From the NCBI GenBank assembly GCA_039683095.1, contig JBDKSB010000003.1, forward strand, positions 1-64,000: a stretch of DNA of 64,000 nucleotides, given 5' to 3'. This document shows positions 1-64,000 of the stretch, piece by piece. This stretch comes from Acidobacteriota bacterium (GTDB taxonomy: Bacteria; Acidobacteriota; Aminicenantia; Aminicenantales; Saccharicenantaceae). The notes beneath the pieces were generated by a model. That model saw only the letters and a program-made list of their open reading frames with translations, ran no database searches and was not told where the DNA came from. The position numbers and the translations under genes are program-made. Every line of letters starts with the position of its first letter. The stretch's first letter is position 1.

Positions 1-307
1 CCGCGGACTGGACGCGCTTGATCCGGGCGCTCGACGACGAGGCCTTCCGCTTGGCCGGCGGCGGCGGGGGCGGGGGGGGCGGCGGCGGCGGCGCCAGGAA
101 CGCGCTGTAGACCTCGACCGTGGGCAGTTCGCCGGTCGAGAGGAGTGGAACAACGATGGCCGTCACGATGAGGACGACGTGGAGGATCAGGGCGACGGGG
201 AAAACGAGGGCTTTCCGCTTCGTGCCCTTCTCGCCCACGAAGAACGAGTCCCTGAAGAGCGCGGGGACGGGGGCCGCTGCTCCTGAGGGCTTTTTCGCTT
301 CCGTCAT
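1..307 (-). CDS. TonB-like energy transducer, N-terminal part (cut by window edge)
   Basis: About 102 residues are visible and the C-terminus lies beyond the left edge. The protein has a short cytoplasmic segment, one hydrophobic helix at about residues 37-58, the junction LPTVEVYSAFLAPP, and then a run of about a dozen prolines followed by a Lys/Ser-rich stretch. This is the classic N-terminal layout of TonB family proteins, which are anchored in the inner membrane and pass proton-motive energy to outer-membrane receptors. The C-terminal receptor-binding domain cannot be seen, so a TonB-like protein of another role is possible. The ATG start is preceded by GAGGTAAC at a suitable distance. 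A separate promoter lies just upstream, so the gene need not depend on secF transcription. Confidence 0.75.
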   Translation of the reverse strand, partial: MTEAKKPSGAAAPVPALFRDSFFVGEKGTKRKALVFPVALILHVVLIVTAIVVPLLSTGELPTVEVYSAFLAPPPPPPPPPPPPAKRKASSSSARIKRVQSA

Positions 308-350
308 GATGTTACCTCATGCTCGGGATATTACAGAAACTCACGCCACT

Positions 351-379
351 AGTATAAAAGAAAAGTGACCCTTTGACAA
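351..379 (-). promoter_or_regulatory. Sigma-70-type promoter of the TonB-like gene
   Basis: On the minus strand TTGTCA (379-374) and TATACT (356-351) are separated by 17 bases, close to the sigma-70 consensus. It lies in the only gap between secF and the TonB-like gene and leaves room for the ribosome binding site. Confidence 0.65.
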
Positions 380-382
380 GGG
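355..382 (-). terminator. Possible weak terminator after secF
   Basis: Reading the minus strand downstream of the secF stop, CCCTTGTCAAAGGG can form a 5-bp hairpin followed by a T-rich run. The stem is short and overlaps the -35 box of the next gene, so this may be chance. Confidence 0.25.
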
Positions 383-386
383 AATT

Positions 387-1547
387 TTATCGTCTCCTCG
401 CATTTTTCGACCCGAACCAGCTCTGCCAGAAGAGCACGACCGGGCACGACATGTAGACCGTCGAGTAAACGCCCTCGATCGTGCCGATGAGCATCAGGAA
501 GGCGAAGTCGTTGATGACCTCGCCGCCGAAAAGAAAGAGCGCCATGACGGTCAGGAAGACCGTGCCCGAGGTGATGATCGTCCGGCCCAGGCACTGGTTG
601 ATCGAGATGTTCATGACGTCTTCCAGGGGCTTGCCGCGCATCAGCTTCTGGTTCTCGCGGACCCGGTCGAAGATGACGATGGTGTCGTTTATGGAGAAAC
701 CGACGATGGTCAGGATGCCGGCGATGATCGGCAGGTTGATCTCGCGGCTGGTGAACGAATAGATGCTCATCGTGATCAGGACGTCCTGGGCCAGGGTGAA
801 AATGGCCGCGACGCCGTTGGCGACCTTGAAGCGCAGGGCGATGTAGACGAGCATGCCCATGAGCGACCAGATCGTCGCCAGGACGGCCTTGCGCCGCAGG
901 TCGGACCCGGCCTGGGGGCCGACTGTCTCGCGGCTGAGGGTGGTCATTTTGCCGAGGTAGGTCTTGTCCTGGATATACGACCGGACCTCCGGCTTGAGCC
1001 CGAGGCCGTCGAGCTCCCGGAAATCGGCCACGATGCCGGCCGTGTTGCGCTGGGCTATTATCGCCCGGGCCGCCTCCGGGCCGGAGCCGGGGAAGGCGCT
1101 CTCGAGGAGCGCGGTCAGCGATCTTTCGTCGATGCCGTTGAGGTCGACGAGACCGCGGGCCCGCTCGGCCGTGCCGTCGTCGCCCTTGAGAGCGGCGATG
1201 ATCTTGTCGGCCAGGGCCTCGTGGGCCTCGATCTGCTCCTTGTCGCTCGGCTTGGTCCGGACCGATTCGACGGCCCGGATCTGGAACTCGCGGCCGCTCG
1301 AGCCGGATTTCTGGACCTGGCTCTTGCCCAGGCCGACCGTCTGGAGGAGGTCCCGGATATGGCCCTCGTCCGACGGCGTCTTGAGCATGATCCGGAGAAG
1401 GGTGCCTTCCCCGAAATCGACGCCGAGCTTGAGGCCCTTGAAGAAGGCGATGTTGATCACGCCGGCCAGGACGATGGCGAAGGCGAGGCCCAGGGCCAGG
1501 TACTTGTATTTCAGGAAGCGGATGCTGGGGGTCTTGAAGAGTTGCAT
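387..1547 (-). CDS. secF: Protein translocase subunit SecF
   Basis: SecF works with SecD and YajC at the SecYEG channel, using proton-motive force to help pull exported proteins out of the membrane. The 386 residues show a first membrane helix (about 15-36), the GVDFGEGT motif at 42-49, a periplasmic domain, and a five-helix C-terminal membrane domain with the family's GFSINDTIVIFDRVREN stretch. It is about 60 residues longer than the E. coli protein. The excess lies in the periplasmic domain at about residues 133-195 and looks like a helix-hairpin-helix unit (VDLNGIDERSL, then GPEAARAIIAQR). It follows secD with one base between them, so the two are almost certainly co-transcribed and translated together. 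Confidence 0.95.
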   Translation of the reverse strand: MQLFKTPSIRFLKYKYLALGLAFAIVLAGVINIAFFKGLKLGVDFGEGTLLRIMLKTPSDEGHIRDLLQTVGLGKSQVQKSGSSGREFQIRAVESVRTKPSDKEQIEAHEALADKIIAALKGDDGTAERARGLVDLNGIDERSLTALLESAFPGSGPEAARAIIAQRNTAGIVADFRELDGLGLKPEVRSYIQDKTYLGKMTTLSRETVGPQAGSDLRRKAVLATIWSLMGMLVYIALRFKVANGVAAIFTLAQDVLITMSIYSFTSREINLPIIAGILTIVGFSINDTIVIFDRVRENQKLMRGKPLEDVMNISINQCLGRTIITSGTVFLTVMALFLFGGEVINDFAFLMLIGTIEGVYSTVYMSCPVVLFWQSWFGSKNARRR

Positions 1548-1548
1548 G

Positions 1549-3093
1549 TCAGATACTCAGCTTCTTGGCGGATTTGCGGACCATCAGGTCGAAGAGAAGA
1601 TGTGAGATGAAGACGGCCGTGAACAGGTTGGCGAGCAGGCTGATCACCAGGGTCACGGCGTAACCCCGGATGGGTCCGGTGCCGAACTGGAACAGGAAGA
1701 CGGCCGAGATGATGGTCGTCAGGTTGGAGTCGAAGATGGCCGAAAAGGCCCGGGAGAATCCCTGCGTGATGGCGCTGGCCACGCCCTTGCCCACGGCCAG
1801 CTCCTCCTTGATGCGCTCGAAGATCAGGACGTTGGCGTCGACCGCCATGCCGATGGACAGGATGATGCCGGCGATGCCGGGCAGGGTCAGGGCGGCCTTG
1901 AAGTAGGCCAGCGCCCCGAACAGGATGAGGACGTTGAGGATCAGGGCGATGACCGCATTGGCCCCGGAAAGCTTGTAGAAGACGATCATGAAGGCCATCA
2001 CGGCGACGATGGCCACCAGCCCGGCCAGAAGGCCCTGGCGGATGGAGTCGGCGCCGAGGGCCGGGCCGATCGTCCTCTCCTCGAGGTACTTGATGCCGGC
2101 CGGCAGGGCGCCCGCCCTGAGGATGACGACCAGGTCGTCGGCCTCCTGGGGCGAGAACCGGCCCTGGATGACGCCGCCCTGGGCCCTCGAGATGCGGGCC
2201 TCGACGAGCGGGGCCGATTGGACCTTGTTGTCGAGGATGATGGCGATCTGCTTGCCGATGTTGGCCCCGGTGACCTGCTCGAAGCGGGCCCCGCCGTCGG
2301 AATTGAGGGAGAAGGAAACGGCCGGGTTGTTCCATTCGTCGGTGACCCGGCGGATCGTCCTCAGGTCCTTGCCCGTGACCACGGCGACCTTGTTGACGAG
2401 ATAGAAGCCGCCCTGGCCGCGCTTGGGATCGCCCCGGAGGACCTCGGCGTCGTCCGGGACCTGCCCGTTCGTCGCCTGGAGGAGGGTGGCCTCGTCGGGG
2501 GCCGGACCGGCCTTGACCAGCTTCCACTCGAGGATGGCCGTGACCTTGATGAGATCCTTGATCCTCTCGGGGTTGTCGACGCCGGGCAGCTCGACGATGA
2601 TCTTGTCGTTGCCCTGCCGCTGGATGAGGGGCTCGGAGACGCCGAGACCGTTGACGCGGTTGTCGATCGTCTCCTTGGCCTGGACGACCGACATGTCGCG
2701 GAGGGCTTGGGCCGCCAGCGGCTTGAGGCTCAGGTTGGCCCGGTCGCCGGTGAAGGAGTAGTCCCAGTCGCGGGAATACTGGTCGAACAGGTCGCGGGTC
2801 TTGCCCTCCTGGTCGGCCAGCGTGCCCTGGATCGAGATGCGTCCGAGACCTTCCTTGGCGAACTTCTGGTAGGTGAGGCTGTTCTTCTTGAACAGCTCCT
2901 CGAGCCGGGAGATCTCCTGGTCGGTCTCGATGTTGATGGCATCGTCGGTGATGACCTGGAGGCTCAGGTGGATGCCGCCCTTGAGGTCGAGACCGCGATG
3001 GATCTTGGTGTCGTTGAAGGGGTAAGCCAGGAAGATCGACAGGCCGATGACCGCCACCGCCAGGACGACCTTCCATTGCAGGTTCTTTTTCAT
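1549..3093 (-). CDS. secD: Protein translocase subunit SecD
   Basis: SecD is the larger partner of SecF in the proton-driven accessory complex of the Sec translocon. The 514 residues show an N-terminal membrane helix (about 7-24), the GLDLKGGIHL motif at 34-43, a long periplasmic region with the P1 and head domains, and a C-terminal membrane domain with AVDANVLIFERIKEEL. Length and order match the family. Its start is separated from yajC by 64 bases, and one base separates its stop from secF. Nothing unusual is visible in the coding region. Confidence 0.96.
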   Translation of the reverse strand: MKKNLQWKVVLAVAVIGLSIFLAYPFNDTKIHRGLDLKGGIHLSLQVITDDAINIETDQEISRLEELFKKNSLTYQKFAKEGLGRISIQGTLADQEGKTRDLFDQYSRDWDYSFTGDRANLSLKPLAAQALRDMSVVQAKETIDNRVNGLGVSEPLIQRQGNDKIIVELPGVDNPERIKDLIKVTAILEWKLVKAGPAPDEATLLQATNGQVPDDAEVLRGDPKRGQGGFYLVNKVAVVTGKDLRTIRRVTDEWNNPAVSFSLNSDGGARFEQVTGANIGKQIAIILDNKVQSAPLVEARISRAQGGVIQGRFSPQEADDLVVILRAGALPAGIKYLEERTIGPALGADSIRQGLLAGLVAIVAVMAFMIVFYKLSGANAVIALILNVLILFGALAYFKAALTLPGIAGIILSIGMAVDANVLIFERIKEELAVGKGVASAITQGFSRAFSAIFDSNLTTIISAVFLFQFGTGPIRGYAVTLVISLLANLFTAVFISHLLFDLMVRKSAKKLSI

Positions 3094-3157
3094 ATGACCT
3101 TCACTCTCGCGGGGATATTCGAGGCCGGGGAGGGGAGGCGGCCCCTCCGCCGGGGCC

Positions 3158-5697
<2,540 letters not shown>

Positions 5698-5699
5698 CT

Positions 5700-5728
5700 A
5701 GTAAACCCGGAATGGCAGGGGGTGTCAA
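5700..5728 (-). promoter_or_regulatory. Promoter of the ychF-tgt-yajC-secDF operon
   Basis: On the minus strand a perfect TTGACA (5728-5723) is followed after 17 bases by TTTACT (5705-5700). The expected start site, about seven bases on, is at or next to the GTG start of ychF at 5693, which implies a leaderless transcript. It is divergent from the lepB promoter about 60 bases away. Confidence 0.7.
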
Positions 5729-5763
5729 GGCGCGAGACCGACGGCCGGGCGCGCGGAACGTTC

Positions 5764-5792
5764 TTGATGTCCCCGCCGTTTTCCTTTATATT
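5764..5792 (+). promoter_or_regulatory. Promoter of lepB
   Basis: TTGATG and TATATT are separated by 17 bases, and the ATG of lepB follows 24 bases after the -10 box with a GAGGGA ribosome binding site between them. Confidence 0.7.
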
Positions 5793-5815
5793 AGGCTTTA
5801 ATCATCGTGAGGGAC

Positions 5816-6526
5816 ATGAGCAACGAAGCGAAAGACAGGAAGCCGAGGGACAAGAGCGTTTTCCGCGAGTATTTCGAGCTCATCGCCGAGACGGCGGTCT
5901 TCGTCTTCTTCGTCATGACCTTCGTCGTCCAGGCCTTCCAGATCCCCACCGGGTCCATGGAGCCGACCCTCCTCGTCGGCGATTTCCTCCTGGTCAACAA
6001 GCTGGCCTACACCCGGCCCGTCCTGCCGATCGAAGGCGCGATCCTGCCCCGCAAGCCGATCGAACGGGGCAACATCGTCGTCTTCAAGTATCCCAAGGAC
6101 CTGACCAAGGATTTCGTCAAGCGGGTCATCGGCCTGCCGGGGGAAAAGATAGAGGTCAGGGACAAGCAGGTCTATGTCAACGACAAGCCCCTCGACGAGG
6201 CCTACAAGGTCCACATCGACAGCCACATCAATTCCAAGAACGACTTCTACAACTACGACGAGATCATCCGCGATAATTACGGTCCGGTCACCGTGCCGCC
6301 GGACCAGCTGTTCGTCATGGGCGACAACCGCGACAACAGCATGGACAGCCGTTACTGGGGCTTCGTGCCCCTGGACTCGATCAAGGGGCGGCCCTGGGTC
6401 ATCTATTTCTCCTACAGGGCGGAGCGGGACTCTTGGCAGAAAACGGGCTTCCGCGACCGCCTCAGGAAGCTGGTCAGCTTCATCCCCAAGGCCCGCTGGG
6501 GCCGCATGCTCCGCATCATCAACTAG
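5816..6526 (+). CDS. lepB: Signal peptidase I
   Basis: This inner-membrane serine protease cuts signal peptides from Sec and Tat substrates. The 236 residues show one N-terminal membrane helix (about 24-41), the catalytic serine in IPTGSMEPTL (Ser47), the catalytic lysine in KRVIGLPGE (Lys102) and the conserved MGDNRDNSMDSR box. I chose the ATG at 5816 because GAGGGA sits just ahead of it. A GTG three codons upstream is in frame but would overlap that site. It has its own promoter and is divergent from the ychF-secDF operon, so secretion functions lie on both sides of this promoter region. Confidence 0.95.
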   Translation: MSNEAKDRKPRDKSVFREYFELIAETAVFVFFVMTFVVQAFQIPTGSMEPTLLVGDFLLVNKLAYTRPVLPIEGAILPRKPIERGNIVVFKYPKDLTKDFVKRVIGLPGEKIEVRDKQVYVNDKPLDEAYKVHIDSHINSKNDFYNYDEIIRDNYGPVTVPPDQLFVMGDNRDNSMDSRYWGFVPLDSIKGRPWVIYFSYRAERDSWQKTGFRDRLRKLVSFIPKARWGRMLRIIN

Positions 6527-6838
6527 GCCTCGGCCGGCCGGGGTGTCCTCGGGGATGGTCTCCGCTCGCCGGGCTGATCTTTCACGCCGTTCCGCACGCC
6601 GGACCCGTCGCCAAAAAAACCCGCTCGGCTTGCGCTGAACCTCGCTCAGACACGTTTTGGCGGTTTCCAGGGAAACTGCCCCCGCCCGGCTCCGGCTCCG
6701 GAACGGCTAGATCAGCTCTTATGCTCGCTTCGACGATCCCCTCGGACCCCGAAGCGCCGGCTTCCCTTTTTCGAGGTCCGGCGGATCGGTTCACGGCCGC
6801 GGGGGAAGCCGCCGATGATGACGGGATGTCGCTCCGGG
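6527..6838. other. Intergenic stretch between lepB and recD2
   Basis: No convincing gene is seen in either strand: the open frames have no recognisable domain and no good start. One imperfect hairpin at 6659-6680 (GGCGGTTTCC with its near-complement) has no T-run on the plus strand, so I do not call it a terminator. Confidence 0.5.
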
Positions 6839-6868
6839 TTGACGGGCCTTGGGGGAAACGCCTAACAT
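6839..6868 (+). promoter_or_regulatory. Putative promoter of recD2
   Basis: TTGACG (6839-6844) and TAACAT (6863-6868) are 18 bases apart. The expected transcript start is only about three bases before the ATG, so the message would be nearly leaderless. Confidence 0.45.
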
Positions 6869-6877
6869 GGGGCCGGC

Positions 6878-9070
6878 ATGAAGAAAGCGGAGCTGGTGAC
6901 CGGCCGGGAGTGCCTCGACGGCACGGTCGACGAGATCGTCTTCTACAATCCCGACAACGGCTACACGGTGGCCAAGTTCTCGACCGATGACGGCGAGCCG
7001 CTGACCATCGTCGGCTCGTTCCCGCCGCTCTCGCCGGGCGAGGTCCTGAGCATCCGCGGCGGCTGGGAGCTCAACCCGCGCTTCGGGCGGCAATTCAAGG
7101 TCGACCACTTCACCATGACCCTGCCGGCCTCGGCCAAGGGCATCGAGAAGTTCCTGGCTTCGGGGCTGGTCAAGGGCATCGGCCCCGTCCTGGCCGGGCG
7201 CATCGTCGCCGCCTTCGGGGCCGGGACCATCGATATCCTGACCCGCGATCCGGAACGCCTCCGCGAGGTCGGGGGCGTCGGCGCGGTCAAGCTCAGGGAG
7301 ATCCGCCGCTCCTGGGCCGAGCACCAGGACATCCGGGACCTGATCATGTTCCTCCAGGAACACGGCGTCTCGACCAGCCTGGCCACCAAGATCCACCGCC
7401 AGTACGGCGACCGGTCCTTCACGGTCCTCCGGGCCAATCCCTACCAGCTCAGCTTCGACATCTGGGGCGTCGGCTTCAAGACGGCCGACCAGCTGGCCCT
7501 CAAGCTGGGCCTGGACCCGGCCTCGCCCGAGCGGGTCAAAGCCTACATCCTCTATATGCTCGAAAAGGACAACGAGCAGGGCCACGTCTACTCGGCCGCG
7601 GCCGAGGTCGGGGAGAGGTGCGCCGCGGACCTCGCCGTGCCCTCCGAGAAATGCGAGCAGGCCCTGGCCGGGCTCATCAAGGGCGGGCAGGTCGTCGCCG
7701 AGAACGGGGCCGGCGGCACGGCCCTCTACCTGCCGTTCTTCCACCAGGCCCAGAACGAGGTCGCCCGGGCCATCCACAAGCTGGCCGGCTTCCCCTGCCA
7801 AGCCCCCGGCTTCGATCTCGACCAGGCCGTGGCCGCGACCGAGCGGGACCTCGGCCTGGCCTTCTCGCCGCTCCAGCGCCGGGCCATCCGCGAATCATTC
7901 GAGCGCAAGATCCTGGTCATCACCGGCGGCCCGGGCACGGGCAAGACGACCATCATCCGGGCCATCACCGACATCTATCGCAAGTGGGGCAAAGAGGTCA
8001 TCCTGGCCGCGCCGACCGGCCGGGCCGCCAAGCGGCTGGCCGAGGCCACCGGCCTGGACGCCCGGACCATCCACCGCGTCCTCGAGTTCCAGCCGAAGAA
8101 AGGGACCTTCAAGCGCAACGCGGCGAACCCCCTGCGCGGCGAGGCCCTGGTCGTCGACGAGTTCTCGATGGTCGACCTGCCGCTGATGTTCCACCTGCTC
8201 CAGGCTGTCCCGCCGTTCATGAGGCTGGTCGTCGTTGGCGACAAGGACCAGCTGCCTTCGGTCGGCCCCGGCAACCTGCTCCACGACATCATCGAGTCGG
8301 GCACGGTCGACGTCGTCCGGCTCGACGAGATCTTCCGCCAGGAGAAGGAGAGCCTCATCGTCGCCAACGCCCACCGGATCAACCAGGGCCTCGCGCTCCT
8401 TCGCCCGGAGAAGGACGACCGGGACGCCGACTTCTACTTCATCCGCCAGGACGACGAGAAGAAGGCCTTCCAGGCCATCGTCAAGATGTGCGCGAGTAGC
8501 GTGCCGCGCAAGCTCGGCCTGAGCCCGCTCTCGCCCCAGATCCAGGTCATCAGCCCGATGTACAAGGGGATGGTCGGCGTCGACAACCTCAACGCCGAGC
8601 TCCAGGCCAGGCTCAATCCCGGCGGGGAAGGGCTGCAGGCCGGGGCCCGCACGTTCAAGGCGCGGGACAAGGTCATGCAGGTCCGCAACGACTACGACAA
8701 GGACGTCTTCAACGGCGACATCGGCTCGGTCGTCCACGCCGACAGGGCCAAGTATCGCCTCTACGTCGATTATGACGGCCGGACGGTCTGCTACGAGAAG
8801 GACGAGCTGAACGACATCACCCTGGCCTACGCCGTGTCGGTCCACAAGGCCCAGGGCAGCGAGTACCAGGCCGTCATCATGCCCCTCATGACCCAGCACT
8901 TCATCATGCTCCAGCGCAACCTCTTCTACACGGCGCTGACCCGGGCCAAGAAGCTGGGCGTGGTCATCGGCTCGTACAAGGCCCTCTGGATCGCCGTCAA
9001 GAACGACAAGCCGGTCAAGAGGAACTCGCGGCTGAAGGACAAGCTGGCGGCGCTGGGGACGCCGCGTTGA
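6878..9070 (+). CDS. recD2: RecD2-type ATP-dependent DNA helicase
   Basis: RecD2 is a 5'-3' superfamily 1B helicase that, unlike RecD, works without RecBC and acts in DNA repair. The 730 residues begin with a small beta domain (about 10-85) followed by helix-hairpin-helix repeats ([33 protein letters not shown]). The P-loop is GGPGTGKTT at about 350-358, with Walker [10 protein letters not shown] and the late motif [16 protein letters not shown]. The long N-terminal region and the length are those of RecD2/YrrC rather than RecD. No recB or recC is nearby. There is no obvious ribosome binding site ahead of the ATG. Confidence 0.92.
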
Positions 9071-9094
9071 CTCGACGTCCCGTTCAGATATAAT
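9067..9094 (+). promoter_or_regulatory. Promoter of the rubredoxin operon
   Basis: TTGACT and a perfect TATAAT are separated by 16 bases. The -35 box overlaps the recD2 stop codon. The start codon lies about 107 bases downstream of the -10 box, leaving a leader of about 100 bases in which I see no known riboswitch. Confidence 0.75.
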
Positions 9095-9200
9095 AAGGCC
9101 GTTCCCAGATCCCCGAGTTCGTGAAAGGACGCCCCTGCGATGGCCGGACCGGCGCCGGGTCCGGGAGACATGTCCTGACGGAGAACTGAAAGGAGAGGTC

Positions 9201-9362
9201 ATGGATAAGTACGAATGCACGGCCTGCGGCTATATCTACGATCCCGCCGTCGGGGACCCGGACCATGGCATCCCCCCCGGGACGAGCTTCGAGTCCCTCC
9301 CGGACAGCTGGGTCTGCCCGCAATGCGGGGTCCCCAAGGACCTCTTCCAGAAGCTCGCCTGA
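9201..9362 (+). CDS. Rubredoxin
   Basis: This small iron protein carries single electrons, often to oxygen- or peroxide-reducing enzymes in anaerobes. The 53 residues have the two iron-binding knuckles [10 protein letters not shown] near the start and CPQCGVPKD near the end, plus the conserved [11 protein letters not shown] and LPDSWVCP segments. Length is standard. AGGAGAG lies just ahead of the ATG. An FAD oxidoreductase that could reduce it follows 22 bases downstream, and rubrerythrin is encoded about 9 kb away. Confidence 0.97.
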
Positions 9363-9384
9363 GCCGCCGGGAGCCTGAGCCGCC

Positions 9385-10596
9385 GTGAGGATCGTCGTCG
9401 TCGGAGGCGGGCTGGCCGGCACCATGGCCGGCAAGACCGTCCGTGAGCTCGACCCCGAGGCCGAGATCGAGATCATCGGCGAAGAACGTTATCCCTACTA
9501 CCCGCGGCCCAACCTGATCGAGTACGTGGCCGGGCGGCTGCCGCGCGACCAGATGTTCGCGTTTCCCGAGGGCTGGGCAGGGCGGCAGAGGATCGCCCTG
9601 AGGCTCGGCGAAAAGGTCGTCCGCGTCCGGCCGGCCGAACGGCGGGTCGAAACCTCGTCCGGCGCCGAGCTCGGCTATGACGCGCTCCTCCTGGCCACCG
9701 GCGCCCGGGCCGCCGTTCCGCCCGTGCCCGGCATCGACCGGAAAGGCGTCTTTGTCCTGAGGACTCTCGACGACGCCGAGGCCCTGATCGGGCGCCTCGC
9801 CTCGCCGCGGCGGGTGGCCGTCCTCGGCGGCGGGCTGCTCGGCCTGGAGATCGCCCGGGCCATCCGAAGCCGTGCGACGCCGTCCGAGGTCGAGGTGATC
9901 GAGTTCTTCGACCGCCTGCTGCCCCGCCAGCTCGACACGGCCGCCGCCGCCCTGCTCAAAGCGCACTTCGAGAAGGCCGGCATCGCCGTCCGGCTCTCCG
10001 CCGCGGCGACCGAGATCCTCGGCGGCGAGGAAGCGCGGGGCGTGGCCTTCAGGTCCGGCGGCGTCGCCGGGGCCGACACGATCGTCGTCGCCGCCGGCAT
10101 CAAGCCCGAGACCCGCGTCGCGGCGGAAGCCGGCCTCCGGGTCGGACGGGGCATCATCGTCGACGACCGCCTGAGGACCTCGGCGCCCGCAGTTTTCGCG
10201 GCCGGGGACGCGGCCGAGCACCGCGGCCGGATCCACGGCCTCATCCCGGCCGCCTTCGAGCAGGCCCGCGCCGCCGCCTACAACATCGTCGGCCAGGACA
10301 AGGCCTACCCGGGCACGATCGCGGGCAGCACCCTCAAGGTCGCCGGGGTGTCCCTGACCTCGGTCGGGGAGATCGACGCGGAGGGGCCCGGCTACGAATC
10401 GCACGTCCGTTCGGTCCCCGAAGAGGGGCTGTATAAAAAGATCGTCTTGCACAAGGGCCGGCTGGCGGGCGCGATCTGGATGGGCACGAAGAAAGGGGCG
10501 GCCGAGATCACCCGCCTGGTCGCCCTTCACAAGGATGTCGGGGAGTTCAAGGACGCCCTGCTCGCCGACGATTTCGATTTCTCGGAGCTCGCATGA
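9385..10596 (+). CDS. FAD-dependent NAD(P)H oxidoreductase, rubredoxin reductase-like
   Basis: The 403-residue flavoprotein has the FAD-binding VVVGGGLAGTMAG at the start, the ATGARAAVPPVPG motif, a second dinucleotide fold VAVLGGGLLGLEIA for NAD(P)H, and VFAAGDAAEH near the end of the core. This is the arrangement of NADH:rubredoxin oxidoreductases and the related NirB and NorW N-terminal domains. Its place just after rubredoxin makes electron transfer from NAD(P)H to rubredoxin the likely job, probably for removing oxygen or peroxide. The start is GTG. Its stop overlaps the start of the next gene by four bases (ATGA). Confidence 0.85.
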   Translation: MRIVVVGGGLAGTMAGKTVRELDPEAEIEIIGEERYPYYPRPNLIEYVAGRLPRDQMFAFPEGWAGRQRIALRLGEKVVRVRPAERRVETSSGAELGYDALLLATGARAAVPPVPGIDRKGVFVLRTLDDAEALIGRLASPRRVAVLGGGLLGLEIARAIRSRATPSEVEVIEFFDRLLPRQLDTAAAALLKAHFEKAGIAVRLSAAATEILGGEEARGVAFRSGGVAGADTIVVAAGIKPETRVAAEAGLRVGRGIIVDDRLRTSAPAVFAAGDAAEHRGRIHGLIPAAFEQARAAAYNIVGQDKAYPGTIAGSTLKVAGVSLTSVGEIDAEGPGYESHVRSVPEEGLYKKIVLHKGRLAGAIWMGTKKGAAEITRLVALHKDVGEFKDALLADDFDFSELA

Positions 10597-11630
10597 AAAC
10601 AAGAACCGTCGTCCTCGCGGCCGCGCTCGTCGCGGCCCTGGCCCGGCCGGGCCTCGGCCAGACCGCCGTTCAGACCCAGACCCAGACCCAGGCCGCCGCC
10701 CGGACCCAGGTCGGGGGCTATATGTCGCTCGAGTACATCAAGGGCCAGCCCGAGAGCGGCTTTCACCACGGAGCGATCGAGAACCTCCTGGCCGGCGTCC
10801 TGGCCGGCGGACAGATCGGGCAGAAGTTCGGATTCGCGGCCGAGGTCCAGGCCCGCGGCGTCGACACGTTCAGCCTGAACCAGGCCTGGGCCGGGTTCCT
10901 GCCGTCGCAGGCCTTCGCCGTCCGGGCCGGCCTCTACCTCGTGCCTTTCGGCGCCTGGAACACGGCCAGCCGGCCCTACGAAACGGTCCTCATCCGCACG
11001 CCCCTCGACCTGGAGTTCCTCTACCCGTCGAGCTGGCGCGACCTGGGCGTCCTGGTCCAGGGCCAGATCGGCGTCGTCAGCTACGCCGGCTACATCGGCA
11101 ACGGCCTGGCCGAGACGGCCGGCGACACGACGCTGGCCTATATCCAGCAGTTCCACGACAACAACCAGGACATGGCCAAGGGCGGCCGCATCGGGTTAGT
11201 CGCCGGCCAGGCCATCCAGGGCGGCGTCTCCTACTACTCGGGCAAGTATGACGACCAGAACATGCGCGACCTGACCCTGGAGGGCGCCGACTTCTCCTGG
11301 GTGACCGATCAATGGGAGGTCCACGGCGAATACGCCAAGGCCCTGGTCGAGAACCCGCAGCCCTACCCGCGCGGCGAGACCGAGGGTTGGCACGTCTGGG
11401 CCTGCATGAGCTTCAAGAGCCTCCAGCCGGTCGGCAGCTTCCAGAAGGTCCGGATGACGGACGTTTACCACGACGGCGGCGTCGATCTCGACCGGAGCCG
11501 CTGGAGCGCGGGGCTGCGCTACGTCCTGAGCCAGACGCTCTTCGTCAAGTTCGAATACGACTGGAACAAAGAGAAGGGGACCCAGCTCAAGAACAATCAA
11601 TGGCAGGTCCAGCTGGGGCTGAGCTTCTGA
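10593..11630 (+). CDS. Predicted outer-membrane beta-barrel protein
   Basis: The 345-residue protein has a Sec signal peptide (about 1-22, ending PGLGQ), a short Gln-Thr repeat, and then alternating strands rich in aromatic residues and glycine. It ends in QVQLGLSF, and a terminal phenylalanine is the usual barrel-assembly signal. Features such as FGFAAEVQARG, the stretch AVRAGLYLVPFGAWN and the closing strands resemble porin-like proteins of the phosphate-porin type. I cannot name a substrate. The four-base overlap with the flavoprotein gene implies coupled expression, which is odd for an outer-membrane protein. Confidence 0.7.
   Translation: MKTRTVVLAAALVAALARPGLGQTAVQTQTQTQAAARTQVGGYMSLEYIKGQPESGFHHGAIENLLAGVLAGGQIGQKFGFAAEVQARGVDTFSLNQAWAGFLPSQAFAVRAGLYLVPFGAWNTASRPYETVLIRTPLDLEFLYPSSWRDLGVLVQGQIGVVSYAGYIGNGLAETAGDTTLAYIQQFHDNNQDMAKGGRIGLVAGQAIQGGVSYYSGKYDDQNMRDLTLEGADFSWVTDQWEVHGEYAKALVENPQPYPRGETEGWHVWACMSFKSLQPVGSFQKVRMTDVYHDGGVDLDRSRWSAGLRYVLSQTLFVKFEYDWNKEKGTQLKNNQWQVQLGLSF
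10671..10694 (+). repeat. Short CAGACC tandem repeat
   Basis: Three CAGACC units plus one CAGGCC variant encode the Gln-Thr run just after the signal peptide of the barrel protein. Unit gains or losses would keep the reading frame. Confidence 0.7.
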
Positions 11631-11666
11631 GCCCGGCGGGCCTTCCCAGCAAAGGATAGCATCGAC

Positions 11667-12995
11667 ATGGCCAATCTGCTCGTTCTCGGAACTCAATGGG
11701 GCGACGAAGGCAAGGGCAAGATCGTCGACCTCCTGACGCCCGCCTTCGACGTCGTGGCCCGCTACCAGGGCGGACACAACGCCGGCCACACCGTCTGGGT
11801 GCGCGGCCGCAAGATCGTCCTCCATCTCATCCCCTCCGGCATCCTCCATCCCGGGACGCTCTGCGTCATCGGCAACGGCCTGGTGGTCGCTCCCGCCGCT
11901 TTCTTCAAGGAGATCGGCGACCTCGAGGCCCAGGGGGTCGCCGCCGGCCCGGACCGCATCGCCGTCAGCCGCGGCGCCCACCTGATCATGCCCTGGCACC
12001 CGATGTCCGAGCGCGTCTCCGAGGACCGGCGCGGCGCGAAGAAGATCGGCACGACCTGCCGCGGCATCGGCCCGGCCTACGAGGACAAGGCGGCCCGGAT
12101 CGGCGTGAGGGCCGGGGACCTGGCCGACCCGAAGGTCCTGCGCGAGAAGATCGCCGACGCCGCCGCGGCCAAGGGCCCGGCGTTCAAGGCCTTCGGCCTG
12201 CCGCCCCTGGACGTCGAGGCCATCTGCCGGGAGTACGCGGGCTGGGCGGAGAAGCTAGGGCCGTACCTCCGCGACGTCTCGCTGCTCCTCGACGAGCGCA
12301 TGAAGCTCGGCCAGAACGTGCTCTTTGAGGGGGCCCAGGGCGCCCTGCTCGACCTCGACCACGGCACCTATCCGTACGTCACCTCGTCGAGCTCGACGGC
12401 CGGCGGGGCCGCGACCGGGCTCGGCGTCGGCCCGCGGGCCATCCACGGCGTCCTCGGCATCACCAAGGCCTACACGACGCGCGTCGGGGAGGGGCCGTTC
12501 CCGACCGAGCTCGAGGGCGAGACGGGGCGGACGATCGCCGCTCGCGGCGACGAGTTCGGGGCCACGACGGGCCGGGCCCGCCGCTGCGGCTGGTTCGACG
12601 CCGTGGCCGTGCGCTACGCCTGCCGGGTCAACGGGGTCGACCGCATCGCCCTGACCAAGCCCGACGTCCTCGCGGGATTCGCCGAGATCCCGGTCTGCAC
12701 CGGCTACCGCTACAAGGGCGAACGGCTCGCCAGCTTCCCGCCGGAGCCGTGGATCCTCGAGCAGGTCGTCCCGGAATACCGGGTCATGCCGGGCTGGCCC
12801 GAGTCCCTGCACGGCGCGTCCGACCCGGAGGCCCTGCCGAAGACGTTCGCCGAGTATGTCCGCGTCCTGGAGGACCTCGTCGAGGCCAGGGTGGCCATCG
12901 TCTCGACCGGCGTCGAGCGGGCCGAGACGGTTTTCCTCGACGGGAAGCTCCAGGGCCTCGTCGACCTGTCCCGGGTCCGGGCGGCGGCGGGCTGA
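11667..12995 (+). CDS. purA: Adenylosuccinate synthetase
   Basis: PurA joins IMP and aspartate using GTP, the first step from IMP to AMP. The 442 residues start with the GTP-binding GTQWGDEGKGKIVD and continue with YQGGHNAGHTV, GTTCRGIGPAYEDK, FEGAQGALLDLDHGTYPYVTSS and TTGRARRCGWFD, all family hallmarks. Length is normal. PurB, which completes the AMP branch, is encoded about 17 kb away. AAAGGA is the ribosome binding site. alr follows 11 bases after the stop. Confidence 0.97.
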   Translation: MANLLVLGTQWGDEGKGKIVDLLTPAFDVVARYQGGHNAGHTVWVRGRKIVLHLIPSGILHPGTLCVIGNGLVVAPAAFFKEIGDLEAQGVAAGPDRIAVSRGAHLIMPWHPMSERVSEDRRGAKKIGTTCRGIGPAYEDKAARIGVRAGDLADPKVLREKIADAAAAKGPAFKAFGLPPLDVEAICREYAGWAEKLGPYLRDVSLLLDERMKLGQNVLFEGAQGALLDLDHGTYPYVTSSSSTAGGAATGLGVGPRAIHGVLGITKAYTTRVGEGPFPTELEGETGRTIAARGDEFGATTGRARRCGWFDAVAVRYACRVNGVDRIALTKPDVLAGFAEIPVCTGYRYKGERLASFPPEPWILEQVVPEYRVMPGWPESLHGASDPEALPKTFAEYVRVLEDLVEARVAIVSTGVERAETVFLDGKLQGLVDLSRVRAAAG

Positions 12996-13006
12996 GGGGC
13001 GCGGGC

Positions 13007-14152
13007 ATGGGCGGCCGGGCCGTGGAGCGCGTCGAGATCAGCCGCCGGGCCCTCGTCCGCAACATCCGCGGCTTCCGCCGCCTCATCGGGCCGCGGCGGA
13101 AGTTCCTGGCCGTGGTCAAGGCCAACGCCTACGGACACGGCCTTCTCGAGGTCGCCGGGATCGCGGCCGGCGAGGGCGTCGACTGGTTCGGCGTCGATTC
13201 CGTCGACGAGGGCGCGGCCCTGCGCCGGGCCGGGATCGGGGCCCCCATCCTCGTTCTCGGCTACGCCCCCCTGGCCTCGCTCGAAGAGGCCGTGGCCGCG
13301 GACCTGCGCCTCACGGTCTACAACAGGGAAACGGTCGCCCGGCTGGCCGGGCTGGCCGCGCGGCTGAGGAAGACCGTCCGCCTGCACGTCAAGGTCGAGA
13401 CCGGGACGTGGCGCCAGGGCGTGGCGCCGCGGGACCTGCCGGCCTTTGTCCGCGACATCCGCCGCCGGCCCGGCCTGGTCGTCGAGGGGCTGTCGTCGCA
13501 TTTCGCCAACATCGAGGACACGACCAGCCACGACTATCCCCGCCGCCAGCTCGAGACCTACCGCGCGGCCTGCCGGGCCCTCGAGGGCGCCGGCCCGCGC
13601 CTCCCGCTGAAGCACATGTCCTGCACGGCGGCCGCCATCCTCTTCCCCGAACCGGGCTTCAACCTGGCCCGGGTGGGCATCGGTCTCTACGGCCTCTGGC
13701 CCTCGAAGGAGACCTTCCTGTCGTGCCTGCTCGACAGGAGGGAGCCGCTCGCGCTCGAGCCGGTCCTGTCCTGGAAGGCCCGGATCGCCCAGATCAAGAA
13801 GGCGCCGGCCGGGGCCGACATCGGCTACGGCTGCACCTACCGGACGACCCGGCCGACCGTGCTCGCGGTCGTTCCGGTCGGCTACTTCGACGGCTACGAC
13901 CGCGGCCTGTCCAACGCCGCCCACGTGCTCGTCCGGGGCCGGCGGGCGCCCGTGCGCGGCCGGGTGGCCATGGACTTCTTCATGGCCGACGTCACCGACG
14001 TCCCCGCCCCGGCGCTCGAGGACGAGGTGACGCTCATCGGCGCCGACGGCCGGGAGCTGATCACGGCCGACGACCTGGCCTCGCTCGCCGGGACCATCAG
14101 CTACGAGATCCTGGCCCGCATCAACCCCCTCGTCCCCCGGGTCGTCGTCTAG
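13007..14152 (+). CDS. alr: Alanine racemase
   Basis: This PLP enzyme makes D-alanine for peptidoglycan. The 381-residue protein has the cofactor lysine in AVVKANAYGHG (near residue 38), the barrel motif HVKVETGTWRQG where the more usual text is HxKxDTGMxR, the FNLARVGIGLYG segment and a C-terminal beta domain with VPVGYFDGYDRG and VAMDFFMADVTD. The methionine of the usual VCMDQ-type motif is kept but the next residues differ from the textbook form. I chose the ATG giving MGGRAVERVEIS. The frame continues upstream only inside purA. It is probably co-transcribed with purA. Confidence 0.9.
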   Translation: MGGRAVERVEISRRALVRNIRGFRRLIGPRRKFLAVVKANAYGHGLLEVAGIAAGEGVDWFGVDSVDEGAALRRAGIGAPILVLGYAPLASLEEAVAADLRLTVYNRETVARLAGLAARLRKTVRLHVKVETGTWRQGVAPRDLPAFVRDIRRRPGLVVEGLSSHFANIEDTTSHDYPRRQLETYRAACRALEGAGPRLPLKHMSCTAAAILFPEPGFNLARVGIGLYGLWPSKETFLSCLLDRREPLALEPVLSWKARIAQIKKAPAGADIGYGCTYRTTRPTVLAVVPVGYFDGYDRGLSNAAHVLVRGRRAPVRGRVAMDFFMADVTDVPAPALEDEVTLIGADGRELITADDLASLAGTISYEILARINPLVPRVVV

Positions 14153-14223
14153 CAGGGGAGCGGGGAATGCGGCTTCCCTCGGGCCCTTTGAAAAAAACAC
14201 TACTGGAATTATAGGAATTCGTG

Positions 14224-14229
14224 TATAAT
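14224..14229 (+). promoter_or_regulatory. -10 element upstream of the PAS-domain gene
   Basis: A perfect TATAAT lies 22 bases before the ATG in a locally AT-rich stretch. No good -35 box is seen at the right spacing (TTGAAA at 14188 is 30 bases away). Confidence 0.45.
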
Positions 14230-14251
14230 GTCGGCCTGGAGGAGGTGGGCG

Positions 14252-14716
14252 ATGGCCAATGAAGAGAGGACCAAGGCCGCGGCCGCGCCGGTCGAGCTCG
14301 ACCGCGGAGCGCTCAGCGCGGAGCAGATCGACCTGATGATGACGCATCTGCCAGTCGACGTCTCGTTCGTCGACGAGACCGACACCGTGCGCTATTATTC
14401 GGCGTCGCCCGGCCGCATCTTCCGCCGGACGCCGTCGGTGATCGGCCGGAAGGTCCAGAACTGCCACCCGGCCGAGAGCGTCCACATCGTCCAGCGGATC
14501 GTCGACGCCTTCCGGAGAGGGGAGCGGGACACGGCCGAGTTCTGGATCGAGCTCCACGGCCGGTTCGTCCACATCCGCTATTTCGCCCTGCGGGACAAGG
14601 CCGGAGCGTACCGGGGCGTCCTCGAGGTTTCCCAGGACGCGACGGGCATCCGGGCCCTGCGCGGCGAGCGGCGCCTGCTCGATTGGGACCGGGCCGAGCA
14701 TCAGGGAGACATCTGA
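14252..14716 (+). CDS. PAS-domain protein (PAS_10, like the C-terminus of DUF438 proteins)
   Basis: The 154-residue protein is a stand-alone PAS domain. It carries LPVDVSFVDETDTVRYYSAS, IGRKVQNCHPAESVHIV and a WIELHGRFVHIRYFALRD segment, which I recognise from the C-terminal PAS region of DUF438 proteins. Those proteins usually carry an extra DUF438 or hemerythrin part that is missing here. PAS domains of this sort bind small ligands or cofactors. The Cys-His pair in NCHP is notable, but its role is unknown. I chose the ATG after GGAGGAGG rather than an earlier in-frame ATG. It is followed by a desulforedoxin-like mini-protein and Fe-S genes, which points to redox sensing, but this is inference. 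Confidence 0.75.
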   Translation: MANEERTKAAAAPVELDRGALSAEQIDLMMTHLPVDVSFVDETDTVRYYSASPGRIFRRTPSVIGRKVQNCHPAESVHIVQRIVDAFRRGERDTAEFWIELHGRFVHIRYFALRDKAGAYRGVLEVSQDATGIRALRGERRLLDWDRAEHQGDI

Positions 14717-14763
14717 CCCGCCGGATGGCGGGCCGATCGATCGTCGCAGGAGGGAGGAACGAG

Positions 14764-14949
14764 ATGGCCACCACGAAAGCGAAGAAGCCGGCTCCGAAGC
14801 CCAAGGGCCGGAAGGCCGCGGCCAGGCCGGGGAAGCCCGCGCTCGAGTGCGGCGTCTGCGGCTACCGGCTGATCGTCGACGAGGCCTGCGGCTGCACCGA
14901 AGAGCACGTGCTCTTCTGCTGCGGCCAGCCGATGAAGAAAAAGGGCTAG
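14764..14949 (+). CDS. Small desulforedoxin-like metal-ribbon protein
   Basis: The 61-residue protein has a Lys/Ala/Pro-rich N-terminal tail (about 1-26) followed by a compact domain with CGVCGYRL, CGC and FCCGQPM. The CxxC and CCGxPM pattern is that of desulforedoxin and of the N-terminal iron site of desulfoferrodoxin. The extra CGC means more cysteines are present than a single iron site needs. It could bind iron or zinc. I know of no established function for this stand-alone form. A GGAGG-type ribosome binding site precedes the ATG, and a short GC-rich hairpin (14717-14732) lies between it and the PAS gene. Confidence 0.7.
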   Translation: MATTKAKKPAPKPKGRKAAARPGKPALECGVCGYRLIVDEACGCTEEHVLFCCGQPMKKKG

Positions 14950-14972
14950 CCCGGCCGGACCGGCCCTGCGCC

Positions 14973-15001
14973 TTGTCATGCGCCACCGGGCGGCGTAAAA
15001 T
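14973..15001 (+). promoter_or_regulatory. Promoter of the Nfu/IscS/IscU/NadA gene group
   Basis: TTGTCA and TAAAAT are separated by 17 bases, 37 bases ahead of the Nfu-type start codon. Confidence 0.65.
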
Positions 15002-15037
15002 AAGGGGACCAGCGCCCGGACAGACGAGGAGATTTAC

Positions 15038-15259
15038 ATGAAAGAGAAGGTCGAACAAGCTTTGTCCAAGATCCGCCCGGCCCTCCAGGCCGACGGCGGC
15101 GACGTTGAGCTCGTGGACGTCGGGCCGGACGGCGTCGTCAAGGTCCGCCTGCGCGGCGCCTGCGGCGGCTGCCCGATGTCGCAGCTGACCCTGAAGATGA
15201 GCATCGAGCGGATCGTCAAGAAAGAGGTCCCCGAGGTCACGGCCGTCGAAGCCGTCTGA
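15038..15259 (+). CDS. NifU C-terminal-domain (Nfu-type) Fe-S carrier
   Basis: Proteins of this kind hold a [4Fe-4S] cluster between two copies and hand it to target enzymes. The 73 residues match the minimal Nfu domain: LQADGGDVELVDV, then the cluster motif GACGGCPMSQ (two cysteines separated by two residues) and a closing helix-strand. It comes just before cysteine desulfurase, IscU-type scaffold and NadA genes, which fits delivery of clusters within this island. The gap to the next gene is 65 bases and GC-rich. Confidence 0.92.
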   Translation: MKEKVEQALSKIRPALQADGGDVELVDVGPDGVVKVRLRGACGGCPMSQLTLKMSIERIVKKEVPEVTAVEAV

Positions 15260-15324
15260 TCCCGGCCGCCGCCGGCCGCCGGGGACGGGCCGTCCCGCCG
15301 GAGGCCGCCGGAGGGGGAAGGGTC

Positions 15325-16506
15325 ATGAAGAGGATCTATCTCGACCATATCGCGGCTACGCCCGTGCGCCCCGAGGTTCTCGAGGCCATGCGGCCGTTCC
15401 TGGCCGACTCGTTCGGCAATCCCCAGAGCCTTCACGCCTGGGGGCGGCAGGCCCAGGAAGCGGTCGAGGCCGCCCGGGCCGAGGTCGCCGCCCTGATCGG
15501 GGCCGATCCCGCGGAGATCTACTTCACGGCCAGCGGCAGCGAGGCCAACAACTTCGCCGTCAAGGGCCTGGCCGCGGGCCAGCAGGCCCGGGGCCGGCAC
15601 CTGGTCGTCTCGGCCATCGAGCACACCTCCGTCCTCAATTCGGTCAAGGCCCTGGAGAAGTCCGGCTTCACGGCCACGCTCGTCCCCGTCGATCGCGAGG
15701 GACGGGTGGACCCGGCCGCGGTGGAGAAGGCCCTGACCAGGGAGACCGTCCTGGTCTCGGTGATGACCGCCAACAGCGAGGTCGGGACGATCGAGCCGGC
15801 GGCCGAGATCGCCGCTGTCTGCCGGGCCCGCAACATCCTCTTCCACACCGACGCCGTGGCCGCGGCCGGCAGCATCCCGGTCGACGTCAAGGCCCTCGGG
15901 GCCGACGCCCTGAGCCTGGCCGGCGACCAGTTCTACGGGCCCAAGGGCGCGGCCGCCCTTTTCGTCCGCAAGGGCGTCCGCATCATGCCGCTCATCGACG
16001 GCGGCATCCAGGAGGGCGGGCGCCGGGGCGGCACCGAGAACGTGGCCGGCATCGTCGGGCTGGGCCGGGCCGCCGCCCTGGCCCGGACGGAAATGGCCGC
16101 CCGGGCCGCCGCCCTCGTCCCGCTGCGGGACCGCCTGCTCGAGGAGCTGCCCCGGCGCGTCGGGCACGTCCTCGTGACCGGCCCGCGGACCGGCCGGCTG
16201 CCCTTCCACGCCAGCTTCTGCGTCGAGTTCGTCGAAGGGGAAGGCATGCTCCTCTTCCTGGACATGAAGGGCTTCGCCGCCTCGAGCGGCTCGGCCTGCA
16301 CCTCCAAATCCCTCAAGGCCTCGCACGTGCTCCTGGCCATGGGCCTAGACCACGCCACCGCCCAGGGATCGCTCATCTTCAGCCTGATCGACGGGACGAA
16401 GGGCGGGGACGTCGAGGCCCTGCTCGAGAGCTTCCCGCCGATCGTCGAACGGCTGCGGGGCATGTCCCCGCTCTATACCGAGTTTCTCAAGCAGCGAGGT
16501 TCCTGA
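15325..16506 (+). CDS. iscS: IscS/NifS-type cysteine desulfurase homologue lacking the PLP lysine
   Basis: The family takes sulfur from cysteine for Fe-S clusters using PLP. The 393 residues are a full-length fold with YLDHIAATPV, the PLP-stacking His100 (SAIEHTSVL), Asp176 (FHTDAV) and the sulfur-accepting Cys325 in SSGSACTSKSL. At the place of the usual Ser-x-His-Lys before the YGPKG motif the sequence reads AGDQFYGPKG, so the lysine that holds PLP is Gln202 and the preceding His is Asp201. The Gln normally found after the Asp-Ala-Val motif is Ala179. The reading is clear in the DNA. An Archaeoglobus IscS without this lysine has been described. Its stop overlaps the iscU start by one base. 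Confidence 0.88.
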   Translation: MKRIYLDHIAATPVRPEVLEAMRPFLADSFGNPQSLHAWGRQAQEAVEAARAEVAALIGADPAEIYFTASGSEANNFAVKGLAAGQQARGRHLVVSAIEHTSVLNSVKALEKSGFTATLVPVDREGRVDPAAVEKALTRETVLVSVMTANSEVGTIEPAAEIAAVCRARNILFHTDAVAAAGSIPVDVKALGADALSLAGDQFYGPKGAAALFVRKGVRIMPLIDGGIQEGGRRGGTENVAGIVGLGRAAALARTEMAARAAALVPLRDRLLEELPRRVGHVLVTGPRTGRLPFHASFCVEFVEGEGMLLFLDMKGFAASSGSACTSKSLKASHVLLAMGLDHATAQGSLIFSLIDGTKGGDVEALLESFPPIVERLRGMSPLYTEFLKQRGS

Positions 16507-17087
16507 TGTACAGCGACAAAGTGATGGACCATTTCGCCAATCCCCGCAACGTCGGGATCATCCCCGACGCCGACGGCGTGGGTCAGGTCGGCAATCCGGT
16601 CTGCGGCGACATGATGACCTTCTACATCAAGGTCAGGGACGGACGGCTGGCCGACGTCAAGTTCCAGACCTTCGGCTGCGGCGCGGCCATCGCCGTGTCC
16701 AGCATGGTCAGCGAGATGGCCAAGGGCAAGACGATCGACGAGGCCCTGGCCATCACCAACGAGCTCGTGGCCCAGGAGCTCGGCGGGCTGCCGAAGAACA
16801 AGATGCACTGCTCCAACCTCGGCGCCGACGCCCTGCACGAGGCCATCAGGAATTACCGCGACCGGCAGGCCGGCCTGGTCCCGGCCGGGGCCGCGGCCTC
16901 CGACCCGCACGAGCACGACGAGGGGATGGCCTGCCCCTACTGCGACACGGCCCTGGACGAGAAGGACAAGACCTTCTGCCGGGCCTGCCGGATCGAGTTC
17001 GAGGAGTGCCCGTCCTGCGGCGGCATAACCAAGAAGGGCGACTCGGCCTGCATCCATTGCGGCCGGCCCCTGCGGGGCGAGGCCTGA
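16506..17087 (+). CDS. iscU: IscU-type Fe-S scaffold fused to C-terminal zinc ribbons
   Basis: The first 120 or so residues are an IscU/NifU N-terminal scaffold, on which Fe-S clusters are built from sulfur supplied by the desulfurase. The three ligand cysteines are present (Cys33 in GNPVCGD with Asp35, Cys58 in TFGCGAAIA, Cys102 in HCSNLGADAL). After a linker with a DPHEHDE stretch, a C-terminal part (about 141-193) carries four more CxxC pairs (143/146, 158/161, 168/171, 182/185), which look like two zinc ribbons. Ordinary IscU is about 125-150 residues and lacks this. The ATG shares a base with the iscS stop. Confidence 0.9.
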   Translation: MYSDKVMDHFANPRNVGIIPDADGVGQVGNPVCGDMMTFYIKVRDGRLADVKFQTFGCGAAIAVSSMVSEMAKGKTIDEALAITNELVAQELGGLPKNKMHCSNLGADALHEAIRNYRDRQAGLVPAGAAASDPHEHDEGMACPYCDTALDEKDKTFCRACRIEFEECPSCGGITKKGDSACIHCGRPLRGEA

Positions 17088-17091
17088 GACG

Positions 17092-17991
17092 ATGGACGTC
17101 CTCGAGCGGATCGGCGAGCTGAAGCGGCGCGGGAACGCCGTCATCCTGGCCCACAACTACCAGGCCCCGGAGGTCCAGGACGCGGCCGACTTCGTCGGCG
17201 ACTCCCTCGAGCTCAGCCGCAAGGCCGCCGGGCTCGAAGCCTCGACCATAGTCTTCTGCGGCGTCCACTTCATGGCCGAGACGGCCGCCGTGCTGGCGCC
17301 GGGCAAGACCGTCCTCCTGCCCGAGATCGAAGCCGGCTGCCCCATGGCCGACATGATCAACGGCCGCGAGCTCCGGGCCTGGAAGGCCGGCCATCCCGGC
17401 CTGCCGGTCGTCTGCTACGTCAACAGCAGCGCCGAGGTCAAGGCCGAGAGCGATGTCTGCTGCACCTCGAGCAACGCCATCGCGGTCGTCAACTCGCTCG
17501 GGACCGACAAGGTCCTGTTCGTGCCGGACAAGAACCTGGCCGCCTATGTCGCCCGGGAGACGCACAAGACCGTGATCGCCTGGGACGGCTACTGTTACGT
17601 CCATCACCGCTTCACGCCGCGGGACATCGAAGAGGCCCGGGCCCGCCACCCGGAGGCCGAGGTCTGGGTCCACCCGGAATGCCCCATGGACGTCATCGAG
17701 CGGGCCGACCGGGTCCTGTCGACCGGCAAGATGGTCGTCGAGGCCCGGACGACGTCCCGCCGGGAGATCGTCATCGGCACCGAGAAGGGCATCATCTACC
17801 GCCTGTCCAGGGAGAATCCCGGGGTGAGATTCTATCCGGCCCGCGAGACCGCTCTCTGCGCCCATATGAAAATGACGACGCTCCCCAAGGTCCTGCGGGC
17901 CCTGGAGACCGGCACGACCAGGGTCGAGGTCCCCGCCGACGTCGCCGACCGGGCCCGGGGCGCCATCCAGGCCATGATCCGGATCTCCTGA
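17092..17991 (+). CDS. nadA: Quinolinate synthase
   Basis: NadA condenses iminoaspartate with dihydroxyacetone phosphate to quinolinate in NAD synthesis, using a [4Fe-4S] cluster. The 299 residues show the short form of the family with LAHNYQAPEVQD, FCGVHFMAETA, and the likely cluster ligands Cys83 (EAGCPMAD), Cys168 (GYCYVHHRF) and Cys256 (ALCAHMKMTTL). No nadB or nadC is nearby. It starts four bases after the iscU stop, so a cluster-dependent enzyme is made alongside the scaffold genes. Confidence 0.96.
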   Translation: MDVLERIGELKRRGNAVILAHNYQAPEVQDAADFVGDSLELSRKAAGLEASTIVFCGVHFMAETAAVLAPGKTVLLPEIEAGCPMADMINGRELRAWKAGHPGLPVVCYVNSSAEVKAESDVCCTSSNAIAVVNSLGTDKVLFVPDKNLAAYVARETHKTVIAWDGYCYVHHRFTPRDIEEARARHPEAEVWVHPECPMDVIERADRVLSTGKMVVEARTTSRREIVIGTEKGIIYRLSRENPGVRFYPARETALCAHMKMTTLPKVLRALETGTTRVEVPADVADRARGAIQAMIRIS

Positions 17992-17995
17992 TTGA

Positions 17996-18001
17996 TATAT
18001 T
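17996..18001 (+). promoter_or_regulatory. Possible -10 element for rubrerythrin
   Basis: TATATT lies in a short AT-rich gap 22 bases before the ATG. I see no convincing -35 box because the upstream DNA is nadA coding sequence. Confidence 0.35.
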
Positions 18002-18023
18002 GTCAGCAAAAGGAGAACGCGCC

Positions 18024-18527
18024 ATGATGAAGACGACCGAAGACAACGTCAAGGCCGCCTTGGCCGGCGAGAGCCAGGCTCACGTGAAGTACGCCGCCTT
18101 CGCCGGGAAAGCCGAGGCCGAGAAGCTGGCGAACATCGCCCGGACCTTCAAGGCCAATTCCTACGCCGAGCAGGTCCACGCCTCGAACTACGTCAGGATC
18201 CTGGGCGCGCTGGGCCCGACCAAGGACAACCTGGCCGCGGCGGAAGGGGGCGAATCGCACGAGATCGCCGAGATGTACCCGGCCTTCATCGCCGCGGCGG
18301 AGAACGAGGGCGAAAAAGCGGCCGGGACCTATTTCCGGTACTCCCTGGCCGCGGAGAAGGTCCATGCGGGCATGTACCGGGCAGCCCGCGAGGCGGTCGC
18401 GGCGGGCCAGGACATCGCCTTCAAGCCCATCCACGTCTGCTCGGTCTGCGGCTTCACCATGGAAGGCGACGCGCCGGACAAGTGCCCGATCTGCGGCTCG
18501 CCCAAGTCCAAGTTCGTCGCCTTCTGA
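18024..18527 (+). CDS. Rubrerythrin
   Basis: Rubrerythrin reduces hydrogen peroxide in anaerobes with a diiron centre, taking electrons from rubredoxin. The 167 residues have an N-terminal four-helix domain with iron-ligand motifs (AGESQAHVKYAAFA, ANSYAEQVHASNY, AENEGEKAAGTYF, AAEKVHAGMY) and a C-terminal rubredoxin-like knuckle domain (CSVCGFTM, CPICGSPKSKF). AAAGGAGA precedes the ATG. The rubredoxin and rubredoxin-reductase-like genes about 8 kb upstream could provide its electron supply. Confidence 0.95.
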   Translation: MMKTTEDNVKAALAGESQAHVKYAAFAGKAEAEKLANIARTFKANSYAEQVHASNYVRILGALGPTKDNLAAAEGGESHEIAEMYPAFIAAAENEGEKAAGTYFRYSLAAEKVHAGMYRAAREAVAAGQDIAFKPIHVCSVCGFTMEGDAPDKCPICGSPKSKFVAF

Positions 18528-18555
18528 GGCCGGGCCGGCGAAAGGGGAGGGGCCC

Positions 18556-19215
18556 ATGGAGGCCGCGCGACTGCGGATCAAGCCGATCATCAGGCTGCTG
18601 CGGAAACACTACCCGGAGGCGCGGACGGCGCTCGAGTTCCGGAACCCGCTCCAGATCCTCGTGGCCACGATGCTGGCCGCCCAGAGCACCGACAAGCTGG
18701 TCAACACGGTCACGCCGGCCCTGTTCCGCAAGTACCCGACGGCCGAGGCCTTCGCCCGGGCCGATCGGGCCGAGCTCGAGCGGGAGATCCACGCGACCGG
18801 CTTCTTCCGGAACAAGGCCAAGGCCATCATCGGGGCGGCGCAGCGGATCGTCTCGGCCTACGGCGGCGCCGTCCCGGACTCCATGGAGGAGCTGACGACC
18901 CTGCCTGGCGTGGCCCGCAAGACGGCCAACATCGTCCTCTCGGCGGGCTACGGCAAGGCGGAAGGGATCGCCGTCGATACCCACGCCCTGCGCCTCTCCC
19001 AGCGGCTCGGCCTGAGCGGGGAGAAGGACCCGGTCAAGGTCGAGCGCGACCTCATGGCCCTGGTGCCCCGGCCCGATTGGCTCGATTTCAACTTTCTGCT
19101 CGTGGATCACGGCCGGGCCGTCTGCCAGGCCCGCAAGCCGGACTGCCCGGGCTGCTTCCTGAGGCGGCTCTGCCCCTCCGCCGCGGAGTTCTTCCCGGAG
19201 CTGGAGGGCCCGTGA
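18556..19215 (+). CDS. nth: Endonuclease III
   Basis: Nth removes oxidised pyrimidines and nicks the abasic site in base-excision repair. The 219-residue protein has the helix-hairpin-helix LPGVARKTAN with catalytic Lys122, the catalytic Asp141 in VDTHALRLSQRLGL, and a C-terminal cluster motif with spacing C-x6-C-x2-C-x5-C (190, 197, 200, 206) that binds [4Fe-4S]. All key residues are present. Its stop overlaps the GTG start of amrS. Confidence 0.96.
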   Translation: MEAARLRIKPIIRLLRKHYPEARTALEFRNPLQILVATMLAAQSTDKLVNTVTPALFRKYPTAEAFARADRAELEREIHATGFFRNKAKAIIGAAQRIVSAYGGAVPDSMEELTTLPGVARKTANIVLSAGYGKAEGIAVDTHALRLSQRLGLSGEKDPVKVERDLMALVPRPDWLDFNFLLVDHGRAVCQARKPDCPGCFLRRLCPSAAEFFPELEGP

Positions 19216-20225
19216 TCCGCGAGGCGATGCTCTGGGACCCGACCGAGGCCGGCGCGGCGGCCTGCCGGCTCTGCGCCCACCGCTGCGTCATCAAGCCCGG
19301 CCAGGCCGGCGTCTGCGCCGTCCGCGAGAACCGTGACGGGCGGCTGGTGACGCTCGTCTACGGCGAGGTCGTGGCCGCCCACGTCGACCCGATCGAAAAG
19401 AAGCCCTTCTACCATTTCTTCCCCGGCTCGCGGGCCCTGTCCGTGGCCGCGGCCGGGTGCAACTTCCGCTGCGGCTTCTGCCAGAACTGGCAGATCTCGC
19501 AGGCGCCGCGGCGCCCTGGCGGCGGAGTGGCCGGGGAGCCCTTCGAGCCCGAGGCCATCGTCCGCGCCGCCCTGGCCGATGGCTGCCGCAGCATTTCCTA
19601 CACCTACACGGAGCCGACCATCTTCTTCGAGTACGCCTACGACACGGCCCGCCTGGCCCGCCAGGCCGGCCTCCTCAACAATTTCGTCACCAACGGCTAC
19701 ATGACGGCCGAGGCCCTCGAGGCCGTCCGGCCGTTCCTCGACGCGGCCAACGTCGATCTCAAGGCCTTCCGCGACGAGACCTACCGGAAGGTCTGCGGCG
19801 CCCGGCTCGAGCCCGTTCTCGAGACCATCCGGCGGATGCGGGCCGTCGACATCTGGGTCGAGGTGACGACCCTGGTCGTCCCCGGCCTCAACGACGGCCC
19901 GGCCGAGATCGAAGGGATAGCCAGGTTCATCGCCTCGGTCGATCCCGACATCCCCTGGCACATCAGCCGCTTCCATCCGGATTTCGAGTACGACCGGACG
20001 CCGCCGACCCCCCTGGCCACCCTGCGTGCCGCCGCCGAGACGGGCCGCCGCGAGGGCCTCCGGTACATCTACGTGGGCAACGTCGGCGGCGAGTCCGAGG
20101 ACACGGTTTGCCGGACCTGCGGCGCCGTCCTCATCCGCCGGCGCGGCTTTTCCGTCCTGGCCGACGCCCTGCGGGGCGCGAGCTGTCCCAAGTGCGGCGC
20201 CGTCCTGCCCGGGCGCTTCGTCTGA
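19212..20225 (+). CDS. amrS: AmmeMemoRadiSam system radical SAM enzyme (AmrS)
   Basis: The 337-residue protein is a radical SAM enzyme of the AmrS family, related to the pyruvate-formate-lyase activase group. It opens with MIREAMLWDP and a CRLCAHRCVI cysteine motif, then has the cluster motif CNFRCGFC (Cys83, 87, 90), YTYTEPTIFFEYA, and NVDLKAF. A C-terminal CRTCG...CPKCG pair looks metal-binding. The GTG start overlaps the nth stop (GTGA), and the translated start matches family members, so I prefer it to the later ATG. The usual partners (AMMECR1 and Memo proteins) are not in this window. The physiological reaction is not established. Confidence 0.88.
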   Translation: MIREAMLWDPTEAGAAACRLCAHRCVIKPGQAGVCAVRENRDGRLVTLVYGEVVAAHVDPIEKKPFYHFFPGSRALSVAAAGCNFRCGFCQNWQISQAPRRPGGGVAGEPFEPEAIVRAALADGCRSISYTYTEPTIFFEYAYDTARLARQAGLLNNFVTNGYMTAEALEAVRPFLDAANVDLKAFRDETYRKVCGARLEPVLETIRRMRAVDIWVEVTTLVVPGLNDGPAEIEGIARFIASVDPDIPWHISRFHPDFEYDRTPPTPLATLRAAAETGRREGLRYIYVGNVGGESEDTVCRTCGAVLIRRRGFSVLADALRGASCPKCGAVLPGRFV

Positions 20226-20264
20226 GACCCGGTCGCCGGTCCTTTCCTTCCGCGCCGAATCGGT

Positions 20265-20270
20265 TATAAT
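20265..20270 (+). promoter_or_regulatory. -10 element upstream of the exported thioredoxin-fold gene
   Basis: A perfect TATAAT lies 21 bases before the ATG, with GAGGAGG between. No clear -35 box is seen. Confidence 0.45.
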
Positions 20271-20291
20271 GGTGCCTTTTGAGGAGGCCTC

Positions 20292-21854
20292 ATGAACGCT
20301 AAGACGCGATTTGGGGCGGTCGTCCTCCTGGCCGCCGCCCTCTCGATCGCCGGCGCGGGCCGGCTCGCGGCCCAGGGCCGCCAGGCCCCGCCGGAATACA
20401 AGGAACTTGTCGCCGCCTACCAGATGACCGATCCGGCGGCGCGTCTCAGGGAGTTCGAGCGGATCAAGGCCGCTTATCCGAGCTCGCAGTTCATGGAGGC
20501 CATCGAGGGCGGCATCCAGGAATCCAAGGTGGCCCTGGCGGCGAACCTCGAAGACCTGCTGGCGCTGCAGAAGGATTTCCTGGCCGGGGCCCGGGGACCG
20601 ACCCGGATGCAGAGGCCCGTGGCCATGGGCGCCCAGCTCCTCAACCATCCGCTCGTCGAAACGTTCGACCACGCCAGGGTCCTCGAGACCGTCCTGTCCT
20701 ACCGGGGCGCCGCGCTCCAGGCCGCGGCCGACCCGGCGGCCTACGAGGGCATCCCCCAGGATCAGCGCGACCAGTTCAAGGCCAACGTCGTCAACGCCGT
20801 CGAGCTGCTCACGGCCCGGGCCTGCCTCAACGCCGGGGACGCGGACAAGGCCGAGACCTCGATAGCGGCCTATAAGAAAGGCGGCGGGGCCGCTGGCGGG
20901 AACTATTATTATATCCTGGCCGGCATCCTCGAGAACCGGGGCAAGACCGCCGAGGCCGCCGACGCTTATCTGTCCGCCGCGGCCGACGGCTTCAGCGACG
21001 CGACTTCGAAGGCCCGGGCGCTCTACGGCCGAGTCCACGGCTCCGAGGCGGGCTTCGAAAACGCTCTCGCGGACCGGCTCAAGGCCCTGCCGTTCAAGCC
21101 GGAGCCTTTCAAGGCCCCGGCCGGCTGGAAGGGCAAGACCGTCCTGGCCGAGCTCTTCACCGGCTCGGAGTGCCCGCCCTGCGTCGGCGCCGATATCGCC
21201 TTCGACGGGCTCTCCGAGACCATCCCGTCGAAGTACCTGGCGGTCCTGGTGTACCATTTGCCCATCCCGCGGCCGGACCCGATGATAAACCCGGCCTCGA
21301 CCCTGCGGGCCGGCGCCTACGGCATAGGCAGCACGCCGACGATCGTCATCGACGGCGCCAACAAGTCCGTCGGGGGAGGCAATCGCAGCTCGGCCGAGGG
21401 CAAGTTCAAGCAGTTCCGGAGCGTCATCGAGCCGCTCCTGGCCGAGGCGCCCGGCGTGTCCCTGAAGGCCCGGGCCGCGATCGCCGGCGACAAGGTCCAG
21501 GTTTCTTTCGACTTCGACAAGGCCGTCACCGGCGTCGAATACCTGCTCGTCCTGGTCCAGGACGAACAGGAGCACGCGGGCGGCAACGGCGTCACGGCCC
21601 ACCGGATGGTCGTCCGCGATCTCTACGTCCTCGATCCGGCCGCGCCGAAGACGGCCGTGTTCGACCTCGCCGAGTCCGAGAAGAAGACGGACGGCTTCCT
21701 GACCGAATTCGAGAAGTCCTACACCCGGATCCCGGGATTCAAGTGGGCCGTCCGGCGGAACGCGATCTCCCGGACCGGCCTGCGGGTCGTCCTGTTCGCG
21801 CAGGAGAAGTCCACCGGCCGGGTCCTAAACGCTTTCGTGGCCCCGGTCCAGTAG
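20292..21854 (+). CDS. Exported protein with thioredoxin-like domain
   Basis: The 520 residues begin with a signal peptide (about 1-28, ending RLAAQG). A helical region (about 35-250) resembles degenerate TPR-type repeats, including an ILENRGKTAEAADAYLSAA unit. A thioredoxin-like domain follows, with FTGSECPPCVGAD (redox CxxC with two prolines) and a cis-proline-type GSTPTIVIDG. The C-terminal part (about 390-520) is beta-rich and unassigned. It is probably periplasmic or extracytoplasmic. A role in disulfide exchange or redox repair is plausible, but the substrate is unknown. It has its own -10 element and a strong ribosome binding site. Confidence 0.75.
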   Translation: MNAKTRFGAVVLLAAALSIAGAGRLAAQGRQAPPEYKELVAAYQMTDPAARLREFERIKAAYPSSQFMEAIEGGIQESKVALAANLEDLLALQKDFLAGARGPTRMQRPVAMGAQLLNHPLVETFDHARVLETVLSYRGAALQAAADPAAYEGIPQDQRDQFKANVVNAVELLTARACLNAGDADKAETSIAAYKKGGGAAGGNYYYILAGILENRGKTAEAADAYLSAAADGFSDATSKARALYGRVHGSEAGFENALADRLKALPFKPEPFKAPAGWKGKTVLAELFTGSECPPCVGADIAFDGLSETIPSKYLAVLVYHLPIPRPDPMINPASTLRAGAYGIGSTPTIVIDGANKSVGGGNRSSAEGKFKQFRSVIEPLLAEAPGVSLKARAAIAGDKVQVSFDFDKAVTGVEYLLVLVQDEQEHAGGNGVTAHRMVVRDLYVLDPAAPKTAVFDLAESEKKTDGFLTEFEKSYTRIPGFKWAVRRNAISRTGLRVVLFAQEKSTGRVLNAFVAPVQ

Positions 21855-21862
21855 CCGTCCGG

Positions 21863-21891
21863 CTGACTTTTCCGGGCGGATGGGCTAGGAT
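21863..21891 (+). promoter_or_regulatory. Promoter of the archease-rtcB pair
   Basis: CTGACT and TAGGAT are separated by 17 bases, 24 bases ahead of the archease ATG, with a GGAGGGGGAG ribosome binding site between. Confidence 0.5.
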
Positions 21892-21915
21892 ATCCCCGGA
21901 GGGGGAGAGGCCGCG

Positions 21916-22344
21916 ATGGAGACGGAACGCTACCGGATCCTGCCCCACACCGCCGACGGCAAGTTCCAGGCCTACGGCCGGACCCTCGGGGAGGCCTTCG
22001 GGAACGCGGCCCTGGCTCTGGCTTCCCTGATGTGGGATTGGCGCCGGGTCGAGCCCAAGGTCCGGCGCCGGGTCCGCGTCGACGGCATGGACCGGGAACA
22101 GCTGCTGGTCAAGTTCCTCGGCGAGATCGTCTTTCTTTTCGAAGCCCGCCGGTTCCTTCTCGGCCGGGTGGACGAGGTCGAGATCAGGCCCGGCTCCGGG
22201 CGCCTCAGCCTCGAAGCCGTCCTGGCCGGAGAGACCCTGTCCGCCCGCCACGAACTCCACGGCGGCGTCAAGGCGGTGACCTACCACGACCTCAGGATCG
22301 AGGAGCGCGGCGGCTTCACGGTCCAAGTTGTCGTGGACATGTGA
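21916..22344 (+). CDS. Archease
   Basis: Archease helps the RNA ligase RtcB turn over and widens its nucleotide use. The 142-residue protein begins with a HTADGKFQAYG segment that matches the family's HTADxxxxxxG start, followed by EAFGNAALALASLM, LLVKFLGEIVFLFEA and the closing AVTYHDLRIEE. The acidic metal-binding positions expected from the family appear to be present (Asp in HTAD and the C-terminal DL). It precedes rtcB by seven bases, the arrangement known from archaea and some bacteria. Confidence 0.93.
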   Translation: METERYRILPHTADGKFQAYGRTLGEAFGNAALALASLMWDWRRVEPKVRRRVRVDGMDREQLLVKFLGEIVFLFEARRFLLGRVDEVEIRPGSGRLSLEAVLAGETLSARHELHGGVKAVTYHDLRIEERGGFTVQVVVDM

Positions 22345-22351
22345 GGCGGCC

Positions 22352-23773
22352 ATGGACCTGCGCCGGATCGACGACAACACCTGGGAGATACCGGCCGAGG
22401 GCCCGATGCGGGTCCCGGCCGTCATCTACGCCTCGGCCCGCCTCCTCGACGACATCCGGCGGGACCAGACGCTGGTCCAGGCCCGCAACGTCGCCTGCCT
22501 GCCGGGCCTGGTCCGCCGGTCCTTCGTCATGCCCGACGCCCACCAGGGCTACGGCTTCCCGATCGGCGGCGTGGCCGCCTTCGACCCAGACGACGGGATC
22601 ATCTCGCCGGGCGGCGTCGGCTACGACATCAACTGCGGCGTCCGCCTGCTCCGGACGGACTACACGGAGGCGGATGTCGGCGCCAGGCGCCGGGAGCTCC
22701 TGGCCGAGATATTCAAGGAAGTGCCGGCCGGGGTGGGCAAGGGCGGCGTGACCAGGCTCAGCCGGGCCGTGCTGCGCGATATCCTGGCCCGCGGGGCGGA
22801 GTGGGCCGTCGGGAACGGCTACGGCTGGGCCGAGGACCTGGAGCGGACCGAGGAGCGCGGCCGGATGAAGGACGCGTCCGTCGAGGACGTTTCCGAGCGG
22901 GCCCTGGAGCGGGGCGTCCCCCAGCTCGGGACGCTCGGCGCGGGCAACCATTTCCTGGAGATCCAGAAGGTCGACCGGATCTACGACCAGGAAGCGGCCC
23001 GGGCCTTCGGGGTCGCGGCCCCGGGCCAGATCATGGTCATGGTCCACTGCGGCAGCCGCGGCCTGGGCCACCAGGTGGCGACCGATTTCATCGAGATCAT
23101 GGAGAACGCCTTCGGCGTGGCCGGGCTGCCCGACCGCGAGCTCGTCCACGCCCCGTTCACGTCGGCCGAGGGCCGGCGCTATTACCGGGCCATGTGCGCC
23201 GCGGTCAACTACGCCTTCGCCAACCGCCAGATGATCGCCCACTGGATCAGGGACGTCTTCGCCAGGGTCCTGGGCAGCGCCGAGGGCATGGACCAGGTCT
23301 ACGACGTCTGCCACAACGTGGCCAAGGTCGAGGAGCACGAAGTCGACGGCCGGCCGCGGCGGCTCGTCGTCCACCGCAAGGGCGCGACGCGCAGCTTCGG
23401 GCCGGGCCGGCCCGAGGTCCCGGCGGCCTACCGGGCCGTCGGCCAGCCGGTCATCATCCCCGGCAGCATGGGCACGGCCTCGTTCCTCCTGGCCGGGACG
23501 AAGCAGGCCGAGGGCCTGAGCTTCGCCTCGACCGCCCACGGCGCCGGCCGGGTCATGTCGCGGCACGAGGCCCTGCGGCGCTTCCGCGGCGAGACGATCC
23601 GCGACGATCTGGCCCGGCGGGGCATCGAGCTCCGGTCGACGAACTGGAAGGGCGTCGCCGAGGAGGCGGCCGAGGCCTACAAGGACGTCGAGGAGGTCGT
23701 GCGCGTCTCGAACGAGGTCGGCCTGGGCCGCCTCGTCGCCAGGCTCCTGCCGCTCGGGGTCATGAAGGGCTGA
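22352..23773 (+). CDS. rtcB: RNA-splicing ligase RtcB
   Basis: RtcB joins 2',3'-cyclic-phosphate and 5'-hydroxyl RNA ends with GTP and manganese. The 473 residues carry the metal and guanylate-site motifs GGVGYDINCGVRLL (Asp92, Cys95), LGAGNHFLEIQ, VHCGSRGLGHQV, DVCHNVAKVEEH and the nucleophile histidine in STAHGAGRVMSR. I chose the ATG giving MDLRRIDDNTWEIP. An in-frame ATG eight codons earlier lies inside the archease end. No RtcA or RtcR is nearby, so the pair looks like the archaeal-style healing or tRNA repair unit. Confidence 0.96.
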   Translation: MDLRRIDDNTWEIPAEGPMRVPAVIYASARLLDDIRRDQTLVQARNVACLPGLVRRSFVMPDAHQGYGFPIGGVAAFDPDDGIISPGGVGYDINCGVRLLRTDYTEADVGARRRELLAEIFKEVPAGVGKGGVTRLSRAVLRDILARGAEWAVGNGYGWAEDLERTEERGRMKDASVEDVSERALERGVPQLGTLGAGNHFLEIQKVDRIYDQEAARAFGVAAPGQIMVMVHCGSRGLGHQVATDFIEIMENAFGVAGLPDRELVHAPFTSAEGRRYYRAMCAAVNYAFANRQMIAHWIRDVFARVLGSAEGMDQVYDVCHNVAKVEEHEVDGRPRRLVVHRKGATRSFGPGRPEVPAAYRAVGQPVIIPGSMGTASFLLAGTKQAEGLSFASTAHGAGRVMSRHEALRRFRGETIRDDLARRGIELRSTNWKGVAEEAAEAYKDVEEVVRVSNEVGLGRLVARLLPLGVMKG

Positions 23774-23810
23774 GAGCGCGCCGCTGCGTCGCGCCCTCGG
23801 CTGATGTAGT

Positions 23811-23839
23811 TTGACAAAAACGGCGACGGACTCTAAGGT
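23811..23839 (+). promoter_or_regulatory. Possible promoter of the ThyX-like gene
   Basis: A perfect TTGACA (23811-23816) is followed after 17 bases by TAAGGT. The expected start site is almost on top of the GAGGGA ribosome binding site, so either the -10 box is different or the message is nearly leaderless. Confidence 0.4.
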
Positions 23840-23848
23840 AGAGGGACC

Positions 23849-25354
23849 ATGAAAGTGGTCCTGGCCGGATACAACGTCGACAGCGTCGTCCTCGACGAGC
23901 TCAAGCGGAATTCGCCGACGCGCCAGGACGCGACCCCCGAGACCCTGTCGGCCTCCTACGCCCGGATCTCGCGCGATCCGCGCCCGGTCGACGAGCTGCG
24001 GGCCGCGGCCCGGGCCGAGGTCGACCGGAGCCGGCGGTCCAACCAGGCCATCATCTTCAGGATGGGCCACCATTCGGTGGCCGAGCACGCCGTTTTCAAC
24101 TTCGACGTCATCGGCGTCAGCCGGCTGGCCATCGAGGAGATCGAGCGCTTCCGGCTGATGTCCTTCACCGAAAAGTCCCAGCGCTACATCACGCTCGGCG
24201 AGGACTTCGTCGTCCCCGAGGAGGTCCGCCGGGCCGGACTCGAGGGCATTTTCACCGGCGCGGTCCGGGCCCAGAACGCCCTTTACCACAAGCTTTACGC
24301 CCGCCTCAAGCCCTTCGTCTTCGCCAAGCACGCCGGCGCCGCGGCCGACCCGCGCAACCACGCCGTCCTCGACGGCTGGGCCAAGGAGGACGCCCGTTAT
24401 GTCGTCAGCCTGGCCACGGAAGGCCAGCTGGGGCTGACGGCCAACGCCCGCAGCCTCGAGCTCGTCATTCGCCGCTTCGCCGCCAAGGGGCTGGCCGAGC
24501 TCCGGGAACTCAACGCCCGGCTCTATGATCTGGCCAAGGAGGCCGCGCCCTCGATCATCCTGTTCACCGACCCAAGCCCGTTCGACGCCGAAACCTATGA
24601 CGACTTGGCCGGGGCCGCGGCCGCCTGGGGGGAGCCCGGCCGGCGGCCGGCCCGTCGGCGCCGGGCCTCGGCGCCGGGCGTCGTCCTGGCCGGCGCTCCG
24701 GCCGACGGCGACCAGCGGGTCATCGCCGCCCTGCTCCATTCGGTCACCCGCTGGCCCTACCGGGAATGCCTGGACCGGGCCGGCCGGGCCAGGCCGGCGG
24801 CCCGCCGGGACATCGTCCGCCGGGCCCTGGCCCGGATGGAGTTCTACGATTTCCCGCCCCGGGAATTCGAGCACGCCGATCTCGTCTACGATCTCGTCCT
24901 GTCGGCCTCCTGCTTCGCCCAGCTCAAACGGCATCGCATGGCCACGCTGACCTGGCAGCGCTACGATCCCGGCCTGGGCGTCACCGTCCCGCCGTCGGTC
25001 CGCGAGGCCGGGGGCGAAAAGGATTTCCTGGAGGTCATCGACCGGACGAACGAGACCCACGCCCGGCTGGAGAAGGAGATCGGGCCGGCCGCCGATTACG
25101 TCCTGACCAACGCCCACCGGCGCCGGGCCCTGCTCAAGCTCAACGTCCGGGAGCTCTACCACGTCTCGCGCCTGCGCCAGGATGAGTCGGCCCAGTGGGA
25201 GATCCGCGGCCTCGCGGCCGCGATGTCCCGCCAGGCCGCCCGGGTCATGCCGCTGGCCTGTCTCCTGATCGGCGGCAAGGACGCCTATCCGGGGATCTAC
25301 GCCAAGGTCTTCGGCCGTCCGCCGAAGATGGTCCCGCCCCGGATCCTGAAGTAG
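23849..25354 (+). CDS. Double-length ThyX-like protein (flavin-dependent thymidylate synthase family)
   Basis: ThyX makes dTMP using FAD and folate. This 501-residue protein is about twice the usual length and contains two ThyX-like halves. The N-terminal half has the FRMGHHSVAEHAVFNF segment and the variant signature RFRLMSFTEKSQRY (100-113), compared with the usual RHRxxSxNExSxRY. The C-terminal half has RHRMATLTWQRY (361-372), two residues shorter, and ends with NVRELYHVSRL and AQWEIRGLA, the conserved substrate-side motif. Each half has lost some signature residues, so the active site may combine both. No thyA is in the window. Confidence 0.82.
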   Translation: MKVVLAGYNVDSVVLDELKRNSPTRQDATPETLSASYARISRDPRPVDELRAAARAEVDRSRRSNQAIIFRMGHHSVAEHAVFNFDVIGVSRLAIEEIERFRLMSFTEKSQRYITLGEDFVVPEEVRRAGLEGIFTGAVRAQNALYHKLYARLKPFVFAKHAGAAADPRNHAVLDGWAKEDARYVVSLATEGQLGLTANARSLELVIRRFAAKGLAELRELNARLYDLAKEAAPSIILFTDPSPFDAETYDDLAGAAAAWGEPGRRPARRRRASAPGVVLAGAPADGDQRVIAALLHSVTRWPYRECLDRAGRARPAARRDIVRRALARMEFYDFPPREFEHADLVYDLVLSASCFAQLKRHRMATLTWQRYDPGLGVTVPPSVREAGGEKDFLEVIDRTNETHARLEKEIGPAADYVLTNAHRRRALLKLNVRELYHVSRLRQDESAQWEIRGLAAAMSRQAARVMPLACLLIGGKDAYPGIYAKVFGRPPKMVPPRILK

Positions 25355-25413
25355 GCGTCCCGGCCGTCGGCGCGGAGGGGAGGGATGGAGCGGCCGTGCC
25401 GGACCGGGGCGCG

Positions 25414-26061
25414 TCAGGCCCCGGGCCCGAGGATGAACACGCGGCGGCCCCGGACCTCGAGCCGGCCCTCGAAATAGAGCTTGACGGACTCGGGATAGAT
25501 CTTGTGCTCCTCGACGAGGATGCGGGCCGCCAGCGTCTCCTCCGTGTCGTCCTGGAGCACCGGGACGCAGGCCTGGAGGATGATCGGGCCCATGTCGACC
25601 TCGGCGGCCACGAAGTGGACCGTGCAGCCCGAGAAGCGGACGCCCCAATCGATAGCCCTCTGCTGGACATGGAGGCCGGGAAAGGCGGGGAGGAGGGCCG
25701 GGTGGATGTTGAAGATGCGGTTCCTGAAGGCGTCGCACAGGGCCGGCGTCAGGACCCGCATGTAGCCGGCCAGGCAGACGAGGTCGATCCGCCGCTTCTC
25801 GACCTCGGCGATGATCGCCCGGTCGTAGTCTTCGCGGGAAGCGAAGAGCTTGGGATCGAGGAAGAGGGTCTCGAGCCCCCATTCCCGGGCCTTGAGCAGG
25901 CCCGGGGCGTCGGCCTTGTTGCTAAGGACCAGGGCGATCTCGGCGTTGACGGCGCCGCGGGCCGCGGCCTCGCGGATGGCCATGAAGTTCGAGCCCCGGC
26001 CGGACAGCAGGACGGCGACGCGGCCCTTCTTGCGCGGGCTGCGGAAGACGGCTTCGTCCAT
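25414..26061 (-). CDS. purN: Phosphoribosylglycinamide formyltransferase
   Basis: PurN transfers formyl from 10-formyl-THF to glycinamide ribonucleotide, the third purine step. The 215 residues contain LLSGRGSNFMAI (phosphate loop), the catalytic Asn-His in NIHPALLPAFPG, and the catalytic Asp in FVAAEVDMGPIILQ. I chose the ATG eight bases after the purL stop. The frame stays open further up, but only inside purL. It is the last gene of the purB-purS-purQ-purL-purN operon. Confidence 0.95.
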   Translation of the reverse strand: MDEAVFRSPRKKGRVAVLLSGRGSNFMAIREAAARGAVNAEIALVLSNKADAPGLLKAREWGLETLFLDPKLFASREDYDRAIIAEVEKRRIDLVCLAGYMRVLTPALCDAFRNRIFNIHPALLPAFPGLHVQQRAIDWGVRFSGCTVHFVAAEVDMGPIILQACVPVLQDDTEETLAARILVEEHKIYPESVKLYFEGRLEVRGRRVFILGPGA

Positions 26062-26069
26062 GGCGCCCC

Positions 26070-28283
26070 CTAGGTCCGGACCTTGAAATAGGCCGGCAGG
26101 CTGTCCTTCCAGGCATGGAAGGCCGCGTCGACCGAAATATGCAGGATCTCCCGTCCCCGCCGGCTGACGATCAGGGCCGTCCCGCCGGCGCGGCCGATGG
26201 CCCGGGCCGGCACGCCGCGTCCCTCGGCCATCTCCAGGAACCGGGCCAGATCGGCCTTCCGGCAGGTGACCAGGACGCGGGACTGGGTCTCGCTGAAGAG
26301 GAGGACGTCGTCCCGCATCCCGCCGCCGTCGAGCTCGACGGCGCAGCCGATCCGGCCGTCGCCGTGGAACGCGCATTCGGCCAGGGCCACGGCCAGCCCG
26401 CCCTCCGCGAGGTCGTGGGCCGAACGGACGAGCCCGGCCTCGATGGCCTCGAGCAGGAACTCCTGGTGGCGCTTTTCCCGTTCGAGGTCGATCGCCGGCG
26501 GCGCGCCGGCCTCGAGGCCGTGGACGGCCCGGAGGTATTCCGAGCCGCCGAGCTCGCCGAGCGTCTCGCCGACCAGCACCACGGCGTCGCCGGCGGCCCG
26601 GAAGCCCGGCCGGACGGCCCGGCCGACGTCGTCGATGAGGCCGACGACGCCCAGGACCGGGGTCGGATGGATGGACAGCCCCTCGGTGTCGTTATAGAAG
26701 CTGACGTTGCCGCCGGTGACCGGGATGGCGAAGGTCCGGCAGGCCTCGGCGATGCCGTTGACGGCCTGCTCGAACTGGCCCATGACCTCGGGCTTCTCGG
26801 GATTGCCGAAGTTCAGGCAGTTGGTGACGCCGATCGGCCGGGCGCCGACGCAGGCCAGGTTGCGGCAAGCCTCGGCCACGGCGATCCGGGCCCCGGTCCG
26901 GGGGTCGAGCCGGGTGTAGAGCCCGTTGCCGTCCAGGGTCATGGCCAGAGCCTTCTTCGAGCCCTTGATGCGGAGCACGGCCGCGTCGGCCCCGGGCAGG
27001 AAGACCGTGTTGACCTGGACCATGTGATCGTACTGGCGGAAGATCCACTCCTTGTCGGCGACGGTGGGCGAGGCCAGGACCGTGAGCAGGGCCTGATTGA
27101 GGTCGCCGGGCGCGGCCAGCGTCTCGAGCGGCGGAAGGGGCGGGGGAGGGGCGGGCGCGGCGATGGGCCGGTTGTAGGCCGGGCAGAGGTTGACCACGGC
27201 GTCGACCGGGATGTCGACGACGACCTCGCCCTTGAACGAGATGCGGGCCCGGCCGCCCTCGACGACCTCGCCGACGACCGGCGCGTCGAGGTCCCACTTG
27301 GCGAAGGCCGCCTGGACGGCGGCGACCTTCCCGGGCTCGGCCACGATGAGCATGCGCTCCTGCGACTCCGAGAGCAGGATCTCGTAGGGGGTCATGCCGC
27401 TTTCGCGCTGGGGCACCTTGTCGAGGTCGAGGACGACGCCCATGCCGCCCTTGGCCGCCATCTCGGTCGTCGAGCAGGTCAGGCCGGCCGCGCCCATGTC
27501 CTGGATGCCGACGATGAGGTCGCGGTCCATGACCTCGAGGCAGGCCTCGACCAGGAGCTTTTCCTTGAACGGGTCGCCGACCTGGACGTTGGGGCGCTTC
27601 TGCTCCGTGTCCTTGCCGAACTCGGCCGAGGCCATGGTCGCGCCGTGGATGCCGTCGCGGCCGGTCTTGGCCCCGACGTAGAGGACCTTGTTGCCGGCCC
27701 CCTCGGCCTTGGCGTAGAAGATCTTGTCCTTGTCGGCCAGGCCGAGGCAGAAGACGTTGACCAGCGGGTTGAGGGCGTAGCAGGGATCGAAATAGACCTC
27801 GCCGCCGACGGTCGGGACGCCGATCGAGTTGCCGTAGCCGGCGATGCCGGAAACGACGCCCTCCATGATCGAGCGGTTCTTCGGGTCGTCGGGCGGGCCG
27901 AAGCGCAGCGAGTCCAGGACGGCGATCGGCCGGGCGCCCATGGTGAAGATGTCCCGGAGGATGCCGCCGACGCCCGTGGCCGCGCCCTGGTAGGGCTCGA
28001 TGTACGACGGGTGGTTGTGGGACTCGATCTTGAAGACGACGACCTGGCCGTCGCCGATGTCCAGGACGCCGGCGTTCTCGCCGGGCCCCTGGACGACGTG
28101 CTTGCCATCGGTCGGGAACTTCTTGAGATGGACGCGCGAGCTCTTGTAGCCGCAGTGCTCGGACCACATGACCGAGAAGATGCCGAGCTCGGTCAGGTTC
28201 GGCTCCTTGCCGATCAGCTCGACGATGAGCTTGTACTCGTCTTCGGTCAGGTTATGCCGGTCGAGGACGGATTTATCGATCAT
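26070..28283 (-). CDS. purL: Phosphoribosylformylglycinamidine synthase subunit PurL
   Basis: PurL is the catalytic subunit making FGAM from FGAR, ATP and ammonia. The 737 residues are the short form that needs separate PurS and PurQ, both present just upstream. The text shows [54 protein letters not shown] and the second-half [13 protein letters not shown]. It overlaps the purQ end by 11 bases. Confidence 0.97.
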
Positions 28284-29016
28284 GGCGGACCTTCTTGCGG
28301 GGGGCGGGGCGCCGGGCCGGCCGGCCCCGCTCGATGCTGAGGATGAGGGACTCGAAGATCGTCCGGCCGTCCCGGCTGCCGAGCAGGGACTCCGCGGCCC
28401 GCTCCGGGTGGGGCATCAGGCCGAGGACGTTGCCCTCCCTGTTCCGGATGCCGGCGATGTTGCCGAGGGAGCCGTTGATGTTGGCCTCGGCGGTGACGTT
28501 GCCGCCGGGATCGCAGTAGCGGAAAACGACCTGGCCGTTCCGCTCGATCTCGGCCAGCGTCCGGGCCGGGGCGTAGTAGTTGCCGTCGAAGTGGGCGATG
28601 GGGATGCGCAGGACCTGGCCCTTTCGTCCGGCCCGGGTGAAGTCCGTCCGGGCGTCCTCGATCCGGACGTGGACGTGCTGGCAGAGGAACTTGAGGTTCT
28701 TGTTCCGGAGCATGGCCCCGGGCAGGAGGCCGAGCTCGAGCAGGATCTGGAAGCCGTTGCAGATGCCCAGGACGCGGCCGCCGCCGCGGGCGAAGGCCTT
28801 GACCTCCTGCATGAGCGGGGAGAAGCGGGCGATGGCCCCCGAGCGGAGGTAGTCGCCGTAGGAGAACCCGCCCGGCAGGACGACGCAGTCGACGCCCTGG
28901 AGGTCGTGGTCCTTGTGCCAGAGCATGACCGTCGGGCGCTTCATCACGTCCTTCAGGGCGTGGAGCGCGTCGAAGTCGCAGTTGGAGCCGGGGAATTGGA
29001 CGACGCCGAACTTCAT
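28273..29016 (-). CDS. purQ: Phosphoribosylformylglycinamidine synthase subunit PurQ
   Basis: PurQ is the glutaminase that feeds ammonia to PurL. The 247 residues have the class I amidotransferase triad: Cys in [11 protein letters not shown] and His-Glu in [10 protein letters not shown], with [10 protein letters not shown] at the start and [15 protein letters not shown]. The C-terminus is extended by about 15 residues rich in Arg, Pro and Lys ([16 protein letters not shown]), and the DNA for this tail overlaps the purL start. Confidence 0.96.
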
Positions 29017-29026
29017 GGCAGCGACC

Positions 29027-29275
29027 TCAGCGGCCCTTGATGATTTCCCAATCGAACTTCTCGATGATGGGATTGGCCAGGACCCGGCGGGAGATCTCGG
29101 GGACCAGGTCCTCGGCCTCCTTCCGGGTGACGCCTTCGAGGTCGAGCTCGAAGACCTTGCCCTGGCGGACGTCCGTGACCGCGGCGTAGCCCATCGTGTG
29201 GAGAGCGTTCTTGACGGTCTGGCCCTGGGGGTCGAGGACGCTGTCCTTGAACGAAACGAGGATCCGTACTTTCAT
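29027..29275 (-). CDS. purS: Phosphoribosylformylglycinamidine synthase subunit PurS
   Basis: PurS is the small structural subunit that bridges PurL and PurQ. The 82 residues match the family ([19 protein letters not shown], then the [17 protein letters not shown] segment). Its ATG overlaps the purB stop (ATGA), and purQ begins 10 bases after its stop. Confidence 0.94.
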
Positions 29276-30564
29276 CGGAGAACCCTTTCGAAGATGTAGT
29301 CGATCTTGGCGAGATACGGGTCGAGCGCGAAGCAGGCGGCCGTCTCCTTCGGGCCGAGGACCTTGGCGACGTCGGGGTCGGCCGCGACGAGGGCCCGGAA
29401 GTCGAGGTTCTCGTTCCAGGCCTTGAGGCTGTTGCGCTGGACGATCTGGTAGGCCGCCTCGCGGCTCAGGCCCTTCCGGGTCAGGGCCAGGAGAACGCTC
29501 TGGGAGAAGATGAGGCCCCGCGTGGCGTCGATGTTGGCCCGCATGCGCTCGGGGTGGACGACCCAGTGGGCGACGATGTCGGCGGCGTCGGCCAGCAGGA
29601 AATCGGCGGCGATGAACGAATCCGGGAAGACGATCCGCTCGGCCGAGGAGTGGGAGATGTCGCGCTCATGCCAGAGGACCATGTTCTCGAGGCCCACCCC
29701 GGCGTTGGCCCGGACGACCCGGGCCAGGCCCGAGATCCGCTCGGAGCGGACGGGGTTCTTCTTGTGGGGCATGGACGACGAGCCCTTCTGGCCCTTGGTG
29801 AACGGCTCCTCGAGCTCGAGGACCTCGGTCCGCTGGAGGTGGCGGACCTCGACCGCGATCTTCTCGACGGTCGTGGCCAGGAGGGCCAAGGCCGAGAGGA
29901 CCTCGGCGTGGCGGTCGCGCTGGAGGACCTGGGTCGAGACCCTGGCCGGCTCGAGGCCGAGCTTCCTGAGGGCGATGACCTCGACGCGGGGATCGAGGTG
30001 GATGAACGTGCCCACCGAGCCGGAGATGCGGCCGACGGAGATCGTCTTCAGGGCGTGCTCGAGGCGGTCGATGTGGCGGCCGACCTCCTCGTACCAGACG
30101 AGGATCTTGAAGCCGAAGGTGATCGGCTCGGCGTGGACGCCGTGGGTGCGTCCGATGCAGACGGTCTTGCGGTGCTTGACGGCCTGGCGCTTGAGCAGGC
30201 GGTGGAAGGCCCGCAGGTCGGCCAGCAGCTTTTCGAGCGATTCCTTGATGAGGAGCGACAGGGCCGTGTCGACGACGTCGTAGGAGGTCAGCCCGAGGTG
30301 GATGTGGCGCGAGGCGGGGCCGACCTTCTCGGCGACAGAGGTCAGGAAGGCGATGATGTCGTGCTTGACGACCTTCTCGATCTCGTCGATGCGCTTGACG
30401 GAGAAGCCGGCCTTGCCCCGGATGACGCGCAGGTCGGCCTGGGGGATCTTCCCCAGGCGGGCCCAGGCCTCGCAGACGGCCAGTTCGACGTCGAGCCAGC
30501 GGCGGTACCTGTTCTCCTCGGTCCAGATCGCCCCCATGACCGGGCGGGTATAGCGTTCGATCAT
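29272..30564 (-). CDS. purB: Adenylosuccinate lyase
   Basis: PurB splits SAICAR and adenylosuccinate, releasing fumarate, so it serves both IMP and AMP synthesis. The 430 residues show MIERYTRPVMGAIWTEENRY, the HLGLTSYDVVDTA segment, IGRTHGVHAEPITFG with the catalytic His, and the family signature GSSSMPHKKNPVRSE. I chose the ATG after AGAAAGG. Another in-frame start upstream lies across the promoter. It heads the pur operon and overlaps purS by four bases. Confidence 0.97.
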   Translation of the reverse strand: MIERYTRPVMGAIWTEENRYRRWLDVELAVCEAWARLGKIPQADLRVIRGKAGFSVKRIDEIEKVVKHDIIAFLTSVAEKVGPASRHIHLGLTSYDVVDTALSLLIKESLEKLLADLRAFHRLLKRQAVKHRKTVCIGRTHGVHAEPITFGFKILVWYEEVGRHIDRLEHALKTISVGRISGSVGTFIHLDPRVEVIALRKLGLEPARVSTQVLQRDRHAEVLSALALLATTVEKIAVEVRHLQRTEVLELEEPFTKGQKGSSSMPHKKNPVRSERISGLARVVRANAGVGLENMVLWHERDISHSSAERIVFPDSFIAADFLLADAADIVAHWVVHPERMRANIDATRGLIFSQSVLLALTRKGLSREAAYQIVQRNSLKAWNENLDFRALVAADPDVAKVLGPKETAACFALDPYLAKIDYIFERVLR

Positions 30565-30593
30565 CTCGATACAGCCTTTCTTGGAATGGTCGG

Positions 30594-30602
30594 ATGATAG
30601 CA
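30594..30602 (-). promoter_or_regulatory. Extended -10 promoter of the pur operon
   Basis: On the minus strand TGCTATCAT is an extended -10 element 29 bases before the purB ATG. The -35 region is poor, as is common for this promoter type. I see no obvious operator or guanine-riboswitch in the short leader. Confidence 0.45.
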
Positions 30603-30693
30603 CAAAAACGGGGGACACGGAACCGGTTCCCCGCAAAAACCGGGCGCGGGCCGCGTTCCGGCCCTATCCGCGGCGCCGGCCGAAAAGAAGCCC

Positions 30694-30722
30694 TTGACAA
30701 GCCCCCTGATTTCCTCTAGCAT
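30694..30722 (+). promoter_or_regulatory. Strong promoter of the tRNA-rpmG-secE-nusG cluster
   Basis: A perfect TTGACA and TAGCAT are separated by 17 bases. It lies in the divergent gap between purB and the first tRNA and is one of the closest matches to consensus in the window. Confidence 0.8.
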
Positions 30723-30728
30723 AGCTCT

Positions 30729-30873
30729 CGGTCGTTCTATATATTTCAGATTAAATCTCTGAATAAAAAGAACACTTTCGAGCTCGAGAAGAGAGGTTTT
30801 GTTCATTTTTAGCTTCGTCTTCTCGGCATTTCCCCCGATTTAGCAGGTGAGCGGCGAGACGAGTGGAGGGAAC
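30729..30873 (+). promoter_or_regulatory. AT-rich structured leader of the tRNA cluster
   Basis: About 145 bases lie between the predicted transcript start and the first tRNA, and they are far richer in A and T than the rest of the window. Two inverted repeats are visible. One at 30734-30773 pairs GTTCT with AGAAC and TATTTCAGA with TCTGAATA, with a one-base bulge. Another at 30785-30825 pairs CGAGAAGA with TCTTCTCG. They may guide processing or elongation. No convincing gene is seen here. Confidence 0.5.
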
Positions 30874-30946
30874 GCCAGCGTAGCTCAGCAGGTAGAGCGG
30901 CTGATTTGTAATCAGCGGGTCAGGGGTTCGAATCCCTTCGCTGGCT
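30874..30946 (+). tRNA. tRNA-Thr (anticodon TGT)
   Basis: A 73-base cloverleaf with acceptor stem GCCAGCG/CGCTGGC, D-arm GCTCAGCAGGTAGAGC, anticodon loop TTTGTAA and T-arm GGGGTTCGAATCCC. The CCA end is not encoded. Confidence 0.95.
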
Positions 30947-30986
30947 TAGACGGGCGATCGAAGGCGAGAACGATGTACCATAATGC

Positions 30987-31069
30987 GGGCAGGTTCCAGA
31001 GTGGCCAAATGGGACGGGCTGTAAACCCGTTGCGGAAACGCTTCGGAGGTTCGAATCCTTCCCTGCCCA
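30987..31069 (+). tRNA. tRNA-Tyr (anticodon GTA)
   Basis: An 83-base class II tRNA with acceptor GGGCAGG/CCTGCCC, anticodon loop CTGTAAA, a long variable arm (about TGCGGAAACGCTTC) and T-arm GGAGGTTCGAATCCTTC. The GTA anticodon is a substrate of the queuosine enzyme Tgt encoded at 3496-4626. CCA is not encoded. Confidence 0.95.
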
Positions 31070-31127
31070 TTTTCCTCTGCTTCTTAACGGATCGGGACGG
31101 CTGCGGATCTATGAAGAGGCCGGGGGG

Positions 31128-31201
<74 letters not shown>

Positions 31202-31219
31202 CTTTTTCGAGGTTGCCGG

Positions 31220-31292
31220 GCCCAAGTAGCTCAGTTGGTAGAGCACGTCCTTGGTAAGGACGGGGTCACCAGTTCAATTCTGGTCTTGGGCT
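31220..31292 (+). tRNA. tRNA-Thr (anticodon GGT)
   Basis: A 73-base cloverleaf with acceptor GCCCAAG/CTTGGGC, D-arm GCTCAGTTGGTAGAGC, anticodon loop TTGGTAA and T-arm ACCAGTTCAATTCTGGT. CCA is not encoded. It is the second threonine tRNA of the cluster. Confidence 0.95.
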
Positions 31293-31338
31293 CTCTTATG
31301 ATTCCGATAAAGGCCCGCCGGGGCCGGGAAGGACCGAT

Positions 31339-31488
31339 ATGCGAGAGATCATCACGCTCCAGTGCGGCGAGTGCAAGAGGCGCAACTACAGCACGACCAG
31401 GAACAAGAAGAAGCAGACGGAAAAGCTCGAGACGAACAAGTACTGCCCGGCCTGCCGGAAGCACACGGCCCACAAGGAATCCAAGTAA
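31339..31488 (+). CDS. rpmG: 50S ribosomal protein L33
   Basis: The 49-residue protein begins [17 protein letters not shown] and ends [14 protein letters not shown]. The two CxxC pairs (Cys9/12 and 36/39) mark the zinc-binding form of L33. It lies between tRNA-Thr and tRNA-Trp ahead of secE, a widely conserved bacterial order. Confidence 0.96.
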
Positions 31489-31497
31489 CAGGACGAC

Positions 31498-31573
<76 letters not shown>

Positions 31574-31636
31574 TGATCGCTCCCGGAGGAGGGGAGGCCG
31601 GGCCTGACGGCCCGGGTTTCCGAAAGAGAGACCCCC

Positions 31637-31852
31637 ATGAGTGAGACGAAGCTTCGCTGGTACAAGCGGTTCTGGAATTTCCTCAAGGACGTCTGGGCCG
31701 AGCTCAAGCGGGTGACCTGGCCGTCCAAGAACGAGGTCGTCAACACGACCATCGTCGTCATCGCCGCCACGATCTTCTTCGGATTCTACCTGTTCTTCAT
31801 GGACGTCATCTTCGCCTGGCTCCTCAATCAGGTCAAGAACCTCTTCGGGTGA
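31637..31852 (+). CDS. secE: Preprotein translocase subunit SecE
   Basis: SecE is the small clamp of the SecYEG channel. The 71 residues have the amphipathic helix with FLKDVWAELKRVTWPSKNEV and a single C-terminal membrane helix (about 38-62). This is the short one-helix form. It precedes nusG by 16 bases, as in most bacteria. SecY is encoded at 56580. Confidence 0.95.
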   Translation: MSETKLRWYKRFWNFLKDVWAELKRVTWPSKNEVVNTTIVVIAATIFFGFYLFFMDVIFAWLLNQVKNLFG

Positions 31853-31868
31853 GGCAAGGATTCGGACG

Positions 31869-32399
31869 ATGGCAAAGAACTGGTTTGTCGTTCACACCTA
31901 CTCGGGCTTCGAGAAGTTCGTGGCCGAGTCGATCCGGCAGAAGGCCATCGAATGCCACCTCGAGGACCAGGTCGGGCAGATCATCATCCCGACCGAGGAC
32001 GTCATCGAGATCCGGGCCGGCAAGAAGGTCGTCTCGACCAAGCGCTCCTATCCCGGCTACATCCTCGTCGAGATGGAGATGAACGACGAGAACTGGCTCA
32101 TGATCCGGCAGGTCCCGAAAGTGACGGGCTTCGTCGGCTCGGGCCGGACGCCGACCCCCCTGAGCAAGAAGGAGGTCGGCCAGATCGTCGAGCACATGGA
32201 GACGACCTCGGAGAAGCCCAAGCCCAAGCATTCGTTCGAGAAGGGCGAGGCCGTCCGCATCATCGACGGCCCGTTCTTCAACTTCAACGGGATCGTCGAA
32301 GAGGTCCACCCCGAGCGCAGCACGCTCAAGGTCCTGGTCACCATCTTCGGCCGGTCGACCCCGGTCGAGCTCGAGTTCCTGCAGGTGGAAAAGCTTTAG
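31869..32399 (+). CDS. nusG: Transcription termination/antitermination protein NusG
   Basis: NusG binds RNA polymerase and links it to Rho or the ribosome. The 176 residues have the NGN domain ([18 protein letters not shown], then the [12 protein letters not shown] strand) and the C-terminal KOW domain ([19 protein letters not shown]). Length is standard. rplK begins 10 bases after the stop. Confidence 0.97.
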
Positions 32400-32409
32400 G
32401 AGGCCGTTC

Positions 32410-32841
32410 ATGTCGAAAGAAGTCGTCGCCAAGATCAAGCTGGAGATCGTCGCCGGGCAGGCCAGCCCCGCGCCCCCCGTCGGGCCGGCCCTGGGCCAGC
32501 ACGGCGTCAACATCATGGGCTTCGTCCGGGAGTTCAACGACCGGACGAAGAAGATGGACGAGGGCACGGTCGTCCCCGTCCTCATCACCGTCTTCAAGGA
32601 CAAGTCGTTCAACTTCGTCGTCAAGACCCCTCCCGCCTCGTACCTCCTGAAGAAGGCGGCCGGCATCGCCAAGGGCTCCGGCACGCCGAACAAGGAGAAG
32701 GTGGGCAAGGTCACCGCGAAGCAGATCGAGGAGATCGCCAGGATCAAGCTGGCCGACCTCAACGCCTACGACGTCGAGGCGGCCAAGAAGATCATCGAGG
32801 GCACGGCCCGCAACATGGGACTGGAGATCATCAGTGAGTAA
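32410..32841 (+). CDS. rplK: 50S ribosomal protein L11
   Basis: The 143-residue protein has the proline-rich [20 protein letters not shown]-domain, the linker [14 protein letters not shown], and the C-terminal RNA-binding helix [21 protein letters not shown]11 forms the GTPase-associated centre and is a usual target of RelA signalling. It overlaps the GTG of rplA by eight bases. Confidence 0.97.
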
Positions 32842-33532
32842 GCACGGCAAGAACACCATCAAGGCCCGCGAGGTCAAGGGGACCGAGGCCCGGACGTACA
32901 CCCTCGAGGAGGCCGTCGGCCTGCTCAAGAAAGCCCACTTCGCCAAGTTCGACGAATCGGTCGACATGGACATCCGGCTGGGGGTCAATCCCAAGTATTC
33001 CGACCAGATGGTCCGCGGCACGGTCGTCCTGCCCCACGGCACGGGCAAGACCAAGAAGATCTGCGTCATCGCCGCGGGCGAGAAGATCAAGGAGGCCGAG
33101 GAGGCCGGGGCCGATTACTTCGGCGGCGACGACATCATCGAGAAGATCGCCGGCGGCTGGATCGACTTCGACGTCGTCATCGCCACGCCCGACGTCATGC
33201 GCGGCGTCGGCAAGCTCGGCCGCATCCTGGGGACCAAGGGCCTCATGCCCAATCCCAAGTCCGGCACGGTCACCTTCGACGTCCGCAAGGCCGTCGAGGA
33301 GACCAAGGCCGGCAAGGTCGAGTTCCGGGTCGACAAGACGAGCATCGTCCACTCCACGGTCGGCAAGGTCTCCTTCCCCGAGGCCAAGCTGGTCGACAAC
33401 CTGAAGACCTTCATCCAGGCCATCGTCCACGCCAAGCCGCCGGCCGCCAAGGGCAAGTACATCAAGACGATGTTCGTGTCCTCGACCATGGGCCCGTCCT
33501 TCCGGATCGCCGAGGACATTCTCGAGAGCTAG
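32834..33532 (+). CDS. rplA: 50S ribosomal protein L1
   Basis: The 232 residues include [20 protein letters not shown] near the start and the family signature region from about 120 to 150 ([20 protein letters not shown]). L1 shapes the tRNA exit stalk. The start is GTG inside the end of rplK. Only 10 bases precede rplK and 11 follow rplA, so there is little room for the L1-binding leader known in E. coli. Confidence 0.97.
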
Positions 33533-33543
33533 AGGAGAGCGCC

Positions 33544-34062
33544 GTGAAGAAGGAAGCCAAGATCCCCGTCGTCGAGACGCTCGGGCGCCTGTTCGAGACG
33601 AACGACACCTATTACCTGATCGATTTCAAGCGGATGAAGGTGGCCCAGGCCGTCGAGCTGCGCAAGACCCTGCGCAAGGCCGGCTACGCCTACAAGGTCA
33701 TCAAGAACCGGCTGGCCCTGCGGGCCCTGGGCGAGAAGTGCCCCGAGGCCCTGCGGCCGGTCTTCCAGAAGCCGACGGCCGTCGCCTTCGCCGACAAGGA
33801 CCCCATCGCCCTGGCCAAAATCCTCAAGGACTTCTCCAACCAGGGCAAGGTCCTGGCCGTCAAGGGCGGCCAGATCGAGGGCCGGATCATGCCCTCGGAG
33901 AGGTTCGACGAGGTCACCAAGCTCGGCTCCCGCCGGGAGCTGCTGGGCAAGGTGGGCTATCTCATGGCCAACCCGCTGCACCGGCTCATGCGGACCCTCC
34001 AGGCGCCCCTGGGCAACCTGGGGATCCTGCTCAGCGAGCTGAAGAAGACGAAAAACACCTGA
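33544..34062 (+). CDS. rplJ: 50S ribosomal protein L10
   Basis: The 172-residue protein anchors L7/L12 dimers at the stalk. It has LRKTLRKAGYAYKVIKNRLA, typical of the RNA-binding domain, and a C-terminal helix (KVGYLMANPLHRLMRTLQAP) that carries the L7/L12 binding sites. GTG start. The 28-base gap before rplL contains AAGGAGAG. Confidence 0.95.
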   Translation: MKKEAKIPVVETLGRLFETNDTYYLIDFKRMKVAQAVELRKTLRKAGYAYKVIKNRLALRALGEKCPEALRPVFQKPTAVAFADKDPIALAKILKDFSNQGKVLAVKGGQIEGRIMPSERFDEVTKLGSRRELLGKVGYLMANPLHRLMRTLQAPLGNLGILLSELKKTKNT

Positions 34063-34090
34063 AATCTCATATTATTAAGGAGAGCGTGAC

Positions 34091-34477
<387 letters not shown>

Positions 34478-34555
34478 GTGACCTATTTGGCTGAGCGTCC
34501 GTCGGGCCGGTGCCGGAAACAAGGACACTCGATCTCTGCGTGAGAGTGAGACAGA

Positions 34556-42996
<8,441 letters not shown>

Positions 42997-43026
42997 GCCC
43001 GGGAGAACGACAAGTCCGTAAATTCC

Positions 43027-43055
43027 TTGACAGGATGGACAAATTTTGCTAATAT
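43027..43055 (+). promoter_or_regulatory. Strong promoter ahead of rpsL
   Basis: A perfect TTGACA and TAATAT are separated by 17 bases, and the -10 is preceded by TGC, giving an extended -10 as well. It lies in a 137-base AT-rich gap between rpoC and rpsL and is the only clear promoter I find inside the ribosomal cluster. Confidence 0.8.
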
Positions 43056-43133
43056 CGCACCATTCGTCTCGGGCTATCCCCCTGGGGATGAATAAAACCT
43101 TTTGAGAAATCTTGTGTAGAGGAGTATTTTTCA

Positions 43134-43523
43134 TTGCCGACCGTCAACCAGCTCATCCGCAAGGGGCGAACGCCCAAGAAATACAAGAGTAAGTCTCCGG
43201 CCCTCGACGCCTGCCCTCAGAAGCGGGGCGTCTGCACCCGGGTGTTCACGACGACCCCGAAGAAGCCGAACTCGGCCATGCGCAAGGTCGCCCGCGTCCG
43301 CCTGACCAACAACATCGAGGTCACGGGCTACATACCCGGCATCGGCCACAACCTCCAGGAGCACTCGATCGTCATGATCCGGGGCGGCCGCGTCAAGGAC
43401 CTGCCCGGCGTCCGCTACCACATCATCCGCGGCACGCTCGACGCCGAAGGGGTCCAGAACCGCTGCAAGGCCCGCTCCCGCTACGGGGCCAAGAGACCGA
43501 AAGAGAAGCGGGTGGCGGCCTAA
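43134..43523 (+). CDS. rpsL: 30S ribosomal protein S12
   Basis: The 129 residues show [31 protein letters not shown] and [17 protein letters not shown]. The lysines at the usual streptomycin-resistance sites are wild type. The start is TTG, nine bases after AGAGGAG. No ATG is available nearby in frame, and the TTG gives the correct family N-terminus. Confidence 0.97.
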
Positions 43524-43540
43524 GGCCAGGAGCATTTCCC

Positions 43541-44011
43541 ATGCCGAGACGCGGAACCATCAAGAAGCGCAAAACGCCGGTCGACGCCATCTACAACAGC
43601 TCGGTGGTCGCCCGGTTCATCAATCTCTTCCTGCGCAAAGGGAAGAAGACGACGGCCGAACGGGTGGTCTACGGCACGATGGACATCCTCAAGGCCAAGA
43701 CCAAGGAAGACCCGCTCAAGGTCCTGGAGAAGGCCCTGGAGAACGTCCGGCCCTTCCTCGAGACCAAGTCGCGGCGCGTCGGCGGCGCGAACTACCAGGT
43801 CCCCATCGAGGTCGCGCCGGGGCGGTCCTATTCCCTGGGCTTCCGCTGGCTGGTCAAGTACGCCAAGGAGAGGGGCGGCAAGAGCATGCAGGAGAAGCTC
43901 TCCGCCGAGATCATCGACGCGATCAACAACCGCGGCGGCGCGGTCAAGAAGCGCGAGGATACGCACAAGATGGCGGAGGCCAACCGGGCCTTCGCTCATT
44001 ATAAATGGTAG
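43541..44011 (+). CDS. rpsG: 30S ribosomal protein S7
   Basis: S7 nucleates assembly of the 30S head. The 156 residues show MPRRGTIKKRKTPVDAIYNS, VLEKALENVRPFLETKSRRV and VPIEVAPGRSYSLGFRWLV, then the C-terminal HKMAEANRAFAHYKW. Length is standard. fusA follows after a 53-base gap that is less GC-rich than its surroundings. Confidence 0.97.
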   Translation: MPRRGTIKKRKTPVDAIYNSSVVARFINLFLRKGKKTTAERVVYGTMDILKAKTKEDPLKVLEKALENVRPFLETKSRRVGGANYQVPIEVAPGRSYSLGFRWLVKYAKERGGKSMQEKLSAEIIDAINNRGGAVKKREDTHKMAEANRAFAHYKW

Positions 44012-44064
44012 TCTTCAAGAAAGAGCTCGGTCTGTGATTTGGGTCGATATGGAGCGAACTGTTT

Positions 44065-46164
44065 ATGCGGTCATACCCGGTCGAGAGAGTACGGAACATC
44101 GGCATTATGGCCCATATCGACGCCGGCAAGACGACCACGACCGAGCGGATGCTCTTTTACACGGGTATGACCTACAAGATTGGCGAGGTGGACGACGGAA
44201 CGGCCGTGATGGATTGGATGGTCCAGGAGCAGGAGCGCGGGATCACCATCACCTCGGCCGCGACGACGTGCGCCTGGCGTGACCACCGTATCAATATCAT
44301 CGATACGCCCGGTCACGTGGATTTCACCGCGGAGGTCGAGCGCTCCCTGAGAGTGCTCGACGGCGCGATAGCCATACTGTGTGGAGTTGGCGGCGTCGAA
44401 CCGCAGTCCGAGACAGTGTGGCGCCAGGCCGATAAGTATCGGGTGCCGCGGATCGTGTTCATCAACAAGATGGACAGGGTCGGCGCGGACCCCGAACGGG
44501 CGGTCCTCATGCTGAGGACGCGGGTGGCGGCCAAGCCTCTGCCGGTCCAGATCCCCCTGGGTAGGGAGGACGGATTCCGCGGCGTGATCGACCTCATCGA
44601 CCGCAAGGTCTATGACTGGGGTCAAGACATCCTGGGGACGGACTATGTCGTCCGCGAGGTCGCGGACGGAGAGCGCGAGGAAGTCGAACGGAAGCGACAG
44701 GACATGCTGGAAATGCTGAGTGAGCACGACGACGCCCTGATGGCGAAGTACCTCGACGGGATCGAGGTGCCTGCGCCGGAGCTGCGCGCCGCCGTCCGCC
44801 GGGCCACCCTGGCCCAGGACTTCGTCCCCGTCCTCTACGGGGCCGCCTTCCGCAACAAGGGCGTCCAGCCGCTGCTCGACGCCGTCGTCGACTACCTGCC
44901 CTCGCCGGCCGACATCCGGCCGGTCGTCGGGCATCACCCCAAGACGATGGCCGAGGAGACGCGGCCGGCCTCGGACGAGGCCCCGTTCTCCGGCCTGGTC
45001 TTCAAGATCGCCAACGACCCGTTCCTGGGCAGCCTGGCCTACTTCCGGGTCTACTCCGGCAAGGCCAAGGTCGGGCAGGCCGTCTACAACTCGACCAAGG
45101 GCGAGGAGGAGAAGCTCTCCCGCCTGCTCGAGATGCACGCCAACAAGCGGACGGAGATCAAGGAGGTCTACGCCGGGGACATCGCGGCCATGGGCTCGAT
45201 GAAGAACATCTCGACGGGGGACACGCTCTGCCTCAAGAGCCATCCCATCGTCCTCGAGTCCATCCGCTTCCCGGAGCCGGTCATCTCGGCGACCATCGAG
45301 CCCAAGACCAAGGCTGACCACCCCAAGCTGGCGACGACCCTGGCCAAGCTCGTCCGCGAGGACCCGACCCTCAAGGTCAGCCAGGACCCGATGACGGGCC
45401 AGACGCTCCTGCGGGGGATGGGGGAGCTGCACCTCGAGATCGTCATGGACCGGATGGAGCGCGAGTTCGGCGTCAAGGCCAACCTGGGCAAGCCCCAGGT
45501 CGCTTATAAAGAGACCATCCAGGCCGAGGCCGAGGGCGAGGGCAAGTACATCCGCCAGGCCGGCGGCAAGGGCCTGTACGGCCATGTCGTCCTCAAGCTC
45601 GAGCCCCTCGACCGGGGCCGCGGCTTCGAGTTCGTCGACCGGACCCGGGGCGGGGTCATCCCGCGCGAGTTCATCGGCGACATCGAGAACGGCGCCCGCG
45701 AGGCCTGCGAGGCGGGCGTCGTGGCCGGCTTCCCGGTGACCGACCTGCGGGCCGCCCTCGTCGGCGGCTCGACCCACGACGTCGACGCGGCGCCGGTCGC
45801 CTACAAGATCGCGGCTTCCCTGGCCTTCCGCGAGGCCGCCAGGAAGGCCGCCCCGGCGCTGCTGGAGCCGCTGATGAAGCTCGAGATCGTCGCCCCCGAC
45901 GAATATCTGGGCGACGTCGTCGGCGACATCAACGCCCGGCGGGGCAAGATCGAGGGCATGGAGATGCGCAGCGGCTCACGCGTCATCATGATCCATGTCC
46001 CCCTGGCCGAGATGTTCGGCTACGCGACGGCGCTCCGGACCCTGACCCAGGGCCGCGGCGTCTTCGTCATGGAGTTCGCGCGGTACGACCGGACGCCCCA
46101 GGGCGTCCAGGACGAGATCGTCGCCCGGATCGAGGGCCGCATGCCGTTCCGGGCCGACGCCTAG
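44065..46164 (+). CDS. fusA: Translation elongation factor G
   Basis: EF-G drives translocation and ribosome recycling. The 699 residues have the P-loop [15 protein letters not shown], switch [33 protein letters not shown], the [10 protein letters not shown] motif, and domains II-V with [11 protein letters not shown] and [13 protein letters not shown]. The protein reads as one intact EF-G. Its first 235 or so codons use GTG, GGA, GGT, ATA, AGA, CGA and TGT freely, whereas the rest uses almost only GTC and other GC-rich favourites, so the gene looks like a mosaic. GGAG lies about 10 bases before the ATG. Confidence 0.96.
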
Positions 46165-46203
46165 GAAGCGTTTGGAGTTAGTAAGCCATACAGGAGGTGA
46201 GCG

Positions 46204-47406
46204 ATGGCGAAAGAAAAGTTTGCGAGGACGAAACCCCATGTCAACGTCGGTACGATCGGTCATATCGACCACGGCAAGACGACGCTGACGGCCGCCATTA
46301 CCAAGGTTTTGGCGACCAAAGGCCTGGCCCAGGCCAAGAGCTACGACGACGTCGCCAAGGCCGACGCCAAGATGTTCCGCCGCGACGCGACGAAGATCCT
46401 GACGGTCGCCCTGAGCCACGTCGAGTACGAGAGCGAGAAGCGGCATTACGCCCACATCGACTGCCCCGGCCACGCCGACTACATCAAGAACATGATCTCC
46501 GGCGCGGCCCAGATGGACGGCGCCGTGCTGGTCGTGTCCGCCGCCGACGGCCCCATGCCCCAGACCCGTGAGCACATCCTGCTCGCCCACCAGGTCAACG
46601 TGCCGGCCATCGTCGTCTTCATGAACAAGTGCGACCTCGTCGACGATCCCGAGATCCTCGACCTGGTCGAGCTCGAGGTGCGCGAGCTGCTCTCGAAGTA
46701 CGACTTCCCCGGAGACAAGGTCCCGGTCATCCGCGGCAGCGCCACCAAGGCCCTGGAAGACCCGGCCGGCGAGGGCGCCAAGCCCATCTGGGAGCTGGTC
46801 AAGGCCATGGACGACTACATCCCCGAGCCCCAGCGCGAGGTCGACAAGCCGTTCCAGATGGCCATCGAGGACGTCTTCTCGATCACCGGCCGCGGCACCG
46901 TCGTCACCGGCAGGGTCGAGCGCGGCGTCGTCAAGGTCGGCGACGAGTGCGAGATCGTCGGGCTCCGCCCGACCCGCAAGACCGTCGTCACGGGCGTCGA
47001 GATGTTCCGCAAGCTCCTCGACCAGGCCCAGGCCGGCGACAACATCGGGGCCCTGCTCCGCGGCGTCGGCAAGGACGAGGTCGAGCGCGGCCAGGTCCTG
47101 GCCAAGCCCGGGTCCATCACGCCGCACCGGAAGTTCAGGGCCCAGGTCGTCGCCCTGACCAAGGAAGAGGGCGGGCGGCACACGCCGTTCTTCAAGGGCT
47201 ACCGGCCGCAGTTCTACTTCCGGACGACCGACGTCACCGGCTCCGTCAAGCTGCCTGACAACGTCGAAATGGTCATGCCCGGCGACTCCGTCAACCTGGA
47301 GATCGAGCTGATCACCGACGTGGCCATGGAGAAGGCCCTCCGCTTCGCCATCCGCGAGGGCGGCCGGACGGTCGGCGCCGGCACCGTCACCGAGATCATC
47401 GAGTAA
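46204..47406 (+). CDS. tuf: Translation elongation factor Tu with a divergent switch I
   Basis: EF-Tu brings aminoacyl-tRNA to the ribosome. The 400 residues have the P-loop [41 protein letters not shown] and the C-terminal domains with [12 protein letters not shown] and [21 protein letters not shown]. In switch I the near-universal RGITI is missing. Residues 47-75 read [13 protein letters not shown], then [18 protein letters not shown], about five residues longer than usual. The threonine that senses GTP may be Thr67. AGGAGGTGA is a strong ribosome binding site. Only one tuf is in the window. Confidence 0.95.
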
Positions 47407-47476
47407 CAGCGAGGCCGCCGAGGGTCCGCGGGCCGCGTGGCCCGGGAGAGCCCGAGGGATAACAGAGGAACGAACG

Positions 47477-47794
47477 ATGGAAAAGATCAGAATCCGCTTA
47501 CAGAGCTTCGATCACCGCCTGCTCGACCAGTCCGTCAAGGACATCGTCATCAAGGCGAAACGGACCGGCGCCAGCGTCGCCGGCCCCATCCCCCTGCCGA
47601 CGCGCATCCACAAGTTCTGCGTCCTCCGTTCCCCGCACGTCGACAAGAAGTCGCGCGAGCACTTCGAGATGCGGATCCACAAGCGGCTCATCGACATCAG
47701 CGAATACAACAACGAGACGATCGAGGAGCTCCAGAAGCTCGACCTGCCGGCCGGGATCGACGTCGAGATCCAGGCCTCCGGGACGGGAGAATGA
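47477..47794 (+). CDS. rpsJ: 30S ribosomal protein S10
   Basis: S10 (also NusE, partner of NusB in antitermination) is 105 residues here, with [40 protein letters not shown] and [13 protein letters not shown] 70-base gap after tuf holds a small hairpin (47430-47443) but no promoter I can support. It begins the S10-type gene order rpsJ-rplC-rplD-rplW-rplB. Confidence 0.97.
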
Positions 47795-47796
47795 CC

Positions 47797-48444
47797 ATGA
47801 TCCAGGGACTGATCGCCAAGAAGATCGGCATGAGCCAGCAGTTCGACGACGCCGGCAACGTCGTCCCCGTCACCGTCCTCAAGGCGGGGCCGTGCACGAT
47901 CATCCAGAAGAAGACGGACGAGACCGACGGCTACACGGCCGTCCAGCTCGGCTTCGTCGAGGAGCGGGCCGTCGCCCGGCCGCGCAGGCCCCAGTCCGGG
48001 CATTTCAAGAAGGCCGGCGTCCCCGTGGTCAAGAAGCTCCAGGAGGTCGGCTGCTCCGATCTCGCCGCCGTCAAGGAAGGGGACCAGGTCCTGGTCGACA
48101 TCTTCGAGGTCGGCGAGACGATCGACATCATCGGGACGAGCAAGGGCAAGGGCTTCGCCGGCGTCGTCAAGCGCCACCACTTCGCCGGGGGCGGCGCCGC
48201 CCACGGCTCCATGTTCCACCGCGCGCCCGGCTCGATCGGCGCCTCGTCCTATCCCTCGCGGGTCATCAAGGGCATGCGCATGGGCGGCCACATGGGCCAC
48301 GACCGGGTCACGGTCCGCAAGCTCACGGTCGTCGCCACGGACAAGGACCAGAACCTCCTCATCGTCAAGGGCGCCGTGCCCGGCGCCAAGGGGGGCTACG
48401 TCCTGGTCCGCAAGGCCGCGCCGGCCCCCGCGCGGGCGAAATGA
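47797..48444 (+). CDS. rplC: 50S ribosomal protein L3
   Basis: The 215-residue protein has [34 protein letters not shown] and [18 protein letters not shown]. Two ATG codons lie six bases apart. I prefer the second because GGGAGA is at the right distance from it. The first would give two extra residues and overlap the rpsJ stop. Confidence 0.96.
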
Positions 48445-48461
48445 ACGGGAAAGAGGGCACC

Positions 48462-49082
48462 ATGGCCAAACTCGACATCATCGACCGCAGCGGCCAGACG
48501 GCCGCGCAGGTGGACCTGCCCGACGCCGTCTTCGGCGGGCGGGCCAAGGACCACCTGATCTACGAAGCCGTCGTCAACTACCAGGCCAACCAGCGCCAGG
48601 GCACGGCGGCCACCAAGACCCGGGCCTTCGTCAGCGGCGGCGGCAAGAAGCCGTGGCGGCAGAAAGGCACCGGCCGGGCCCGCGTCGGCAGCACGCGCTC
48701 ACCTCTCTGGAAGAAGGGCGGGACGGTCTTCGGGCCGCAGCCCCGCGACTATTCCTACGAGCTGCCGAAGAAGGCCCGCCGGGGCGCCCTGCTCTCGGCC
48801 CTGGCCCAGAAGCACGCCGCCGGCGAGCTCCTCGTCGCCAGCGACCTCGACGTCAAGGAGCCCAGGACCAAGGAGGCCGTGGCCCTGCTCAAGGCCTACA
48901 AGCTGGGCTCGGCCCTCCTCGTCGACCTGCCCGACAACGCTCACCTCTTCCGGGCGGTCCGGAACCTGCCCCGGGTCAAAGCGGTCGATGTCGCCGGCCT
49001 CAACATCTACGACGTCCTCGCCCACAAGTCCGTCGTCTTCAGCCGGCGGGCGTTCGAGGCCGTCCTGGAGAAACTGTCGTGA
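48462..49082 (+). CDS. rplD: 50S ribosomal protein L4
   Basis: The 206 residues include the exit-tunnel loop [20 protein letters not shown] and the [20 protein letters not shown] segment. I chose the ATG preceded by GAGGG. An earlier in-frame ATG overlaps the rplC stop and lacks such a site. It overlaps rplW by four bases. Confidence 0.96.
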
Positions 49083-49375
49083 TCAAAGACCCCCACAAAA
49101 TCATCCTGCGTCCGGTGATCACGGAGAAGACGACCCGGCTCAAGTCCGAGAGCGGCGTCATCTGCTTCGAGGTCGCCCGGAACGCCAACAAGATCGAGAT
49201 CAAGCGGGCCATCGAGCACCTGTTCAAGACCCACGTGGCCGAGGTCCGGACCCAGGCCAAGGCGGGCAAGGTCCGCCGGGTCGGCCGCAACGCGGGGCGC
49301 ACGAGGGACTGGAAGAAGGCCTACGTCCGGCTCCGCGAGGGCGAGAAGCCGATCGAATACTTCGAGGCGGCATAA
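49079..49375 (+). CDS. rplW: 50S ribosomal protein L23
   Basis: L23 is the docking site for trigger factor and SRP at the tunnel exit. The 98 residues have [39 protein letters not shown] and [16 protein letters not shown] start overlapping the rplD stop (GTGA). Confidence 0.95.
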
Positions 49376-49376
49376 C

Positions 49377-50204
49377 ATGGGCATCAAAACATACCGGCCA
49401 ATGACACCCGGCCTGCGCCACAGGACGGGCAACCGCTACGACGAGCTGAGCGGGGACACCCCGTACAAGCCCCTGCTCACGTCCCTGTCCAAGTCCGGCG
49501 GGCGCGACAGCCGCGGCCATCTGTCGATGCGCAACCGCGGCGGCGGGCACAAGCAGCTCTACCGCATGATCGACTTCAAGCGGGACAAGATCGACATCCC
49601 GGGCACGGTCGAGACCGTCGAATACGATCCGAACCGCTCGTCCTTCATCTCGCTCGTGCGCTACCGGGACGGCGAGCGCCGCTATATCATCTACCCGGCG
49701 GGGCTCCAGGTCGGGCAGGAGGTCGTCTCGACCGACCGCCAGGCCGACATCCTGCCGGGCAACGCCATGCCGCTGCGGTTCATCCCGCTCGGCACGGTCA
49801 TCCACAACATCGAGCTCCGGAAAGACAAGGGCGGCCAGGTTGCCAAGTCGGCCGGGGCCGGCGCCCAGATCCTGGCCAAGGAAGGGGACTACGCCCAGGT
49901 CCGGCTGCCCTCGTCGGAGATCCGCAAGGTCCACCTGGACTGCCGGGCGACGATCGGCCAGATCGGCAACGCCGACCACTCGAACATCAGCATCGGCAAG
50001 GCTGGCCGGAGCCGCTGGCAGGGCATCCGGCCCCACGTCCGCGGCACGGCCATGAACCCCATCGACCATCCGCACGGCGGCGGCGAGGGCAAGGCCAAGG
50101 GCGGCCGGCACCCGGTCAGCCCGACGGGCATCCCGACCAAGGGCTTCAAGACCAGGAAGAACAAACGGACCCAGGCCTTCATCGTCCGGCGCAGGAGCAA
50201 GTAA
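49377..50204 (+). CDS. rplB: 50S ribosomal protein L2
   Basis: The 275 residues have [38 protein letters not shown] and the C-terminal [20 protein letters not shown] with the histidine linked to peptidyl-transferase function. ATG follows one base after the rplW stop. Confidence 0.97.
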
Positions 50205-50206
50205 CC

Positions 50207-50500
50207 ATGAGCAGATCGCTGAACAAGGGCCCCTTCATCGACGGGCACCTCCTCGAAAAGGTCCAGGCTTTGTCGACGCCGGCGGGCAAGCGCCAGGTCA
50301 TCAAGACCTGGTCCCGTCGGTCGACGATCATCCCCGAGATGGTCGGCATGACCATCGGCGTCCACAACGGCCGGAAGTTCATCCCGGTGTTCGTCACCGA
50401 GAACATGGTCGGGCACAAGCTCGGCGAGTTCTCCCCGACGCGCCACTTCAAAGGCCACACGTCGAAGACGGCCAAGCAGCTGAAGGTGGAGAAGAAATGA
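50207..50500 (+). CDS. rpsS: 30S ribosomal protein S19
   Basis: The 97 residues show [37 protein letters not shown] and [16 protein letters not shown], typical of S19 in the 30S head. It follows rplB by two bases and overlaps rplV by four. Confidence 0.97.
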
Positions 50501-50862
50501 ACGCCCAGCCCCAGCCCCCGCTCGCCCATGCCATCGCCCGGTTCGTGCGCATGAGCCCCCAGAAGGGCCGGCTCGTCGCCGACCAGGTCCGCGACCGGTA
50601 CGTCGGCGAGGCCCTGACCATCCTGCGCTTCAGCGAGCGCAAGAAGATCGGCGCCATCCTCGAGAAGGTCCTGCGTTCGGCCATCGCCAACGCCCAGCAG
50701 AAGTCGCCGAACGTCGATGTCGATACGCTCTACATCTCGCACATCCAGATCAACGGCGGGCCGATGGCCAAGCGCATCCGCCCGGCGCCCCAGGGACGGG
50801 CCTACCGCATCCAGAAGCGGACCAGCCACGTCCATATCTATCTCGACGAAAAGGGGAGATGA
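50497..50862 (+). CDS. rplV: 50S ribosomal protein L22
   Basis: The 121-residue protein contains [35 protein letters not shown] and the tunnel-loop region [20 protein letters not shown]. Its ATG overlaps the rpsS stop by four bases. Confidence 0.96.
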
Positions 50863-50864
50863 CC

Positions 50865-51533
50865 GTGGGACAGAAAACTCACCCGTACGGATTCCGGCTC
50901 GGCTTCAACAAGCCGTGGACGTCCCGCTGGTTCGCCAAGGGCCCGGACTACGCCCGCCTCATCCATGAAGACCTGAGGATGAAGAAGGCCATCAAGGAGA
51001 AGTACTTCCACGCCGGCATCGCCGGCGTCGACGTCGAGCGCGTCGGGCCGAAGATCAGGGTCATCATCCACACCGCCCGGCCCGGCATCATCATCGGCCG
51101 GGGCGGCAAGGAGATCGAGAGCCTGAAGGCCTACCTCGAGACGATCGCCAAGCGGGACGTCTACGTGGACATCCGCGAGGTCGACAAGCCCGAGCTCAAC
51201 GCTCTGCTCGTGGGCGAGAGCATCGCCGTCCAGCTGGAGAAGCGGATCGCCTACCGCCGGGCCATGCGCAAGGCCGTCGAGTTCGCCCTCAAGATGGGGG
51301 CCAAGGGCATCAAGGTCATGTGCGCCGGCCGGCTCGGCGGCGTCGAGATCGCCCGGTCCGAGTGGTACCTCAAGGGCCAGCTCCCGCTGCAGACCCTCAG
51401 GGCCGACATCGACTTCGCCTTCACCGAGGCCTTCACGACCTACGGGCAGATCGGCATCAAGGTCTGGGTCTACCGGGCCGACGTGGAGAAGCCCAAGATG
51501 ACCTCCCAGATGGCCGAGGTCGAGGAGATCTAG
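50865..51533 (+). CDS. rpsC: 30S ribosomal protein S3
   Basis: The 222 residues start [18 protein letters not shown] and include the KH motif [12 protein letters not shown] and the C-terminal [15 protein letters not shown] chose GTG at 50865 because AGGGGAG is six bases upstream and the product matches the family start. An ATG six bases earlier, overlapping the rplV stop, is the alternative. Confidence 0.95.
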
Positions 51534-51535
51534 CC

Positions 51536-51958
51536 ATGTTGATGCCCGCCAAAGTCAAATACCGCAAGCAGCAGCGGGGGCGCATGCGCGGCACGGCCCT
51601 GCGCGGCGGCACGCTGACCTTCGGGGCCTACGGGCTCCAGGCCCTCGAGCCCGGGTGGCTGACCTCCCGGCAGATCGAGGCCGGCCGCATCACCATCACC
51701 CGGCATATGAAGAGGAAAGGCAAGCTCTGGATCCGGACCTTCCCCTGGAAGTCGGTCACCAAGAAGCCGACCGAGGTCCGCATGGGCAAGGGCAAGGGCG
51801 ATCCCGAGTTCTGGGTCGACGTCATCCGCCCGGGCAAGATCCTGTTCGAGATCGAGGGCATCGACCTGGCCGAGGCCCAGGAGGCCATGCGCCTGGCCGG
51901 CCATAAGCTGCCGATCAAGACGCGCTTCATCTCCCGGGAAATGAGGGAGCTCAGATGA
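51536..51958 (+). CDS. rplP: 50S ribosomal protein L16
   Basis: The 140 residues begin [19 protein letters not shown] and contain [20 protein letters not shown] and [20 protein letters not shown]. The first of two close ATG codons is preferred from the GAGGAG distance and family starts. It overlaps rpmC by four bases. Confidence 0.97.
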
Positions 51959-52149
51959 AGATCAAGGAACTCAGAGAACTCTCGAACGAAGAGCTGAAGC
52001 ACAGGGAGTCGGAGCTCGTCGATCAGCTCTTCAAGCTCCGCTTCCAGAAATCCCTGGGCCAGCTCGAGAGCCCGATGAAGATCAAGTCCATCAAGAGGGA
52101 CATCGCCCGCATCAAGACCATCTTGAACCGGGCGACGCCCGCGGAGTAG
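51955..52149 (+). CDS. rpmC: 50S ribosomal protein L29
   Basis: The 64-residue two-helix protein ([20 protein letters not shown], then [20 protein letters not shown]) sits near the tunnel exit next to L23. Its order after rplP and before rpsQ is the usual one. Confidence 0.95.
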
Positions 52150-52152
52150 CCC

Positions 52153-52547
52153 ATGGATACCCCCACGAAAGCCCGGAAGACCACCAAGGTCGGGACCGTC
52201 GTCGCCAAGAAGATGAAGAAGACGGTCACGGTCCAGGTGGAGCGGCAGATCCGCCACCCCCTGTACCGGAAGATCATCCGCCGGAAGCAGACCTTCCTGG
52301 TCCACGACGAGGCCGAGGCCTGCAAGGTCGGCGACGTCGTCCGCATCATCGAGACGCGGCCGATCAGCAGGACCAAGCGCTGGCGCGTCCTGGCCGTCAT
52401 CGGCTTGACGCCCGAACTGACGGCCAGCGCGATCGTGGAGACCCCGATCGTCGAGGCCCCGGCCCCCAAGGCGCCGGCCGCGGAAGCCCCGGCCGCTGAA
52501 GCCCCGGCCGCCGAGGCGCCGGCGGAGACGAAGACGGGAGAACCCCG

Positions 52548-52551
<4 letters not shown>
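52153..52551 (+). CDS. rpsQ: 30S ribosomal protein S17 with a repetitive C-terminal tail
   Basis: The first 85 residues are normal S17 ([57 protein letters not shown]). After that a tail of about 45 residues is made of Ala, Pro and Glu, including three perfect APAAE units. Ordinary S17 is 80-90 residues. The tail is negatively charged and probably flexible. It overlaps rplN by four bases. Confidence 0.95.
52471..52515 (+). repeat. 15-bp tandem repeat in the rpsQ tail
   Basis: Three near-identical 15-base units encode the APAAE repeats of the S17 tail. They differ only at third codon positions, and a fourth unit is partial. Confidence 0.8.
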
Positions 52552-52915
<364 letters not shown>

Positions 52916-52916
<1 letters not shown>

Positions 52917-53248
52917 TGTCCAAGATCGCGCTCAAGAAGAACGACCTGGTCGTCGTCATCCGGGGCAAGGACAAGGGCAAGCAGGGCAAGGTCCTGAAGC
53001 TCATCCCCGAGACCAACCGGGTCATCGTCGAACGGGTCAATTTCGTCAAGCACTTCGTCAAGGCCGACCGCAGCAAGAACCAGCAGGGCGGGGTCATGGA
53101 GAAGGAAGCCCCCATCGCCGTGTCCAACGTCATGCTCTACTGCGCCGAGTGCGGCCAGGGCGTCCGGGCCCGCAGCCGGCGGCACGAGGACGGGTCCAAG
53201 GACCGCTACTGCCACCGCTGCGATACGCTGATCGAAAAGGCCAAGTGA
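52916..53248 (+). CDS. rplX: 50S ribosomal protein L24
   Basis: The 110 residues show the KOW start [20 protein letters not shown] and a C-terminal part with CxxC pairs at 76/79 (YCAECG) and 99/102 (CHRC), which makes this the zinc-binding form of L24. Confidence 0.96.
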
Positions 53249-53258
53249 GGAAACGCCC

Positions 53259-53801
53259 ATGAGCCGCTTATACGACAAGTACCGCAAGGACGTGGTCCCC
53301 GCGCTCGAAGAGGAGCTCGGGATCAAGAATATCATGGCCGTGCCCCGGCTCGAGAAGATCATCGTCAACGTCGGGGCCGGGGACGCCATCGGCAACATCA
53401 AGCTCCTCGACACGGCCAAGGCCGAGCTGGCCCAGATCACCGGCCAGCTACCGGGCATCGGCCGGGCCAAGAAATCGATCTCGGCCTTCAAGCTGAGGAA
53501 GGGCCAGGCGATCGCCTGCTACGTCACCCTCCGCAACCAGCGGATGTACGAGTTCCTCGACCGGCTGGTCAACATCGTCCTGCCGCGGGTCCGCGACTTC
53601 CGCGGCGTCCCGGCCACGTCCTTCGACGGCCGGGGCAACTACACCCTGGGGATGCGCGACCAGCTGGTCTTCCCCGAGATCGACTACACCAAGGTCGAGC
53701 GGCCCCGGGGCATGAACATCACCATCGTCACGACGGCCCGGACCGACAAGGAGGCCCTGGCCCTCCTGAAGCACCTGGGCATGCCGTTCCGGGAATCCTG
53801 A
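53259..53801 (+). CDS. rplE: 50S ribosomal protein L5
   Basis: The 180 residues have [33 protein letters not shown] and [20 protein letters not shown], then [21 protein letters not shown]5 binds 5S rRNA and contacts the P-site tRNA. It precedes the zinc-type S14 gene. Confidence 0.97.
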
Positions 53802-53815
53802 GAAGCGAGGTCGAT

Positions 53816-54001
53816 ATGGCAACCAAAGCGCGCAAGGCCAAGATGGTCCGTCCCCTCAAGTACGCCATCCGGATCCGGCACCGCTGCCGTCTCTGCGGAC
53901 GGCCGCGGGCCTATTATCGGAGGTTCGATCTCTGCCGCCTCTGCTTCCGCGAGCTGGCCCTCAAGGGCGAGATCCCGGGCGTGACCAAGTCGTCCTGGTG
54001 A
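53816..54001 (+). CDS. rpsZ: 30S ribosomal protein S14, zinc-binding type Z
   Basis: The 61-residue protein is the short S14 form with [20 protein letters not shown] (Cys24, 27, 40, 43) and the C-terminal [11 protein letters not shown]. This cysteine-bearing form needs zinc. Confidence 0.96.
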
Positions 54002-54021
54002 GATCGGAGAAAGGAACACCC

Positions 54022-54411
54022 ATGGATTCGTTATCTGACCTGCTCACCCGGATCCGCAACGGCGTGAAGTCCAAGAAGCGGGAAGTCAACATGCCGTCCT
54101 TCCGGCTGGGGATCGAGGTCGTCAAGATCCTCAAGGAAGAGGGCTACGTCAAGAATTACAAGGTCCTCGACGACAAGAAGCAGGGGATCCTCAACGTGAC
54201 GCTCAAGTACACCGAGGACAACCGCAGCGTCATCAGCGGCCTCAAGCGGGTCAGCACCCCGGGCTGCCGGATCTACTGCACGCGCGACTCCGTGCCCAAG
54301 GCCCTGGACGGGCTGGGCCTGGTCGTCGTCTCGACGTCCCGCGGCGTCATGACCGGCCGCGCCTGCGAAGAGGCCGGGGTCGGCGGCGAAGTCCTCTGCA
54401 GCATCTGGTAG
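54022..54411 (+). CDS. rpsH: 30S ribosomal protein S8
   Basis: The 129 residues begin [20 protein letters not shown] and end [20 protein letters not shown] plus a short tail. I chose the ATG after AGAAAGGAAC. An in-frame ATG-like start eight codons earlier overlaps the S14 stop. S8 is the regulator of the spc operon in E. coli; I did not find a clear copy of its mRNA target here. Confidence 0.96.
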
Positions 54412-54429
54412 GCGGGGAGAGGAAGCATC

Positions 54430-54975
54430 ATGTCGAGAGTCGGGAAGAAACCCATCGCCATTCCGGCGGGCGTGAAGGTCACGGTCCACCCGGACCGGAT
54501 CGAGTTCGAGGGCAAGAAGGGCAAGCTCGAGACGCCGCTCCAGCCGGGCATCACGGCCGCCCTGGAAGGGTCGAGCCTGGTCCTGAGCCGGGCCGACGAC
54601 AGCAAGACGTCGCGGGCCAACCACGGCCTCGGCCGGGCCCTGGCCCACAACGCCGTGGTCGGCGTCACCGAGGGCTACGTCAAGCAGCTCGAGATCGTCG
54701 GCGTCGGCTACAAGGCCAAGATCGAGAAGGGCAGGCTCGAGATCAGCCTGGGCTATTCCCGGCCGATCTCCTACGAGATCCCGGCGGGCGTCGAGATCGT
54801 CGCCGAGAAGCCCACGCTGCTGACCGTCCGGGGCATCGACCGGCAGAAGGTCGGGCAGGTGGCCGACGACATCAAGAGCCTGCGCATCCCGGACCCCTAC
54901 AAGCAGAAGGGCGTCCGCTACCTCGGCGAGCGGCTCATCAAAAAAGAACGAAAAGCGGGAGTGACCGGTGCTTAA
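54430..54975 (+). CDS. rplF: 50S ribosomal protein L6
   Basis: The 181-residue protein has SRVGKKPIAIPAGVKVTV, KQLEIVGVGYKAKIEKGRLE and the C-terminal IPDPYKQKGVRYLGERLIKK. L6 lies near the sarcin-ricin loop. It overlaps the rplR start by eight bases. Confidence 0.97.
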   Translation: MSRVGKKPIAIPAGVKVTVHPDRIEFEGKKGKLETPLQPGITAALEGSSLVLSRADDSKTSRANHGLGRALAHNAVVGVTEGYVKQLEIVGVGYKAKIEKGRLEISLGYSRPISYEIPAGVEIVAEKPTLLTVRGIDRQKVGQVADDIKSLRIPDPYKQKGVRYLGERLIKKERKAGVTGA

Positions 54976-55342
54976 AGACAAGACCAGCGAAAGAAAGGTC
55001 CGGGACGACCGGCTCCGGAAGCGGATCCGCGAGCGGGTCCAGGGCACGCCGGAGCGGCCCCGTCTGCACGTGTTCAAGAGCAACGCCTACGTCTACACCC
55101 AGGTCATCGACGACCGGAAGGGGACGGTTCTCCTGACGGCCTCGACCCTGGAGAAAGAGTTCCGGGCCAAGGCCAAGGGGACCAAGAACAAGGACGCCTG
55201 CGGCCTGCTCGGCCAGATCCTCGGCCAGCGGCTCAAGGCGGCCAAGATCGAGAAGGTCGTCTTCGACCGCGGCACCCACCCGTATCACGGGCGGGTCAAG
55301 ACCCTGGCTGACGCCATCCGTAAGGAAGGCATCCAGTTCTGA
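54968..55342 (+). CDS. rplR: 50S ribosomal protein L18
   Basis: The 124 residues include [39 protein letters not shown] and [21 protein letters not shown]18 carries 5S rRNA with L5. GTG start inside the rplF end. Confidence 0.96.
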
Positions 55343-55370
55343 GCGGACGGACGAACAAGGAGACAGCAAC

Positions 55371-55892
55371 GTGGACGATCGCAGACACCAAAGGAAAGTC
55401 GGGGTCCTCGACGAAGATGGCCAGGAGCTCAAGGACCAGGTCATCTCCATCCGCCGGGTAACCAAGGTCGTTAAGGGCGGCAAGAACCTGAGCTTCTCGG
55501 CCCTGGTCGCCGTCGGCGACCAGCGGGGCCGGGTCGGCATCGGCAAGGGCAAGGCCCGCGAAGTGCCGCAGGCCATCGCCAAGGGCGTCGAGGCGGCCCG
55601 CAAGAGCATGATCCGGGTGCCCCTGGCCGAGACGACCATCCCGCACCTGGTCAAGGGCATCGACGGCGCGGGCCTGGTCGTCCTGCGCCCGGCCTCGAAA
55701 GGCACCGGCGTCATCGCCGGCGGCGCCGTCCGCGTCATCATGCAGCTGGCCGGGATCAGGGACATCCTGACCAAGTCCCTCCGCAGCAGCAACCCCATCA
55801 GCGTCGCCAACGCGACCCTGGACGCACTGCGCCACATCCGCAACCCCGAGGACGTGGCCAGGATCCGCGGCAAAGCGAAAGGTGCGTTATGA
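55371..55892 (+). CDS. rpsE: 30S ribosomal protein S5
   Basis: The 173 residues have [40 protein letters not shown] and [23 protein letters not shown] start, nine bases after AAGGAGA. It overlaps rpmD by four bases. Confidence 0.97.
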
Positions 55893-56137
55893 GCGAAAGC
55901 GTCAAGAAGCCCGTCAAGGCGGCCCGGGGCGCGAAGAAGCCGGCTGAAGGCCCATTCGTCCGGGTCACCTTGGTTCGCAGCCTCATCGGCTACCCGCCGG
56001 AACAGCGGCAGACGGCCCGGGGCCTCGGCCTGCGGAAACCCCAGTCGAGCGCGGTCCTGGTCGACACGCCCGCGGTCCGCGGCATGATCCGCAAGATCGT
56101 TCACGCCCTCAAGGTGGAAGCGGTGGAGAAACCATGA
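55889..56137 (+). CDS. rpmD: 50S ribosomal protein L30
   Basis: The 82 residues have an N-terminal basic tail (about 1-22, Lys/Ala-rich) ahead of the normal L30 core ([20 protein letters not shown], then [19 protein letters not shown]). Ordinary L30 is about 60 residues. The added tail is positively charged and probably binds rRNA. Confidence 0.94.
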
Positions 56138-56580
56138 ACCTGAGCAACCTCAAACCGGCCCCCGGATCGCGGAAGGCGCGCAAGCGCGTCGGGCGAGGGC
56201 CCGGCTCCGGCCTCGGCAAGACCGCCGGGGCGGGCAGCAAGGGACAGCTCCAGGGCAGCGGCTATTCCCGCAAGCGCGGCTTCGAGGGCGGCCAGATGCC
56301 CCTGACCCGGCGCATCCCCAAGCGCGGCTTCACCAACATCTTCCGCGAGGAGATCGCGGTCGTCAACCTCGACCGCCTGGCCAAGCTGCGCAAGGACGAG
56401 ATCGGGCCGGCCGAGATGGCCGAGCACCGCCTCATCCGCAGCGCGGCCGACCGGGTCAAGGTCCTCGGCCGCGGCGACCTGGCCTCGGCCAAGACCGTCA
56501 AGGCGCACGAGTTCTCCGCCTCGGCCGTCCAGAAGATCGAGGCCAAGGGCGGCAAGGCCGTCGTCATCGGGAAAGACTAA
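56134..56580 (+). CDS. rplO: 50S ribosomal protein L15
   Basis: The 148 residues begin [20 protein letters not shown] with the glycine-rich [19 protein letters not shown] and continue [18 protein letters not shown]. It shares one base with secY. Confidence 0.97.
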
Positions 56581-57962
56581 TGTTAGACAGCATCCGCAAC
56601 ATATTCAGCGTCCCCGAGCTGCGGAAGAGGGTCATCTTCACCCTTCTCCTGCTCGCGGTCTACCGGGCCGGCGGCGTCATCCCCAATCCGGGCTTGAGCG
56701 CCTCGGCCCTGGCCGAGTTCTGGCAGAGCCAGAAGGGCTCCCTTCTCGGCTTCATCGACCTGTTCTCGGGCCGGAACATGTCCCGGATGACCATCTTCGC
56801 CCTGGGCATCATGCCCTACATCTCGGCCTCGATCATCCTCCAGCTGCTGACGGTCGTCTGGCCCTACCTCGAGCGCCTGTCCAAGGAGGGCGAGCTGGGG
56901 CGGAAGAAGATCACCCAGTACACCCGCTACGGCACGATCGTCATCTGCCTGATCCAGGCCATCGGCATCGCCATCTTCCTCGAGGCCCTGACGACGCCGG
57001 CCGGCGCCCACGTCGTCCTCAACCCCGGCTGGGGCTTCAAGCTGTTGACCGTGCTGACCCTGACGACGGGGACCGTCTTCGTCATGTGGCTGGGCGAGCA
57101 GATATCCGAGCGGGGCATCGGCAACGGCATCTCGCTCATCATCTTCGCCGGCATCGTCGTCGCCTTCCCGAGCAACCTCGGGCGGCTGGTCGCGGGCCTG
57201 CGGACGGGGAACATGGATCCCCTGAAGATGATCTTCGTGGCCGCCCTGATGATCGCGGTCGTCGCCTTCATCGTCTTCGTCGAGCGCGGCCAGCGCCGCA
57301 TCCCGGTCTCCTACGCCAAGCGCGTCGTCGGCCGGAAGGTCTACGGCGGGCAGAGCACGCACCTGCCGCTCCGGGTCAACACCGGCGGCGTCATCCCGAT
57401 CATCTTCGCCGCCTCGGTCATCAGCATCCCGGCGACGGCGGCCAGCCTGATCAAGGCGCCCTGGGCCAAGGCCATCTCGGACCAGTTCGGCATGGGCATG
57501 CCGCTCTACAACCTGATCTACGTCGCCTCCATCATCTTCTTCACCTACTTCTACATCTCGATCATCTTCAACCCGGTCGACGTGGCCGACAACCTCCGCA
57601 AGTACGGCGGCTTCATCCCCGGCATCCGGCCGGGCAAGAACACCTCCGACTATATCGACGAGGTCCTCAGCCGGATCACCCTGGCCGGCGCCATCTACCT
57701 GGCGGTCGTGGCCATCCTGCCCGAGTTCCTGCTGACCGGCTTCAAGGTCCAGGGCCTGCCCTGGATCGGCCCCTGGCTCGAGGCCAACATGCCCAAGTTC
57801 ATCACCCAGGGCATGGGCATCGACTTCATGTTCGGCGGCACGTCGATCCTGATCGTCGTGGGCGTGGCCATGGACACGATGCAGCAGATCGAGGCCCAGC
57901 TGGTCATGCGCCACTACGACGGGTTCATGCGCCGGAGCCGGATCCGCGGGAGGCGCGGATGA
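56580..57962 (+). CDS. secY: Protein translocase subunit SecY
   Basis: SecY is the ten-helix channel for protein export. The 460 residues show the first helix (about 15-34, with AGGVIPNPGL), the plug-side FIDLFSGRNMSRMTIFALG, IMPYISASIILQLLTVVWPY, the QISERGIGNGISLIIFAGIV loop, FIPGIRPGKNTSDYIDEVL and the C-terminal VAMDTMQQIEAQLVMRHYDG. Partner SecE is at 31637, and SecDF-YajC lie at the left end of the window. It overlaps adk by four bases. Confidence 0.98.
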   Translation: MLDSIRNIFSVPELRKRVIFTLLLLAVYRAGGVIPNPGLSASALAEFWQSQKGSLLGFIDLFSGRNMSRMTIFALGIMPYISASIILQLLTVVWPYLERLSKEGELGRKKITQYTRYGTIVICLIQAIGIAIFLEALTTPAGAHVVLNPGWGFKLLTVLTLTTGTVFVMWLGEQISERGIGNGISLIIFAGIVVAFPSNLGRLVAGLRTGNMDPLKMIFVAALMIAVVAFIVFVERGQRRIPVSYAKRVVGRKVYGGQSTHLPLRVNTGGVIPIIFAASVISIPATAASLIKAPWAKAISDQFGMGMPLYNLIYVASIIFFTYFYISIIFNPVDVADNLRKYGGFIPGIRPGKNTSDYIDEVLSRITLAGAIYLAVVAILPEFLLTGFKVQGLPWIGPWLEANMPKFITQGMGIDFMFGGTSILIVVGVAMDTMQQIEAQLVMRHYDGFMRRSRIRGRRG

Positions 57963-58633
57963 GGATCATCCTCCTGGGCGCGCCAGGAAGCGGGAAGGGG
58001 ACCGTGGCCGAAGCCCTGCGCGCGGCCTACGGCTGGCCCAAGGTCGCCACGGGCGACCTGCTCCGCGAGGCCGTCCGGGACAAGACCCCCCTCGGCCTGG
58101 TCGCTGCGGCCCAGATGGGCAAGGGCAACCTGGTCGACGACGACACGGTGATGGCCCTGCTCCGCGAGCGTCTGGCCAAGGACGACTGCCGTGACGGCTG
58201 CGTCCTCGACGGTTTCCCCCGGAACGTGACCCAGGCCGACCGCCTCGACGCCGCCGGCCTGCCGGGGCCGGAGATCGTCATCGACCTCCGGGTCACCGAC
58301 GACGTCGTCATGGAGCGGCTGACCCACCGCCGGATCTGCCCGGATTGCGAGGCCATCTACCATCTCGTCAACAGGCCGCCCAGAACGGCCGGCATCTGCG
58401 ACCTCTGCGGCGCGGCCCTGGTCCAGCGCAACGACGACAAGCCGGAGATCATCCGCGAGCGGCTCAAGACCCACTATGCCAAGACCGAGCCTCTGGTCGC
58501 CCGCTACGCGGCCAGGGGCCATCTCCACAGGATCGACGGCGACGGCCCGGCCGAAGCGGTCGTCCGCGAGGTCCGGCGCGTCCTCGACGCCGAGCTCGGC
58601 CGCCCGGCGGCCGGGGAGGGGAAGGGCGCATGA
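57959..58633 (+). CDS. adk: Adenylate kinase
   Basis: Adk balances ATP, ADP and AMP. The 224 residues have the P-loop LLGAPGSGKGT, TGDLLREAV, the DGFPRNVTQADRLD segment and a LID domain with CPDC and CDLC, the zinc-binding form found in many Gram-positives and thermophiles. I chose the ATG overlapping the secY stop. The frame stays open upstream only within secY. Confidence 0.97.
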   Translation: MRIILLGAPGSGKGTVAEALRAAYGWPKVATGDLLREAVRDKTPLGLVAAAQMGKGNLVDDDTVMALLRERLAKDDCRDGCVLDGFPRNVTQADRLDAAGLPGPEIVIDLRVTDDVVMERLTHRRICPDCEAIYHLVNRPPRTAGICDLCGAALVQRNDDKPEIIRERLKTHYAKTEPLVARYAARGHLHRIDGDGPAEAVVREVRRVLDAELGRPAAGEGKGA

Positions 58634-59412
58634 TCACCTACAAGTCCGCGACCGAGATCGAGGCCATGCGGCAGAGCGGCCGCATCGCCGCCGCGGTCCT
58701 CGGCGAGCTCGAGCCGCTCATCCGGCCCGGCATCCGGACGCGCGACCTCGACCTCTACGCGGAGAAGCGGACCCGGGAGCTCGGCGCGGCGCCGGCCTTC
58801 AAGGGCTACCGCGGCTATCCGGCCTCGGTCTGCATCTCGGTCAACGAAGAGGTCATCCACGGCATCCCCTCGGGGCGCATCCTTCAGGAAGGCGACATCG
58901 TCAGCCTGGACTTCGGCGTCCTCTACGAGGGCTTCTACAGCGACTCGGCCCTGACGGCGCCGGTCGGCCGGGTCTCGACCGAGGCCCTGGCCCTGATCGC
59001 CGCGGCCGAGCGTTCCTTCGCCAAGGGCCTGGAGCAGATGAGGGAGGGCAACCGGCTGTCGGACGTCTCGGCGGCCATCCAGGCCTCGGTCGAGAGCGAG
59101 GGCTTCTCGGTCATCCGCCAGTTCGTCGGTCACGGCATCGGCCGGGCCCTCCACGAGGAGCCCCAGGTCCCGAACTTCGGGGCGCCTGGCCGCGGCCCCA
59201 GGATCAAGCCGGGGATGACCCTGGCCATCGAGCCGATGATCGCCGCGGGCACCTACGAGGTCGAGATCCTCGAGGACGGCTGGACGGCCGTCACCCGGGA
59301 CCATCGGCTGTCGGCCCACTACGAGCATACCGTGGCCATGACCGAGAACGGCCCGGAGATCCTCAGCGCCCGGCCGGGGACGCGCCTCCCCAAGGAGGGA
59401 CCGCATGCCTAG
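58630..59412 (+). CDS. map: Type I methionine aminopeptidase
   Basis: Map removes the starting methionine of new proteins. The 260 residues carry the metal ligands in [19 protein letters not shown], the [20 protein letters not shown] segment, MTLAIEPMI and [12 protein letters not shown]. There is no N-terminal zinc finger extension. It overlaps adk by four bases and infA by eight. Confidence 0.97.
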
Positions 59413-59623
59413 ACAGGACATGTTCGAAGCCGAGGGCGTGGTCCTGGAGACCCTGCCGAACGCCATGTTCCGGGTGGAGCTCCAGAACAAGCACGTCATC
59501 CTGGCCCACATCTCCGGCAAGATGCGCAAGCACTTCATCCGCATCCTGCCCGGCGACCGGGTCCTCCTCGAGCTGTCGCCCTACGACCTGACCAAGGGCC
59601 GGATCACCTATCGATTCAAATAA
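59405..59623 (+). CDS. infA: Translation initiation factor IF-1
   Basis: The 72-residue OB-fold protein has [40 protein letters not shown] and [13 protein letters not shown]. It fills the A site during initiation. Its ATG lies inside the end of map. Confidence 0.97.
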
Positions 59624-59635
59624 AAGGACGGGACG

Positions 59636-59749
59636 ATGAAAGTCAAAGCCTCCGTGAAGAAGATCTGCCGGAACTGCAAGATCGTCCGGCGCAAGGGCGT
59701 GGTGCGGGTCATCTGCTCCAACCCGAGGCACAAACAAAAACAGGGATAA
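59636..59749 (+). CDS. rpmJ: 50S ribosomal protein L36
   Basis: The 37-residue protein begins [20 protein letters not shown], with the zinc ligands Cys11, Cys14, Cys27 and His32 (ICSNPRHKQ), the zinc-binding form. It follows infA by 12 bases, as in most bacteria. Confidence 0.96.
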
Positions 59750-59762
59750 ACGAGGTAATTCC

Positions 59763-60146
59763 ATGGCACGAATCGCAGGCATCACCCTCCCGCCGGACAA
59801 GCGCATCGAGATCGGCCTGACCTACATCTATGGGATCGGCCGGTCCAAGAGCCGCCAGCTCCTCGACGAGGCCAAGATCGACAAGAACAAGAAGGTCAAG
59901 GCCCTGACCGAGGACGAGGTCAACAAGATCCGGCAGATCATCGAGAAACGGGAGAAGATCGAGGGCGACCTCCGCAAGGAGGTCACCATGAACATCAAGC
60001 GGCTGGTCGACATCGGCTGCTACCGCGGCCTCCGGCACAAGAAGAAACTGCCGGTCCGGGGCCAGCGGACCAAGACCAACGCCCGGACCCGCAAGGGGGT
60101 CAAGGGGCAGCGGATCAAGAAGCTCAAAGAAGCGAAGAAAGCGTAA
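59763..60146 (+). CDS. rpsM: 30S ribosomal protein S13
   Basis: The 127 residues have [39 protein letters not shown] and [21 protein letters not shown]13 bridges to the large subunit in the head. It begins the alpha-operon order rpsM-rpsK-rpsD-rpoA-rplQ. Confidence 0.97.
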
Positions 60147-60161
60147 GGAGGGCCAGCCGCC

Positions 60162-60551
60162 ATGCCGCCAAAAACCACTGCCAAGAAGAAGAAAGCCCGC
60201 CGCGAGATCGGGTTCGGGGTGGCCCACATCCAGTCCACCTTCAACAACACGATCATCACCATCACCGACCATGTCGGCGCCACGGTCGTCTGGGCCAGCG
60301 GCGGCACGTCGGGGATGAAGGGCGCCCGCAAGGGCACGCCCTTCGCCGCCCAGCTCGCGGCCAAGGACGCCGCGACCAAGGCCCGGGAGTACGGCGTCCG
60401 CTACGTCGACGTCCGGCTCAAGGGCCCCGGCGCCGGGCGCGAGTCGTCCATCCGGGCCATGCAAGCCGCCGGCCTGGAGATCAAGTCCATCAAGGACGTG
60501 ACGCCCATCCCGCACAACGGGTGCCGCGTCCGCCGCCGCCGGCGGGTCTGA
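60162..60551 (+). CDS. rpsK: 30S ribosomal protein S11
   Basis: The 129 residues include [40 protein letters not shown] and the C-terminal [15 protein letters not shown]11 lines the platform near the anti-Shine-Dalgarno region. Confidence 0.97.
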
Positions 60552-60564
60552 GGAGAGAGATATC

Positions 60565-61191
60565 ATGGCGAAGTATCAAGGAGCCGATTGCCGGCTCTGC
60601 CGGGTCGAGAAGAACAAGCTCTATTTCAAGGGCGCCAAGTGCCTGACCGACAAGTGCCCGCTGGAACGGCGCGCCTACGCGCCGGGCCAGCACGGGCGCT
60701 CGCGCAAGCGCGTGCTGGGCTACGCCATCCAGCTCCGGGAGAAGCAGAAGCTGAAAAGGTACTACGGCATGTCCGAGGAGCAGTTCCGCTTCTTCTTCGA
60801 GCGGGCCGAGCGGCAGAAGGGCGTCACCGGCGAGAACCTCCTGTCCATGCTCGAGCGGCGCCTCGACAACGTCGTCTACCTGTGCGGCTTTTCCCTGTCG
60901 CGCGGCCACGCCCGCCAGCTCATCGGGCACGGCCACTTCCGTCTTAACGACCACAAGGCCGATATCCCCTCCGCCCTGGTCAAGCCGGGCGACGTTATCG
61001 CTTTCCGGCCCCGTTCGGCCAAGAGCGAGGACGTCCAGGCCGTCGTGGCCTCGAACCGGTCCAAGACCCTGCCGGGCTGGCTGCAGGTCGATTGGGAGAA
61101 CCTGAAGGGCCGGGTCCTGGCGCTGCCGACGCGCGCCGACGTCACCCTGCCTGTCGAGGAGCACCTGGTCGTCGAGTTGTACTCCAAGTAA
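60565..61191 (+). CDS. rpsD: 30S ribosomal protein S4
   Basis: The 208-residue protein starts with a zinc-type N-terminus ([18 protein letters not shown], then [19 protein letters not shown]; Cys9, 12, 26, 31) and has the S4 RNA-binding domain [21 protein letters not shown]4 starts 30S assembly and represses the alpha operon in some bacteria. Confidence 0.97.
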
Positions 61192-61203
61192 GGAGAACGT
61201 CCC

Positions 61204-62235
61204 ATGACAGAGACGAATTTCCAGAGACCCAAGTTCCTCGAGTGCGATTACGAGACCCTGACTCCCCAGTACGGGAAGTTCATGGCCCAGCCCTTCGAGC
61301 GCGGCTACGGCGTCACCGTGGGCAACGCCCTGCGGCGCATCCTGCTGTCCTCGATCACCGGGGCGGCCGTAACCTCGGTGCGGATCCACGGCGTCCTGCA
61401 CGAGTTCTCGACCATCCCCGGGGTCGTCGAGGACGTCACCGACATCATCCTCAATCTCAAGTCCATTCCCCTGAAGCTCCGGGGCGACGAGCCGCGGCGG
61501 ATGAGCATCAAGAAGGCCGGCCCGGCCACGGTCACCGCGGCCGACATCCAGCACGACGCCGACATCGAGATCCTGGACCAGGCGATCGCCGTCGCCTCCG
61601 TCGATGTCGACGGGACGCTCGACGCGGAGATGGTGGTCAAGAACGGCCGCGGCTACATCCCGGCCGACCAGAACTTCGACGAGGAACAGAGCCTCGACTA
61701 CATCCCGCTCGACTCCTCGCACTCGCCCGTCCTCAAGGTCAACTACAAGGTCGAGCCGGCCCGCGTCGGCAAGCGCATCGACTACGAGAGCCTGACCCTG
61801 GAGATCTGGACGACCGGGGCCATCCGGCCCATGGACGCCCTGTCCCAGGCGGCCAAGCTCATGCGCGACCACCTCGGCATCTTCCTCAACGTCGTCGACG
61901 AGCCGCTCGAGCGCGAGCCGGCCGCCTCGAAGAAGGAGATCCCGTACCTGGGCCAGGCCGACGTCCTGGCCAAGACCATCGATCACCTGGAGCTCTCGGT
62001 CCGCTCCAACAACTGCCTCCGCTCGGCCGGCATCGAGCGGATCTACGAGCTCGTGCAGAAGACCGAGGACGAGCTCCTCAAGACCAAGAACTTCGGCCGC
62101 AAGTCCCTTGCCGAGATCAAGGAGACGCTGGCCAATCTGAACCTCGGGCTGAACATCGAGCTCCACCCTCGTCTCATCGAGCGGATCCAGGCGGAGATCA
62201 AGGCCGGCGCGCCCGAGAAGGAGACTGAGGCATGA
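61204..62235 (+). CDS. rpoA: RNA polymerase alpha subunit
   Basis: The 343 residues have the dimerising N-domain ([36 protein letters not shown]) and the C-terminal DNA-contact domain ([36 protein letters not shown]). Length is slightly above the usual 320-330. It overlaps rplQ by four bases. Confidence 0.98.
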
Positions 62236-62645
62236 GGCACCAGGTCAAAAAAGGAATGCTCGGGCGCAATACCGCCCATCGCCGGGCGCTGCTGCGCAAC
62301 CTCGTGACGTCCTTCCTCGAGCGGGAGCGGGTCCGGACGACCCTGGCCAAGGCCCGGGAGGTCCGGCCCATCGCCGAGAAGATGGTCACCCTGGGCAAGC
62401 GGGGCACCCTGCACGCCCGGCGCCAGGCCCTGGCGTACATGACCAAGGAGACCGCGGTCAAGAAGCTCTTCGACGAGATCGGCCCGCGCTTCAAGGAGCG
62501 TCCGGGCGGCTACACCCGGATCGTCAAGCTCGACCGCCGGGCCGGCGACGGCGCGGCCATGGCCCTGATCGAGCTGGTGGACGCGGAGTTCAAGGCCAAG
62601 ACCAAGAAGAAGAAGAAGGAGGCCAAGAAGCCGGCGGCCAAGTAG
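62232..62645 (+). CDS. rplQ: 50S ribosomal protein L17
   Basis: The 137 residues have [40 protein letters not shown] and [17 protein letters not shown]. The C-terminus adds a lysine-rich tail ([15 protein letters not shown]). It is the last gene of the ribosomal cluster and is followed by a strong terminator. Confidence 0.97.
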
Positions 62646-62663
62646 CTTAGGCGAGGATCATAG

Positions 62664-62693
62664 GGGGCCCGGCGTTCGCCGGGCCCCTTTTTT
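62664..62693 (+). terminator. Intrinsic terminator of the ribosomal cluster
   Basis: A GC-rich stem (GGGGCCCGGC with GCCGGGCCCC, loop around TT) is followed by six T residues, 18 bases after the rplQ stop. It is the clearest terminator in the window. Confidence 0.92.
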
Positions 62694-62795
62694 ATTGGCT
62701 CGGGAAGCAGCTCTCTCCGGCTCTGACAAGAGCTCTGTTCGGACATTTCCCGGAAGCATGGCTCGGGGCCGCTCAAGCGGGCTCCCGCCCTCAGC

Positions 62796-63761
62796 TCACT
62801 TGGCGGGCGCTTCGGCCGGACGCCGCGCGGCCTGGTAGATCTTTGTCCAGTAGGCGTCGGCCAGGCGGTCAATGCGGACGCAGGGCGTCTCGTGGACCGT
62901 CGCGTTGATGAAGTACTCGCGGTCGATCATCATGCCCACGTGGCCGATCTTGTTCAGGGCCTGGCCGAAGAAGATCAGGTCGCCGGCCTGCTCCTGGCCC
63001 TTGGGCACCTCCCGCAGGCCGCTCTCGGTCATCTGGATGTCGGCGTCGCGGAGGATCGGCACGCCGTTCATCTTGTAGACGAGCTGGGCCAGGCCCGAGC
63101 AGTCGAGCCCGAGCGGGGAGGTCCCGCCCCAGGTGTAGGGCACGCCGAGGAGGCGCTTGGCCAGGGCGACCATGTCGGCCGCGGGCCGGCGGGGCCAGGT
63201 CCAGGGGGCCTCATGGATCTCCCCGTCTCCCTTCTGGATCCAGGCCCGGACGCCGTCCGGCAGCAGGACCTCGAGCCAGCGGTCGTTCTTCTCGCCGGCG
63301 ACCTCGAGGACCGAGCTCAGGGGCGCCGTTCGCACCGGCTTGTGGGCCGTGACGTCCGCTTCCCGGTAGGTGTTGGCCAGCAGCCCCAGCACGACGAAGA
63401 CCCGGCCCGACGAAGCGTAGGGCTTCTCGCCCGGCTTCAGGAAGCGCAGGGAGGAAGCCGGGACCCAGCCCGGGTAGGCATCCGGCGTCTCGATCCGGAC
63501 CCAGTCTTCCCCGGCGGCGTTCTTCTCTCTCTTGACGATCTTGACGTTGTCGCCGAGCAGGGCCTGGCTGACGACGTCGACCGTATCCGTGGGGCCGCTG
63601 AACATGTTCTCGACCGAGCGGATCACCACGGCCGCCGTCGGCCCGGCCGCGAGCTCCGGGCGGAGATCGGCCGGCTTCGCGGTCTGCGGCTGGGTTTGGC
63701 CGGCGCAAGCCAGCACGGGGGACAGGGCGATCAGGATCGCGGCGATCAGCGTCTTGGCCAT
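62796..63761 (-). CDS. Exported NlpC/P60-family cell-wall hydrolase with SH3 domains
   Basis: The 321-residue protein has a signal peptide (about 1-20, MAKTLIAAILIALSPVLACA; a lipobox-like VLAC is possible), two SH3b-like domains (about 45-110 and 120-185) and a C-terminal NlpC/P60 domain. The catalytic cysteine is in SPLGLDCSGLAQLVYKMNG, the histidine in NKIGHVGMMIDR and a third polar residue in INATVHE. The first two match active cysteine peptidases that cut peptidoglycan stem peptides. I chose the ATG after GGAGGTG. A longer in-frame start lies across the promoter. It is transcribed toward the ribosomal cluster. Confidence 0.92.
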   Translation of the reverse strand: MAKTLIAAILIALSPVLACAGQTQPQTAKPADLRPELAAGPTAAVVIRSVENMFSGPTDTVDVVSQALLGDNVKIVKREKNAAGEDWVRIETPDAYPGWVPASSLRFLKPGEKPYASSGRVFVVLGLLANTYREADVTAHKPVRTAPLSSVLEVAGEKNDRWLEVLLPDGVRAWIQKGDGEIHEAPWTWPRRPAADMVALAKRLLGVPYTWGGTSPLGLDCSGLAQLVYKMNGVPILRDADIQMTESGLREVPKGQEQAGDLIFFGQALNKIGHVGMMIDREYFINATVHETPCVRIDRLADAYWTKIYQAARRPAEAPAK

Positions 63762-63792
63762 GAGGCACCTCCGGGCGAACGTCCGAATGAAT

Positions 63793-63821
63793 ATCATAGC
63801 CGTGTTGAGGGCGGGAGACAA
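63793..63821 (-). promoter_or_regulatory. Promoter of the NlpC/P60 gene
   Basis: On the minus strand TTGTCT and TATGAT are separated by 17 bases, 31 bases before the ATG at 63761, with GGAGGTG between. Confidence 0.65.
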
Positions 63822-63871
63822 GCGGGTATCGGGGGACACGACCGCATTTCCAAATGTCCTCTTTTTTCCGT

Positions 63872-63877
63872 TATAAT
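63872..63877 (+). promoter_or_regulatory. -10 element of the right-edge gene
   Basis: A perfect TATAAT lies 19 bases ahead of the ATG at 63897 with GGAGGTGA between. The -35 region is poor (TTTCCA about 19 bases upstream). Confidence 0.5.
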
Positions 63878-63896
63878 GCGGGGCGGAGGTGACGAC

Positions 63897-64000
63897 ATGA
63901 AGCGCAAGGAATTCCTGGGACTCGCCGGCGCCGCCGCGGCCGGGTCGCTCGTTTCCATCCGGCCGGCCCTGGCCCAGGCCCTGACCGGCGGCGGCGGCAG
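63897..64000 (+). CDS. Exported protein, N-terminal fragment (cut by window edge)
   Basis: Only about 34 residues are visible: MKRKEFLGLAGAAAAGSLVS, then IRPALAQ. This is a signal peptide. The KRKEFL start resembles a twin-arginine signal with Lys for one Arg, so Tat export is possible but not certain. The mature protein lies beyond the window and cannot be named. GGAGGTGA precedes the ATG. Confidence 0.7.
   Translation, partial: MKRKEFLGLAGAAAAGSLVSIRPALAQALTGGGG

Follow-up and report, generated by a model that had tools for sequence, protein, structure and literature searches.

The window, a 64,000-nucleotide stretch of DNA, is part of contig C3 of a 3.29-Mb assembly of an Acidobacteriota genome (95.27% complete). 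It contains an intact open reading frame (ORF) whose product matches the Pfam family Thy1 (PF02511) over two stretches (E 1e-57; 195.4 bits against a cut-off of 24.8), at 23933-24553 within the N-terminal half and at 24854-25252 within the C-terminal half (Table 1). The score against the NCBIfam thyX model TIGR02170 is 132.8 bits, exceeding the curated cut-off of 87.9, and all 20 phmmer matches to solved structures with E < 0.001 are chains of the ThyX family. A profile search of the contigs identified this gene as the sole ThyX locus of its own genome. The closest named relatives are Candidatus Aminicenantes assemblies, with identities of up to 81%, and on this ground the window's clade is assigned to Aminicenantes, within the Acidobacteriota.

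The window protein and 54 relatives served to build an AlphaFold2 model with a mean pLDDT of 84.2 and a pTM of 0.83; its poorly modelled parts are residues 36-44, 46-51, and 61-75 and the linker. The best Foldseek matches of this model are ThyX proteins. In VIA-align comparisons (matches with Z of 5.0 or lower were unrelated proteins and were left out), residues 1-251 aligned with Mycobacterium tuberculosis ThyX (3gwc_A; Z 16.6, rmsd 4.1, 221 residues) and residues 274-482 with Thermotoga maritima ThyX (5chp; Z 16.8, rmsd 2.3, 192 residues), so each half has a predicted ThyX fold. On the basis of these matches and the model, the product is assigned as a tandem ThyX of the flavin-dependent thymidylate synthase family, with two predicted ThyX folds per chain. 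This bears out the initial annotation, which had described a tandem protein with each half resembling ThyX and had quoted two motifs that are present exactly, RFRLMSFTEKSQRY at residues 100-113 and RHRMATLTWQRY at residues 361-372.

Among 86 loci of relatives, read with 3-kb or 2-kb flanks and in some cases ended by the contig, purN is near thyX in 26 and rtcB in 23. Nucleotide-synthesis neighbours are consistent with the proposed function but no proof of it. An antisense ORF of 1188 aa (window positions 22316-25882, minus strand) covers rtcB and thyX; it shows no sign of being a gene and is put down to high GC content.

Table 1 Features of the tandem thyX locus and the ThyA-like ORF of the same genome (window coordinates unless a contig is named)
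Feature	Position	Strand	Description
archease, rtcB	21916..23773	+	Upstream, same strand as thyX; Pfam PF01951, PF01139
Tandem ThyX gene	23849..25354	+	501 aa, stop counted in coordinates, ATG start; Pfam Thy1 twice, TIGR02170 over cut-off
N-half, residues 1-257	23849..24619	+	Predicted ThyX fold; dUMP-side and second FAD-side residues kept, RFR for RHR
GHHSVAEH	24065..24088	+	His and Ser equivalent to T. maritima H53/T55 and M. tuberculosis Ser71; FAD/folate side, 'subunit B' role
SR	24119..24124	+	Arg equivalent to M. tuberculosis Arg87; dUMP contact, 'subunit C' role
N-half signature RFRLMSFTEKSQRY	24146..24187	+	dUMP Ser/Arg/Tyr intact; His of RHR replaced by Phe
Linker between halves	24620..24673	+	Low model confidence, residues 265-274 with pLDDT < 50
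C-half, residues 276-501	24674..25351	+	Second predicted ThyX fold
C-half signature RHRMATLTWQRY	24929..24964	+	RHR (FAD) intact; two residues short; without dUMP Ser
NVRELYHVSRLR with Arg443	25142..25177	+	Equivalent to M. tuberculosis Arg199 / T. maritima R174; dUMP contact, 'subunit A' role
purN, purL, purQ, purS (by eye), purB	25414..30636	-	Downstream, convergent; Pfam matches
Methanogen-type ThyA-like ORF	L003:1378-2826, contig C1	-	TIGR03283 109.2 bits, below cut-off of 174.55

Active-site residues in the two halves

Canonical ThyX is an established enzyme, a homotetramer in which three subunits contribute to each active site. In M. tuberculosis ThyX, subunit A contributes Arg95-His96-Arg97 (FAD) and Arg199 (dUMP), subunit B contributes Ser71 and Arg190 (FAD), and subunit C contributes Arg87, Ser105, and Arg107 (dUMP) together with the lid residue Tyr108 (PMC6514825). 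For the T. maritima enzyme, an excerpt of PMC11940539 places His53 on 'monomer-3'. Its nearness to Ser71 suggests that His53 belongs to role B, and the folate-side His of the canonical site probably comes from this second subunit.

To follow these residues through the tandem form, we divided each of 63 tandem proteins of the phylum into its halves and aligned these with 25 single-domain ThyX proteins, which are those of the 30 single-domain loci (L034-L063) that were caught by the query search. The tandem proteins fall into four groups, of 25 (group 1, that of the window), 19 (group 2), 13 (group 3), and 6 (group 4) members. Left out of the 63 were a contig-edge fragment (L029) and six loci missed by the query search (L091, L104, L108, L113, L114, and L115); RHR is present in the C-half of all six, and SQRY in the N-half of five, with SQRF in L104. 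A larger alignment of the window's group has 87 rows, made up of the window, 80 loci of named genomes, and 6 contigs classed as viral. The two sets overlap: L008 and L151 appear to be one gene, because they occupy equal places in G178 and G228.

In all 63 tandem proteins of the phylum, the C-half keeps the equivalents of R95, H96, R97, and R199, and the N-half those of Ser/Thr71, Ser105, Arg107, and Tyr108; the Ser71 position of the C-half is occupied by Arg, Lys, Gln, or Glu. Within the window's group, the N-half equivalents of His53, Ser71, Glu86, Arg87, Ser105, Arg107, Tyr108, and Arg190 are found in 87 of 87 rows, as is the RHR of the C-half. The Arg199 equivalent of the C-half is present in 86 of these rows, and the remaining row is truncated. 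All 87 C-halves have Arg at the Ser71 position and Ala or Ser at the Arg87 position; they are without His at the His53 position, and the H and S of a GHHSVAEH-type motif occur in none of them. Independently of any alignment, the pattern [RK]HRx7-8SxRY was recovered in 25 of 25 single-domain ThyX proteins, 0 of 126 halves, and 0 of the 87 proteins, and a contiguous RHRx7-8S(x)RY in one domain is absent from both halves of the window protein and from all 63 tandems. Once the two halves are pooled, the signature residues are all present, in the 63 tandems and in the 87 rows alike. Since the signature is complete only on pooling, the tandem ThyX is filed here as a divided variant and not as a typical ThyX. 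Mean pairwise identity over 55 rows is 62% for the N-half and 50% for the C-half.

The initial annotation had listed two substitutions in the N-terminal motif. The replacement of His by Phe is real, the His96 position being Phe in 79 and His in 2 of the 87 N-halves of the group, whereas the Thr for Asn is not a real one, being found in ordinary single-domain ThyX proteins of the phylum as well (for example, L038, RHRLASYTQQSQRY). Its remark that the C-terminal motif is two residues short applies to the relatives too, with the gap in all 14 rows listed of the window's group, window included. The RFR of the window's N-half retains both Arg residues. Further, Arg209 of the N-half, invariant in 55 of 55 rows, aligns with the role-A residue R174 given a one-residue gap, and the role-A Arg (the R174/Arg199 equivalent) may thus survive as R209 in the N-halves of group 1. 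The loss of role A from these N-halves would then be due mainly to the exchange of His for Phe. At the Arg190 position the groups differ: group 1 has Arg in both halves, group 2 has no Arg among the residues listed for either half, and in 11 of 13 group 3 proteins it survives in the C-half but not in the N-half. The H69/H53 position is Asp in 12 of the 13 group 3 N-halves. These exceptions, together with the Arg residues that remain in the group 1 N-halves, count against a perfect sorting of the roles by half. Among the group 2 proteins listed (for example, L093, L095, and L099), there is a C-terminal extension with conserved cysteines (P-C ... P-x-C-x-E ... C-G), perhaps a metal site; cysteines of this type are not in the window protein.

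The age of the duplication was addressed with a phylogenetic tree of 62 halves and singles (SH-aLRT support). The N-halves of groups 1, 3, and 4 form one clade (99) and their C-halves another (98), with mirrored order, while the group 2 halves join the N- and C-clades at supports of only 88 and 83. An independent origin of all four groups was rejected, since holding the two halves of group 1 as one clade fails (p-AU 4.5e-5); the same constraint on group 2 is not rejected (p-AU 0.517). The mirrored clades and the rejected constraint indicate that the duplication predates the split of group 1 from groups 3 and 4, and the mirrored clades of these three groups that the division of labour is old and has been kept. 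Group 2 may share this one duplication or may represent a second event.

Genomic distribution and other possible sources of thymidylate

The tandem architecture is also present in many other Acidobacteriota, in Omnitrophota and Elusimicrobia, and in other named genomes. ThyX matches were found in 146 of 199 genomes of the window's phylum and canonical ThyA (PF00303 with E < 1e-90) in 44; a weak PF00303 match is all that 6 have, and 3 have neither family; not one of the 199 has both ThyX and canonical ThyA. Weak PF00303 matches occur in 16 of these genomes. The three without Thy1 or PF00303 matches are G048, G090, and G185, and G048 is 79% complete. Two Thy1 matches are found in 103 genomes, 96 of which are without a PF00303 match; 69 complete loci and one partial locus from the 103 were read directly. 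G045, which is counted among the 103, probably has one single ThyX cut in two, as its matches are at the ends of two contigs. In the window's class, 16 of 21 genomes have two Thy1 matches, 5 have one single-domain ThyX (frames of 250-271 aa), and none has more. For the window's order, 6 of 11 genomes (window included) have two Thy1 matches and zero PF00303 matches.

Thirty of the 86 loci of the window's group led to 30 named genomes, every one with the tandem form. Two of these also have a canonical ThyA, two a weak PF00303 match, and four another Thy1 match, which is a full single ThyX in two of them, split in one, and a fragment in one; the tandem form alone, with no PF00303 or further Thy1 match, is present in 22. 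The split copy (G206:C80:31521-32076) is a second ThyX over two overlapping frames (125 + 158 aa) beside the tandem gene, perhaps the result of a frameshift. A second phylum was sampled with 117 genomes of the Omnitrophota, the phylum of G217. Here, 2 of 35 genomes with ThyX also have a canonical ThyA, and 13 genomes have both Thy1 matches in one frame; two of the 13 have a canonical ThyA and two a further single ThyX, leaving nine, one of which (G202) also has a 54-position fragment. Overall, the distribution across genomes supports a thymidylate synthase function for the tandem ThyX, with the 2 of 30 named genomes that also have a canonical ThyA and the four with another Thy1 match counting against it.

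Tandem ThyX genes of the window's group are also carried by six IMG/VR contigs classed as viral (L196-L201, up to 470 kb). The flanking ORFs, four of L199 and three of L196, show few or weak phage families. The tandem form was not found in the annotated phage collection, where 170 records matched but no match spanned 80% of the query.

The genome check proposed in the initial annotation returned no canonical thyA and no second thyX but did reveal a divergent, methanogen-type ThyA-like gene on contig C1 (PF00303, 41.7 bits; Table 1). By eye, its product keeps a PC motif and several ThyA catalytic positions, and it could also make dTMP. It may be a real synthase, because in both phyla sampled there are genomes without ThyX in which a weak PF00303 match is the sole candidate (6 of 199 in the window's phylum). 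The idea that the tandem ThyX is the sole thymidylate source of its own genome was dropped given this ORF, and we make no such claim. The initial annotation had named a normal thymidylate synthase elsewhere, combined with a lack of flavin binding, as evidence against its reading; the first part of this combination is touched on weakly by the ThyA-like gene. A profile search of the same genome gave no DHFR_1 match and no TK match, which is a usual setting for ThyX users.

A possible divided active site

The gene likely encodes a working flavin-dependent thymidylate synthase in which two fused ThyX domains divide the active site between them, as judged from the sequences and the model. The C-half would be able to play only role A, and the N-half only roles B and C. 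A complete site would need a C-half in role A and N-halves in roles B and C, because the N-halves alone have retained Ser71 and the role-C residues. Applied to a 222-like tetramer, this assignment would make the fourth position a C-half and so give two complete and two incomplete sites; the other two subunit assignments were rejected, as each calls on a half for a role that it no longer has. Two chains would form a tetramer-like dimer, or pseudo-tetramer, whose two complete sites would each combine a C-half with N-halves from the two chains, with the two other sites dead. From the residue pattern we infer this quaternary arrangement, the binding of a single FAD and a single dUMP by each chain, and the catalytic activity. 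The suggestion in the initial annotation that a fused form may build asymmetric sites is supported indirectly, by inference, because the surviving residues are distributed between the halves according to their subunit of origin in solved ThyX structures. It is unlikely that a more elaborate scheme holds in all its parts, in which the protein would be an obligate composite enzyme, group 2 would have split a second time with the same polarity, and the incomplete sites would be ligand-sensing pockets for half-of-the-sites regulation.

An artefact of assembly or a frameshift that fused two adjacent thyX genes has a negligible probability and nothing in its favour, since all 69 complete tandem loci of the phylum, window included (the 63 aligned and 6 checked later), encode the two domains in a single ORF, and in two other collections a single ORF likewise carries the match at each of 86 loci. 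Chance is excluded by the recurrence of the architecture and motifs in dozens of genomes. It could also be that the tandem protein is a thymidylate synthase in which one half is structural or regulatory and the other alone forms ordinary sites. Both halves have diverged, as is seen for many pseudo-enzyme fusions, yet neither half has a complete signature in the 63 proteins or the 87 rows: the C-half is without the dUMP Ser/Arg and the Ser71 equivalent, the N-half is without RHR, and both are conserved. We therefore consider this reading very unlikely.

Another alternative is that the tandem ThyX is not the thymidylate synthase of the cell and instead serves another uracil methylation, or another flavin role, with the ThyA-like protein making dTMP. 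PolB, which methylates UMP/dUMP, shares the fold, and the genome of the window also has the divergent ThyA-like gene. In the VIA-align search, the PolB structure 4p5b matched the tandem model with Z 13.8, lower than the ThyX structures. In Corynebacterium glutamicum, according to the title of PDB entry 3ge9, ThyX is present but not required for thymidylate, so a ThyX fold by itself is little proof of function. Against this, ThyX and canonical ThyA never occur together in the 199 genomes of the phylum, and the genomes noted above with two Thy1 matches and zero PF00303 matches (6 of 11 in the order), or with the tandem form and neither PF00303 nor further Thy1 matches (22 of 30 named genomes), have the tandem protein in place of a ThyA. 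We regard this alternative as distinctly unlikely and favour a thymidylate synthase with a divided site.

The sites of ThyX, a target for antibiotics, are difficult to take apart experimentally, since any given residue recurs in four identical copies of the chain. In a natural tandem whose halves each keep a part of the roles, the subunit roles can be mutated singly, and the divided-site model predicts a measurable site stoichiometry. The distribution also suggests that many little-studied bacteria rely for thymine on an enzyme form uncharacterised in the literature searched. In the open-licence literature searched, no account of an active site divided between ThyX domains was found, and a single paper, by Valas and Bourne, mentions a duplicated ThyX. 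An excerpt of that paper describes a ThyX domain duplication that had 'not been characterized', in Chloroflexi and 'a few other species' (PMC3224940, 2009). The Chloroflexi protein resembles the window protein in having two ThyX domains per chain, but is likened to it by description only, and the passage on it gives no division of the active site (PMC3224940). What is new is thus the residue bookkeeping and the divided site it suggests, the tandem form itself having been known since 2009.

Among other systems, the ThyA-like protein of contig C1 possibly shares dTMP synthesis with the tandem ThyX but belongs to an unrelated family (PF00303). The ThyX of Chlamydia trachomatis is reportedly of double length, as the initial annotation also had it for long chlamydial homologues, and is likened to the tandem form by description only. 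As far as excerpts of the sources go, Chlamydiaceae have thyX and C. pecorum is without thyA (PMC3932018), and isolated C. trachomatis ThyX was active in assays (PMC3498832). Canonical ThyX (TIGR02170, PF02511) shares with the tandem form the predicted fold of both halves, the RHR for FAD, the Ser/Arg/Tyr for dUMP, and the exclusion of ThyA. The tandem form differs in having two domains per chain, with the whole signature in neither half, and in its predicted two complete sites per tetramer-like assembly, compared with four in canonical ThyX.
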